From Phascolarctobacterium sp. (lineage in GTDB: Bacteria > Bacillota > Negativicutes > Acidaminococcales > Acidaminococcaceae), in assembly GCA_017452325.1 (NCBI GenBank), contig JAFTMR010000050.1:1-50590 (forward strand): a DNA stretch of 50,590 nt, given 5' to 3'. The notes beneath the pieces were generated by a model, which searched no databases, was not told where the DNA came from, and was given only the letters and a program-made list of their open reading frames with translations. Position 1 is the stretch's first letter, and every line of letters begins with the position of its first letter. Of this stretch, positions 1-50,590 are shown one piece after another. Position numbers and translations under genes: made by a program.

Positions 1-1295
1 AGGCTTTGAGCAAGGAAGAAGACGAACAATCCAAGGCAAGACTGGCGAAGATTGAAGAAGAGCTTGCGAAATTGCGCAAGGCTAATGACGAACTGGTAGC
101 ACGTTGGGACGGGGAGAAAGCTTCCATCGCCCGCGTGCGTGAGGTTAAAAAAGAAATAGACGCTGTTAAACAGCAAATGGAACAAGCGGAACGCGATTAT
201 GATTTGAACAAGCTGGCAGAACTGAAATACGGTCGCCTGCCTGAATTGCAAAAGGAATTGGCAGACCTTTCCGTTAAGGACGAAGCTGGCAATGACCAAG
301 TGCTTTTGAAAGAAGAAGTTGACGAAGAAGATATTGCCAAAGTTGTCAGCACTTGGACGGGGATTCCCGTTGCACGTCTGGGCAGTGGCGAGCGTGAAAA
401 ACTGGTGCACTTGGAAGAAATCCTCCACCAACGCGTAGTAGGTCAGGACGAAGCAGTGAAGGCAGTAAGCGAAGCGGTAGTGCGTGCCCGCGCAGGCATT
501 AAAGACCCCAATCGTCCTATTGGCAGTTTCATCTTCCTTGGTCCTACCGGCGTAGGTAAAACTGAACTGGCGAAGACCTTGGCGGAGGTGCTCTTTGACG
601 ATGAACGCAATATGGTGCGTATCGACATGAGCGAATATATGGAGAAGCATACTGTGTCCCGTCTTATTGGTGCGCCTCCGGGTTATGTTGGCTATGACGA
701 AGGTGGTCAGCTGACGGAAGCAGTACGCCGTCACCCCTACAGTGTAATCCTCTTGGACGAAATCGAAAAGGCACATGCAGATGTGTTCAACGTACTTTTG
801 CAAGTGCTGGATGATGGTCGCTTGACTGATGGCCAGGGTAGAAGCGTGGATTTCAAAAACACCTTAATTATTATGACCAGTAACCTGGGCAGTGCAGAGA
901 TTATGCGTAAGCAAGGCAAGATTGACCGCGACGATGTACAGCAAATGCTGATGAACTTCTTTAGACCGGAGTTCCTGAACCGCGTGGATGATATTGTGGT
1001 ATTCAAACCCTTGCAAGCGGAACAAATCAAGGACATTGTTAAACTGGTGCTGAAAGAATTGGCAGAACGTCTTGCTAAACAACTGGAAATCAAGCTTACT
1101 GCAACCGATGAAGCTATTGCCCATCTTGCGAGTGCAGGCTTTGACCCCGCTTTTGGCGCACGTCCTTTGAAACGTTTGATTGTACACACCGTAGAAAATT
1201 TGTTGGCTCGTAAAATTGTGGCTGGCGAAATTAAAAATGGCGATACCGCAGAAGTAATCATGAATGGTGAAAGCGTGGATGTTGTCGTAAAATAA
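1..1295 (+). CDS. clpB: ATP-dependent chaperone ClpB, 3' part
   Basis: C-terminal half of the Hsp100 disaggregase ClpB, which works with DnaK to pull proteins out of aggregates in the cytoplasm. The reading frame is open from base 3, so the 5' end lies outside the window; the TTG at 6 is not a real start. Visible are the end of the coiled-coil middle domain (about the first 95 residues, rich in Glu, Lys and Leu), then the second AAA+ module with Walker A GPTGVGKT near residue 180, Walker B ending in LLDEIEKAH, and the C-terminal GARPLKR segment. The middle-domain coiled coil separates ClpB from ClpA and ClpX, and ClpC has a much shorter one. A strong terminator follows 6 bp after the stop. 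No promoter is visible because the start is missing. Confidence 0.95.
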   Translation, partial: ALSKEEDEQSKARLAKIEEELAKLRKANDELVARWDGEKASIARVREVKKEIDAVKQQMEQAERDYDLNKLAELKYGRLPELQKELADLSVKDEAGNDQVLLKEEVDEEDIAKVVSTWTGIPVARLGSGEREKLVHLEEILHQRVVGQDEAVKAVSEAVVRARAGIKDPNRPIGSFIFLGPTGVGKTELAKTLAEVLFDDERNMVRIDMSEYMEKHTVSRLIGAPPGYVGYDEGGQLTEAVRRHPYSVILLDEIEKAHADVFNVLLQVLDDGRLTDGQGRSVDFKNTLIIMTSNLGSAEIMRKQGKIDRDDVQQMLMNFFRPEFLNRVDDIVVFKPLQAEQIKDIVKLVLKELAERLAKQLEIKLTATDEAIAHLASAGFDPAFGARPLKRLIVHTVENLLARKIVAGEIKNGDTAEVIMNGESVDVVVK

Positions 1296-1300
1296 AAACT

Positions 1301-1340
1301 AATCCCGAAGCCGGAGTAAGATCCGGTTTCGGGATTTTTT
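1301..1340 (+). terminator. Rho-independent terminator of clpB
   Basis: A 15-bp stem with one G-U pair (1301-1315 with 1322-1336), a 6-nt loop, and a run of T through 1340. It directly follows the clpB stop codon. Confidence 0.9.
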
Positions 1341-1361
1341 GTGCGTAAAATATCCCCTTAT

Positions 1362-1495
1362 ACTATAAGTGACACAAAAAAATCAAAGTGGCTCACAAAA
1401 GACTAAAATTTTTTTAAAACGACTTTTTATGGGGTTTCCGAAAATATTTTAAAAAATGTGAGCCACTTGGGGTAATTTGATGTCACTTATATAGT
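1362..1495. repeat. Foldback (MITE-like) inverted-repeat element
   Basis: The outer 36-39 bp of this segment are imperfect inverted repeats: the left arm begins ACTATAAGTGACA and ends AAGTGGCTCACA, and the right arm is its reverse complement with two extra bases and some mismatches. The roughly 60-bp centre is A/T-rich and carries no ORF. It looks like a miniature inverted-repeat element or the two joined ends of a lost insertion sequence. No target-site duplication is clear. Confidence 0.55.
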
Positions 1496-1718
1496 GAGTC
1501 TTCTTTTTTTCTCTCCTTCCCCTTTTTCTTTTACATAGTTTTCTTTTTCCCCTTCCTGTCTTTATTTTCTTCTGCCAGAATTAAGCAAAGCTGAAAGCTT
1601 TGCTACCTTGTTATCGTAATGTAGTAGTAACTTAGAGTTATGTAGTGCTGTTCTTGTTAAGGGAATGGTTAAAAATAAATATTAAATTTTTACTATAAGC
1701 ATGTCCCCTTCTAGAAAA

Positions 1719-1734
1719 TGTTTCACGTGAAACA
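1719..1734. other. parS: parS centromere site (ParB/Spo0J binding)
   Basis: The 16 bases read TGTTTCACGTGAAACA, a perfect palindrome identical to the parS consensus known from Bacillus subtilis and widely conserved in bacteria. ParB clamps load at such sites and recruit SMC for chromosome segregation. parA and parB are not in the window. Sites of this kind cluster near the replication origin in most genomes. Confidence 0.9.
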
Positions 1735-1971
1735 ATTAAAGCCTGTCGATTTGCTTCATAATACAAGGCAACGACAGGCTTGGGAGAAACTATTTGAAAT
1801 TCAAGAGCAGTGGTGATTTTTAACCAAGGATAAGGAAATATAGTGATTTTTATGAGGTGTTAGGAGAATGGCAGTGTCATAAATTAAGCAATAGGGATGT
1901 TGTAAGGGTTTGTAATATGCCAGTCACAACATTTCTTTACAAGGAAAAACAACATCAAAATGTGCCGAAAA

Positions 1972-2094
1972 GTGTACTTTTCGGTACACTCCTATACGTT
2001 TAAGTATAACATAGTTTTTGACGGTTTTGTTACAAAGCAACTGTATACATAAAAACAATGTGTAAAGCAAAAACAAGTGTACCGAAAATTACAC
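1972..2094. promoter_or_regulatory. Two copies of an 18-bp palindromic operator-like site
   Basis: The site GTGTACCGAAAAGTACAC (half-sites GTGTAC and GTACAC around a 6-bp spacer) occurs on the minus strand at 1972-1989. It recurs on the plus strand at 2077-2094 with one change (17 of 18). A third, partial copy of the core (GTGCCGAAAAGTGTAC) starts at 1962. The second copy overlaps the -35 of the tps promoter, as expected for a repressor site. The regulator is unknown. Confidence 0.5.
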
Positions 2095-2117
2095 CTTTTT
2101 GTATATGATATTATATT
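2089..2117 (+). promoter_or_regulatory. Candidate sigma-70 promoter of tpsB-tpsA
   Basis: -35 TTACAC (2089-2094) and -10 TATATT (2112-2117) with a 17-bp spacer, 50 bp before the tpsB start. A strong Shine-Dalgarno (GAAGGAGAG) precedes the ATG at 2169. Confidence 0.5.
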
Positions 2118-2168
2118 TGAATAAACAATGGCAAGCAATTTACGAGAATTAGAAGGAGAGGGTTTAGT

Positions 2169-3812
2169 ATGCTTCTAAAAAAACAAGTGATGTTAATGGC
2201 AATTACTAGTTTGTTTATTAGTCAAACTGCATTAGCAGCACAAGCTGTTCAAAATTCTCAAGAATATCTTGATAGGGATTTAAGTACAGTAGATTCAAAA
2301 AGTGTAATTACTACCATATCAGAAGTAAGTAATGATATTTCCAGCGAAGTAAAGTTTTATCTGAAAGGATTAATAATAAATAGTGATTTTACGAATGATA
2401 AGATAAATAAAGATCTGCAATTATTAGTGAGAAGATATAACGGAACAGAAGTTAGTATAAAAGATTTAAATACTGCTGTTTCAGAGGTTACAGTTTGCTT
2501 TAGGAAAAATGGCTACCCAGCGGCAACAGCTTATTTACCACAGCAAGAAAGCAAAGATGGTTTAATTCAAATAAATGTGGAAGAAGGAAGATTTGGAAAG
2601 ATTATTATTGAGAACGGAAGTTGTTTGAAAACTAAAATTATTGAACGATTAGCTTCTGTTTTACAAAAAGGGGAAATTATACGCACAAAGAAACTTGAAA
2701 CAGTATTACATAACATTATTGATTTAGGTGGTGTCAGAGCAGGTGGTATTATGCGACCTGGCACTGCTATTGGAGAAACAGATTTAATTATACGTGTGGA
2801 AGATGGAAAACGTGACAGCTATGTGCTTTATAGTGAAAATCATGGTAGCAAATCTTCTGGACGTTATCGCTATGGTAGCATAGCTAACTGGTATGAACTA
2901 ACTGGCGTAGGTGACCATCTGGCAATTAATGGTTCTGTGTCCAATGAAGAACAACATAATTATGGCATTCAATATGACCAATTAGTTGGTAAAGATGGAA
3001 CGAAATTGGGAATTAGTGTTAGCAGAACTGATTATGAATTGGGAAGTCATTATTCTGCAATTGGTGCAGTTGGTGAGGCTATGACTATTGGTATAAATGG
3101 CAGTACTCCTTTTTGGAAGACAAGTACCTCCAGAATGGGTTTGAACTATGGTTGGGATTATCGCGAGTTGCAAGATGAATTGCGCGAATTTGATTATCTT
3201 ATTGAGAAACATAGTAATGCTTTTTATCTTGGCATCAATGGTATGGAAAACATTTCAAAAACTAACCTTAATTATGATTTAACGATTTATGCGGGTCATT
3301 TGAGCTATGATGATGCAAATGTTGGTGGTATACCTTTGCAAGTAGAGAATGATGGTAAATTTAGCAAGGTATTGTTAAATATCAGTGCGTTGCATAGGTT
3401 TGATAGAAATGTCGACCTGCTTGTTAAGGCACAAGTACAACAAGCGGGAAACAACTTGGATAGCTCTGAGCAGATTTACTTAGGTGGTGCTAATGCGGTA
3501 CGTGCTTATCCGCAGGGTGAAGCTTCTGGCGACGAAGGCTACCAAGTTAGTGCAGAATTGCGTTACCATACTAAAGTATCTGGGCTCACATTATCCACAT
3601 TCTTTGATATTGGTCATGTTAAATACACACAAAATGGTTCAATGCCTGGTGGTACAACCTTGAAAGGCTGGGGCATTGGTATTGCTTATAGCGAATCTAA
3701 TGGTTATTGGGCAAGAGTGGATTATGCTCGAAGGATTGGTTTAGCAAAAGATGCTTCGGAAGATGCGAAAGATAAAGACAGAATTTGGTTTATTGTTGGC
3801 AAAAGCTGGTAA
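2169..3812 (+). CDS. Two-partner secretion outer-membrane transporter (TpsB, ShlB/FhaC type)
   Basis: 547 residues, normal for a TpsB barrel that exports one large partner protein across the outer membrane. A Sec signal peptide (residues 1 to about 24, ending ALAA) is followed by a POTRA region (about residues 65-215; typical wording AATAYLPQQ, and GLIQINVEEGRFG). A C-terminal 16-strand barrel then ends in an aromatic residue (KSW). The conserved barrel motif seen as VRGYxxG in this family is present as VRAYPQGEASGDEG, an Arg-Ala instead of the usual Arg-Gly. The cognate exoprotein gene follows at once, so the pair is an operon. Base composition is clearly richer in A/T than the purine genes downstream, which hints at horizontal acquisition. 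This gene is direct evidence for an outer membrane. Confidence 0.92.
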   Translation: MLLKKQVMLMAITSLFISQTALAAQAVQNSQEYLDRDLSTVDSKSVITTISEVSNDISSEVKFYLKGLIINSDFTNDKINKDLQLLVRRYNGTEVSIKDLNTAVSEVTVCFRKNGYPAATAYLPQQESKDGLIQINVEEGRFGKIIIENGSCLKTKIIERLASVLQKGEIIRTKKLETVLHNIIDLGGVRAGGIMRPGTAIGETDLIIRVEDGKRDSYVLYSENHGSKSSGRYRYGSIANWYELTGVGDHLAINGSVSNEEQHNYGIQYDQLVGKDGTKLGISVSRTDYELGSHYSAIGAVGEAMTIGINGSTPFWKTSTSRMGLNYGWDYRELQDELREFDYLIEKHSNAFYLGINGMENISKTNLNYDLTIYAGHLSYDDANVGGIPLQVENDGKFSKVLLNISALHRFDRNVDLLVKAQVQQAGNNLDSSEQIYLGGANAVRAYPQGEASGDEGYQVSAELRYHTKVSGLTLSTFFDIGHVKYTQNGSMPGGTTLKGWGIGIAYSESNGYWARVDYARRIGLAKDASEDAKDKDRIWFIVGKSW

Positions 3813-3843
3813 TTAGATTGTGTTAAGAGAAGAGGAAGAATTT

Positions 3844-6800
3844 ATGAAGAGTAACAACAAAAAACTTGCCGCAAGAATTTTATTAATGTTGGTTTTAGGA
3901 TTACATCATACTATGCCAGTTGTTTATGCATTGCCTAGCCAAGGCACTTTAGATAATAGCAAAGCCGCAACTATTACAACTTTTGAAAAATTAATGACTA
4001 TTACTGGCAAAGGTAATAATAATATTTTGAATTGGGCTAATTTTCAAATTGGTAAAGGTGAAACTGTAAAATTTAATGATAAAAACAATTATTTGAACCT
4101 TGTTCATGGTGTAGATATATCTCGTATTTATGGCACCTTAACTGGTGGTAATATAGTTTATCTTGTAAATCCCAATGGTATTTTGTTTGGGCAAGGTACT
4201 AAACTAGACAATGTGGGTAGTTTTGTAGCTTCTACACGTAATATATCTTCAATCAACAAAGAAGCCTTTCTGGAAACGCCATATGATACAAGTGCAGTGT
4301 TAGGTACAGATAATACCGTAATGGACAATAAAGATTACTATCCGGAAGATTCTTCGTATGTTCCCAAGATTAGTGTTGCTGAAATGCAATTAACTAATGT
4401 GCCGGCATCAGCTACTAAAATCATTTTAGATGGCCCTGGTGGTGTAATTCTTAAAAACACTGAGTTGTTGAATAATGTGGCACAAGTTACTACACGTAAA
4501 GATGGCGGCGAAATCGGTATTGGAAGTGACGATGGAATTATTACATTGTCTGAGGAACAAAAGGCTAAGATTGCGTTGCTTGATGGTGACAAAGTTTTTG
4601 CATACGAGGATAATTCAAGTGTGTTGCAAGGATATCAGTCAATTAAAAATATGGATGAATTTGTTGCAATGGACATCGATATCAGAGGAAAAGATGCTAA
4701 AAAATATATATTAGTGAATGATATAGTGGTAGAGGATAACTTTAAGTATGAACCTATTTGTGCCAATGGTACATTTGAAGGTTTAGGTTATACTGTGTCT
4801 GATATATTAATTGATACAAGCAATGATGGTTATGTAGGGTTGTTCTCAATGTTTGAAGGCGATCTAAGAAATTTAAGTATAAATAATATTAGTTTTGGTG
4901 ACTTATATAGTACATATCGTATAGGGGGAGCTGTTGGTAGTTTTAAAAATGGTTCAATATCTAATGTCCTTGTATCTGGTTTAATAAAAGGTAATTTAGA
5001 TGAATATGGAAAACCTGATATAGGTGGTATTGTTGGTTATATGGATACTGGGAATGGAAGAGCAGAGATAAGAAATTCTGGTAGTTATGTCGATATAGAA
5101 ACAAGTACTGGAGTGGGCTTCTATGGTGGACCGCATAATGTTGGTGGTGTAGTAGGTAATGTTGAAACTACTAAGGATGGACAATCTTATGGTGGTGGCT
5201 TATATAATGTATATAATTATGGTAGACTGAATGATAATGTTGGACAGCAGGATGTGTTTGTTGGCGGAATTGTAGGTAATGTTTATGACTATTATATAGG
5301 TGGGGAGAAATTTGATATATTAGGAACATATAATTGTGGTGATGTTTTTGTTAAATATGGGAATCCTTTCTTTTGGGTAGACGTTAATGCTGGTGGCATA
5401 TTAGGTTATGTGGAATCTGCTAATATTAATATCGGTGACAATTATAATTTTGGGAGTTTAAGTGTGTATACAGATTCTAGTCCTGATCCTGGCGTATTAT
5501 GTGCAGGTGGTATTATTGGTAAGATTGATCCAAGATTGTATGATTATTGTGAAGAACCAATAGTTAAAAACAAAGTGAGCATGCATGGAAACATGATGGA
5601 ATCCTATTATGTTGTAAACTCTGGAAATTTTGTTTATGACACTGATATAGGTGTACAACAACCGAGTGATATGATATCAGAAAAATTCGATAAAGTAATG
5701 ATTGGGCTATATGATTATTCTACATATCATGGTGATGTTACTAGTGGGGCACCGGTTAATGGAGATGTTATTCCTTCTGTGAAACCTGAAACTGACACTC
5801 CCGTAATGCCGCCAGTAGAACCTAAGCCAGAGCCTGGAGACACTAATAAAGATGAAACCTCACAAAACAAGATAGAAAGTGTCATAGGGGAAAAAGAATA
5901 TGACGACGTGATGACTGAAGTCAAAGAAACGGAGATTAGTACAAAGACTTACTGGGATGGTAGTGGTACGGCACCTCAAATAACTTATACTTATGTAGAA
6001 GACAGACTGCACGAAGACAGAATATATTTTAAGACAATGCAATGGGAAGATCAAATTCCGGATAATGAGAAAGTATATATGCTGATTTCTAATGAACAAT
6101 ATAATAATTTTTATAAAATCGATGGTAATATGTATATAAAAGACGTAAAAACGGAGGTTTTAAAAGAAAGTGAAAATTATAGAGTGACATTTGATGTTTA
6201 TAATCGTGAATCAGTGTCTGGTGTAGTCGAAATTTATGATGCAAATGGAAATTTGATTGAGGTTGAATGGATTGATTCGTTTAAAAGCTGGGCGGAAAAT
6301 GTGGGAGATTTTGTTGATGATGTTTTTAAGGTTGGAACGGATGAAATTAGGGCTGAAAAAACAAGTCTTGAAATTAGAGTGCCGACGGGAGGGTACTTTC
6401 GAGTTACGAATAACGAAAACATTTCAACATCTCTCAAATTACATAATAAGGTCAATGAAATACTTAATGTAGCAGGTGGAATTGTAACATTGTTTAAAGG
6501 CATGATGGGTGGTGTGCCGGAGAATGAGCTAAAACAAGCGTTAGTGGACGTTATTGCTACGGAAATTATGAAGGAATTTGTGGATTTGAATAAAGATTTT
6601 ACGGAAGATACTATAAGAGGTGCAATGAATAATGTTATTGATAATTTGATTAAACAGGATAAAGTTACAGAAAATAATCCTTATTGGAATTCATTTTTAG
6701 AAAATTTGACGGAGCGATTAGAAGACAGAGGTGTGGTTGTAACAACTATTTCGTCTACTATTAATGTTGTTACTGAAGTTGCGGCACCGTTGAGAGAAAT

Positions 6801-6900
6801 ATTTTTTACAACATTAAAGGTATTTAATTGGGTAGAAGAAGGATGGTCCAAGAAGGATACTAAACATGCTAAGGCAACTAATTTTACTGTCTGGTATTAA
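3844..6900 (+). CDS. Two-partner secretion exoprotein (TpsA) with haemagglutination-activity domain
   Basis: 1018 residues from the ATG at 3844, chosen because GAGGAAGAA sits just upstream; the frame is open back to 3820 but without a ribosome site. Signal peptide of about 31 residues, then a TPS domain (about 32-150) with the hallmark NPNGILFGQG and the NLVHG...SRIYGTLTGG segment that starts the beta-helix. Residues about 340-600 carry repeated GGIVGY/GGVVGN/GGIIGK units, which resemble the GLUG motif of adhesins. A Pro-rich linker (about 645-675) leads to a 330-residue C-terminal part with predicted helices and no family I recognise. The transporter gene is 31 bp upstream. A role as a secreted adhesin is likely; a contact-toxin role is not supported, as no immunity gene follows. 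Confidence 0.88.
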   Translation: MKSNNKKLAARILLMLVLGLHHTMPVVYALPSQGTLDNSKAATITTFEKLMTITGKGNNNILNWANFQIGKGETVKFNDKNNYLNLVHGVDISRIYGTLTGGNIVYLVNPNGILFGQGTKLDNVGSFVASTRNISSINKEAFLETPYDTSAVLGTDNTVMDNKDYYPEDSSYVPKISVAEMQLTNVPASATKIILDGPGGVILKNTELLNNVAQVTTRKDGGEIGIGSDDGIITLSEEQKAKIALLDGDKVFAYEDNSSVLQGYQSIKNMDEFVAMDIDIRGKDAKKYILVNDIVVEDNFKYEPICANGTFEGLGYTVSDILIDTSNDGYVGLFSMFEGDLRNLSINNISFGDLYSTYRIGGAVGSFKNGSISNVLVSGLIKGNLDEYGKPDIGGIVGYMDTGNGRAEIRNSGSYVDIETSTGVGFYGGPHNVGGVVGNVETTKDGQSYGGGLYNVYNYGRLNDNVGQQDVFVGGIVGNVYDYYIGGEKFDILGTYNCGDVFVKYGNPFFWVDVNAGGILGYVESANINIGDNYNFGSLSVYTDSSPDPGVLCAGGIIGKIDPRLYDYCEEPIVKNKVSMHGNMMESYYVVNSGNFVYDTDIGVQQPSDMISEKFDKVMIGLYDYSTYHGDVTSGAPVNGDVIPSVKPETDTPVMPPVEPKPEPGDTNKDETSQNKIESVIGEKEYDDVMTEVKETEISTKTYWDGSGTAPQITYTYVEDRLHEDRIYFKTMQWEDQIPDNEKVYMLISNEQYNNFYKIDGNMYIKDVKTEVLKESENYRVTFDVYNRESVSGVVEIYDANGNLIEVEWIDSFKSWAENVGDFVDDVFKVGTDEIRAEKTSLEIRVPTGGYFRVTNNENISTSLKLHNKVNEILNVAGGIVTLFKGMMGGVPENELKQALVDVIATEIMKEFVDLNKDFTEDTIRGAMNNVIDNLIKQDKVTENNPYWNSFLENLTERLEDRGVVVTTISSTINVVTEVAAPLREIFFTTLKVFNWVEEGWSKKDTKHAKATNFTVWY

Positions 6901-7011
6901 ATTTATGCTAGCATAATTAGTGATAAGAACTTTGAAACAATTTTGTGGTTGTTTTGTTTAAGCGTCAAGATTTGTTTTGAAATGCGGGTAATGATGTTAA
7001 AACTAACGACA

Positions 7012-7055
7012 AAAACAGGATTTAACTTACCTAACGGTTCGTTAAATCCTGTTTT
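7012..7055. repeat. 44-bp hairpin, copy 1 (left border of toxin-antitoxin module)
   Basis: Perfect 15-bp stem (7012-7026 with 7041-7055) and a 14-nt loop that itself can pair (TAACG with CGTTA). It is 43 of 44 identical to the copy at 7683-7726. It may terminate tpsA transcription (TTTT at the end of the stem), although the T run is short. Confidence 0.8.
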
Positions 7056-7079
7056 GCTTTATATTTCACATACTTTGAA

Positions 7080-7108
7080 TTGACGATGTCATTACAAAAT
7101 AATATAAT
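7080..7108 (+). promoter_or_regulatory. Promoter of dinJ-yafQ
   Basis: -35 TTGACG (7080-7085) and a perfect -10 TATAAT (7103-7108) with a 17-bp spacer. The inverted pair ATTACA (7091-7096) and TGTAAT (7108-7113) brackets the -10 and is a plausible site for the antitoxin or the complex. A second, perfect 8-bp pair, GTAATCAC (7109-7116) and GTGATTAC (7127-7134), encloses the Shine-Dalgarno AGAAGGGA. Confidence 0.7.
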
Positions 7109-7135
7109 GTAATCACAAGAAGGGACGTGATTACC

Positions 7136-7408
7136 ATGGCACAAGTAACTACTAACGTAAATTTTAGAATGGACAAAAACTTGAAGATGCAATTTGAAAA
7201 ATTATGTGATGATTTAGGTCTTAGTATGTCTGCGGCTTTTACTGTTTTTGCAAAAACAATGGTACGCCAACAAAGAATTCCCTTTGATGTTAGTTTGGAA
7301 GTTCCTAACGAAGAAACTTTAAAATCTATGGAAAATATCGAAAAAGGACAAAATTTAAGTAAGCGATTCACCAGTGTTAGAGAACTCATGGAGGATTTAA
7401 ATGCTTGA
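7136..7408 (+). CDS. dinJ: Type II antitoxin, RelB/DinJ family
   Basis: 90 residues from the ATG at 7136, 10 nt after AGAAGGGA; the GTG at 7127 is too close to it. The N-terminus (TTNVNFRMDKNLKMQFEKLC) followed by GLSMSAAFTVFAKTMVR is the ribbon-helix-helix DNA-binding domain of RelB/DinJ antitoxins. The C-terminal third is charged and probably wraps the toxin. The stop overlaps the toxin start by 8 bp, the usual coupling. The antitoxin should neutralise YafQ and repress its own promoter, which carries inverted repeats around the -10. Confidence 0.9.
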   Translation: MAQVTTNVNFRMDKNLKMQFEKLCDDLGLSMSAAFTVFAKTMVRQQRIPFDVSLEVPNEETLKSMENIEKGQNLSKRFTSVRELMEDLNA

Positions 7409-7673
7409 TATCCAGTACGAAAAGTCGTTTAAGAAGGATTATAAGCGTATTATAAAGCGTGGCTATAATCCTAAACTTTTAGAAGAAGTTATTACCATGC
7501 TTTGCAATGAAGAAGTTTTACCAGATAAATATAGAGACCATGCGTTAAGTGGAAACTATAGTGGGTATAGGGAATGTCACATTGCTCCAGATTGGCTTTT
7601 GATTTATAAGATTAATGAAGGCTTGTTATTGCTTCTTTTATCGCGTACTGGAACGCATAGTGATTTATTTTGA
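7401..7673 (+). CDS. yafQ: Type II toxin, YafQ family mRNA interferase
   Basis: 90 residues, a RelE-superfamily fold. YafQ of Escherichia coli cuts mRNA on the ribosome. The residues important there have counterparts here: His47 in DHALSG, His60, Asp64-Trp65 in CHIAPDW, and the C-terminal RTGTHSDLF with His86 as the expected catalytic base and Phe90 last. Thus the enzyme looks intact. It is translationally coupled to the antitoxin by an 8-bp overlap. The module sits between two nearly identical hairpins and has no obvious tie to its neighbours. Confidence 0.92.
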   Translation: MLDIQYEKSFKKDYKRIIKRGYNPKLLEEVITMLCNEEVLPDKYRDHALSGNYSGYRECHIAPDWLLIYKINEGLLLLLLSRTGTHSDLF

Positions 7674-7682
7674 TTGCATATT

Positions 7683-7726
7683 AAAACAGGATTTAACTGA
7701 CCTAACGGTTCGTTAAATCCTGTTTT
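7683..7726. repeat. 44-bp hairpin, copy 2 (right border of toxin-antitoxin module)
   Basis: Same 15-bp stem and loop as 7012-7055, with a single base change in the loop. It follows the yafQ stop by 9 bp and could act as its terminator. Confidence 0.8.
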
Positions 7727-7746
7727 GTGTTTTCAGACAGAAAGCA

Positions 7747-7825
7747 TTTCTGAAACGGGACACTTTTTCCGGATTTGGCAAGAGGTTTCCGAAATGGGAA
7801 TTCTTTTCCGGGTTAGGGAAGAGAG
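7747..7825 (+). repeat. Imperfect tandem duplication of about 38 bp
   Basis: The segment starting TTTCTGAAACGGGA (7747) is followed by a diverged second copy starting TTTCCGAAATGGGA (7786). Both continue into CTTTTTCCGG or CTTTTCCGGG and end in AAGAG. No ORF is credible here. It lies in the 416-bp gap between yafQ and purE. Confidence 0.4.
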
Positions 7826-7886
7826 GGTGGCTTTTGGGGATTGGTTTCCACTTCTGAAAAAAGTAAAAAATAAAAAGAAATATAAT

Positions 7887-7974
7887 TTCGTTTGAACCAT
7901 TACGAACGTTAGCAAAAATGGCGTTTTTAAAAGTTCATAATAGATTTGACACGTTGATGAGTGCTTGGTAGAAT
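7887..7974 (+). promoter_or_regulatory. purE operon promoter, with PurBox-like sites upstream
   Basis: A near-consensus promoter: -35 TTGACA (7946-7951), 17-bp spacer, -10 TAGAAT (7969-7974). Upstream are two CGAA cores in inverted orientation (TTCG at 7887-7890 and CGAA at 7903-7906, the latter within ATTACGAACGTTA). These recall the paired PurBoxes of the Gram-positive PurR regulator. The promoter is well supported; the PurR assignment is a weak inference, and no purR is in the window. Confidence 0.6.
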
Positions 7975-7980
7975 TATAGT

Positions 7981-8060
7981 GTATGAGATTACACCGAAGC
8001 CCGAGAAAGATTTTAAGTACTGAAACGAAGTCAATAAATTTTGCTTGGGTTTTGTTTTTT
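7981..8060 (+). promoter_or_regulatory. Possible attenuator in the purE leader
   Basis: The roughly 110-nt leader can pair GCCCGAG (7999-8005) with CTTGGGT (8044-8050), with two G-U pairs, directly followed by TTTTGTTTTTT. This is terminator-like and would lie ahead of the purE ribosome site. I do not recognise any known purine-sensing riboswitch core here. Confidence 0.25.
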
Positions 8061-8089
8061 ACTTGGACAAAATATTCGGGAGGTTATTT

Positions 8090-8584
8090 ATGAAAGTTGC
8101 TATCATTATGGGCAGTAATTCTGATTGGCCCATCTTAGAACCTGCAGAAAAAACTTTGCTTGGTTTTGGTGTGGAGGTAGAAGTTGTTGTTGCTTCTGCT
8201 CATCGCACTCCTGATGTTGTACACGAATTTGCGGCAGGCGCTCGTGAACGTGGCGTTGAAGTTATCATTGCTGCGGCAGGTGCTGCTGCTCATTTAGGTG
8301 GCGTTATCGCTGCTTATACTACTGTGCCTGTAATTGGTATTCCCATTAATGCTACCCCGCTTAATGGTATGGATGCACTTTTGAGTTTTGTGCAAATGCC
8401 CGCAGGAATCCCCGTAGCAACCATGGCAATTAACGGGGCAAAAAATGCTGCCCTTTTTGCCGTACAAATTTTGGCAACCAAATATCCTGAATTAGTTGAT
8501 AAATTGGCGGCTGATCGCAAGAAGATGCAGGAAGAGGTTAAGGCTAAAGGCGAAAAGCTTGCTGCAATGCGTCAGGCACAATAA
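8090..8584 (+). CDS. purE: N5-carboxyaminoimidazole ribonucleotide mutase (PurE, class I)
   Basis: 164 residues from the ATG at 8090 (Shine-Dalgarno GGGAGGT), the usual size of class I PurE, which converts N5-CAIR to CAIR in purine synthesis. GSNSDWP, the catalytic SAHRTP and VQMPAGIPV are all present. The conserved AAHLPG appears as AAHLGG, with Gly for Pro; the catalytic His is kept. The partner PurK is not in the window. First gene of the purine operon, 29 bp before purF. Confidence 0.94.
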
Positions 8585-8613
8585 GCCACATAATGAGAAA
8601 GAGGGGAATTATT

Positions 8614-10050
8614 GTGGAAAACTTCTTTGAAGATGACAAACTGCACGAAGAATGTGGTGTGTTTGGTATTTATACTCATAATGAAGATGTAGCACTCAAT
8701 ACTTATTGGGGACTTTTTGCTTTGCAGCATCGTGGTCAAGAAAGCTGCGGTATTGCTGTTGCAGATGGTCAGCACATGAAAATTAAAAAGGGTATGGGTC
8801 TTTTGACAGATGTTTTCAAAGACGGCGTTGGCGAAATGCCGGGTTACGCTGCTATTGGTCATGTGCGCTACTCTACTACCGGTTTTAATATGGCGTTCAA
8901 TACCCAACCGTTGAAAGTATTTTTTGATGGTGGTCATTTGGCACTGAGCCATAACGGCAGCATTACCAATGCAGGTGCTTTGCGTAAGGAGCTGGCGGCT
9001 GAAGGGGTTATTTTCCAAACCACTGTTGATACCGAAGTGGTATTGAGTATGCTTGCCCGTAGCCGTAAGGAAAATATAGAAGACCGTTTTGCAGAAGCAT
9101 TGAATAGACTGAAAGGTGCTTTTGCAATTTTGATTATGACTAATGATAAAATTATTGCTGCTCGTGACCGTTTTGGCTTCCGTCCTTTGTGCCTTGGCAA
9201 ATTGGAAAGCGGCGGTTGGTGCGTTGCATCTGAGTCCTGCGCTTTCGACTTGGTAGGTGCGGAGCTGGTACGCGACATTAAACCGGGCGAAATGGTTATC
9301 ATCGACAGTGAGGCTTCCGAGCCCCGCAGCATGATGTGGGCTGATAGTATCCCTGAACATAGAGCACATTGTATTTTTGAATATGTATATTTCGCGCGTA
9401 ACGATAGTAAAATTGATAATCAAGATGTTTACGAAGCACGCTTGCAACTGGGACGCGAGCTGGCTAAAGAAACAAAGGACTTGAATCCTGACGTAATCAT
9501 CTCTGCTCCGGATAGTGGTACTCCGGCGGCGATTGGTTATTCTTTGGAATCCGGCGTTCCCTTTATGGAAGGCTTGACCAAGAATCGTTATGTTGGCCGT
9601 ACTTTTATTAAGCCTACCCAAAAGCAACGTTTGGATGCGGTACGCTTGAAGCTGAACCCGGTGCGTAGTGTAGTTGCAGGCAAATCCGTTGTAATTGTTG
9701 ACGACTCCATCGTGCGTGGTACTACCAGTGGTAAGGTAATCAAGCTGCTTAAAGACGCAGGTGCGCGTGAAGTTCACGTTTGTATTTCCTCTCCGCCGGT
9801 AACTGATTCCTGCTATTATGGTATCGATACTGCGGAACGTAAGGATTTGATTGCTACCCGTTGTACCATCGAAGAAATTTGTCGTTTCATTGGTGCAGAC
9901 AGCTTGCACTATGTTTCTATGGAAGGCATGAAACGTGCCATCAGTTCCATTAATCCTGATGATTTATGCTGTGCTTGCTTTAGCGCAGGTTATCCTGATA
10001 ATGCTGACGAAGTAGTTAAAGTAGAACCCACATCTCTCGCAAGAAAATAG
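8614..10050 (+). CDS. purF: Amidophosphoribosyltransferase (PurF)
   Basis: First committed enzyme of purine synthesis: PRPP plus glutamine to phosphoribosylamine. I chose the GTG at 8614 because GAGGGG ends 7 nt before it; an ATG at 8593 would add seven residues ahead of a poor ribosome site. From GTG there are 478 residues with a 13-residue propeptide before the nucleophile (EECGVFGIY, Cys14), as in the Bacillus subtilis enzyme. The PRPP-binding loop reads VIVDDSIVRGTTSG. Cysteines at HCIFEY, DSCYYG and CCACF match the positions of the 4Fe-4S ligands of the Bacillus type, so an oxygen-sensitive cluster is expected. Followed by purM after 9 bp. Confidence 0.95.
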   Translation: MENFFEDDKLHEECGVFGIYTHNEDVALNTYWGLFALQHRGQESCGIAVADGQHMKIKKGMGLLTDVFKDGVGEMPGYAAIGHVRYSTTGFNMAFNTQPLKVFFDGGHLALSHNGSITNAGALRKELAAEGVIFQTTVDTEVVLSMLARSRKENIEDRFAEALNRLKGAFAILIMTNDKIIAARDRFGFRPLCLGKLESGGWCVASESCAFDLVGAELVRDIKPGEMVIIDSEASEPRSMMWADSIPEHRAHCIFEYVYFARNDSKIDNQDVYEARLQLGRELAKETKDLNPDVIISAPDSGTPAAIGYSLESGVPFMEGLTKNRYVGRTFIKPTQKQRLDAVRLKLNPVRSVVAGKSVVIVDDSIVRGTTSGKVIKLLKDAGAREVHVCISSPPVTDSCYYGIDTAERKDLIATRCTIEEICRFIGADSLHYVSMEGMKRAISSINPDDLCCACFSAGYPDNADEVVKVEPTSLARK

Positions 10051-10059
10051 GAGGAAGAC

Positions 10060-11121
10060 ATGAGCGAAGAAAAGAAACAACTTACCTATGCTGATGCCGG
10101 CGTTGACATTGACGCAGGCAATAAAGCAGTAGAATTGATGAAAGACAGCGTACGCGCTACCTATCGTCCCGAAGTTATTGGCGACTTGGGCGGTTTTGGC
10201 GGCTTGTTTGCTTTGAATATTGCTAAATACAAAGAACCCATTTTGGTTTCCGGTACTGACGGCGTTGGCACCAAACTGAAATTGGCTTTTATGGCTGATA
10301 AGCACAATACCATTGGTCAAGACGCAGTTGCAATGTGCGTTAACGACATTTTGGTTCAAGGTGCGGAGCCCCTGTTCTTCCTTGACTATATTGCAGTAGA
10401 TAAGGTTGATTCTCAAAAGGTTGCCAACATTGTTAAAGGTGTTGCTGACGCTTGTAAAGAATCCGGCTGTGCCTTGATTGGCGGCGAAACTGCGGAAATG
10501 GCAGGCTTCTATGCTAAAGGCGAATATGACATTGCAGGCTTCTGCGTTGGTGTTGTAGATAAAAGCAAAATGATTACCGGCGAAAAGGTAAAACCCGGCG
10601 ACGTGCTTTTGGGCTTGCCTTCCAGTGGTGTGCATTCCAATGGCTATTCCTTGGTACGCAAAATCTGCTTTGAAGCAATGGGCTTTGATATGAATACTGA
10701 AATTCCTGAATTTGGCTGTACTTTGGGCGAAAAACTTTTGACTCCCACCCGCTTGTATCCCAAATCCTGCCTGCCCTTGATTGAAAAATTTGATATTCAT
10801 GGCATGGTTCACATTACCGGTGGTGGTTTCTACGAGAACGTTCCCCGTATTCTGCCGGAAGATTGCGATGCAGAAGTTAACGCTGAAAGCTGGGAAGTTC
10901 CCGTTGTATTTAAAAAATTGCAAGAATGGGGCAATGTTCCCTGGAAAGAAATGTACCGCACCTTTAACATGGGCGTAGGTATGGTTTTGGTTATTGACGC
11001 TGCTGAAGCTGACGCTGTTCGTGAACACCTGCGTGCTGCAGGCGAAGAGTTCTTCGAGCTGGGCAAGGTTGTTCCCGGTAGCAAAAAGACCGTCATGAAA
11101 GGCGGCGTGTTCAGTGAATAA
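10060..11121 (+). CDS. purM: Phosphoribosylformylglycinamidine cyclo-ligase (AIR synthetase, PurM)
   Basis: 353 residues, typical length. Closes the imidazole ring to give AIR with ATP. The N-terminus (LTYADAGVDIDAGN) and the GLFAL...VSGTDGVGTKLKLA segment are diagnostic for PurM, as is the catalytic-site wording CVNDILVQGAEPLFFLDYIA. The GGGFYENVPRILP motif is near residue 250. A good ribosome site (AGGAGGAAG) precedes the ATG. Its stop overlaps the purN start by 8 bp, so the two are coupled. Confidence 0.96.
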   Translation: MSEEKKQLTYADAGVDIDAGNKAVELMKDSVRATYRPEVIGDLGGFGGLFALNIAKYKEPILVSGTDGVGTKLKLAFMADKHNTIGQDAVAMCVNDILVQGAEPLFFLDYIAVDKVDSQKVANIVKGVADACKESGCALIGGETAEMAGFYAKGEYDIAGFCVGVVDKSKMITGEKVKPGDVLLGLPSSGVHSNGYSLVRKICFEAMGFDMNTEIPEFGCTLGEKLLTPTRLYPKSCLPLIEKFDIHGMVHITGGGFYENVPRILPEDCDAEVNAESWEVPVVFKKLQEWGNVPWKEMYRTFNMGVGMVLVIDAAEADAVREHLRAAGEEFFELGKVVPGSKKTVMKGGVFSE

Positions 11122-11725
11122 TCGTAAAGCTGGCGTATTAGTTAGTGGTCGTGGCAGTAATCTGCAAGCCATCTTGGATAGAATTGCTGACGGCTACCTG
11201 CCTTTGGAAATTAGCGTGGTAATCAGTGACAAGGCTGATGCTTACGCCTTGGAGCGCGCTGCAAATGTCGGTATCAAAACTGTAGTTGTGGCTCGTAAGG
11301 AATGTGCTTCCAAAGAAGAATTTGAGGAAAAAATCCACGCTGCTTTGGTTGAAGCTGGCTGTGAGCTTGTAATTTTGGCAGGCTTCATGCGTATTTTGAG
11401 CGGCAGCTTCGTTAGCAAGTGGCAACATAAAATTATTAACATTCATCCTGCGCTTTTGCCCAGCTTCCCCGGTCTGGACGGACAAGGTCAGGCTTTGGAC
11501 TACGGTGTGAAGTTTACCGGCTGCACCGTACATTTTGTGGATGAAGGTACCGATACAGGTCCCATCATTTTGCAAAAGGTTGTACCCGTTCTGGATGATG
11601 ATACTCACGATACCTTGGCGGCTCGCATTTTGGAGCAGGAGCATAAGGCAATGCCTGAAGCACTCAAACTTTGGGCGGAGGGTAAACTTGTCATCGAAGG
11701 TAGAAAAGTAAAAAAATTGTTATAA
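11114..11725 (+). CDS. purN: Phosphoribosylglycinamide formyltransferase (PurN)
   Basis: 203 residues from a GTG overlapping the end of purM. Transfers a formyl group from 10-formyl-THF to GAR. LVSGRGSNLQA marks the substrate loop, and the catalytic Asn-His-Asp are visible in INIHPALLPSFPG and DEGTDTGPII. The last codons (K-L-L-stop) lie inside the left end of a 119-bp foldback element, so the C-terminus is partly supplied by that element. The loop normally written PGxxAxxQA is FPGLDGQGQA here. Confidence 0.95.
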   Translation: MNNRKAGVLVSGRGSNLQAILDRIADGYLPLEISVVISDKADAYALERAANVGIKTVVVARKECASKEEFEEKIHAALVEAGCELVILAGFMRILSGSFVSKWQHKIINIHPALLPSFPGLDGQGQALDYGVKFTGCTVHFVDEGTDTGPIILQKVVPVLDDDTHDTLAARILEQEHKAMPEALKLWAEGKLVIEGRKVKKLL

Positions 11726-11832
11726 GCACCGTTATGCTTTGTCGCAATTCATTCGCTTGCTCGACGTACTACCAGTACGCCGTCGCTTCACGAATTTCAT
11801 TGCTTCGCGCCTTCCGGCACTTCTAACAATTT
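11714..11832 (+). repeat. 119-bp foldback element, copy 1
   Basis: An imperfect palindrome filling the purN-purH gap. The outer arms (11713-11731 with 11815-11833) pair at 16 of 19 positions. The inner part is also self-complementary around GTACTACCAGTAC. A second copy lies in opposite orientation at 16605-16723, about 8 differences in 119 by my count, with the 87-bp core differing at only three bases in the apical loop. Confidence 0.8.
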
Positions 11833-11863
11833 TGTATGCATATATTGAAGGAGAGGATTTGTT

Positions 11864-12454
11864 ATGAAAATAAAGAGAGCCTTACTGAGCGTATCCGATA
11901 AAACCGGCATTGTAGAATTAGCTCGTTTCCTGAGCGAAAACGGCGTAGAAATTATTTCCACCGGCGGTACCATGAATGCTATTAAAGAAGCAGGCATCCC
12001 TGTAACCTACGTTAGCGATGTTACCGGTTTCCCTGAAATTATGGACGGTCGCGTAAAAACCTTGAATCCTAAAATTCATGGCGCAATCCTGGCAGTCCGC
12101 AGCAATCCGGAACACATGGCTGCTTTGGAAAAACACGACATTACTCCCATCGACTTGGTTGTAGTAAACCTCTATCCCTTCCGCGAAACCGTTGCTAAAC
12201 CGGGCGTAACCGAAGCTGAAGCTATTGAAAATATTGATATCGGTGGTCCTGCAATGGTACGTGCTTCCGCTAAAAACTTTAAAGATGTTGTTATCGTAAC
12301 CTATCCTTCCCGTTACGAAGGCTTGATGGCAATGCTGAAAGAAACCGGCGACGTTGACGCTCGCACCCGTAAGGAGCTTGCGTTGGAAGCTTTTACTCAC
12401 ACCGCAGAATACGATGCTATGATTAGCGATTACCTTAAAAAAGTTCTTGCTTGA
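11864..12454 (+). CDS. purH: IMP cyclohydrolase domain of PurH, free-standing
   Basis: 196 residues only, against about 510 for bifunctional PurH. The whole match is the N-terminal IMP cyclohydrolase domain (MGS-like fold), which closes FAICAR to IMP. Diagnostic strings are [42 protein letters not shown], and [17 protein letters not shown]. The protein stops right at the natural linker ([15 protein letters not shown]), and no trace of the AICAR transformylase domain is present before purD. Ribosome site GGAGAGG. A 152-bp foldback element follows 6 bp after the stop. A separate transformylase, or PurP, must be encoded elsewhere if the pathway is complete. Confidence 0.93.
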
Positions 12455-12460
12455 TTAATA

Positions 12461-12612
12461 TAAATGTTATTTGTTGCTTTCGCTTAGGATGAAAATTTAA
12501 CGCGACTTTTGGCTGAAAGTGATATGGCTCACTCCATCATCGCTCGCCTTATATCACTTTCTTCCCCATCGTCGCTATTTTCATATTCGCTCCAGCATAC
12601 AAATAACACTTA
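12461..12612 (+). repeat. 152-bp imperfect foldback element between purH and purD
   Basis: The two arms of about 65 nt are imperfect reverse complements. Outer ends TAAATGTTATTTGT (12461) and ACAAATAACACTTA (12599) pair with one wobble, and the apical arms GAAAGTGATAT and ATATCACTTTC are perfect. Loop near 12526-12549. It is the same kind of object as the elements at 11714 and 20661 but a different sequence. Confidence 0.6.
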
Positions 12613-12636
12613 CTGAAATTATGAGAGGTGAATTTA

Positions 12637-13914
12637 ATGAAAATATTGCTAATCGGTGGCGGTGGTCGCGAACACGCACTGGCGTGGAAGCTGGCACAAA
12701 GCCCTAAAGTAGAAAGAATTTTTTCGGCGCCGGGTAACCCCGGTATCGCAGAACTCCCCAAATGCGAATGTATTGCTTTAAGTTTAGATGATTTGGAAAA
12801 AGTGGCTGACTACGCAGAAGACAATGGTATTGATTTGACTGTTGTTGGCCCGGAAGCTACTTTGGTAGCAGGCATTGCTGATGTTTTCAAACGTCGTGGC
12901 TTGCCCGTCTTTGGTCCTTCCAAGGCTGCTGCTCAACTGGAAGGCTCCAAGGCCTTTTCTAAAGAATTGATGGCGAAGTACGATATTCCCACTGCTTTCT
13001 TCAAAGTTTGCGAAGATATCGAAACTGCCAAAGCTTATGTTGAAGAGAAGGGCGCTCCCATCGTAGTTAAAGCTGATGGCTTGGCTGCTGGCAAAGGTGT
13101 TGTAGTTGCCATGACCAAGGAAGAAGCCTTGGAAGCTATTGACGACATGATGGCTGACCAAAAATTTGGGAACGCAGGCGCTCGCGTTGTTTTGGAAGAA
13201 TTCATGGAAGGTGAAGAAGCATCCCTGCTGGCTTTCACCGACGGCAAAACCGTTGTTCCCATGATTGCTGCCCAAGACCACAAACGCATCTTTGATAATG
13301 ACGAAGGTCCTAACACCGGTGGTATGGGGACTTACGCTCCCGCTCCTGTTATGACTGACGTGTTGCGCTTGAAAGCAACCGAAAGAGTTTTGAAACCTGT
13401 TGTTGCTGCCATGGCGCAGGAAGGTACTCCGTATCAAGGATGCCTCTATGCCGGTTTGATGATTAACGGCGACAGCGTAAAGGTTGTAGAATTTAACTGC
13501 CGCTTTGGCGACCCGGAAACCCAAGTTATCCTGCCCTTGCTGGATGGCGATTTAGCAGAAATCATGTTGGCTTGTGCAACCGGTACTCTGGAGGAGGTGG
13601 AAGTTGCTTGGCACGACCAAGCTGCTGTTTGCGTGGTAATGGCTTCCGGTGGTTATCCCGGCAGCTATGAAAACGGCAAGGAGATTACCGGCTTGGCAGA
13701 TGCTAACGCAGACGAAGCTACTGTTGTGTTCCACGCAGGTACTAAATTGGTAGATGGCAAGATTGTAACTGCCGGTGGACGTGTGCTGGGTGTTACTTCC
13801 GTAGATAAGAATATCCGCGATGCTCGTGACCGCGCTTATGCTGCTGTAGAAAAAATCAAATTTGATGAAGTTTTTTATAGAAAAGATATTGCGTGGAGAG
13901 CTTTAAAGAGATAG
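12637..13914 (+). CDS. purD: Phosphoribosylamine-glycine ligase (GARS, PurD)
   Basis: 425 residues from the ATG at 12637 (GAGAGGTG upstream). Joins phosphoribosylamine and glycine with ATP; ATP-grasp fold. N-terminal ILLIGGGGREHALAWKL, the ATP-grasp loop APIVKADGLAAGKGVVVA, DHKRIFDNDEGPNTGGMG, and VVEFNCRFGDPE are all textbook PurD. The order is biochemically upstream of purN, though placed downstream in the operon. guaB follows after 42 bp. Confidence 0.96.
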   Translation: MKILLIGGGGREHALAWKLAQSPKVERIFSAPGNPGIAELPKCECIALSLDDLEKVADYAEDNGIDLTVVGPEATLVAGIADVFKRRGLPVFGPSKAAAQLEGSKAFSKELMAKYDIPTAFFKVCEDIETAKAYVEEKGAPIVVKADGLAAGKGVVVAMTKEEALEAIDDMMADQKFGNAGARVVLEEFMEGEEASLLAFTDGKTVVPMIAAQDHKRIFDNDEGPNTGGMGTYAPAPVMTDVLRLKATERVLKPVVAAMAQEGTPYQGCLYAGLMINGDSVKVVEFNCRFGDPETQVILPLLDGDLAEIMLACATGTLEEVEVAWHDQAAVCVVMASGGYPGSYENGKEITGLADANADEATVVFHAGTKLVDGKIVTAGGRVLGVTSVDKNIRDARDRAYAAVEKIKFDEVFYRKDIAWRALKR

Positions 13915-13956
13915 AATATATAAAATATAAAAAATTAAGTAAAGGATGATGAGACG

Positions 13957-15468
13957 ATGGCTTTTTATTATGATGAGCCGGCACATACTTTTAGTGAGTA
14001 TCTTTTAGTGCCCGGTTATTCTTCTGAAAAATGCATTCCCACTAATGTTGATTTACGCACTCCGCTGGTAAAATTCAAAAAAGGTGAACAATCTGCCATT
14101 ACCATGAACATCCCCATGGTATCTGCAATCATGCAATCTGTTTCCGGTGAGAAACTTGCTGTTGCTCTTTCCAAAGAAGGTGGCATTTCTTTCATCTACG
14201 GTTCTCAAACCATCGAAGACGAAGCTGCAATGGTTGCTCGTGTTAAAGGCCATCGCGCAGGTTTCGTAAGCAGCGATTCCAATATCCGTCCTGACAGCAC
14301 TTTGGCTGATATCCTCGCTTTGAAGGAACGCACCGGTCATTCCACTGTTGCTGTTACCTCCGATGGTACCGTTAACGGTAAACTGGAAGGTATCGTTACC
14401 AGTCGTGACTACCGTCCCAGCCGTATGGACCACAACACCAAAGTTAGAGAATTTATGACTCCCATTGAAAAAATGGTTGTAGCAGGCAAAGACACCACTC
14501 TGCAAGAAGCTAACGACATTATTTGGGAACATAAATTGAACACCCTGCCCATCATCGACGACGAAGGTCGCTTGATGTACATGGTATTCCGTAAAGATTA
14601 CCTGACCCATAAAGAATATCCCTTGGAATTGTTGGATGACCAAAAACGTCATATCGTAGGTGCTGGTATCAACACCCGCGACTATGCTGAACGTGTACCC
14701 GCTTTGGTTGAAGCTGGTTGCGACGTACTGTGCATTGACTCCTCCGAAGGCTTCAGCGCTTGGCAAAAAATTACTTTGGACTGGATTCGCGAACACTATG
14801 GCGACACCGTTAAAGTTGGTGCAGGCAACGTAGTTGACCGCGAAGGCTTCCGCTTCTTGGCAGACGCTGGCGCAGACTTTATTAAAGTTGGTATTGGCGG
14901 CGGCTCCATCTGTATTACTCGCGAACAAAAAGGTATCGGTCGTGGTCAGGCAACTGCTTTGATTGAAGTTGCTAAGGCTCGCGACGAATACTTCGAAGAA
15001 ACCGGTGTTTATGTACCTATCTGCTCTGACGGCGGTATCGTATATGACTACCATATGACCTTGGCTCTCGCAATGGGCGCTGACTTCCTGATGCTTGGCC
15101 GTTATTTCGCTCGCTTTGACGAAAGCCCGACCAAAAAAGTTAACATCAACGGTAACTATATGAAAGAATACTGGGGCGAAGGTTCCAGCCGTGCTCGTAA
15201 CTGGCAACGTTATGACATGGGTGGTGCTTCCAAGCTTTCCTTCGAAGAAGGCGTTGACTCCTATGTTCCTTATGCAGGCAGCCTGATAGACAATGTTAAC
15301 CTGACCTTGAGCAAAGTTCGCTCCACCATGTGCAACTGCGGTGCTCTGAGCATTCCTGAACTCCAAGAAAAAGCTAAGATCACTTTGATTTCTGCAACCT
15401 CCTTGGTTGAAGGCGGTGCACATGACGTAGTTGTAAAAGATAATCTGAACAACGATTTTCCCCGCTAA
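13957..15468 (+). CDS. guaB: IMP dehydrogenase, Tritrichomonas foetus-like type
   Basis: 503 residues. Oxidises IMP to XMP with NAD, the first step towards GMP. A (beta/alpha)8 barrel with an inserted CBS-like region (about 95-220). The catalytic loop reads [17 protein letters not shown] with Cys319, instead of the GPGSICTTR of ordinary bacterial GuaB; the flap has [13 protein letters not shown]. The length, the N-terminus ([17 protein letters not shown]) and Cys319 all match what I remember of the well-studied enzyme of the protozoan T. foetus, which was proposed to be of bacterial origin. The gene follows purD with a good ribosome site and ends in a strong terminator, so it closes the operon. 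Confidence 0.93.
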
Positions 15469-15490
15469 TTAAAGGCTAATCCTTAAAATG

Positions 15491-15525
15491 AACACCTCGT
15501 TACTGAAAAGGTAACGAGGTGTTTT
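15491..15525 (+). terminator. Terminator of the purine operon
   Basis: Perfect 13-bp stem (15491-15503 with 15511-15523), 7-nt loop, then TTTT-G. It ends the purE-guaB transcription unit. Confidence 0.88.
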
Positions 15526-15690
15526 GTGGTGTTGCGTAAGAAACAGAGTAGCTGTACCGGAGATGGAATAATGTAATTTTTCTGATATGTATACATAATA
15601 AATTCCTGTACAATATTGATTTTTTGCGTTCATTATAGTAAAGTATTAAGTAATTTATAAGTTATTTACACAGGGAAAGGTGTGTTATTT

Positions 15691-16533
15691 ATGAACTTGA
15701 AAAAAATGTTGAAATTTGCTGCTTGCGGCGCAATGATTGCTGCTGTTGCTCTGGCTGCTGGTTGCGGTGGCGGCGAAAAGAAAGCTGACCAAAAAGTTTT
15801 GAAAGTTGGTATGGAATGTGCATACGCTCCTTACAACTGGTCCCAAACCTCTGCTGATGGTGGCGCTGTACAAATTGCTGGCTCCAAAGAATTCGCTTAT
15901 GGCTATGACGTAATCATCGCTAAAAAATTGGCTGATTCCATGGGCGCTAAACTTGAAGTACACAAAATTGAATGGGATGGTCTGCCCCCTGCAGTAGTAT
16001 CCGGCAAAATCGATGCTGCTATCGCTGGTATGTCCATTACTTCCAAACGTAAAGAAACCGTTGACTTCACCCTGCCGTACTACTATGCTGACGTAGTTGC
16101 TCTCGTTAAAAAAGGCACTCCGCAAGCTGAAGCTAAAAGCGTTGCTGATTTGAAAGGTGCTACTGCTACTTCTCAAATCAATACCATCTGGTACGATCAA
16201 ATCGACCAAGTTCCCGAAGTTAACAAATTGCCTGCTATCGACAACGTTCCCGGTATGATCGTTGCTCTGAAATCCGGCAAAGCTAACTTGATTGTAACTG
16301 ACATCCCGACTGCAAAAGCTGCTGAATTCGCTAACCCCGAATTGACCATGCTTACCTTCGCCGAAGGCAAAGGCTTCCAAACTTCTCCGGAAGATGTTGA
16401 AATCGGTATCGCAGTTAAAAAAGGCAACAAAGAATTGGTTGACGCTATGAACAAAGTTCTGGGCAGCATGACTAAAGCTGACCACGACAAAATCATGGCA
16501 GAAGCTATCAAAAAACAACCTTTGGCTCAATAA
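15691..16533 (+). CDS. Polar amino-acid ABC transporter, substrate-binding lipoprotein
   Basis: 280 residues, family SBP_bac_3. Signal peptide with lipobox LAAGC (Cys about residue 25) then GGGEKKADQ, so it is a lipoprotein outside the cytoplasmic membrane. Typical wording: GYDVIIAKKLADSMGAKLE, SGKIDAAIAGMSIT, RKETVDFTLPYYY. The ligand cannot be read; the polar amino-acid class is clear. I chose the ATG at 15691 over the GTG at 15682, which overlaps the ribosome site. The permease and ATPase genes follow, but a terminator and a foldback element lie between, so the binding protein is probably made in excess. Confidence 0.9.
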   Translation: MNLKKMLKFAACGAMIAAVALAAGCGGGEKKADQKVLKVGMECAYAPYNWSQTSADGGAVQIAGSKEFAYGYDVIIAKKLADSMGAKLEVHKIEWDGLPPAVVSGKIDAAIAGMSITSKRKETVDFTLPYYYADVVALVKKGTPQAEAKSVADLKGATATSQINTIWYDQIDQVPEVNKLPAIDNVPGMIVALKSGKANLIVTDIPTAKAAEFANPELTMLTFAEGKGFQTSPEDVEIGIAVKKGNKELVDAMNKVLGSMTKADHDKIMAEAIKKQPLAQ

Positions 16534-16553
16534 TCTGATACAGATTTAATTAT

Positions 16554-16580
16554 AGGGCGGCGAAATCGTCGCCCTTTTTT
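16554..16580 (+). terminator. Terminator after the binding-protein gene
   Basis: 9-bp stem with one G-U pair (16554-16562 with 16567-16575), AAAT loop, then TTTTT. It separates the binding protein gene from its permease. Confidence 0.85.
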
Positions 16581-16604
16581 CCTATTATAATAATGTTACT
16601 AAAG

Positions 16605-16723
16605 AAATTGGTAGAAGTATCGGAAGGCGCGAAGCAATGAAATTCGTGAAGCGACGGCGTACTAATGGTACGTCGAGCAAGCGAATGAATTGCGACAAAG
16701 CATAACGATGCTTATAGCAATTT
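16605..16723 (-). repeat. 119-bp foldback element, copy 2
   Basis: Reverse complement of the element at 11714-11832, with about 8 base differences, three of them in the apical loop. Outer arms 16605-16622 and 16706-16723 pair at 15-16 of 18. It ends 4 bp before the Shine-Dalgarno of the permease gene. Confidence 0.8.
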
Positions 16724-16743
16724 CGCTAGAAAGGGTTTTAAAA

Positions 16744-17541
16744 ATGCCAACAACATTCTTCGGCTGGGTCTTCTTTCTGATGGAAGAATACGGTCCTGTT
16801 TTGCTGACCGGTGCCGGCGTTACCTTACTTCTTGCCGTTGTAGGTACCTTTATTGGTTGCTTGATTGGTTTGGTAGTAGGTATCATTCAAACTATTCCCA
16901 TGGAAGACAACGACAGCACGTTCAAAAAAGCTACGATTAAATTAACTCAACGCTTGCTTGACGCTTATGTTGAAGTGTTCCGCGGTACCCCTATGATTGT
17001 TCAAGCCATGGTTGTGTACTATGGCGCAATGAGCGTGTTTAATATTGATATGTCTCCTATGTTTGCAGGTTTCTTCGTTGTATCCATCAACACCGGTGCG
17101 TATATGGCGGAGACCGTTCGTGGTGGTATTGAATCCGTTGACCCTGGTCAAAAGGAAGCAGCAATCGCTATCGGTATGGATCACTTCCAAATTATGTATA
17201 ACGTAATTCTGCCCCAAGCGTTGCGTAACGTAATGCCCCAACTTGGTAACAACCTTATCATCAATATTAAAGATACCTCCGTATTGAACGTAATCTCCGT
17301 AACAGAATTGTACTTTGCGTCCAAATCTGCTGCAGGTGTTTACTACAAATACTTTGAAATCTTCTTCTTAACCTGCGTAATCTATTTCATTATGACCTTC
17401 ACTGCTTCCCGTCTGCTCCGTTGGGTGGAAAGCAAAATGGATGGTCCGAAAGATTATCAACTGGTTAACTATGACCCCATGGCTGATCCCTGCGGTCACG
17501 TTCCCCTGCCTACTAAAAAACAGAAAGGACGGTTTGATTGA
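16744..17541 (+). CDS. Polar amino-acid ABC transporter, permease
   Basis: 265 residues from the ATG at 16744 (AGAAAGGG 8 nt before). HisM/GlnP family: several membrane segments, the first at about 18-48. The family signature region reads [11 protein letters not shown], and the EAA loop is [32 protein letters not shown] broken over about 35 residues near 140. The long C-terminal tail after the last membrane segment is charged and cytoplasmic. The stop overlaps the ATPase start (TGATG), so the two are coupled. Confidence 0.92.
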
Positions 17542-18287
17542 TGGCACAAGATAGAGAGCTTTTAGTATCCGTTCATGATCTGCAAAAGGCATTTGGTGAA
17601 CGCGAAATCTTAAAAGGTATTAGCTTTGACATTTATCGTGGTGACGTAGTGTGCGTTATCGGTCCTTCCGGTAGCGGCAAATCCACTCTCATCCGTTGCA
17701 TTAACTATTTGGAACATCCCACCGGTGGCGATATCTGCTATCGTGGTGAATCCGTAATGAAGCATTTTAAAAAGCTGACTCAGTTTCGTACCAAGGTTGG
17801 TATGGTATTCCAATCCTTTAATCTGTTCAACAATATGACCGTTCTGGAAAACTGCACCGTTGGTCAGATTAAGGTTTTGGGTAAATCTAAAGAGGAAGCT
17901 AAAGAAACTGCTCTTAGATATTTGAAACACGTTGGTATGGACAGCTATGTAAATGCTAAACCCCATCAGCTTTCCGGCGGTCAAAAACAACGTGTTGCCA
18001 TTGCTCGTGCGTTGGCTTTGGAACCGGAAGTTCTTTTGATGGACGAACCTACTTCTGCTCTTGACCCGGAGATGGTTGGCGAAGTATTGCGTGTTATCCG
18101 CGACTTGGCAGAATCCGGCTTTACTATGGTTATCGTAACTCACGAAATGGCTTTTGCTCGTGACGTTTCTAACCGCGTCATCTTTATCGACCAAGGCGTT
18201 ATCGCAGAGGACGACGCTCCGGACGTACTGTTCAAAAATCCGAAGAACCCCAGAACTAAGGAGTTTTTGGGACGTTTTCAACAATAA
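17541..18287 (+). CDS. Polar amino-acid ABC transporter, ATPase
   Basis: 248 residues, GlnQ-type ATPase that drives the importer. Walker [11 protein letters not shown]-loop VFQSFNLF, signature [15 protein letters not shown], Walker [16 protein letters not shown]-loop VTHEM. The start codon overlaps the permease stop by one base; GAAAGGACGG is the ribosome site within the permease end. A terminator follows. Confidence 0.94.
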
Positions 18288-18307
18288 GTGAACACAGCAG
18301 GATTACA

Positions 18308-18345
18308 AGCCCTAATTGTAGAATTCTACGATTAGGGCTATTCTT
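18308..18345 (+). terminator. Terminator after the amino-acid importer
   Basis: 14-bp stem with one G-U pair (18308-18321 with 18326-18339), AATT loop; the T run is weak (ATTCTT). Confidence 0.75.
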
Positions 18346-18389
18346 GTATTTTACGCAGCAATGCGTCGTATAGAAAAGAGTTGATGGTT

Positions 18390-19982
18390 ATGAAAAACTT
18401 GCGTGCAATTTTGTTTATAGTATTACTATTGTATTGCCAAATAGGCTTGGCGGCGCCTGCCTTTAAGGGAACGCTATTGTATGTTCCCTTGGATAATAGA
18501 CCTGTGTGCTTGGCATATGCAGTGCAAACCATGGAAGCGGCAGGCTGGCAGGTGAAGACGCCTCCTTTGGAATACATTGCCAATGGGGAAAGGGGAGGTA
18601 ACCCTGACGCATTGTACGATTGGTTAGTAGACAATGCTGATGAATCCCTGGCAATGATAGTTTCTTCCGACGCTTTGATTTACGGTGGTTTGGTAGATTC
18701 TAGAACACACCATCTGCCTTTGGAAGTTTTGCGTGAGCGCGCTGACAGATTGGTAGAATTAAAGAAAGAGTTTCGTGACCAACAGGTCTATGTTTTTACG
18801 ACAATCATGCGCTCACCCAAACGTAGTGCTGCTCCCGTAGAGCCTGCTTATTACAAAGAGTGGGGAGCAAGAATTTTCCGTTTAGGTGAATTGGAGGACA
18901 AGCGGGAAGCCAAGGAGATTGGTAGACGGGAGCTGCGTGAACTGAACAAGCTGCGCCAAACTATTCCCCGGGAAATTTTAGTTGATATGTATACCCGTCG
19001 CGAAAATAATATCAAGGCTACGGAGCTGCTCTTGCATGGCGTGGAAAGTGGCGATTTTGATTATCTGCTGGTTGGGCGTGATGATACTGCGGAATTTAGC
19101 CAAGCCCATCGTGAAGCAAGAGCTATGGACATTCTGGTAAACGAGCTTCCTAAAGAACGCATCCGCTTCTTCGCTGGTGCGGACCAATTAGGAATGCTGC
19201 TGCTTAGACGCGCTTCCACTAAATTGCAATATGAAATTCCCTTGGTACAAATTGTTTATGCTCCCGGCAAGGGCGGTGCCACTGTGCCTGCTTACGAGGA
19301 TGATTCCATTGCCGCAAGTGCAAGGCAACATATTTATGTAGCAGGTGGCGTGCCAATTTTGGGACATAAGCGTGCAGATTTGGTGCTTGCCATTAATACA
19401 CCCAAGGATGGCGTAACTTTGGAAGCAAGTAGTCCTGAAAATGATTACCTGGTTACTCCGGAAGTGGAGAAGTTTACTAAACTTTTGGATGTAATGGTGC
19501 GTAATGGCAAGGCTGTGGCTGTTGCGGACGTCAAGTACGGCAACGGTGCTGACAATGCCTTGGTAAGTAATATTTTTGCTCATAATTTAGAATACGGGCT
19601 TGCTGCTTACGGCGGTTGGAATACGGCAGGCAATTCTCTTGGCTATGCTTTGGCGCAAGGTTTGCTTAGTAAGCAGGTTAGTGCGGGCGATAGGGAAGAG
19701 CTTTTGCAGGTGCGTTACTTGGATGATTGGGCATATCAAGCCAACGTGCGCATGGATGTGTACCGCAATTTAATTTGGCCTAATTATTGGCAGAACAGCG
19801 GCTTTGATGCAGAGCAGATTGCGGTAGTAGAAGCTGATATTACTAATTTAATGAATAGCGTTGCAGAGCCTATGTTGGGCGAAGCTGTTAAGGATTATCG
19901 TTTTACCCTGCCTTGGAACAGAATGTTTGAGGTTTACGTGGAAAAAGCTTCTGCAACGGAAAGCTGTTCTGAAAATAAGTAA
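18390..19982 (+). CDS. DUF4127 family exported protein
   Basis: 530 residues from the ATG at 18390, placed 9 nt after GAAAAGAG. Signal peptide (about 1-23, ending GLAA). The mature N-terminus GTLLYVPLDNRPVC and the downstream SSDALIYGGLVDSR, RDDTAEFSQ and GADQLGMLLL strings are those of DUF4127, a family of unknown function found in Firmicutes. No catalytic motif that I can name. Probably its own transcription unit between a terminator and the GNAT gene. Confidence 0.8.
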   Translation: MKNLRAILFIVLLLYCQIGLAAPAFKGTLLYVPLDNRPVCLAYAVQTMEAAGWQVKTPPLEYIANGERGGNPDALYDWLVDNADESLAMIVSSDALIYGGLVDSRTHHLPLEVLRERADRLVELKKEFRDQQVYVFTTIMRSPKRSAAPVEPAYYKEWGARIFRLGELEDKREAKEIGRRELRELNKLRQTIPREILVDMYTRRENNIKATELLLHGVESGDFDYLLVGRDDTAEFSQAHREARAMDILVNELPKERIRFFAGADQLGMLLLRRASTKLQYEIPLVQIVYAPGKGGATVPAYEDDSIAASARQHIYVAGGVPILGHKRADLVLAINTPKDGVTLEASSPENDYLVTPEVEKFTKLLDVMVRNGKAVAVADVKYGNGADNALVSNIFAHNLEYGLAAYGGWNTAGNSLGYALAQGLLSKQVSAGDREELLQVRYLDDWAYQANVRMDVYRNLIWPNYWQNSGFDAEQIAVVEADITNLMNSVAEPMLGEAVKDYRFTLPWNRMFEVYVEKASATESCSENK

Positions 19983-20051
19983 GTTTTTAAATTTAGGGTA
20001 AGTTAGATTTATAAGGAAGCTTTTATTTTGTAGATTGGTGAGGGGATGTAG

Positions 20052-20648
20052 ATGAATTATAAAATTAGACCAGTGCAGTTAAGTGATGCGGAGCAGATTC
20101 TCAAAGTGTATGCTCCCTTTATAACTGATACCTGTATCTCTTTTGAATACACTGTACCGACTTTGGAAGAATTTACCCAACGGATAAAGGGAATCGCTGC
20201 GGAATATCCTTACATAGTTTTAGAAGCTGAGGATGAAATTGTAGGATATGCCTACGCCCACCGTTACTTGGAGCGGGTTGCTTACAGTTGGGACGTGGAA
20301 GTAACGATTTATCTGTCACCGCAGGCCCAGGGCAGGGGCTTGGGCGTAGTTTTGTATGACGCCTTGGAAAAACTGATGGCGCTGCAAAATATTAAGAACC
20401 TTTATTCCTGCATCACAGGGGATAATGTGCATAGCATTGAGATGCACCGCGCCATTGGTTACGAATTTATTGGAACCTTTCCCAAAGCAGGCTTTAAGCA
20501 CGATAGATGGTTAGACGTTGTGTGGATGGCAAAGAGCATTGGGGAGAAGGAAGAGGCTCCGCTGCCTTTCGTTAAGTTTCCGGAAGTGGATGCTGTGGAA
20601 GCACAAAAGGTTATGCGAGAAATTAACTTGTGTTTAGAAAAGAATTAA
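20052..20648 (+). CDS. GNAT N-acetyltransferase, phosphinothricin/methionine-sulfoximine type
   Basis: 198 residues. One GNAT domain (about 1-165): N-terminal IRPVQLSDAEQILKVYAPFI, WDVEVTIYLSPQAQGRGLG with the acetyl-CoA loop QGRGLG, then GDNVHSIEMHRAIGYEFIG and FKHDRWLDVVWM. These are the marks of the YwnH/MddA/PAT group that acetylates glutamate analogues. A 30-residue tail follows that I do not recognise. Ribosome site GAGGGG. The natural substrate is not certain. Confidence 0.85.
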   Translation: MNYKIRPVQLSDAEQILKVYAPFITDTCISFEYTVPTLEEFTQRIKGIAAEYPYIVLEAEDEIVGYAYAHRYLERVAYSWDVEVTIYLSPQAQGRGLGVVLYDALEKLMALQNIKNLYSCITGDNVHSIEMHRAIGYEFIGTFPKAGFKHDRWLDVVWMAKSIGEKEEAPLPFVKFPEVDAVEAQKVMREINLCLEKN

Positions 20649-20660
20649 CGTATAAAAAAT

Positions 20661-20864
20661 AAAACAAAGAAATACCTGCTTATCGCAACACTCAAACGCG
20701 ACGCTCCTTTTAGTATGAAAATATCGCTGGTCACATATGCGCTTCGTAGTTTATCCAAGCTTTTATAAACTACAGCTTAGGATGTGCCCTTAGCGATATT
20801 TTCTTTAATTTGTGTCGCTGCTTATTTCGAATCGTTGCTTTATAAGCAGGTATTTCTTTGTTTT
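20661..20864. repeat. 204-bp foldback element with perfect 23-bp arms, overlapping the end of the asparaginase gene
   Basis: Bases 20661-20683 are the exact reverse complement of 20842-20864. Inside are further nested pairs: GCGAC with GTCGC, GAAAATATCGCT with AGCGATATTTTC, and an apical hairpin GTAGTTTAT with ATAAACTAC. The whole can fold as one long interrupted stem. The right arm encodes the last residues and part of the stop codon of the asparaginase on the minus strand. It fills the space between two convergent genes. Confidence 0.85.
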
Positions 20865-21790
20865 CCAAGCTCTTTCATTAATTTGGTAAGAGCTGCTTCG
20901 ATTGTAAGGCTTCCAGCGGATTCGGCACCGAGCTTTTTAGCGAGAGTACCGATGGGGTAAACAGAAAGATTCACTCCGTCGTAGATGCATTGGGTTGCAC
21001 AAAGGACGCGCACGCCATTAGTAATAAGCTTTTCGACCATGGGGAGCCAGTTGTTTTCGTCATTAGGCACCCCGCCCGCGCCGAAGCTTTCTAAAATTAC
21101 ACCTTTGTACCCGCGGTCAAGGTAGTAGTTTAAAATGTCCGGTGCTAAACCGGGGGTAACCTTCACAACGGCAACCCTTTTTTCTAAAGCGGTATCAACA
21201 CTAAAGGTTTCGCCACTTGTTCCTGCGCCTTCGTAAGAGTTCCAGTTTAGAGTATGCTCGTCAATGGTTGCCAAAGGTTCGCAGTTAATGCTGTAGAAGC
21301 CGTCAAAGTTTTCACTGCACATTTTCTTAGCACGCAAGCCGTCAATGACAAACCTTCCGAAAACGAGGGCAACGCCTTGCAAATTGCTTGTCGCCGCCAA
21401 GAATGCGTGGTACACATTGGCTTTGGCGTCGGTTCCTTTTGCTTCGATGGGAAGCTGGGCTCCCGTAAAGACGACGGGTTTCTTGCATCCTTTTACCATC
21501 CAGCTTAAAGCCGCTGAGGAATACGCCATAGTGTCCGTACCATGGGTAATGACGAAACCGTCGTAATTGTGGTAATCAGCAGCAAGGGCTTCTGCCATAA
21601 TCTGCCAGTGCTTGGGAGCAATGTTGCTACTGTCCAAATTTAAAATTTGTTTATAATCAATATGGCACAAGCCTGTCAGTTCAGGAACTAAAGCAGCCAT
21701 TGCCTTGCCGTCAAGAGCAGGGACAAGTCCATCAGCAGAGGGAACGCTGGCGATGGTTCCTCCTGTGCCAAGCATTAAGATTTTTTTCAT
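20840..21790 (-). CDS. ansA: Type I L-asparaginase (AnsA)
   Basis: 316 residues from the ATG at 21790 on the minus strand (TTGGAGG upstream; a start at 21802 lies within the ribosome site). Hydrolyses asparagine to aspartate and ammonia. The first catalytic Thr is in LGTGGTIAS and the second in VITHGTDTMAYSS. The C-terminal strand-swap region is normal (GAGGVPN, VRVLCATQC). No signal peptide, so cytoplasmic. The last seven residues (KQRNTCL) and stop are encoded in the perfect arm of the 204-bp foldback element, so this tail is probably element-derived. Confidence 0.93.
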   Translation of the reverse strand: MKKILMLGTGGTIASVPSADGLVPALDGKAMAALVPELTGLCHIDYKQILNLDSSNIAPKHWQIMAEALAADYHNYDGFVITHGTDTMAYSSAALSWMVKGCKKPVVFTGAQLPIEAKGTDAKANVYHAFLAATSNLQGVALVFGRFVIDGLRAKKMCSENFDGFYSINCEPLATIDEHTLNWNSYEGAGTSGETFSVDTALEKRVAVVKVTPGLAPDILNYYLDRGYKGVILESFGAGGVPNDENNWLPMVEKLITNGVRVLCATQCIYDGVNLSVYPIGTLAKKLGAESAGSLTIEAALTKLMKELGKQRNTCL

Positions 21791-21825
21791 GGGTGCCTCC
21801 AAAAAAAGAAGTTGTTACGATTTTA

Positions 21826-21855
21826 ATTATAACATTTCATTTCGAAAACTGTCAT
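21826..21855 (-). promoter_or_regulatory. Promoter of ansA
   Basis: On the minus strand, -10 TATAAT (21831-21826) and -35 ATGACA (21855-21850) with an 18-bp spacer, 36 bp ahead of the ATG. Confidence 0.55.
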
Positions 21856-21957
21856 CAAAAAGGAGAGAGGGACAAAAAAAGTCCGTATGTGGATTTACAA
21901 GTCCCTGCAATTTTACACTGATTTAACGAAAAAATGTCACAAATTTGACGTTTTTCC

Positions 21958-21987
21958 TTGACAAGCTTCTGCGTTCCACTTTAAAAT
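21958..21987 (+). promoter_or_regulatory. Promoter of the carbohydrate importer operon
   Basis: -35 TTGACA (21958-21963), 18-bp spacer, -10 TAAAAT (21982-21987). It lies in the divergent gap between ansA and the binding protein gene. Confidence 0.65.
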
Positions 21988-22040
21988 GAAGATAGTTGAT
22001 TTAGATTTTAATACTTTCTTAGTTTAAGGAGGAGTAACAC

Positions 22041-23336
22041 ATGAATTTGAAAAAAGTATTAGCTGCTGCTATGGTTTCCCTGTTTGCAACCGGCGCAATC
22101 GTAGGTTGCGGTGGCGGCGAAAAGAAACAAGCTGACGCTGGCAAAAAAGTACAAATCGAATATTGGCACGTAGCTGCTGAAAGCTTCGGCGGCGCTACCG
22201 TTAAAGAATTGGTAAAAGACTTTAACGCTAAAAACCCTGGCATCGAAGTTGTAGAAAAATACAACCCGGATATGTACAAAGGCTTGACCCAAAACTTGCA
22301 AGCTACTATTGCTTCCGGTAAAAACCCGGACGTTGTTCAAATGGGTTATTCTTTCTTGAACTACGCTGCTGAAAACTTCCAATCCGTAAATCTGAATGAC
22401 GCGTTCGCTAAAGCTGGCGACCCGAAATTCTTGCAAGACAACTTCCTGCCCAACGTATTGGAATTGGCTCAAACCGAAGATGGCAAACAAGTTGGCTTGC
22501 CTTACTCCATTTCCGTACCCGTTCTGTACTACAACCCGGAAATCTTCGCAGCTGCTGGCTTGAAAGAAGCTCCGAAAACCTGGGCTGAAGTTAAATCTTA
22601 TGCAAAAACCATTAAAGACAAAACCGGCAACATGGGCTTCTTCATGCAAGAATATGCTGACAACTGGGCTCAACAAGCTATCATTGAATCCAATGGCGGC
22701 GTAATGCTGAAAAAAGTTGACGGTAAAGTTCAAGCTGGTTTCGATACTCCGGAAGCTGCAGAAGCTTTCCAATTGATGGCTGATATGGTTAAAGATGGCA
22801 GCGGCTTGCACGCTACCAACGAAGAAGGCTTCCAAGCTTACCTGTCCGGCAAACTGGGTATGGTTTGCACCACCATCGGTAAACGTGCTAACTTCGAAAA
22901 AACCGCTAAATTCCCTGTTAAAGTTGCATCCTTCCCTGAATTCGAAGGCAAACCGGTTCGCGTTGCTGCAGGCGGTAACTTCTTGATGGTATTCTCCAAA
23001 GATGCTGCAAAAGAAAAAGCTGCTTGTGAATTCATTAAATACTTGCAATCTCCTGAAGCTCTCGTAAAATGGTCTACCGGCACTGGCTACCTGCCGCCTC
23101 GCAAAGGCATTGCTGAAGATCCCAAAGGCTTCAAGAAAATGGCTGAAGAAAACCAAAACATTCAAGTTGCTTTGTCCTTGATGCCGAAAGCTGTTAAATG
23201 GGCTTCTTTCCCCGGTGCTAATGGCTTGCAAGCTGAACAAATGTTGATCGACGTTCGCGACGTAATTCTGAGCGGCGAGAAACCGGCTGCAGAAGCACTG
23301 AAAGAAACTGCTAAAAAGGTTAACGATTTGCTGTAA
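22041..23336 (+). CDS. UgpB-like carbohydrate/glycerol-phosphate ABC transporter, substrate-binding lipoprotein
   Basis: 431 residues, SBP_bac_1 family. Lipobox VGC at about residue 23 followed by GGGEKKQ, so a lipoprotein. IEYWHVAAESFGGATVKELV, ASGKNPDVVQMG, LPYSISVPVLYYNPE, and GTGYLPPRKG resemble UgpB, the sn-glycerol-3-phosphate/glycerophosphodiester receptor, but other sugars are possible. First gene of an operon with two permeases, an ATPase and a TIM-barrel epimerase. A hairpin after it would lower expression of the downstream genes relative to this one. Confidence 0.88.
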   Translation: MNLKKVLAAAMVSLFATGAIVGCGGGEKKQADAGKKVQIEYWHVAAESFGGATVKELVKDFNAKNPGIEVVEKYNPDMYKGLTQNLQATIASGKNPDVVQMGYSFLNYAAENFQSVNLNDAFAKAGDPKFLQDNFLPNVLELAQTEDGKQVGLPYSISVPVLYYNPEIFAAAGLKEAPKTWAEVKSYAKTIKDKTGNMGFFMQEYADNWAQQAIIESNGGVMLKKVDGKVQAGFDTPEAAEAFQLMADMVKDGSGLHATNEEGFQAYLSGKLGMVCTTIGKRANFEKTAKFPVKVASFPEFEGKPVRVAAGGNFLMVFSKDAAKEKAACEFIKYLQSPEALVKWSTGTGYLPPRKGIAEDPKGFKKMAEENQNIQVALSLMPKAVKWASFPGANGLQAEQMLIDVRDVILSGEKPAAEALKETAKKVNDLL

Positions 23337-23344
23337 TGTATTTG

Positions 23345-23371
23345 AGGGCTGTCTCTTTAGAGGCAGCCCTT
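23345..23371 (+). terminator. Intercistronic hairpin after the binding-protein gene
   Basis: 11-bp stem with one G-U pair around TTTA (AGGGCTGTCTC with GAGGCAGCCCT). The T run comes several bases later, so it may be a partial terminator or an RNA-stabilising hairpin. Confidence 0.6.
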
Positions 23372-23431
23372 CTATGTGTTTTTTTGGATAGCTTTAAAAA
23401 TGACTATTTTTGACTTGTTTGAGGAGTATTT

Positions 23432-24310
23432 ATGAGTAAAAATGTCAAGGAAGCTTTTTGGTATTTGATTCCGTCCGTAATACTTTTCTTAGTATTCTTC
23501 TATTGGCCGCTGATTCAAAACATCTATCTGAGCTTCTTTTCTTGGAATATGGTAAGCCCCACCATGAAATATGTGGGCTTCAAAAACTTCGCTGAGATCT
23601 TATCCAGCCCTGAGCTGATTAAGATTATGATTAACACTGTGTTCTATGTTGGCTTCATGTTGATTTTGATCTTTGTACTGCCCTACTTCTATTCTTATAT
23701 TTTGGGTCATCTCATCAAAAAATGGAGTAACTTCTACCGTAGTGCATTGTTCTTGCCGGCAACCTTGTCCTTGGCTGTAGCAAGTATCTTGTTCTTGTGG
23801 ATTTACAATCCTTTGGCTGGTCCTATTAATATCATTCTCAGTATGTTTGATATTACTTCTCCCAGATGGTTTAAAGAAAACTATTTGGTAATTTTCGCAA
23901 TCTGCTCCATCGTTGGTTGGAAGTTCTTTGGCTACAACCTGATTGTTATGTTGGCGGCAATGGTTGCTGTTCCCAAAGAAATGATTGAAGCTGCTAAATT
24001 GGAAAACGCTTCCAACTGGGTAATCTTCAAAAAAATCATTTTGCCGATGACCTCTTCCACTGCTATATATGTATTTACTATTACTGTAGTATTCAGTTTG
24101 CAACATATTTTGGTACCTGTAAACATGCTCACCTACGGTGGCCCTGACCAAGGTTCTTCTAACTTGGTTTACATCGTTTACCAATATGCATTTACCTTCT
24201 TCCAAACCGGTAAAGCTGCTGCTTACGCTGTAATCACTATGTTCGTTTATATGGCATTCCTTTATGTGAAGAATAAATATCTGGAGAAGAAAGTATATTA
24301 TGAAAACTGA
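23432..24310 (+). CDS. UgpA/MalF-like ABC permease
   Basis: 292 residues with about six membrane segments; the first is at about 10-35 (LIPSVILFLVFFYWPLIQ). The EAA loop is EMIEAAKLENASNWVIFKKI followed by ILPM. GGPDQGSSNLVYIVYQYAF is typical of UgpA/MalF-type subunits. GAGGAG ribosome site. The end overlaps the next permease by 11 bp. Partner of the binding protein at 22041. Confidence 0.93.
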   Translation: MSKNVKEAFWYLIPSVILFLVFFYWPLIQNIYLSFFSWNMVSPTMKYVGFKNFAEILSSPELIKIMINTVFYVGFMLILIFVLPYFYSYILGHLIKKWSNFYRSALFLPATLSLAVASILFLWIYNPLAGPINIILSMFDITSPRWFKENYLVIFAICSIVGWKFFGYNLIVMLAAMVAVPKEMIEAAKLENASNWVIFKKIILPMTSSTAIYVFTITVVFSLQHILVPVNMLTYGGPDQGSSNLVYIVYQYAFTFFQTGKAAAYAVITMFVYMAFLYVKNKYLEKKVYYEN

Positions 24311-25127
24311 GACAAGAAACGAATTAATTTGGCATGGTTTCCTGGTTGTAGCTATCTTCTTAACTTTGTGGCCCATCGTGTTCATGATTTCCACTTCCTT
24401 CAAAGACTTGAGCCAAGTATTTGAATCTACCTTGAACCCGTTGCCTTGGCCTATTACTTTTGATAACTATACTACCGTATTAGGAAACTTCCCCTTATTT
24501 ACTTATATCTGGAACACTTTCCTGATTGCAGCAATTGTTACTGTTTCTAAAACTTTGACTAGTGTTTTGTCTGCATTTGCTTTTGTATATTATGATTTCA
24601 AATATAAAGAAAGCCTTTTCAACGGTATGTTGTTGACCTTCTTTATCCCTATCACCGTATTGGTTATGCCCAACTATTTGATGATGTCCAAACTTGGCCT
24701 TTTGAACACTCCTTGGGGTGTTGTATTGCCTTGCTTGGTAGACGGTATGGGTGTATTCCTGATGCGTCAAACCATGCGTTGCGTACCTAAAGCGCTTCTC
24801 GAAGCTGCTATTTTGGACGGTGCTAAACCTCGCCAAGTTTTGACCAAAGTTATTCTGCCTTTGATCAAACCTGCATTGTTGGCTAACTCCATCCTGTTCT
24901 TCATTAACTCTTGGAACGAATATTTCTGGCCCTTGCTGATTTTGCAAGATAAAGATTCCTACACTTTGCCCTTGGCGTTGCAAATGTTTATCAGTGCCGA
25001 AGGTGGCAGTGAATGGGGTATTGCAATGGCAGTAGCAACTTTGACAAGTTTGCCGCCGTTGATTTTGTATGGTTTCTGCCAAAAATTCATTATCAATACA
25101 TTTATGAGCTCGGGGGTTAAAGGCTAA
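24300..25127 (+). CDS. UgpE/MalG-like ABC permease
   Basis: 275 residues, six predicted membrane segments. The EAA loop is LLEAAILDGAKPRQVLTKV then ILPLIKPAL, and SWNEYFWPLL is the usual MalG-type ending region. Starts 11 bp inside the preceding permease gene and its stop shares a base with the ATPase ATG (TAATG), so the three are translationally coupled. Confidence 0.93.
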   Translation: MKTETRNELIWHGFLVVAIFLTLWPIVFMISTSFKDLSQVFESTLNPLPWPITFDNYTTVLGNFPLFTYIWNTFLIAAIVTVSKTLTSVLSAFAFVYYDFKYKESLFNGMLLTFFIPITVLVMPNYLMMSKLGLLNTPWGVVLPCLVDGMGVFLMRQTMRCVPKALLEAAILDGAKPRQVLTKVILPLIKPALLANSILFFINSWNEYFWPLLILQDKDSYTLPLALQMFISAEGGSEWGIAMAVATLTSLPPLILYGFCQKFIINTFMSSGVKG

Positions 25128-26206
25128 TGGAACATAGTATTGTATTTTCTCACGTAGATAAAGCATACGGTAAAACCGTTGTTATTAAAGACTTAAACTT
25201 AGAAATTCGCAGAGGCGAACGTTTAATTCTCTTGGGACCTTCTGGTTGCGGTAAAACTACTACCCTGCGCATGATGGCAGGCTTTGAAGATATCTCCGCT
25301 GGCGAACTTTACATGGATGGTAAAGTTGTAAATGATGTTCCTCCCGGAGAACGTAATATTGCAATGGTATTCCAAAGCTATGCATTGTTCCCCCACTTGA
25401 GCGTATGGGACAACATCACCTTTGGTTTGGTATTGCAAAAACTTCCTAAAGAAGAAATCGAAAAACGTACTTACCAAGCATTGGACATCCTCCACTTGCG
25501 TGGGCAAGAACACAAAAAGACGCACGAACTGTCTGGTGGTCAAAAACAACGTGTTGCTCTGTGTCGTGCGCTTGTTAAACAATCTCCCTTCTTCTTCTTG
25601 GACGAACCTCTTTCCAACCTTGACGCTCAATTGCGCCAAAAAGCTCGTACTGAATTGGTAAAAATTCACGAAATGTTCCGTCCTACTATGGTTTATGTAA
25701 CCCATGACCAAATCGAAGCAATGACCGTTGCTGACCGTATTGCGGTTATGAATAAAGGTAAAGTTCAACAAATCGATACTCCGGATACCATTTACCATCA
25801 TCCGGCAAACGTATTTGTTGCAACCTTCATCGGTTCTCCTGCAATGAACGTAGTTAAAGCTCGCATTGAAGGCACCAAAATTGTAATTGGTGAATGCGCT
25901 GTTGAAATCCCTGCTGAATGGCTTAAAATCGTTGGCACTCGTAAAGAAGTTATCTTCGGTTTGCGTCCTGAAGCAGCTAAACCTAACTTTGACAATGCCA
26001 TGGTTAAAGGTACCGTTGACTTCTTGGAAAATACCGGTAACCTTAAAACTGCTAGCTTGACTTTGGCTGATGGTCAAAACTTCTTTATCCAAGATAGCAA
26101 CCAAAACATTGACCTGCGTAATGTTAGCGGCTTTGACTTTGATTGGACTAATGTAAACTTGTTTGACGTGGAAACCGAAATGAACATCGGTTACGTGAAG
26201 GAGTAA
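25127..26206 (+). CDS. UgpC/MsmX-like ABC transporter ATPase
   Basis: 359 residues: nucleotide-binding domain plus a C-terminal TOBE-like region (about 240-355), the layout of MalK/UgpC sugar-importer ATPases. Walker A GPSGCGKTT, Q-loop VFQSYALFPH, signature [15 protein letters not shown], Walker B FFFLDEPLSNLD, H-loop VTHDQIEAMT. The Cys within the post-signature helix (ALCRAL instead of ALARAL) is unusual but not at a catalytic site. It energises the two permeases just upstream. Confidence 0.94.
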   Translation: MEHSIVFSHVDKAYGKTVVIKDLNLEIRRGERLILLGPSGCGKTTTLRMMAGFEDISAGELYMDGKVVNDVPPGERNIAMVFQSYALFPHLSVWDNITFGLVLQKLPKEEIEKRTYQALDILHLRGQEHKKTHELSGGQKQRVALCRALVKQSPFFFLDEPLSNLDAQLRQKARTELVKIHEMFRPTMVYVTHDQIEAMTVADRIAVMNKGKVQQIDTPDTIYHHPANVFVATFIGSPAMNVVKARIEGTKIVIGECAVEIPAEWLKIVGTRKEVIFGLRPEAAKPNFDNAMVKGTVDFLENTGNLKTASLTLADGQNFFIQDSNQNIDLRNVSGFDFDWTNVNLFDVETEMNIGYVKE

Positions 26207-26209
26207 GAA

Positions 26210-26965
26210 ATGAAAATTGCAGTAAGTGATTTGCTTTTCCCCGGTTTCAGAAAGTTTGGCATCCGTCCGCTGAACACTGAATACGGAATTGAATTTTTCT
26301 ATGAATTTGGTTGGGACTACTATTGGGATGAAGAAACTGCCGCTTGGGGCAACCGCGAATTTAGTATTCATGGTCCTTGTGTAGCAGTTGACTTGGCAGA
26401 TAAGGACAACCTGAACTATCTGCCTGCTTTTGAAGCAACCTTCAAGTATGCGCAAAAGATTAAAGCTCAATTCGTAGTAGTGCACACCAACGAATGCTTG
26501 CCGGAAGATATCAAGGCTGGTCAAGAGCTGGTAATCTCTCGTTTGGCAGAGCTGCTCGCGATGGCGCAAAGCTACGGCGTAACCCTGGTTATCGAAAACG
26601 TAGGCCTGCGTACTAAAGGTAACGTACTCTTTACCTTAGAAGAATATTACGCACTTTTCGAGCGCTTCCCTCAAGCAATGTCCTTGATCGATACCGGTCA
26701 TGCCCATGTAAATGGTTGGGATATTCCTGCTGTTGTAGAAAAATTGGGTGACAAATTATTTGCCTTCCACATTCACGACAACGATGGCAATGGCGATGAC
26801 CACCTGCCCGTATGGCAAGGTACCATTCCTTGGGACAAGCTGTTCCCTGCAATTAAGGAACACGCTTCCAATGCAATCCTTGTAATGGAATACTGCTGTG
26901 GCTTTGAAAACACCACAGAGCTGGAAGCACATCTTGCAGAACTGAAAGCTAAATACGAGCTGTAA
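26210..26965 (+). CDS. Sugar phosphate isomerase/epimerase-like TIM-barrel protein
   Basis: 251 residues of the xylose-isomerase-like (AP endonuclease 2) TIM barrel. Metal-site strings are visible: VVHTNE, LVIENVG, SLIDTGHAHVNG, FHIHDNDGNGDDHLP and ILVMEYC, supplying the Glu, Asp and His ligands of this fold. Located as the last gene of the importer operon, 3 bp after the ATPase, so it probably acts on the imported compound. The substrate cannot be read. A terminator follows. Confidence 0.85.
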   Translation: MKIAVSDLLFPGFRKFGIRPLNTEYGIEFFYEFGWDYYWDEETAAWGNREFSIHGPCVAVDLADKDNLNYLPAFEATFKYAQKIKAQFVVVHTNECLPEDIKAGQELVISRLAELLAMAQSYGVTLVIENVGLRTKGNVLFTLEEYYALFERFPQAMSLIDTGHAHVNGWDIPAVVEKLGDKLFAFHIHDNDGNGDDHLPVWQGTIPWDKLFPAIKEHASNAILVMEYCCGFENTTELEAHLAELKAKYEL

Positions 26966-26973
26966 AATGAATC

Positions 26974-27014
26974 AATCCACCTTGTTTTAGAATTTGTCTA
27001 AAGCAAGGTGGATT
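26974..27014 (+). terminator. Terminator of the carbohydrate importer operon
   Basis: 17-bp stem with a G-U pair (26974-26990 with 26998-27014) and a 7-nt loop, then a T-rich stretch. Confidence 0.82.
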
Positions 27015-27030
27015 TTATATTTGCTCTTGT

Positions 27031-27059
27031 TTGTCATTTGCAGTAATTTACTTTATAAT
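27031..27059 (+). promoter_or_regulatory. Promoter of the lipase-family gene
   Basis: -35 TTGTCA (27031-27036), 17-bp spacer, -10 TATAAT (27054-27059). Confidence 0.65.
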
Positions 27060-27093
27060 TGAAGCAAGATATTTTAATGGAGGATGGACCATT

Positions 27094-28479
27094 ATGAAAA
27101 GGCTCTTGGTAAAAATTTTATTGTCCTGCGTTTTGTGCTCCTTGCAATTTTCCTGCCTGGCACAGGAAAAATCTGTAAAAGAGCAGCTGCATGACACTTA
27201 CTATACATCCATATCTGCTGCATCCTGCTTGGGGGTGTATTTGCCGGAAGATTCCAGTGAGTTTAGCTTCATGCGTAGTCATGGTTGGGAGATTGCTCCC
27301 TACGCCTTTGAGGATGAAAGTGTACGGACCAATTTTTCTATTGCTCGTAATGTTTGTGATGATTGTGGTAAGGAATTATATATGGTTACCTTTCGAGGTA
27401 CTACTAGCAAGAAGGATTGGGGAATCAATTTAAAAACTTCCCACACTGCTTACGGTGGTACTACTTTGGAGGAGATGGAAGCCATCGCCAAGAAAGAACC
27501 TAAGGAAAAGAAGCCTGCTGTTCATGAAGGCTTTAATACCTATGTGGATTCTGTTCTGCGTTCTTCCGTAGTGAATACCCAAAGCAAGTTCAAGGGCGTT
27601 TTTAAGAAGGTTTATGAAACAGATAACTCACATTTGATTTTGACAGGGCATAGCTTAGGTGGTGCAGCAGCTACCTTATTGGGCGAAAGGCTTGTGAGTT
27701 TAGGGATGCCCAAGGATAAATTTACAGTTATTACTTTTGGCGCACCTGCCATTGGTAATGATGAATTTGCCATGGAACATGGGGATAAAATAAATTTGCT
27801 GCGTATTACTAATACTTCTGACCCCATTCCGGGTAGCTTGCAAACCTTCTTTGGTGGCTACAAACAATTTGGTGAACATGTAAAATATCATATATCTCCT
27901 AAGATTAGTAGTAATAATCATGATATTGCTATGTATCTGGATCATAGCGTTAGTGAATACTACAAAGCTTTTGATAAAGCGGTGGCTGCCGGCATTGCCA
28001 AGCCATTGCCTTATAATAGGGCTACTGCAGGTAAACCCTTAGTTGCTTTGTGGTTACATTCTGCTCCTGGCGTGGAGAAGCGCCCCTATGTTCCGGATAT
28101 CAAGCGTTTAATTGCGGAAGAGTATATGGGGATGCTTCCATCCTATGTGGTTATGGATGATGCTCTGGATATTAATAGTTTCTATCGTCATGAGGATATT
28201 ATGCGTCTCAGTAGAGAGGTGGGAGCAGATTATGTTTTGGTCTGTGGGATTGATGGCAATCAAGCTAAAGATAAGGATTATTGGTACATTGTTCTCAACC
28301 AAGGCTTGTTCAAGGCGGATGGCTCCTTGCTGAGCATCGTTACCTTAGCAAAGAAGGTCTCTCCTGCAGCGGGCAACATTCAAGCTACCGGTGAGAACCT
28401 GCTTCACGCGAAGTCTGAGTTGGAAAACTACTTGCCCTTCATTAGCACCGAGCGTCAAAAGCTTCTGTGCAATTTTTAG
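27094..28479 (+). CDS. Exported lipase class 3 family protein with an extra C-terminal domain
   Basis: 461 residues from the ATG at 27094 (TGGAGGAT upstream). Signal peptide of about 24 residues (ends CLAQ; a lipobox-like FSC also occurs). An alpha/beta hydrolase domain (about 25-310) has MVTFRGTTSKKDW, the nucleophile elbow GHSLGGAAA, an Asp in NTSDPIPG and a late His (YLDHSVSEYY): a complete Ser-Asp-His triad. Residues about 325-460 form a separate alpha/beta region (LAEEYMG-type helix, then GADYVLVCGIDGN) reminiscent of CsgG/TolB-N-like periplasmic domains; this is a weak reading. Lipase_3 proteins cleave lipid esters; the substrate is unknown. Confidence 0.82.
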   Translation: MKRLLVKILLSCVLCSLQFSCLAQEKSVKEQLHDTYYTSISAASCLGVYLPEDSSEFSFMRSHGWEIAPYAFEDESVRTNFSIARNVCDDCGKELYMVTFRGTTSKKDWGINLKTSHTAYGGTTLEEMEAIAKKEPKEKKPAVHEGFNTYVDSVLRSSVVNTQSKFKGVFKKVYETDNSHLILTGHSLGGAAATLLGERLVSLGMPKDKFTVITFGAPAIGNDEFAMEHGDKINLLRITNTSDPIPGSLQTFFGGYKQFGEHVKYHISPKISSNNHDIAMYLDHSVSEYYKAFDKAVAAGIAKPLPYNRATAGKPLVALWLHSAPGVEKRPYVPDIKRLIAEEYMGMLPSYVVMDDALDINSFYRHEDIMRLSREVGADYVLVCGIDGNQAKDKDYWYIVLNQGLFKADGSLLSIVTLAKKVSPAAGNIQATGENLLHAKSELENYLPFISTERQKLLCNF

Positions 28480-28499
28480 CCTGATTGGAGGAAGGCACT

Positions 28500-29138
28500 T
28501 TGGACTTGAAAGACTTGGAATTAGAATTGCAAAATTGTAATAGGTGTCATCTGCGTGAGAACTGTATCGGGACAGTGGGTTGGTTTGGTAATCCTGAGAG
28601 CCCCATTGTTTTTGTAGGGGAGGGGCCTGGTAGTGTGGAAGATGAATACGGCTGTCCTTTAATTGGGCCTTCGGGGCAACTTCTGGATAAAGCTCTATGG
28701 GCGGCAAAGATGACCCGCGATAGAGTGCTTACTACTAATGTAATTAAATGTCGTCCTAAAAATAACCGTACTCCTGATGTGGCAGAGGCAGATTTTTGTG
28801 GGCGTGCCTGGCTTGACAGGGAGTTAGCTCTTATTAAGCCTAAGGTTATTGTTGCTTTAGGTGGTGTTGCTCTGCATTATTTAGGGAATCCGGAAATGCG
28901 CATTACTCGTGATAGGGGGCAATGGTTTAAAACAGCACAGGGCTTTGATTGTATTGCTACCTACCATCCGGCTTTCTTACTGCGCTTGTACGGCAAACAG
29001 CTTGTTACTGCCAAATGGGATGTGTTCCATGATTTGGAAGAGGCTCGTAATCGCGCGGCAGAGCTTGCTCCTGGTTACCAATTTATGTCTGATGAAAAGG
29101 TGAATTTGTTTAATATTTTTCGCAAGCGTCCTGTCTAG
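28500..29138 (+). CDS. Uracil-DNA glycosylase, family 4 (Fe-S)
   Basis: 212 residues from a TTG at 28500, chosen because GGAGG sits 8 nt before; no ATG is available at the N-terminus. Removes uracil from DNA to start base-excision repair. Four cysteines fit the 4Fe-4S site of family 4 (CNRC, KCRP, FC). Motif 1 is VGEGPGSVEDEYGCPLIGPSG and motif 3 is ATYHPAFLLR, split here for length. The gene is 20 bp after the lipase stop and probably cotranscribed with it. Confidence 0.9.
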   Translation: MDLKDLELELQNCNRCHLRENCIGTVGWFGNPESPIVFVGEGPGSVEDEYGCPLIGPSGQLLDKALWAAKMTRDRVLTTNVIKCRPKNNRTPDVAEADFCGRAWLDRELALIKPKVIVALGGVALHYLGNPEMRITRDRGQWFKTAQGFDCIATYHPAFLLRLYGKQLVTAKWDVFHDLEEARNRAAELAPGYQFMSDEKVNLFNIFRKRPV

Positions 29139-29169
29139 AAAATCTTTGCGTGAAATGATTGTGAAAGCG

Positions 29170-29198
29170 TTGTATTAGATTAGGTTTAAGGTTATAAT
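29170..29198 (+). promoter_or_regulatory. Promoter of desulfoferrodoxin gene
   Basis: -35 TTGTAT (29170-29175), 17-bp spacer, -10 TATAAT (29193-29198). Confidence 0.6.
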
Positions 29199-29267
29199 GA
29201 TGACAGGTAAGGTCAAATCTGAAATGTAGAAGTGAATAAAACTAATATAATTTAAGGAGTGAGAAAT

Positions 29268-29645
29268 ATGAAAAAATTTTTTGTATGCAAACATTGTGGT
29301 AATATGATTGGCTTGCTGCATGACGCAGGTGTTCCGATGATGTGCTGTGGTGAGAAAATGGTAGAACTTGTACCGAATACCACTGATGCTGCTCAAGAAA
29401 AACATGTTCCTGTTGCTACTGTTGAAGGCAATAAGGTTGTAGTTAATATCGGTAGTGTTGACCATCCCATGGTTGCAGAGCACTGGATTCAATGGGTATA
29501 TCTGGAAACCGACAAAGGCGGTCATCGCAAAGTGCTGAATCCGGGTGAAAAACCCAATGTAGTATTTGCATTGACTGAAGATGAGAAACCGTTGGCTGTT
29601 TATGAGTACTGCAATCTGCATGGCTTGTGGGTAGCCAAAATCTAA
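29268..29645 (+). CDS. dfx: Desulfoferrodoxin (superoxide reductase)
   Basis: 125 residues from the ATG at 29268 (AAGGAG upstream). Reduces superoxide to hydrogen peroxide in anaerobes without making oxygen. The N-terminal desulforedoxin domain keeps all four iron ligands (Cys7, Cys10, Cys26, Cys27). The C-terminal superoxide-reductase domain has the His ligands in KHVPV, DHPMVAEHWIQW and CNLHGLW with the Cys ligand. A two-iron protein of full usual length. Supports an anaerobic organism that meets oxygen. Confidence 0.95.
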   Translation: MKKFFVCKHCGNMIGLLHDAGVPMMCCGEKMVELVPNTTDAAQEKHVPVATVEGNKVVVNIGSVDHPMVAEHWIQWVYLETDKGGHRKVLNPGEKPNVVFALTEDEKPLAVYEYCNLHGLWVAKI

Positions 29646-29658
29646 TTAGGCATAATAA

Positions 29659-29690
29659 AAAGGCATCGTCCAAACGGGCGATGCCTTTGT
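29659..29690. terminator. Bidirectional terminator between dfx and the ABC-F gene
   Basis: 12-bp stem with one G-U pair (29659-29670 with 29677-29688). T-rich on the + side and preceded by an A-rich run, so it can end both convergent genes. Confidence 0.85.
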
Positions 29691-29696
29691 TGTTTC

Positions 29697-31253
29697 TTAG
29701 ATGATTTTGGTTGTCCAGTCCTCAATATTCCACACCTTATCAATCCAACCTTCGTAGAATTCAGGTTCGTGGGAAACCAGGAGCACGCTGCCTTTAAATT
29801 CTTTGATGGCGCGTTGCAGTTCTTCTTTTGCGTCTACGTCCAAGTGGTTAGTAGGTTCGTCCAGTACCAGCCAGTTAATGTCTTTAAGCATCAGCTTGCA
29901 CAAACGTACCTTAGCGGCTTCACCACCACTGAGAACAAAAACTTTACTGGTGATATGCTCGTTGGTCAAGCCGCAGCCTGCGAGTGCAGCACGAACTTCG
30001 TAATTGGTAAGACCGGGGTACATATCCCAAACATCTTCCAGGGCAGTTTTTTCGTTCTTTTCGCGTTCTTCTTGTTCGAAATAACCGGGTTCAAGAAATT
30101 CGCCCAACTCTACTTTGCCACTAACAGGGGGAATGAGACCGAGGATGGTTTTCAAGAGAGTTGTTTTACCCAAGCCGTTTACGCCGCGGATAGCAATCTT
30201 TTGACCACGTTCCAAGTTAAAGGTAACGGGACGGGTGAGGGGAGTATCGTAACCCAACACCAAGTCTTTAGCTTCAACAATGAAGCGACTGGGAGTACGA
30301 GCTTCGCGGAATTTAAAGGTGGGTTTGATTTTCTCGCGGGGCTTTTCAATCATTTCCATCTTGTCTAGCTTGCGTTGACGACTCTTAGCCATATTAGTTG
30401 TTGCCACGCGTGCCTTGTTGCGAGCAATGAAGTCTTCCAGTTTAGCAACTTCCTGCTGTTGACGTTCGTAAGCTGCCGCCTGTTGAGATTTATAGATAGC
30501 ATACATTTCTTGGAATCTATTATAGTCACCGGTGTAACGGGTTAGGTTACTGTTTTCCAAATGATAGATTACGTTAACAACACTATTAAGGAAGGAAATA
30601 TCATGGGAGATAAGGATGAAGGCGTGCTCGTAGTTCTGCAGGAACTTAGTCAGCCATTCAATATGTTCAACGTCCAGATAGTTGGTGGGTTCGTCTAAAA
30701 GCAGGATGTTAGCGTTTTGCAGTAAAAGCTTGGTCAACAAAACCTTGCTGCGTTGACCGCCGGAAAGATCGGAAACGTCTTTGTCCAAGCCAACGCTACC
30801 TAGGCCCAAGCCGTTAGCCACTTCTTCAATCTTAGCGTCCAAAGAGTAGAAGCCGCTGTGCTCCAATTCAGATTGGATTTCGCCAACGGTGTTCATCATT
30901 TTGTCCAGCTCTTCAGGAGTAGCTTCGCCCATCTTATCGTATAGGTCCAGCATCTGTTGTTCCATTTCATACATACCTTGGAAGGCGGTACGCAGAACTT
31001 CGCGGATGGTCATTCCTTTTTCCAAAGTACTTTGTTGGTCTAAATAGCCAACGCTCACTTTGCCGGGCCACTCTACCTTGCCTTCGTCTGGTTGCAAATG
31101 ACCGGTAACAATGTTCAAGAAGGTGGATTTACCTTCGCCGTTAGCACCAACTAGGCCAACGTGTTCACCGCGTAACAATTTAAAAGAAACATCTTCCAAA
31201 ATTTGGCGACCACCAAAGGAGTGGGAAACATTAGTAACGTTTAAATAACTCAT
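29697..31253 (-). CDS. ABC-F family ATPase (YkpA/YbiT-like)
   Basis: 518 residues with two ATP-binding domains and no membrane segments: ABC-F proteins act on ribosomes. First domain: GANGEGKST, LSGGQRSKV, ILLLDEPTNYLD. Second: GVNGLGKTT, LSGGEAAKVRL, WLVLDEPTNHLD. The linker between the two (about 240-310) is rich in Lys, Arg and Gln, as expected for the P-site tRNA interaction motif. The second domain's Walker A has GVNGLGKTT, slightly off GxNGxGKS. Ribosome site AGAGGT. Stands alone between a terminator and a divergent gene. Antibiotic protection cannot be inferred from sequence alone. Confidence 0.93.
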   Translation of the reverse strand: MSYLNVTNVSHSFGGRQILEDVSFKLLRGEHVGLVGANGEGKSTFLNIVTGHLQPDEGKVEWPGKVSVGYLDQQSTLEKGMTIREVLRTAFQGMYEMEQQMLDLYDKMGEATPEELDKMMNTVGEIQSELEHSGFYSLDAKIEEVANGLGLGSVGLDKDVSDLSGGQRSKVLLTKLLLQNANILLLDEPTNYLDVEHIEWLTKFLQNYEHAFILISHDISFLNSVVNVIYHLENSNLTRYTGDYNRFQEMYAIYKSQQAAAYERQQQEVAKLEDFIARNKARVATTNMAKSRQRKLDKMEMIEKPREKIKPTFKFREARTPSRFIVEAKDLVLGYDTPLTRPVTFNLERGQKIAIRGVNGLGKTTLLKTILGLIPPVSGKVELGEFLEPGYFEQEEREKNEKTALEDVWDMYPGLTNYEVRAALAGCGLTNEHITSKVFVLSGGEAAKVRLCKLMLKDINWLVLDEPTNHLDVDAKEELQRAIKEFKGSVLLVSHEPEFYEGWIDKVWNIEDWTTKII

Positions 31254-31348
31254 TTTATACCTCTTAAAATCTGTTTTTGTGCATAGATATTAAAATTTTA
31301 ATATGCAAGCCTGTATTTGTAAAGTGTTATAAGGGAATTATAATAAAT

Positions 31349-31378
31349 TTGTTATTATGGCTTCTATTGTGATACAAT
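31349..31378 (+). promoter_or_regulatory. Promoter of the YhcH family gene
   Basis: -35 TTGTTA (31349-31354), 18-bp spacer, -10 TACAAT (31373-31378). Confidence 0.5.
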
Positions 31379-31410
31379 AAGCTTATCAATAAGAACAGAA
31401 GGTGATTAAG

Positions 31411-31878
31411 ATGATTACTGGTAATAAAAGTGATATCGCAAAAGTGCTTCCCTATGTTAGTGAAGGTTTGCAAAAGGCTTTGGCCTATATTGCGGCAACT
31501 GATTTTGCGCATATTGAAAACGGTGAATACGAAATTGATGGTCGCAATGTCTTTGCCCGCGTAAATACTTATGCGACTGAACCGAAAGTAGAACGTCGCA
31601 GTGAAAAACATAATGAGTATATTGACGTACAATTCATTGCTCGTGGTGAGGAAGAAATCTGGTTTGCTCCTTACGACGAAAAATATGTGGTGACTGAGGA
31701 TTTGAGCGAAGAGAATGATGTACTCTTTTACGAAGACCCTCAAGAATTGAACAGTGTAAAACTGAACGCAGGGGATTTTGCCATCTTCTTCCCTTGGGAA
31801 CTGCATCGCCCCAACTGCCGACAAGGAGCAGAAGCGGCTGACGTACAAAAGATTGTGGTTAAGGTTAAGGCTCTCTAA
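31411..31878 (+). CDS. YhcH/YjgK/YiaL family protein
   Basis: 155 residues from the ATG at 31411 (AGAAGGTG upstream). Double-stranded beta-helix (cupin-like) fold of the DUF386 family. Diagnostic are GEYEIDGRNVFARVNTY, RSEKHNEYIDVQF and a C-terminal FFPWELHRPNC, with a likely metal site formed by Glu, His and Asp. Family members have been linked to sialic acid or other sugar metabolism, as anomerases or isomerases. No sugar gene adjoins it here, so the role is open. Confidence 0.88.
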   Translation: MITGNKSDIAKVLPYVSEGLQKALAYIAATDFAHIENGEYEIDGRNVFARVNTYATEPKVERRSEKHNEYIDVQFIARGEEEIWFAPYDEKYVVTEDLSEENDVLFYEDPQELNSVKLNAGDFAIFFPWELHRPNCRQGAEAADVQKIVVKVKAL

Positions 31879-31919
31879 AACTGCTCAAAAAATTTTTTGA
31901 AAAAGTTTTAGAAAAAGTG

Positions 31920-31948
31920 TTGACAAACTAACAAATTATCTATATAAT
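31920..31948 (+). promoter_or_regulatory. Consensus promoter of the tRNA operon
   Basis: Perfect -35 TTGACA (31920-31925), 17-bp spacer, perfect -10 TATAAT (31943-31948), as is common for stable RNA. Confidence 0.9.
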
Positions 31949-31988
31949 AACATTCGTGATGTTGAGCAATGCAAAACATCAAGGAAAT

Positions 31989-32064
31989 TCCCCGATAGTT
32001 CAGCCGGTAGAACGGCGGACTGTTAATCCGTATGTCGTAGGTTCGAGTCCTACTCGGGGAGCCA
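31989..32064 (+). tRNA. tRNA-Asn (GTT)
   Basis: Complete cloverleaf: acceptor TCCCCGA with TCGGGGA, anticodon GTT at 32022-32024 in a 7-nt loop, T-loop GGTTCGAGTCC, discriminator G, encoded CCA at the 3' end. First of three tRNAs in one transcript. Confidence 0.97.
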
Positions 32065-32067
32065 CCT

Positions 32068-32142
32068 GGCCGGTTGGTCAAGCGGTTAAGACACCGCCCT
32101 TTCACGGCGGTATCAGGGGTTCGATTCCCCTACCGGTCACCA
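32068..32142 (+). tRNA. tRNA-Glu (TTC)
   Basis: Acceptor GGCCGGT with ACCGGTC (one G-U), anticodon TTC at 32101-32103, T-arm GGGGTTCGATTCCCC, encoded CCA. Only 3 bp after tRNA-Asn. Confidence 0.97.
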
Positions 32143-32144
32143 AT

Positions 32145-32220
32145 GGTCGCTTAGCTCAGCTGGGAGAGCGTCTGCCTTACAAGCAGAATGTCGGCGGTTC
32201 GATCCCGTCAGCGACCACCA
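32145..32220 (+). tRNA. tRNA-Val (TAC)
   Basis: Acceptor GGTCGCT with AGCGACC, anticodon TAC at 32178-32180, standard T-loop, encoded CCA. Last of the three-tRNA cluster. Confidence 0.97.
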
Positions 32221-32229
32221 TTGAAACTT

Positions 32230-32263
32230 AGCACTTCAACTTAGGTTGAAGTGCTTTTTATTT
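32230..32263 (+). terminator. Terminator of the tRNA operon
   Basis: Perfect 11-bp stem (32230-32240 with 32245-32255), TTAG loop, then TTTTTATTTTT. Confidence 0.93.
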
Positions 32264-32316
32264 TTGTGAACACTGAGTATTTGCAAGAGTGTACTCTGCT
32301 AATAATGGAAAATAAA

Positions 32317-32357
32317 AACTCTGACCTGCTTACTTGTTCGGTAAGTTGGTCAGAGTT
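32317..32357 (-). terminator. Terminator of the HD-GYP gene
   Basis: 17-bp imperfect stem (32317-32333 with 32341-32357) overlapping the stop codon. On the minus strand it is followed by TTTTATTTTCC. Confidence 0.75.
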
Positions 32358-32976
32358 CTTTTGCTTTATGAAGTTCGATGGCTTGGGGCAGGACGCTTTC
32401 TATAAATGCCTTGACGATATGTGGGTCAAAATCCTGTCCTGCTTTATCCTGCAGCTCGGTGATTGCTTCGGCATGAGTCTTTTGCCAATGCTGAGTACAG
32501 GGGTTGATATAACGGTCGTAATAATTGGCAACTGCAATTATACGTGCTCCCAAGGGAATGTTTTGCCCTTTCAAGCGTTTGGGGTAGCCGGTGCCATCAT
32601 ATTTTTCGTGGTGAGAACGAATAATACTAATGATGCTGCCAAATTCCGGGAAGTTTTCCAACATGGCTGCGCCTGCCAGACAGTGGCGCTTGTAAGCAGC
32701 TTCTTCGCGTTTGGTAAGATAGGGAACTTTAGAAAGCACCAGATTAGGTACGGAAAGCTGCCCTATATCGTGAAGCAAGGCTGCGGTTTTAATGCAGGCA
32801 ACTTCAGCAGGAGGTAAACCAATTTTGGCTGCAATGCTGGCAGAGTAGTTGGCAACCTGCTTGCTGTGCATATAAACACTTTTATTTTTTATTTCTAATA
32901 TTTGTAAGTAAAAGTCACAAACTTCCCTGCTGCGATCATCATAGGGAAATTCCAGACATTGTGGTAAAGCAATCAT
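32350..32976 (-). CDS. HD-GYP domain phosphohydrolase
   Basis: 208 residues, a single HD-GYP domain with no receiver or sensor domain attached. The HD dyad is in LLHDIGQ and the extended family signature in HHEKYDGTGYPKRL, followed by GARIIAVANYYDRY. HD-GYP proteins hydrolyse cyclic di-GMP or related nucleotides. The first motif reads HDIGQ where HDIGK is common; His and Asp are kept, so activity is plausible. Transcribed against the flanking genes. Confidence 0.9.
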   Translation of the reverse strand: MIALPQCLEFPYDDRSREVCDFYLQILEIKNKSVYMHSKQVANYSASIAAKIGLPPAEVACIKTAALLHDIGQLSVPNLVLSKVPYLTKREEAAYKRHCLAGAAMLENFPEFGSIISIIRSHHEKYDGTGYPKRLKGQNIPLGARIIAVANYYDRYINPCTQHWQKTHAEAITELQDKAGQDFDPHIVKAFIESVLPQAIELHKAKEL

Positions 32977-33045
32977 TTTTTTATCCGCCCATCATCGGTT
33001 AGTGTACTTAGTATATCACTTTCTTTGTGAATGTGAAATAGAGGC

Positions 33046-33074
33046 TTGCAGAAAATTTTTGAAAAGAATATAAT
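33046..33074 (+). promoter_or_regulatory. Promoter of the structured RNA at 33081
   Basis: -35 TTGCAG (33046-33051), 17-bp spacer, perfect -10 TATAAT (33069-33074). The predicted start, 7 nt on, is the G at 33081 where the structured segment begins. Confidence 0.8.
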
Positions 33075-33080
33075 AGGCTA

Positions 33081-33300
33081 GTGCGACCCGGGTCTGTGGT
33101 TGAAAGTCGATGCCAGTTGCAGGCGAAACGATCCACGTAAGTAGCGTAAAAAATTAGCTATGAGCACGGTGCAGCTTAGAAGTAAGTCCTGCCGCAATAA
33201 TAAATTCTTGGCGAGAGGGGTAGTAGTGGGGAGCTGATGCTTAGGAGCGAACCTTCCAGCAGGCGAGTGTGGGGGCGAAGATCAGGTCAGCCGGGTTGCA
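33081..33300 (+). ncRNA. Structured non-coding RNA of about 220 nt, family uncertain (raiA-motif candidate)
   Basis: No ORF. The ends close on each other as a 10-bp stem (TGCGACCCGG at 33082-33091 with CCGGGTTGCA at 33291-33300, one G-U). Inside, several helices can form, e.g. GCAGG with CCTGC, CTTA-GAAG-TAAG, and GTGG with CCAC, and the base composition is far more G-rich than the flanks. Its own promoter starts transcription exactly at the closing stem. A separate AT-rich hairpin (33304-33311 with 33332-33339) follows without a T run. Size, closing stem and occurrence 3.4 kb from hpf (raiA) recall the raiA-motif RNA; the start GTGCGAC also resembles the 5' end of group II introns, but no domain V or reverse transcriptase is present. 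6S RNA is less likely. Confidence 0.7.
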
Positions 33301-33428
33301 TAAAATCTTCTGAAATTTATAATTAAATTATAGAAGATTGGCTTGCTGTTTAAGTTGATTGGGTATATAATTATATGTAAATTTTATGCAGGATTATTGT
33401 TTAAAAATTTGAAAGGAGACTATCAAAG

Positions 33429-34199
33429 ATGAAAAAATTACTCATTTTGATGATGACCATCATTGCTGCAGTTGCAATGTTAGCTGCTGGTTGTGGCGGC
33501 GGTGAAAAGAAAGCTGCCGAGAAGGTTCTGCGTGTAGGTACCGAACCCACCTTCGCACCCTTTGAATTCCAAAAAGAAGGTAGCAGTGAGTTTACCGGTT
33601 TTGACATGGATTTGATTCGTGCTATTGGTAAACAAGCTGGCTACAAAGTTGAAATTATGAATATGGGTTTTGACGCTCTTATTCCTGCTTTGAACGCAGG
33701 TAATATTGATGCTACCATCGCTGGTATGACCATCACTGAAGAACGTAAAGGTGCTGTTAGCTTCTCTGAACCCTATTATACTTCCGGTTTGGTTGTTATG
33801 GTTAACAAAGACAATAACGAAATCAAATCTATCGAAGATTTAAAAGGCAAACGTATTGCTTGCCAAATCGGTACTACCGGTGAAATGAAATCCAGAACAG
33901 TTGAAGGTGCTACTGTTGTTGCATTCAACACTAATACCGAAGCTGCAATGGAATTGAAAAACAAGGGCGTTGACGCTGTAATCAACGACAGTCCGGTTGT
34001 TGGCTACTACTTGGCACAAGGCGGTAATGCAACTGCTAAAACCGTTGGTGAAGTTATGGAAGCTGAACAATATGGTATCGCTGTGAAAAAAGGCAATGAC
34101 AAACTTGTTCAAGACATCAACAAAGCTATGGCTGAGCTGAAAAAGAACGGCGAATTTGACAAGATTTACAAAACCTGGTTTGGTGAAGTGAAGAAATAA
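33429..34199 (+). CDS. GlnH-like ABC transporter substrate-binding lipoprotein, paralogue 1
   Basis: 256 residues, SBP_bac_3 family. Signal peptide with lipobox LAAGC (Cys 22), then GGGEKKAAEK. EPTFAPFEFQKEG, FTGFDMDLIRAIGKQAG, GNIDATIAGMTIT and a C-terminal LKKNGEFDKIYKTWFG identify a glutamine/polar amino-acid receptor. A close relative (roughly 80 percent identical by eye) lies immediately downstream, so this is a recent tandem duplication. A terminator separates the two, so they can be expressed at different levels and feed one permease. Confidence 0.92.
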   Translation: MKKLLILMMTIIAAVAMLAAGCGGGEKKAAEKVLRVGTEPTFAPFEFQKEGSSEFTGFDMDLIRAIGKQAGYKVEIMNMGFDALIPALNAGNIDATIAGMTITEERKGAVSFSEPYYTSGLVVMVNKDNNEIKSIEDLKGKRIACQIGTTGEMKSRTVEGATVVAFNTNTEAAMELKNKGVDAVINDSPVVGYYLAQGGNATAKTVGEVMEAEQYGIAVKKGNDKLVQDINKAMAELKKNGEFDKIYKTWFGEVKK

Positions 34200-34212
34200 T
34201 ATTCGATTCTTG

Positions 34213-34249
34213 ACGGAGCACAGTGTTAACCTTGTGCTCCGTTTTTATT
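34213..34249 (+). terminator. Terminator between the two binding-protein genes
   Basis: 10-bp stem (34213-34222 with 34233-34242) followed by TTTTTATTTT. Confidence 0.88.
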
Positions 34250-34297
34250 TTAATTTTAGAATTATTCTTATACCACAAAATGTGAGGGGGATTTATC

Positions 34298-35065
34298 ATG
34301 AAAAAATTATTGATTATGATGATGGCTGTTTTGGCTGCTTGCAGTATGCTTCTGGCTGGTTGCGGTGGCGGCGAAAAGAAAGCTGACGAAAAAGTTTTGC
34401 GTGTGGCTACTGAGCCTTCTTTTGCTCCTTTTGAATTCCAAAAAGAAGGTAGCAAGGAATTTACCGGTTTTGATATCGATTTGATTCGTGCCATTGGTAA
34501 ACAAGCTGGTTACAAGGTAGAAATCCAGAATATGGGCTTTGACGCTCTTATTCCTGCATTGACCAGTGATAATATTGACGTTGCAATTGCTGGTATGAGC
34601 ATTACCGAAGAACGTAAAAAAGTAATTACCTTCTCCGATCCGTACTATACCTCCGGCTTGATTGTTATGGTTGCTAAGGACAATAACGAAATCAAATCCA
34701 TTGATGATTTAAAGGGCAAACGTATTGCTTGTCAAATTGGTACCACTGGCGAGAAAAAATCTAGAAGCATTGAAGGTGCTGTTGTAACTGCCTTTAATAC
34801 TCAGAGCGAAGCTTCCATGGAATTAAAAAATGGCGGCGCTGATGCTGTAATTAATGACGCTCCTGTTGTTGGCTACTATTTGGCGCAAGGCGGCAGCAAG
34901 GTTGCTAAAACTGTTGGCGAAGTTATGGAAGCTGAAGAATACGGCATTGCTGTAAACAAAAAGAACACTCAACTTGTTCAAGACATCAATAAAGCTATGG
35001 CTGAACTGAAAAAGAACGGGGAATTCGACAAAATCTATAAGACTTGGTTTGGCGAAAAGAAATAA
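34298..35065 (+). CDS. GlnH-like ABC transporter substrate-binding lipoprotein, paralogue 2
   Basis: 255 residues, same architecture as its upstream neighbour: lipobox LLAGC then GGGEKKADEK. Differences are spread over the sequence and include ligand-lobe positions (TEPTFAPF to TEPSFAPF; TSDNIDVAIAGMSIT). These could alter specificity. Nearest to the permease and ATPase genes, so this copy is the likely operon member. The exact amino acid is not readable. Confidence 0.92.
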   Translation: MKKLLIMMMAVLAACSMLLAGCGGGEKKADEKVLRVATEPSFAPFEFQKEGSKEFTGFDIDLIRAIGKQAGYKVEIQNMGFDALIPALTSDNIDVAIAGMSITEERKKVITFSDPYYTSGLIVMVAKDNNEIKSIDDLKGKRIACQIGTTGEKKSRSIEGAVVTAFNTQSEASMELKNGGADAVINDAPVVGYYLAQGGSKVAKTVGEVMEAEEYGIAVNKKNTQLVQDINKAMAELKKNGEFDKIYKTWFGEKK

Positions 35066-35130
35066 TCACTACCATATTTGAAGTTAGGTAAGAGGCTATT
35101 TGATGTCCCGTTATAGAAGGGATGAAGAGA

Positions 35131-35787
35131 ATGGATTTAAATTTTGATTTGATTGCAAGTTCTTTCCCGTTGCTTTTGGCTGGTGCAGCCATTACCGTGG
35201 AAATTACTGCTTTAAGTGTAGGCTTTGGTCTTTTGATTGGCTGTATGGTTGGCATTGCGCGTTTGTGCAGTGTTAAACCCTTGCGTTATCTTGCCAATAT
35301 ATATGTAGATTTTATTCGTGGTACTCCGCTGCTGGTACAAATCTTTTTGGTTTATTTCGCTTTGCCCGGTATTACAGGCAGTCGCGTTGACCCTTTCTTT
35401 GCGGCTATATCTGCTTGCTCTATTAACTCCGGCGCGTATATCGCAGAAATTTTCCGCGCAGGTATTCAGTCCATCGACAAAGGGCAGATGGAAGCAGGTC
35501 GTAGCTTGGGTATGAGCTGGGCGCAAACTATGCGTTATATCATTATGCCCCAAGCCTTTAAACGCATTATCCCGCCTTTGGGTAATGAATTCATTGCCAT
35601 GCTGAAAGATTCTTCCTTGGTTTCCGTTATCGGCTTTGAAGAATTGACTCGTCGTGGGCAATTGATTATAGCGCGTACTTATGCCTCCTTTGAGATTTGG
35701 ATGTGCGTTGCCCTGATTTATCTGGTAATGGTATTTATGGTTGCAAGATTGGTTGCTGTGCTTGAAAGGAAGTTTGATACGAAATGA
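35131..35787 (+). CDS. Polar amino-acid ABC transporter permease (GlnP-like)
   Basis: 218 residues from the ATG at 35131, 8 nt after AGAAGGGA; the ATG at 35122 overlaps that site. HisM/GlnP family with about five membrane segments. Signature parts: [28 protein letters not shown], and the EAA loop [38 protein letters not shown] is typical. Its stop overlaps the ATPase start (ATGA). One permease serves the two upstream receptors, probably as a homodimer. Confidence 0.94.
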
Positions 35788-36515
35788 CAAAGGAAATGAT
35801 TAAAGTAACAAACCTGCAAAAAAGCTTCGGCAACTTGCATGTCTTGAAAGGTGTAAACCTTACTATCGCAGAAAAAGAGGTAGTAGTTATCATTGGCCCT
35901 TCCGGCAGTGGTAAAAGTACTCTGCTGCGCTGTATGAATTATCTGGAAGAACCTACAGGTGGTAGCGTTGTTATTGATGGTGTTCCTCTGACCAGTGATG
36001 CCAATATAAATGAGGTGCGTAAAGAAGTAGGGATGGTGTTCCAACGCTTCAATCTTTTTCCGCACATGACTGTTTTGCAGAATTTGATGCTGGCTCCTAT
36101 GAAAGTACGCGGTATAAAGAGGGATGAAGCAGAAGCTACTGCAAAGATGTATCTGGAAAAGGTTGGCTTGGCTGATAAGGCTAGCGCTTATCCGGAGCAG
36201 CTTAGTGGGGGACAGCAGCAACGTGTTGCTATTGCGCGTGCTCTGTGCATGAAACCCAAGGCTCTGCTTTTTGACGAACCTACCTCTGCTCTGGACCCGG
36301 AAATGATTAACGAAGTATTGGATGTTATGAAGAGTTTGGCTCATGAGGGTATGACCATGGCCGTTGTTACTCACGAAATGGGCTTTGCTCGTGAAGTAGG
36401 TGACCGCGTTGTTTTCGTAGATGGTGGTGTGATTTTAGAAGAAGGCACCCCCGACGATATTTTCTTTCACGCTAAAGAGGAAAGAACCAGAAGCTTTTTG
36501 TCTAAAATTCTCTAA
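35784..36515 (+). CDS. glnQ: Polar amino-acid ABC transporter ATPase (GlnQ-like)
   Basis: 243 residues. Walker [11 protein letters not shown]-loop [10 protein letters not shown], signature [15 protein letters not shown], Walker [16 protein letters not shown]-loop [10 protein letters not shown]. Start ATG overlaps the permease stop by 4 bp; a second ATG four codons on (35796) is possible. Last gene of the importer. About the same length and layout as the ATPase at 17541 but clearly a separate system. Confidence 0.94.
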
Positions 36516-36640
36516 AGCTGTAAATATGTTACAGTTTGCTGCTTGAGAAATTAAATTTTTATTAATTATGATAGATTTGGCAGGAATTACAACCTTTGTG
36601 GCGAAATGATAAAGCAACAAAGGAAGTAAAATTCCTTAAT

Positions 36641-36662
36641 ACCTTGAACTATCAAGGAGGTA
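36641..36662 (+). promoter_or_regulatory. Hairpin overlapping the hpf ribosome site
   Basis: ACCTTGAACTATCAAGGAGG: CCTTG (36642-36646) pairs with CAAGG (36653-36657), which includes part of the very strong Shine-Dalgarno AAGGAGGT. An upstream hairpin AAGGAA with TTCCTT lies at 36620-36637. Weak stems; a control role is only a possibility. Confidence 0.3.
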
Positions 36663-36668
36663 AGATCT

Positions 36669-37196
36669 ATGAGTATTCATGTAAAAGGCAGAAACGTTGA
36701 AGTAACCCCGGCAATGAAAGATTATGTTGAAAAGAAAATTGCCAAAATCACCAAACAGTTTAAAGCAGTAGGTGACATTACCGCGGTGCTTAAAATTGAG
36801 CACGGTTATCATATCGCTGAAATTACTGTTCCGGCAAGCGGCATTTTGCTGAGAGCCCAGGAATCTACTAAGGATATGTATTCTTCCATCGATTTGGTTG
36901 TTGAAAAAATTGAACGCCAAATCCATAAATATAAAACTCGTCTGATGAAGAGAAAATATGCCAACTTTGCAGAAGCTCCTGCACCGGCTCCTGCCGTTGA
37001 GGATGATGGCGAATTTGAAATCATCAAGAGCAAAAAATTTACTCTGCGTCCTATGAATGTGGAAGAGGCTATTTTGCAGATGAACCTGTTGAATCACGAC
37101 TTCTTTGTATTCTATGACGCTGAGCTTGATGGCGTGAATGTTGTTTATCGTCGTAAAGATGGTAAGTATGGCCTGCTCTCTCCCGAATTAAAATAG
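36669..37196 (+). CDS. hpf: Ribosome hibernation promoting factor, long form
   Basis: 175 residues. The N-terminal domain (about 1-105) is the YfiA/HPF ribosome-binding fold (MSIHVKGRNVEVTPAMKDYVEKK split; KIERQIHKYKTRL). An Ala-Pro linker (about 108-118) leads to a C-terminal dimerisation domain (about 120-175; FTLRPMNVEEAILQMNLLNH, FFVFYDAE, VVYRRKDGKYGLL). The long form pairs 70S ribosomes into 100S dimers in stationary phase. Ideal ribosome site AAGGAGGT. Next to secA as in many Firmicutes, but a terminator lies between them. Confidence 0.96.
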   Translation: MSIHVKGRNVEVTPAMKDYVEKKIAKITKQFKAVGDITAVLKIEHGYHIAEITVPASGILLRAQESTKDMYSSIDLVVEKIERQIHKYKTRLMKRKYANFAEAPAPAPAVEDDGEFEIIKSKKFTLRPMNVEEAILQMNLLNHDFFVFYDAELDGVNVVYRRKDGKYGLLSPELK

Positions 37197-37224
37197 CAAA
37201 ATCGTTAAAATACTTAAACTTCAC

Positions 37225-37257
37225 AAAAAGCACAGAACTTTGTTCTGTGCTTTTTTG
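37225..37257 (+). terminator. Terminator of hpf
   Basis: Stem of about 14 bp (37225-37238 with 37242-37255) with a TTT loop and a T run that also carries the -35 of the secA promoter. Confidence 0.9.
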
Positions 37258-37283
37258 CTTTTCAAAAAACTTTCTGCTATAAT
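37255..37283 (+). promoter_or_regulatory. Promoter of secA
   Basis: -35 TTGCTT (37255-37260), 17-bp spacer, -10 TATAAT (37278-37283). The -35 is inside the T tail of the hpf terminator. Confidence 0.7.
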
Positions 37284-37338
37284 TTATAGTTAGGTGCAGT
37301 GTGTTTTCTTGCACCATATAAATCAAGGAGTGATAGTT

Positions 37339-39753
37339 TTGCTCGATAGCATCTTAAAGAAAATTTTTGGCGATCCCAACGAAAAAGAATTAAAACAGAT
37401 TAGAGTTATTGTAGATAAGATTAATAGTTTGGAAAAATCTATGGAATCTTTAAGCTCTGCAAATCTTGCTGCCAAGACCAGCGAGTTTAAAGTACGTCTG
37501 CAAAAAGGTGAAACTTTAGATGATTTACTGCCGGAGGCATTTGCAGTAGTGCGCGAAGCTTCCCGTCGTGTAACCGGTATGCGTCATTTCGATGTGCAAA
37601 TGATTGGTGGCATTGTATTACACCGCGGCAAAATTGCTGAAATGCGTACTGGTGAAGGTAAAACTTTGGTGGCAACCCTGCCTGTATATCTCAATGCATT
37701 AACTGGTAAAGGTGTACATGTTGTAACTGTCAACGATTACCTGGCTAAACGTGACAGCGAAGACATGGGACGCATCTACAAATTCTTGGGCTTGTCCGTT
37801 GGTTTGATTGTCCATGATATGAATCCCCATGAACGTCGTGCTGCTTACATGGCAGACGTTACCTACGGTACTAATAATGAATTTGGCTTTGACTACCTGC
37901 GTGACAATATGGTAGTGAACGTAGACCAAATGGTTCAGCGTGAATTGAACTATTGTATTGTGGACGAAGTTGACAGTATTTTGATTGACGAAGCCCGTAC
38001 CCCGCTTATCATTTCCGGCCCTGGCGAAAAGTCCACTGATTTGTATAGAATCATTGCGCAAGTTGTTAGCACCATGTCCGAAGGTGAAGATTACACTGTA
38101 GACGAAAAACAAAAACAAGTTGCTCCTACGGAAGTGGGTATTGCCAAAGCGGAAAAAATGCTTGGCATTAAAAATATGTACGATACGGAACACGGCATTG
38201 ACTTCTCCCATCAATTGATGTGCGCTTTGAAGGCAAAGGCTTTGATGCATCGTGACCGCGACTATGTTGTTAAAGATGGTCAAGTTATCATCGTTGACGA
38301 ATTCACCGGTCGTCTGATGTTTGGCCGCCGCTTCTCCGAAGGCTTGCACCAGGCAATCGAAGCTAAGGAAGGCGTAAAGGTAGAACGCGAGAGCCAAACT
38401 CTGGCAACCATCACCTTCCAAAACTACTTCCGTATGTATAACAAGTTGGCTGGTATGACCGGTACTGCGAAAACCGAGGAACAAGAATTCCAAAAAATTT
38501 ATGGTTTAAGCGTAGTGGTTGTTCCTACCAATAAACCTATGATTCGTACCGATGCTCCGGACGTAATCTACAAAACAAAGCTTGCCAAGTACAAAGCTGC
38601 TGTTAATGAAATCGAAGCTTGCCATAAATCCGGTAGACCTGTTCTGGTTGGTACTACTTCCATTGCTCAATCCGAAGAGCTTTCTGCAATGCTTAAACGT
38701 CGCGGTATCGCTCATAATGTTTTGAATGCGAAGTATCACGAACAAGAAGCAGAAATTATTTCTCATGCAGGTCAATACGGCGCAGTTACCATTGCTACTA
38801 ATATGGCTGGTCGTGGTACTGACATTGTGCTGGGTGAAGGCGTACCTGAACTTGGCGGTTTGCATATCATTGGTACCGAACGTCACGAAAGCCGTCGTAT
38901 CGATAACCAATTGCGCGGTCGTTGCGCTCGTCAAGGCGACCCCGGTTCCTCCAAATTCTTCCTGTCCTTGGAAGATGATTTGATGCGTCTCTTTGGCAGT
39001 GATAATATCGCAGGCATTATGGATAAACTGGGTATGGAAGATGATGAACCCATCGAACATAGCCTGGTAACTAAATCCATTGAAAATGCTCAAAAGAAAG
39101 TTGAAGGACGTAACTTTAATATCCGTAAATACGTTTTGGAATATGACGATGTTATGAACCAACAACGTGAAGTTATCTATGCTCAACGCAAAAAGATTCT
39201 TGCCAAAGCAGATTTGCGAGAAAACATCATGGAAATGGTAGAAAAGGTAGTAGACCGTACTATGGCTATGTATGCTCCCGCAGAGGTTTATTCCGAAGAC
39301 TGGGATTTACAAGCTCTTATCCGTTACGCGGAAGAATTCTTTGCTCCCCATGGTTTGTTGAATATTGATGAGCTGGGTAATTTGAGTCGTGAAGAGTTGG
39401 ACGAGTACCTCCACAAGGTTGCTGATGAGCATTACAAAGCTCGTGAAGCTGCCATTGGTTCTGAGCTGATGCGTGAACTGGAAAACCTGGTAATGCTTAA
39501 AGTAGTTGATAATCACTGGATGGAGCATCTGGATTCTATGGACTTGCTCCGCGAAGGTGTTGGCTTGCGAGCATACGGACAAAAGGATCCCTTGGTAGAA
39601 TATAAATTTGAAGCTTATGATATGTTTGAAGCCATGATTGATGCTATCCAAGATGACGTTGTCCGTTACATCTACCATGTTAATGTTGTAACCGAGCAAC
39701 AGCCGGTACAAAATGATGGCATTGAAGAAGCTGAAATTGTAGAAGAAAAATAA
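37339..39753 (+). CDS. secA: Preprotein translocase ATPase SecA
   Basis: 804 residues from a TTG at 37339, 6 nt after AAGGAGTG; upstream in-frame codons lie within or ahead of the ribosome site. Motor of Sec export. Q motif region [10 protein letters not shown], Walker [18 protein letters not shown], the DEAD-like box in [29 protein letters not shown] and [13 protein letters not shown]. The helical scaffold ends in EEAEIVEEK. The cysteine-rich zinc-binding tail found in many SecA proteins (CxCxxC-type) is missing, as in some other bacteria. prfB follows 57 bp later. Confidence 0.97.
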
Positions 39754-39810
39754 AGTGCAGTGCATTCTGCATTAAATAGCTAAATTTGCTTAGGAAAGGT
39801 TGTTAGGAAC

Positions 39811-40917
39811 TTGCTGATTGAAGAATATAGACCTGAAATCAACAATTTACAGGCAAAATTAGAGGAAATGAGGGGCTCTTTGGACATTGCTGCTAAAGAG
39901 GACCGTATTTCTGAGTTAGAACATAGAATGGGTGACCCTACTTTTTGGGACGATCCGGAAAAAGCACAAAAGATTGCTCAGGATGTTAACTCTCTAAAAG
40001 AAGAGGTTGATGGTTTCCATAAGCTTTCAGGTGATGTTGATGATTTGGAAGCTTTATGGGAAATGGCTACGGAAGAAGGAGACGAAAGCCTTGTTCCCGA
40101 AATGGACGAGCTGCTGGTAAAATGCAAGGCAGACTTGGAACATTTGGAATTGGGTATGCTTTTGAGCGGTGAGTATGATGGCAGCAATGCTATTTTGACC
40201 TTGCACGCTGGTGCAGGCGGTACCGAAGCTCAAGACTGGACCTCTATGCTTTATCGTATGTTTACCCGTTTTGCAGAGCAAAATGGTTTTTCCGTAGAAG
40301 TATTGGACTTTTTACCCGGTGATGAAGCTGGTGTGAAAAGTGCTACCGTACAAATTAACGGTCACAATGCTTATGGCTTTATGAAATCTGAAAAAGGTGT
40401 ACATCGTCTGGTGCGTATTTCTCCTTTTGACTCTAATGCGCGTCGTCACACCTCCTTCGCAGCGGTGGATGTAATGCCTGAAATTGACGATTCCGTAGAA
40501 GTTAACATCAATATGGATGAGGTTCGCGTTGATACCTATCGTGCTTCCGGCGCAGGTGGACAACACGTAAATAAAACCTCCTCCGCAGTACGTATGACTC
40601 ACGAACCTACTGGTATCGTAGTACAATGCCAAACTCAACGTTCCCAAATTCAAAACCGTGAACGTTGCTTGCAACTCTTGCGTGCTAAATTATATGAATA
40701 CGAAAAGGCTAAGCAGGACGCTATGATCAATGACCTTGCAGGTGATTATCAAGCTATTGAATGGGGCAGCCAAATCCGCTCCTATGTATTCCAACCTTAT
40801 ACCTTGGTTAAGGACCATCGTACCGGTTGTGAATCCGGTAATATTCAAGCTGTCATGGATGGTGATTTGATGAACTTCATCGAAACCTATCTGCGTAGCC
40901 AACAAAAGAAAGTGTAA
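39811..40917 (+). CDS. prfB: Peptide chain release factor 2, without programmed frameshift
   Basis: 368 residues in one uninterrupted frame, starting at a TTG (39811) with a modest ribosome site (AGGAAAGG). RF2 reads UGA and UAA. GGQ is in ASGAGGQHVNKTSSA; the RF2-specific SPF tripeptide is in RISPFDSNARRH. Most bacteria regulate prfB by a +1 frameshift at CTTTGAC after an internal AGGGGG. Here the equivalent place (about 39870-39884) reads AGGGGCTCTTTGGAC in frame, so the in-frame stop is gone and the site is only a relic. Located behind secA, a common pairing. Confidence 0.95.
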   Translation: MLIEEYRPEINNLQAKLEEMRGSLDIAAKEDRISELEHRMGDPTFWDDPEKAQKIAQDVNSLKEEVDGFHKLSGDVDDLEALWEMATEEGDESLVPEMDELLVKCKADLEHLELGMLLSGEYDGSNAILTLHAGAGGTEAQDWTSMLYRMFTRFAEQNGFSVEVLDFLPGDEAGVKSATVQINGHNAYGFMKSEKGVHRLVRISPFDSNARRHTSFAAVDVMPEIDDSVEVNINMDEVRVDTYRASGAGGQHVNKTSSAVRMTHEPTGIVVQCQTQRSQIQNRERCLQLLRAKLYEYEKAKQDAMINDLAGDYQAIEWGSQIRSYVFQPYTLVKDHRTGCESGNIQAVMDGDLMNFIETYLRSQQKKV

Positions 40918-40945
40918 TCCAAGTTTACGAAAAAGGTGAAGATTA

Positions 40946-43045
40946 ATGAAGAACCGCTATAATCCGGTGCTTATAGCTATTATATTTGTAGGTTTAGTTT
41001 GTGCTTTGTGGATTAACTGGAACCGCCATGCAATTGAACAAAGAAACAATACTGTGGAAATGGCCATGGAATACGAAAACCTGCGCAAGCTGGCAGCACT
41101 GGAGGGCGTTTCTGAGGCAAGCGTGCTGAAGCAATTTCAGGATGCAGGCATCAACTCCTTGATGGTGTTTGATACAACCTTAGAGCGGTTGTCTAAAATA
41201 GGCGCTATCAAGACTGCTACAGGCAGGGAGCTGTTACAGGCAAAGGCTTTGGGTGCTGATGGCGGCGTTTTTGCTTCTGTAAAAAATGTGCAGGAAAACG
41301 CAGTCTATATTGCCGAAGGTAATGACCAGGCTGCTTTTGAAGAGGCTTGGGAAGATTTGCTGGTGCGTTATGGAGCAGAGCGTTCCAAGATGATTAGCAC
41401 TTATCCGTCCATCATCGAAGTTCTGGGTAGTATTGAATTGGTAGCTGAAGATAAATATGATGTACCCCGAGGCATCCTGCAAGCACCCCTGGGCTTGTCC
41501 AGTAGTGAAATGCGTAAGGTGGCAGATTACGGTTTTAATGTAATTATTCGTCCACAAAATTTCGTAAACGTAAATGAAGAAAAGATTGATAGTATTTTTA
41601 AACGCATTGAGAAATCAGGCGTGAAAGTTAATACCTATATGCCTGCCGGTCGTGAAGTTGTAGGTTATCCTGACAAAATCGACTATATGGCGCAAAAACT
41701 TGATGGTCGCAAGCTGGTTATGCTGGAGCATTATACTCAGCTGCAATTTGCAAAGATTGAAGGCTTAGTATCCTTAGCAGAGGCCCTTGATTATAAGGCT
41801 GCGCGTTCCTACGTAATTGACAGCTTGGAGCAAAAGAAAATCACTGTGGGCGAAGGTCTGCGTCGTTGGGCTTTAACTGATGAAGAGCGTAATGTACGCG
41901 TAAACTATATTCGTCCCTATATGATGCCTCAAAAGGGGCAGGATATTCTCAAAATGAACTTGCAGTATGTCAAAGACATTACTGCCAATGTTAAGGCACG
42001 AGGCTTTGAAATTGGTGAAGCAGGTTTGTTTGAAAAAGAACAATCCATCGTACCAAACGGATATACCGGACCTTACTTCCCGGATAAGATTTTCTTCATT
42101 ATAATAGGTGCTGCTGTCATTGCAGGTGCTGTACTCTATCTTGCACAGCTGCTTACGATTAGCAATTCTAAACAAATTATCCTTTGGGGCGTGGCAACTG
42201 CTATTACTGCAGTAGTGCTTTTGACAGGACGTGGCTTGGTAATGCGTCAGGCATTGGCTTTTGCTGCAGCGGTATTCTTCCCCGTACTGTCCATGAATGT
42301 AATTCTGGATATTTGGGACAGAGTGCGTGTAGGCTCTGCCGGTGTGATGAAGATTATTGTAAATGCTACCTGGCAGTTGGCGTTGGCAGTGCTTATGAGT
42401 CTGGTTGGTGGTATGTACTTGGCTGCTATCTTGGCAGATAGTCGTTTCCTTTTGGAGATAGATATCTATCGTGGCGTAAAGCTTACTTTCATTATGCCCT
42501 TGGTATTGATAACCATACTTTATGTTAAGCGTTACGATATGCTCGGAGTAATAGGAGCAGGAGTTAAGGCTACCATCAGCAGAGTAAACGAGCTGCTTAG
42601 CAAGCCTATTACCTTTAAGCACCTTGCTCTCCTAGGTGTATTGGGAATTATTTTATTATATTTTGTGGCTCGTAGTGGTCACAGTGCAGGTGTTCCTGTA
42701 GCTGCAATTGAAGTGAAGATGCGTCTCTTCTTGGAGCAGCTTATGTATGCTCGCCCTCGTCAGAAAGAATTTATGATTGGGCACCCAGCCTTCTTCTTGG
42801 CTGTGTATGCTGTCTATCATAATGCACCAAGGCTAATTCAATATGCATTAGTCTGTGGCGCGGTAATTGGGCAGGCTTCTTTGGTACAAACCTTCTGCCA
42901 TATGCGTACTCCTGTGTTCATGAGTACGGTGCGTGCTCTGGACGGTTACGCTATGGGTGCAGTAATTGGTATTATATTGGTAACTATGGTTGCCGTAGCT
43001 ATGCCTTTGCTTTTGAAACTTAAAAGGAGATATCTTGAACAATGA
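40946..43045 (+). CDS. DUF5693 family membrane protein
   Basis: 699 residues. An N-terminal membrane anchor (about 8-24), a large extracytoplasmic or peripheral domain (about 30-375; EGVSEASVLKQFQDAGINSL, GLSSSEMRKVADYGFNVIIRPQN, a TIM-barrel-like string), then about nine hydrophobic segments (about 385-695). The family has no proven function but sits next to csaB in many Firmicutes. The stop overlaps the csaB start (ATGA), so the products are probably made together. A role in polymer export or modification for the cell wall is inferred from that pairing. Confidence 0.8.
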   Translation: MKNRYNPVLIAIIFVGLVCALWINWNRHAIEQRNNTVEMAMEYENLRKLAALEGVSEASVLKQFQDAGINSLMVFDTTLERLSKIGAIKTATGRELLQAKALGADGGVFASVKNVQENAVYIAEGNDQAAFEEAWEDLLVRYGAERSKMISTYPSIIEVLGSIELVAEDKYDVPRGILQAPLGLSSSEMRKVADYGFNVIIRPQNFVNVNEEKIDSIFKRIEKSGVKVNTYMPAGREVVGYPDKIDYMAQKLDGRKLVMLEHYTQLQFAKIEGLVSLAEALDYKAARSYVIDSLEQKKITVGEGLRRWALTDEERNVRVNYIRPYMMPQKGQDILKMNLQYVKDITANVKARGFEIGEAGLFEKEQSIVPNGYTGPYFPDKIFFIIIGAAVIAGAVLYLAQLLTISNSKQIILWGVATAITAVVLLTGRGLVMRQALAFAAAVFFPVLSMNVILDIWDRVRVGSAGVMKIIVNATWQLALAVLMSLVGGMYLAAILADSRFLLEIDIYRGVKLTFIMPLVLITILYVKRYDMLGVIGAGVKATISRVNELLSKPITFKHLALLGVLGIILLYFVARSGHSAGVPVAAIEVKMRLFLEQLMYARPRQKEFMIGHPAFFLAVYAVYHNAPRLIQYALVCGAVIGQASLVQTFCHMRTPVFMSTVRALDGYAMGAVIGIILVTMVAVAMPLLLKLKRRYLEQ

Positions 43046-44121
43046 GTAAGATAGTAATTTCCGGGTATTATGGCTTTGCCAATGCCGGAGATGAAGCGAT
43101 GCTTACGGCTATTGTCAAGTCATTGCGTAAGGCAGAAGAATCTGTAGATTTAACTGTTATCTCCGGTAATCCTCATAGTACTGCTACCAAACATCAGGTG
43201 GCTTCCATTCATCGTTTTAGTCCTTTAAAAATTTATTCTGCCTTGGCAAGTTGCGACCTGCTCTTGAGCGGTGGCGGTAGCCTGTTGCAGGATGTTACCA
43301 GCAAAAAAAGCCTGCTTTATTATTTAGCAATAATCTGGTTAGGCAAAATACTGGATAAAAAGGTTATGCTTTTTGCTCATGGTATCGGGCCTATCCGCTC
43401 CGGTATTTTGCGCAAGCTGACCAAATTTGTCTGCAGTAAGGCAGATCTAATAACTGTTCGCGATACTGATTCCTTAGAGGAATTGGAACGTTTAGGCGTT
43501 GCTTTAGATAAGGTGCGCCTGACTGCTGATGCTGTGTTGACCCTTGCTCAAGCTAATAAGGAGCAGGGGGTTGAGTTGTTACAAAAATTTAATGTGAGCC
43601 AAACAAAACCCGTAGTTGCTATTTCAGTGCGAAGCTGGGGGAGTAGCGATAAATATTTGCAGGAAATAGGGAAGGCGGCTGATGCTTTAGTCGCAAGCAA
43701 AGGCGTACAAATAGTTTTGCTGCCCCTGCAGTACCCTGCTGATGTTATCGCTTGTAAAAAACTGCAACAGTTTATGAAATGCAAGGAGGCTGTTATTTTA
43801 GATACAGCCTTTGATACGGAACAGTTCTTGGCATTGATGGGTAACTTTTCCCTACTTATAGGTATGCGCTTGCATGCCCTTATTTTTGCGGCGGTAATGG
43901 AAATACCCTTTATCGCTCTGTCTTATGACCCTAAAATTGATGGCTTCGTAAAAGAAGTTGCGGGTACCAATATCGGTGCTATTGAGTCTTTGGCAGCTGA
44001 GGATTTGCTCCAAGCAGCACAAAGAGCTTTAGAATTTGAAAATAGTGGTAATGAACGTTTGGCGCAGCTGCGGACCAAGGCTTTGGAAAATGCGCAGTTG
44101 GCCTTTAATTTACTTAGATAA
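43042..44121 (+). CDS. csaB: Polysaccharide pyruvyl transferase CsaB
   Basis: 359 residues. Adds ketal pyruvate to a cell-wall polysaccharide, which lets proteins with SLH domains bind. N-terminal VISGYYGFANAGDEAMLTAIV, LLSGGGSLLQDVTS, MLFAHGIGPI, and the C-terminal LIGMRLHALIFAA are characteristic of the polysaccharide pyruvyl transferase family. Overlaps the DUF5693 gene by 4 bp. In Negativicutes this would tie to anchoring the outer membrane to peptidoglycan through SLH proteins; that link is inference. Confidence 0.93.
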   Translation: MSKIVISGYYGFANAGDEAMLTAIVKSLRKAEESVDLTVISGNPHSTATKHQVASIHRFSPLKIYSALASCDLLLSGGGSLLQDVTSKKSLLYYLAIIWLGKILDKKVMLFAHGIGPIRSGILRKLTKFVCSKADLITVRDTDSLEELERLGVALDKVRLTADAVLTLAQANKEQGVELLQKFNVSQTKPVVAISVRSWGSSDKYLQEIGKAADALVASKGVQIVLLPLQYPADVIACKKLQQFMKCKEAVILDTAFDTEQFLALMGNFSLLIGMRLHALIFAAVMEIPFIALSYDPKIDGFVKEVAGTNIGAIESLAAEDLLQAAQRALEFENSGNERLAQLRTKALENAQLAFNLLR

Positions 44122-44151
44122 TAGATAAATAGCGAAGGGAGATTGAGGGCA

Positions 44152-44838
44152 GTGCTTTTAATGTCTGATGTTAGCAAGGTTTATCCTAATGGTGCACAGG
44201 CTTTGCAAGCTGTTAATGTTCATATTGAACCCGGTGAGTTTGTCTTTGTCGTTGGTCCCAGTGGCGCAGGCAAATCCACCTTTATTAAAATGTTGTTTCG
44301 CGAAGTTTTACCTACTACTGGCAATATTTTTGTTAATGGTATAGATATACTCAACCTACAGGACAAAGAGATTCCCTATCTGCGACGTCAGCTGGGAATT
44401 ATTTTCCAAGATTATCGTCTATTGCCTGATAGAACTGTCTATGAAAATGTGGCATTCGCTATGCAGGTAATTGAAGCTCCCTATCGCAAGATTAAGCGTA
44501 GAGTAATGAATGTTTTAGAATTGGTTGGATTGCGCAATCGTGCCAATGCTTATCCCAGTGAATTGAGTGGTGGCGAGCAGCAGCGTATTGCCATTGCTCG
44601 TGCAATTGTAAATGACCCGCTATTGGTAATTGCGGACGAGCCCACCGGTAACTTGGACCCGGAAACTAGCTGGGATATTATGGAGATTTTTAAGGAAATT
44701 AACGCTACCGGTACAACTATTGTTATGGCAACCCATGACAAGGAAATTGTAGATGGTATGGGCAAGCGAGTTATTGCCATAGAAAAGGGCAATATTGTGC
44801 GTGATGAAAAGAACGGGGTGTACGGATATGAACTTTAG
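44152..44838 (+). CDS. ftsE: Cell division ATPase FtsE
   Basis: 228 residues from the GTG at 44152; TTG 44143 and ATG 44161 are alternatives, but GTG gives the usual spacing to VSKVYPNG and to GAAGGGAG. ABC ATPase of the FtsEX complex. Walker A VGPSGAGKST, Q-loop IFQDYRLLPDRTV (diagnostic of FtsE), signature LSGGEQQRIAIARAI, Walker B LLVIADEPTGNLDPE, H-loop MATHD. Ends 11 bp into ftsX. Confidence 0.95.
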   Translation: MLLMSDVSKVYPNGAQALQAVNVHIEPGEFVFVVGPSGAGKSTFIKMLFREVLPTTGNIFVNGIDILNLQDKEIPYLRRQLGIIFQDYRLLPDRTVYENVAFAMQVIEAPYRKIKRRVMNVLELVGLRNRANAYPSELSGGEQQRIAIARAIVNDPLLVIADEPTGNLDPETSWDIMEIFKEINATGTTIVMATHDKEIVDGMGKRVIAIEKGNIVRDEKNGVYGYEL

Positions 44839-45715
44839 TACTAAGGAATATTTTGTACGCGAAACCTATAAATCTGTTCGTCGCAATGGCTTCATGAGCT
44901 TTGCCTCCATTTCCACAGTGGCTGTGTCCCTGATGGTTTTGGGTATCTTCCTTTTGATTTTCCTCAACACTAACAATTTGGCGCAGCATTTGGAAAGTCA
45001 GGTGCAGGTTTCTGTTTATATGCAGGATGATGCAAATAATGAGGAGCTTGATGCCATGCACGCCAAGCTGGAGAAAATGGATGGCGTTGTTAAAGTTACT
45101 GCTATTACCAAGGCAGAAGCTTTGGAGCGGTTTAAATCTCGCTTAGGTGACCAGCAAAAGCTGTTAGATTCTTTAGGAGGAGATAATCCTTTCCCTAATT
45201 CCTTTGATGTACAGGTAAAAACTCCTTATGATATCAAAAGGATTACCGAAGAAATTTCTAAAATGCCCAAGGTAGAAACCGCCCGCTTCGGTCAGGAGGT
45301 TGTGGAGCATTTATTTTATCTTACCAAGGTGCTACGCTTTGGCGGCGTCGCTTTAGTTATCTTCTTGGCGATGGGAACCTTGTTTATTATTTCTAACACA
45401 ATCCGGTTAACGGTGTTTGCCCGTCGTAAGGAAGTAGTAATTATGAAATATGTAGGTGCAACCGACTGGTTCATCCGTTGGCCTTTCCTGCTGGAAGGCA
45501 TGAGCTTGGGCTTCTTGGGTGCGGTTGCTGCCAATATTGTGCTTAACATCTCTTATTCTTCTTTAATGAATACCATTCATGCAACCTTGGCATTCTTGCC
45601 CTTGTTGCCTTATCAACCCTTGATGACTTATGTAAGTATCTTTTTGCTTATGGCAGGTACTGCCATCGGCGCCTTGGGTAGTTACATTTCCCTGCGTAAA
45701 TATTTGCGCGTTTAA
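44828..45715 (+). CDS. ftsX: Cell division permease-like FtsX
   Basis: 295 residues from the ATG at 44828, inside the end of ftsE. Four membrane segments: one at about 23-43, an extracytoplasmic domain (about 45-165), then three more in the C-terminal half. The wording ETYKSVRRNGFMSFASISTV and VSVYMQDDAN, and FARRKEVVIMKYVGATDWFIRWPF, are those of FtsX. FtsEX passes a signal from the divisome to a peptidoglycan hydrolase; the next gene is such an enzyme. Confidence 0.95.
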   Translation: MNFSTKEYFVRETYKSVRRNGFMSFASISTVAVSLMVLGIFLLIFLNTNNLAQHLESQVQVSVYMQDDANNEELDAMHAKLEKMDGVVKVTAITKAEALERFKSRLGDQQKLLDSLGGDNPFPNSFDVQVKTPYDIKRITEEISKMPKVETARFGQEVVEHLFYLTKVLRFGGVALVIFLAMGTLFIISNTIRLTVFARRKEVVIMKYVGATDWFIRWPFLLEGMSLGFLGAVAANIVLNISYSSLMNTIHATLAFLPLLPYQPLMTYVSIFLLMAGTAIGALGSYISLRKYLRV

Positions 45716-45735
45716 GGGAGGCGAGCAGGAAGATT

Positions 45736-46908
45736 ATGAAGATGAAGGGCTTGTGTATGGGCATAATGGCCTGTTGGCTTGCGGTTACTCCTTTCCTAAG
45801 TAGTCTTGCCTTTGCCAATGAAGTTGACGATAAAAGGGCAGAGTTGGGCGAAGTGCAGATACAGATGCAGGAAATGGAGGCGCGCAGGGCTAAGGCAAGG
45901 CGCGAGGCTGAAGCAGCCAGCGATAATTTAAATGCAACGGTGTACCGCTTACATCAGGTGCAAAGAGATGTAAACCATTTAGAAGGCAGAAAAGAATGGT
46001 TGGAATATCTTATTCAGGAAAACACAACGAAACTGGCAGAGGCTAAAGCGCAGCAGGCTGAGCGGATGAAGGTTTTTCGTAAACGTCTGCGCGATATTTA
46101 TATTGCAGGCCAGGTAAACTACTTGGATGTACTCCTTGGAGCAAAAGATTTTAGTGATTTTGCTTCCCGTATGTACTTGCTCAAGAAGGTACTTAACCAG
46201 GATTCTGAGCTTCTGGATAATATAGCCAAGTCTACTAAGGAAATGAATGAACGTCAGCAGATGCTTGATGAATGTATGCGTGACGTGCGTGTAAATGAAA
46301 GAGACCTGGCAGTTAGAAAGCAAGATCTGAGCGAAGTGCGCGAAGAGAGAGCGCAAATCCTCTATAAGAAAAATGAAGAAAAGCAGCAGGCGGAATATGA
46401 ATATGAACGCTTACTGGAGCTTTCCGAGAATATTGCTTCCATGATTAGAGAGATGGAATCCAATGGTATGATTGGCAGTGCGCCTCCTGCGCAAAAGCCT
46501 ACTCAGCAGGTTAGCAAGTATCGTTTCATTTGGCCTTGTCGTGGCGAAATTACTTCTTACTATGGCTGGCGTACCCATCCTATTTTTGGTACTACCAAGT
46601 ATCACAGCGGTATGGACATTGCTGTTGACTACGGCACTCCCATTAAAGCCGCGGCAGACGGCACCATTGTTTACAGTGGCTGGCTTGGCGGGTATGGATA
46701 TACCATTATGATTGACCATGGTGGCGGCTTGGTATCCCTGTACGCTCACAATAACGAGCTTGCAGTTTACGAAGGCCAATATGTAAACCAAGGTACTGTT
46801 GTTGCTTATGCAGGAAGTACGGGCTGGTCTACTGGTCCTCACTGTCACTTTGAAGCACGCTTACATGGCGAGCTGACAGAGCCTTTGGATTATTTACCGC
46901 CTGAATGA
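45736..46908 (+). CDS. M23 family peptidoglycan endopeptidase with coiled coil (EnvC/PcsB-like partner of FtsEX)
   Basis: 390 residues. Signal peptide (about 1-27), a long coiled coil (about 28-245), a short linker (about 248-262) and a LytM/M23 domain (about 268-385). Zinc ligands look complete: YHSGMDIAVD (His and Asp) and the HxH in GPHCHFEARLHG, with a further His in SLYAHNN. EnvC of E. coli lacks these ligands and only activates amidases, so this protein is probably an active endopeptidase. Directly downstream of ftsEX, whose extracytoplasmic domain should contact the coiled coil. Confidence 0.92.
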   Translation: MKMKGLCMGIMACWLAVTPFLSSLAFANEVDDKRAELGEVQIQMQEMEARRAKARREAEAASDNLNATVYRLHQVQRDVNHLEGRKEWLEYLIQENTTKLAEAKAQQAERMKVFRKRLRDIYIAGQVNYLDVLLGAKDFSDFASRMYLLKKVLNQDSELLDNIAKSTKEMNERQQMLDECMRDVRVNERDLAVRKQDLSEVREERAQILYKKNEEKQQAEYEYERLLELSENIASMIREMESNGMIGSAPPAQKPTQQVSKYRFIWPCRGEITSYYGWRTHPIFGTTKYHSGMDIAVDYGTPIKAAADGTIVYSGWLGGYGYTIMIDHGGGLVSLYAHNNELAVYEGQYVNQGTVVAYAGSTGWSTGPHCHFEARLHGELTEPLDYLPPE

Positions 46909-46923
46909 TATGTTATGTTTTAA

Positions 46924-48093
46924 ATGGGGGCAGTGAAATTGTTTAGTAAAAGAAATTTACAAATCATAGCTTACTGCCTTGTATCTGTTTTTGCTACCCT
47001 GTGCTTTGTAGGCTGGCAATTACAGCAGTTAACAGGTAATGCTGCAGAAACTCTAAAGTTTTTGCGTGCTATGTATGTAATAAAAAATAATTTTGACGGC
47101 GAAGTGGATAATGCCAAATTATTTGACGGAGCCATTGACGGTATGGTGAAATCTTTGGATGACCCATATACCGTATACTTAGACAAGAAGGCTTTTGCTG
47201 ATTTGTCAGAAGCTACCATTGGCAGCTTTGGAGGAATTGGTATTGTCTTTGGCAAGCGCGACGATGATTATGTGGTAATTTCTGCGTTGCCTGATAACCC
47301 CGGCGCTTTGGCTGGCATCAAGAACGGGGATAAAATCCTTGAAGTAGATGGCAAGGCAACCAAGGATATGAACATGGAAGAGGTTGCTACTAAAATTCGT
47401 GGCGAGATTGGTAGCGAAGTTACCTTAAAGCTTCTGGAAAAAGACGGCAAAGAAAAAACTGTACGCGTAATCCGCAAGGAAATAAAAACTCAATCCGTTG
47501 GTGCGGAGATGTTGCCGGACACTAAGATTGGTTATATACGCGTGGTAATGTTTAATGAAAAGACCGGTGTTGATTTTGCCAAGGAATACGAGAAGCTGGA
47601 AAAGGAAGGCATGCAGGCGACAATCCTAGATTTGCGTGGAAATCCGGGAGGCGTACTTGATGATGGCGTTGCCGTTGCGAAGAAGTTTGTGCCTAAGGGT
47701 CCCATTGTTTCTATCATTTATAATGATGGCAGCCAGTTTGTAGAGAACTCTGACTTGCCCAAGATTAAATATCCATTGGCGGTTTTGGTTGACGGTGGCA
47801 GCGCCAGTGCTTCGGAGATTGTGGCAGGCGCTATTAAGGATACCAAGGCTGGCAAGCTTTTTGGGGTAAAAACTTTTGGCAAGGGTAGCGTACAGGGCGT
47901 TTACCGCTTGGATGCTGCTACTGCTATTAAGGTCACTACGGCGAAGTACTATACTCCCTCCGGTGTGTCCATCCATAATGTGGGCATTGAACCTGATGTG
48001 GTGATAGAGCTTCCTGAAAACGCAACTGAGGACGTGCAGCTGAAAGCAGCCGAGAAATATTTGCTGGAAGAATTAAGCAAGCGAGGTGAATAA
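46924..48093 (+). CDS. S41 family carboxyl-terminal processing protease (CtpA/CtpB)
   Basis: 389 residues if the ATG at 46924 is used; GTG 46933 or TTG 46939 may be the true start, since GGGGG lies just before them. Membrane anchor at about 12-32, then a PDZ domain (about 95-180; GSFGGIGIVFG, GALAGIKNGDKILEVDG) and the S41 core with the Ser in GGSASASEIVAGA and Lys in KTFGKGSVQ. Works outside the cytoplasmic membrane and cleaves C-termini. The neighbours suggest a role in controlling the hydrolase or its activator. Confidence 0.93.
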   Translation: MGAVKLFSKRNLQIIAYCLVSVFATLCFVGWQLQQLTGNAAETLKFLRAMYVIKNNFDGEVDNAKLFDGAIDGMVKSLDDPYTVYLDKKAFADLSEATIGSFGGIGIVFGKRDDDYVVISALPDNPGALAGIKNGDKILEVDGKATKDMNMEEVATKIRGEIGSEVTLKLLEKDGKEKTVRVIRKEIKTQSVGAEMLPDTKIGYIRVVMFNEKTGVDFAKEYEKLEKEGMQATILDLRGNPGGVLDDGVAVAKKFVPKGPIVSIIYNDGSQFVENSDLPKIKYPLAVLVDGGSASASEIVAGAIKDTKAGKLFGVKTFGKGSVQGVYRLDAATAIKVTTAKYYTPSGVSIHNVGIEPDVVIELPENATEDVQLKAAEKYLLEELSKRGE

Positions 48094-48094
48094 A

Positions 48095-48445
48095 ATGCTG
48101 TTTGTTTGTTATCCCAAGTGTACTACCTGCCAAAAGGCAGAAAAATATTTACAAGCACAAGGGGTGGAATACACTCTGCGCAATATTAAGGAAGAAAACC
48201 CAACTCTGGAAGAGCTTACTGCTTGGTATAAACTGAGCGGCTTGCCCTTAAAACGTTTCTTCAATACTAGCGGGATGTTGTACAAGGAGCTAAAGCTTAA
48301 AGATAAGCTTCCCACTATGACTGAGGAAGAACAGCTTGCCCTTTTGGCAACTGATGGTATGCTGGTGAAGCGTCCCTTGATTGTTACTGAGCAATTTGTT
48401 TTGGCGGGCTTTAAAGAAAAAGAATGGCAGGCTAAAGGCTTGTAA
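48095..48445 (+). CDS. ArsC/Spx family thioredoxin-fold protein
   Basis: 116 residues from the ATG at 48095 (GCGAGGTG upstream, which overlaps the end of the protease gene). Typical ArsC/Spx fold: N-terminal CYPKCTTCQKAEKYL with a CxxC-like pair (Cys10, Cys13), LRNIKEENPT, and a C-terminal LVKRPLIVT with the conserved Arg-Pro. It could be an arsenate reductase-like or a YffB-like enzyme; the CxxC also fits Spx. No RNA polymerase contact can be shown from sequence. Ends at a bidirectional terminator. Confidence 0.85.
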   Translation: MLFVCYPKCTTCQKAEKYLQAQGVEYTLRNIKEENPTLEELTAWYKLSGLPLKRFFNTSGMLYKELKLKDKLPTMTEEEQLALLATDGMLVKRPLIVTEQFVLAGFKEKEWQAKGL

Positions 48446-48453
48446 GAAAAATT

Positions 48454-48496
48454 AAACCTCGTATTTACTATAAGTAGTAAGTACGAGGTTTCTTTT
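48454..48496. terminator. Bidirectional terminator between convergent genes
   Basis: Stem of about 17 bp with internal mismatches (48454-48470 with 48475-48491) and a TAAG loop, followed by CTTTTT on + and, on the minus strand, by TTTTTC after the stem. Confidence 0.85.
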
Positions 48497-49239
48497 TATT
48501 TAGGTTTAGCAGTGAGCCAGATTTTGTTTTGCTCGCTTTTGCTGTAAAGCTGGTGGTCAAACCACATGTAGTAAAATTTTTGTGCGTTCTCAATATTGTA
48601 ACCGTCTTGGACATGGTCTGCCAGGTCGAAGGGGTCTGCCATGATTAGCACGTCGTCACCGGAGTACTGGGTACCCATGGTGTCGTAGCCTATAATCACG
48701 CGGTAGTGTCCGCCCCACTCCACATTTTCTACAATGATGGGAGTGTTGTCGCGCAGATTGCTCTGCACCCATTTAGAAAAGAAGGTAAATTTACTGGGAG
48801 CATCCTCCGTTGCGGAAGATTTTACTTTCCAATCCAATTCCTTAAAATATTTGGCAATGCCTTGGATAGTAGTGCCGTTGATATTATTGGTGTGCATGAT
48901 TTTGGCCATCTCCATTTCGGAGTGGAGGGGTTTGCCCAAGAAATGTTCCACCACCATGGCGGCAGCAGCAGGAGCGCAGGTGTAACCTGTGATTTGCTGG
49001 CGAGTTTTGAATTTGGGTAGGATCAGGAGATTCTCATTGGGTTGCAGATTGTAAATATCTGGCGTGGCAAAGTAGGGACTATGCTTAATGTCCTGCTTGC
49101 CTTCGTATTTGGCAGCACCTCCACCAGTGGAGCCAGTGGTTTCGCCTACGGGATTTGTGAAGTTGAGCAGAGTGTTTAGCCCGAGGAAGATGGCGCCGCA
49201 AATTGCCAGACCGCCTATTATTTTATAAGTGTTGTTCAT
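48496..49239 (-). CDS. Membrane-anchored C39-like cysteine peptidase family protein
   Basis: 247 residues from the ATG at 49239 (minus); a GTG three codons upstream lacks a ribosome site. An N-terminal membrane anchor (about 5-25), a Gly/Thr/Ser-rich linker (about 30-45), then a papain-like Peptidase_C39_2 domain with the Cys in GYTCAPAAAAMV, the His in WGGHYRVIIGYD, and an Asp in MADPFD. The triad appears complete. No exporter ABC gene is near, so it is a stand-alone exported peptidase rather than a bacteriocin processing enzyme. Preceded by the tandem repeat at 49261. Confidence 0.82.
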   Translation of the reverse strand: MNNTYKIIGGLAICGAIFLGLNTLLNFTNPVGETTGSTGGGAAKYEGKQDIKHSPYFATPDIYNLQPNENLLILPKFKTRQQITGYTCAPAAAAMVVEHFLGKPLHSEMEMAKIMHTNNINGTTIQGIAKYFKELDWKVKSSATEDAPSKFTFFSKWVQSNLRDNTPIIVENVEWGGHYRVIIGYDTMGTQYSGDDVLIMADPFDLADHVQDGYNIENAQKFYYMWFDHQLYSKSEQNKIWLTAKPK

Positions 49240-49260
49240 TTTTATCACCAGTATATAAAT

Positions 49261-49515
49261 TTTGGAAAGAGTCTTCCGTTTTGGAAAGCTCTATTCTAAT
49301 TTGGAAAGGAGTCTTTCGTTTTGGAAAGCTCTATTCTAATTTGGAAAGAGCCTTTCGTTTTGGAAGGTTCCGCTCTAATCTGGAGAGAGCCTTTCGTTTT
49401 GGAAAGCTCTATTCTAATTTGGAAAAGAGCCTTTCGTTTTGGAAAGCTCTATTCTAATTTGGAAAGAGCTTTTCGTTTTGAGAGGCTCTGTTCTATTTTA
49501 GAAAGTGCCTTCTAA
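49261..49515. repeat. Tandem repeat, six units of 39-40 bp plus a partial unit
   Basis: Units start at 49261, 49300, 49340, 49379, 49418 and 49458, each beginning near TTTGGAAAGAG and ending in ATTCTAA. A diverged seventh runs into the end of the cca gene. Unit lengths of 39 or 40 bp break any reading frame, so it is not coding. Each unit on the minus strand can form a small hairpin (AGAGC with GCTCT). The array lies just upstream of the C39-like gene. Confidence 0.9.
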
Positions 49516-50590
49516 TTTTGCGAGATGCTTTTCTAAAGCGGTGAGCAGGGCTGCCTTGTGGTTGGGAAGGTTGCCGCTTTGGACGCGCTCTAGCAAATAG
49601 GCAAGAGTGTTTTTGATTTGGCTCTGGGGTATCAGGTTGAGCAGGTCCCGCCCGCTGATGTCCAGGTCTCCGGGAACTACGGGCATACGCTCTTGCGCCA
49701 GTGCTACCACCTGCTCGCCCAATAGCCTGCCTTCGGACATTAGCTTGGGATTTTGGGCAGCGTTGGTTGCACCCATATCCGCAAGGAAAACTTCCACCAG
49801 CTTTTCGTAGGCTGTGGTCAGCTCCTTTTGTGTGCGGAAGCTGCCACTGGTGGCTTCACTGCGCACCCAACGGAGCAGGGTTCTTTCGCCGGTAATGAGC
49901 ATGGGGGCAAAGCGCATGTGCTGAGCCACTAACCATATGACCAGCTTGCTAAAGCTTTCCGGATAGCGGAGGCGTTCCAGAATTTTTACAGTCATCTCTG
50001 CACTTTTGGCTTCGTGCCCGTGGTCGGAAGGCTGTCCTTCCTTGTTCTGCTTGCGTATTTCCGGCAAGCCCTTTGCCACGTCATGCAGAAGCAGTGCCCA
50101 ACGGATGGTTAAATCCTGAGGACTGTTATCAATGGCGGCGAGGGTATGCTCCCAAGTATCGTAGCAATGGAAGCGTGGGTTCTGGTGCAGGCCTGCCAAA
50201 TGCTCCAGCTCCGGCAGGATGGGGATGGTGGTAAAGCTGCCATCTTCCTTTACGCGACAGGTGGCATGTGCCAAGCCTGTTGCCATAAAAAGCATTAAGC
50301 CCTTACCTGCGTATTTACTTGTCAGCATCTTATCAAGCTCTGTCCGCACTCGCTCCAAGGATAGGCCTGCACAACGCTCTACTGGAAATTTAAAGCTGCG
50401 CTCCAAATAATAGGGCGTGCCTTCCATGCCAAAGGCAGGGAGCAAATCCTCATCCTGCTGGTAGGTGAAGCCTAACTGCGCTACGAAACGGCAAGCTCTA
50501 AGCATGCGCAGGGCATCTTCTTCAAAACGCTGGCTTGCCTTGCCAACGGTGCGCAGGATTTTGTTTTGCAAATCTTCCTGTCCGCCGAAG
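49498..50590 (-). CDS. cca: CCA tRNA nucleotidyltransferase (poly(A) polymerase family), C-terminal part
   Basis: About 364 residues; the 5' end lies beyond the window (frame open to the edge; the TTG at 50571 is not the start). Adds or repairs the CCA end of tRNA. The tail of the nucleotidyltransferase head is visible ([16 protein letters not shown], with [15 protein letters not shown]), followed by an HD domain (about 150-260; [16 protein letters not shown] with the HD dyad, HEAKSAEMT). The C-terminal part has GRDLLNLI, common to this family. The end overlaps a tandem-repeat array. Confidence 0.92.

Follow-up and report, generated by a model that had tools for sequence, protein, structure and literature searches.

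A raiA (ModT) RNA Gene in Phascolarctobacterium and the Retention of raiA RNA in Negativicutes Genomes without Spo0A or GGDEF Proteins

Introduction

The DNA analyzed here (the window; 50,590 nt of a Phascolarctobacterium sp. contig) contains, upstream of the gene for the hibernation promoting factor (hpf), a stretch that raises two questions, namely which RNA it encodes, and what such an RNA could do in a host that has neither Spo0A nor an intact GGDEF protein. The initial annotation, made by eye, proposed a structured RNA gene with its own promoter, belonging either to the raiA-motif RNAs or to isolated group-II-intron-like domains I. The raiA (ModT) RNAs are among the most abundant bacterial RNAs and are intricately folded. 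Several cryo-EM structures have been published; to our knowledge, neither a mechanism nor a partner protein has been described. The host genome is a 1.8-Mb draft (119 contigs, 89.7% complete) of the family Acidaminococcaceae, class Negativicutes, and its HPF protein is most similar to those of Phascolarctobacterium faecium and other members of that family. The features of the locus, in order along the window, are as follows.

32350-32976, minus strand: HD-GYP-type phosphohydrolase gene, divergent neighbor (Pfam HD_5, 1.7e-39)
33046-33074, plus strand: raiA RNA promoter, TTGCAG - 17 nt - TATAAT, read directly; block conserved in genus siblings and in the family
33083-33299, plus strand: raiA (ModT) noncoding RNA, full length (RF03072 match, single copy, covariation)
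33083-33091, plus strand: P1 closing helix, 5′ strand, GCGACCCGG; pairs with 33291-33299
33112-33124, plus strand: P3 stem (GCC/GGC) with the 7-nt loop AGUUGCA that forms pk-1; pairs conserved
33170-33176, plus strand: UGCAGCU strand of pk-1, located in the pk-loop and forming 7 bp with 33115-33121; covariation
33217-33256, plus strand: P8 arm; its internal loop (AGUA/GAA) resembles an E-loop and is kept in most homologs
33291-33299, plus strand: P1 closing helix, 3′ strand, CCGGGUUGC; pairs with 33083-33091
33304-33339, plus strand: A+U-rich hairpin 3′ of the raiA RNA, without a U-tract (-12.3 kcal/mol, z -5.7)
33343-33371, plus strand: promoter serving the transporter gene, TTGCTG - 17 nt - TATAAT, read directly
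33429-36515, plus strand: genes of a polar amino-acid ABC transporter (two SBP_bac_3, permease, ATPase; Pfam), in an order that much of the class keeps
36669-37196, plus strand: hpf, long-form hibernation promoting factor (the “raiA” protein gene; Pfam Ribosomal_S30AE and S30AE_C)

Identity of the RNA

In an Rfam cmscan search, the plus-strand stretch at 33083-33299 matched the raiA family (RF03072) with 193 bits against a gathering threshold of 101.3 (E 2.5e-51), and this covariance match covered the model end to end (1-209). It is the sole non-tRNA Rfam family across the whole window, and the host genome contains a single copy. The longest ORF overlapping the stretch is 42 aa, so that the earlier description as ORF-free holds for long ORFs. 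Neither the group II intron families nor the 6S family matched anywhere in 32800-33600, even at E values up to 10; a minus-strand match to STnc550 (19 bits vs. a gathering threshold of 48) was at chance level, and apart from it no other Rfam family matched as an identity for the stretch. The 6S RNA resembles raiA RNA in its similar size, growth-phase role and stand-alone gene, but its architecture is different. The OLE, GOLLD and ROOL families, which also had no match in the window, resemble raiA RNA in being large, structured bacterial RNAs whose biochemical role is likewise unsettled, although they constitute separate Rfam families and raiA RNA is a monomer in cryo-EM (PMC12286853). It is virtually certain that the element is a raiA (ModT) RNA, the first of the two candidates initially put forward, and the locus adds one more member to an already known family.

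Fold and Covariation

The fold was evaluated on an alignment of 68 distinct raiA RNA sequences, the majority from Negativicutes and a few from other Bacillota. The structure tested combined the Rfam consensus and the published cryo-EM description with a consensus fold of the same alignment. Among the 68 homologs, 98.1% of the pair cells were paired and 25 of the 55 pairs showed two-sided (compensatory) change; the pairings of P1, P3 and pk-1 that enter these figures were taken from outside the test alignment, whereas the variable hairpin and the helix 54-56/84-86 were read off it and are biased towards it. Compensatory cells numbered 384 compared with a shuffled mean of 116, none of 500 shuffles reached any of the five measures, and pairing fell to 29-45% (maximum 45.3%) when the 3′ partners were slid by one to three columns. 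Minimum free energy folding of the single sequence (z -1.85) was not decisive and was not used as evidence. The covariance score, together with the covariation in 68 relatives, thus confirms that the structured element is real, far beyond chance.

The closing helix P1 consists of nine consecutive pairs, to which single-strand folding adds two weaker ones; a closing stem is present where one had been proposed, but not as a run of ten pairs. Of the eight pairs counted in this outer helix, seven show compensatory changes across the 68 homologs. The 5′ GUGCG is not kept in homologs, the first bases of P1 varying freely with compensation in their partners. The position of the P3 loop agrees with the cryo-EM description, in which the loop starts at A33 (PMC11751092), and pk-1 (A33-U94 to A39-U88, every pair standard) is placed where that structure describes it (PMC11751092). 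The cells of pk-1 are paired in 99.2% of cases among the 68 homologs, and the pseudoknot covaries, with U-A replaced by C-G in 29 sequences and A-U by G-C in nine. The AGUA/GAA loop of P8 was found in 56 of the 68 homologs and is common in Negativicutes; an E-loop in P8 is also a feature of the C. difficile ModT RNA, and it has been proposed as a protein contact and reported in ~20% of ModT species (PMC11706538). P1, P3, pk-1 and the conserved core are likewise shared with the clostridial raiA/ModT RNAs of C. acetobutylicum and C. difficile. The updated model further contains pk-2, of only 2 bp, and a helix P2 that is missing even from C. difficile (PMC11706538).

Several variant copies were noted among the homologous loci. 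One (L129 9826-10109, genome G019) contains the segment GCAGCTTAGA..GTAAGTCCTGCCG twice, an internal duplication that spans the pk-1 partner and the next helix strand. Another (L172 480-640; G069:C40:118506-118610), from a Spo0A-bearing relative, is a raiA gene that lacks ~100 nt of its core and contains no Ns; this shortening is either a natural deletion or an assembly artefact. Three further candidates for short versions were rejected, two (L173 and L175) being truncated by contig ends and one (L174) containing an assembly gap of Ns.

Promoters and Transcription Unit

The raiA promoter carries a -10 box (33069-33074) that matches the consensus perfectly and a -35 box (33046-33051) that shares three of six bases with it; the weak -35 is the reason why a consensus scanner missed the promoter. 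The initial description of a near-consensus promoter is therefore apt for the TATAAT and the 17-nt spacer, but not for the -35; the promoter is nonetheless conserved. Nor does the stem start exactly at the promoter, as had been stated, since P1 begins 8 nt 3′ of the -10 box. When the best promoter within 70 nt upstream was taken for 70 distinct raiA loci, TATAAT was the best -10 in 54. Transcription is likely to start at approximately 33080-33082, judging from the spacing of these elements.

The transporter gene has a separate promoter that sits 44 nt 3′ of the raiA RNA, and this block was also found in three sister species and in genomes G013 and G025. The conserved promoter of raiA itself and the separate promoter of the transporter gene support the reading, already proposed in the initial annotation, that the RNA would be a stand-alone gene and not a leader. 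A vegetative-type promoter of its own is also a property of clostridial raiA/ModT genes.

No canonical intrinsic terminator was found after the raiA RNA in the host genus, and the absence of a U-tract terminator directly past P1 distinguishes this genus from the clostridial systems. The hairpin at 33304-33339 was rejected as an intrinsic terminator, as it has no U-tract and is not found in the flanks of sister species; it was not among the terminator-scan matches either. Read-through from the raiA RNA into the transporter mRNA is thus possible at this locus. A strong U-tract terminator lies a few nucleotides 3′ of P1 in Veillonella, and the ModT RNA of C. difficile has two 3′ isoforms (PMC11706538).

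Gene Neighborhood

Genes for raiA RNA usually have comFC upstream and hpf downstream, an arrangement that is common but not defining. The raiA gene in the window has the HD-GYP gene upstream, and hpf starts 3.37 kb past the RNA, which bears out the initially given distance of 3.4 kb; the four-gene amino-acid ABC transporter lies between. The position of hpf a few kilobases downstream is shared with clostridial raiA/ModT loci, from which the window differs in the HD-GYP gene, in the lack of a comFC-like gene and in the intervening transporter. The order of divergent HD-GYP gene, raiA, one or two SBP_bac_3 genes, permease, ATPase, hpf, secA and prfB was found at nearly all Acidaminococcaceae loci and, in part, class-wide. 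Veillonella likewise has the HD-GYP gene divergent from raiA and next to it; in the spore-forming families examined, this gene does not adjoin raiA. Four loci (L120, L131, L132 and L159) contain raiA without a downstream transporter, which implies that the RNA is not tied to the transporter. In most Negativicutes loci hpf lies within 10 kb downstream of raiA, with a gap that is variable and holds other genes.

The two adjacent SBP_bac_3 genes of the window (33429-35065) are ~82% identical in their matched part and constitute a tandem duplication. The pair occurs in many relatives, and others have a single gene.

Distribution Among Negativicutes

A survey of 253 Negativicutes genomes, each at least 90% complete, identified raiA RNA in 144, Spo0A in 45, long HPF in 251 and GGDEF in 185. 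By subtraction, 100 of the 144 raiA-bearing genomes have no Spo0A and 65 have no GGDEF, counts that do not represent independent events, as the absence of GGDEF clusters by lineage. Every genome with Spo0A also has GGDEF, and the 65 GGDEF-less carriers are therefore without Spo0A as well. They include Veillonella parvula SKV38, V. atypica, V. infantium, V. tobetsuensis, Veillonella sp. VA142 and Succiniclasticum ruminis, in all of which raiA was present and neither GGDEF nor EAL was found.

The 109 raiA-less genomes comprise one family in its entirety (f15, probably Selenomonadaceae; 107 genomes) and two others. In essence, raiA seems to have been lost once. All 107 members of this family retain hpf and 105 contain GGDEF. 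A permissive Rfam search of four members revealed no divergent raiA upstream of hpf, and the transporter-hpf order is retained in two of these four. Matches to the cspA thermoregulator family were noted just upstream of hpf at three raiA-less loci (L176 9035-9374, L177 9138-9465 and L180 894-1215), above the gathering threshold in L176 only. To the extent of our search, neither the retention of raiA without GGDEF nor its wholesale loss from one GGDEF-rich family is stated in published raiA/ModT work.

In the host genome, one GGDEF-EAL protein was found, in which the GGDEF domain is degenerate (EGPRF replaces GG[DE]EF); its three genus mates contain no GGDEF. The gene for this lone EAL protein (G000:C10:24702-25922) is absent from the genus mates and is possibly a remnant, a gain or contamination.

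Alternative Explanations

An origin of the stretch as a piece of group II intron domain I, or as the remnant of some other ribozyme, can practically be dismissed: the GUGCG start that it shares with domain I is a chance resemblance at a 5′ end that homologs do not conserve, and the covariance searches returned a full-length raiA match in place of any group II family. A cis-acting, riboswitch-like leader of the downstream amino-acid transporter genes or of hpf deserves more consideration, given that the Rfam type line of RF03072 reads “Cis-reg; riboswitch,” that most of the class has an SBP_bac_3 transporter gene after the RNA and that no strong terminator intervenes before the transporter gene in the host genus. 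Nevertheless, it is highly unlikely in view of the transporter gene's own conserved promoter, the four loci that have raiA without a transporter, the strong terminator right after P1 in Veillonella, and the ability of clostridial homologs to complement in trans (PMC11706538).

A direct partnership of the RNA with HPF in ribosome hibernation would account for the synteny with hpf that is seen in most loci of the class, but is improbable. All 107 genomes of the raiA-less family keep hpf, which led us to reject this partnership as the reason for the synteny, and the gap between the two genes varies and contains others. In addition, raiA RNA levels in three clostridia fall as the cells enter stationary phase (PMC11706538), where an RNA with a role in hibernation would be expected to behave in the opposite way. 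The conserved task of raiA might instead be to tune c-di-GMP, and thereby sporulation and aggregation: in C. difficile, dccA and c-di-GMP increase and sporulation is blocked when modT is deleted (PMC11706538), and a divergent HD-GYP-type gene adjoins raiA both in the window and in Veillonella. Whether c-di-GMP is a general ModT target was posed as a question in the same study (PMC11706538), where a role more basic than sporulation was also argued from non-spore-formers (PMC11706538). For Negativicutes, such a task is very unlikely. It is contradicted, unless an unrecognized diguanylate cyclase exists, by the 65 carriers without GGDEF, finished Veillonella genomes among them, and the family that lost raiA is GGDEF-rich. 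Because so many carriers lack any known route to c-di-GMP synthesis, this molecule is excluded as a general raiA target in the class; judging from gene content, sporulation and c-di-GMP cannot be the conserved function of raiA in Negativicutes.

Possible Function of the RNA

The explanation strongly favored overall is a stand-alone raiA (ModT) RNA gene whose product has a trans-acting, RNP- or ribozyme-like role in growth transition. Within it, the trans-acting growth-transition role itself, carried over from the clostridial homologs, is fairly probable, and the chance that the RNA works in the form of an RNP is about even. A feasible model may be that the vegetative sigma factor transcribes raiA from approximately 33080 to yield a stable, abundant RNA of ~220 nt with the compact raiA fold. 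This RNA would be trans-acting, with the core of an RNP as its most probable form and a ribozyme as a less likely one, and would time the exit from exponential growth. The clostridial effects on sporulation, aggregation and c-di-GMP would then be downstream, lineage-specific consequences; in the present host, which differs from the clostridia in having neither Spo0A nor an intact GGDEF protein, the RNA would have to function in the absence of Spo0A and, it seems, of any intact diguanylate cyclase. A tentative extension, to which we give somewhat less than an even chance, is that raiA is a core housekeeping RNA (possibly catalytic or an RNP), independent of sporulation, c-di-GMP and HPF, that was replaced or shed by one Negativicutes family, with the clostridial phenotypes being indirect.

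The retention of raiA in at least 65 near-complete Negativicutes genomes without Spo0A or GGDEF narrows the question of its function. A spore-free and c-di-GMP-free host such as V. parvula SKV38 offers a clean system for the primary function, and the raiA-less family constitutes a natural comparison set.

It is also tempting to speculate that raiA may be functionally tied to the adjacent divergent HD-GYP-type hydrolase in Acidaminococcaceae and Veillonella. As a separate observation on this gene (32350-32976, minus strand), it is conserved in both lineages, including genomes that have no GGDEF. In the window and in many relatives, the last metal-ligand aspartate of its product reads N (AVANYYDRY for AVADYYD), which suggests that the activity of the protein may be altered or lost.
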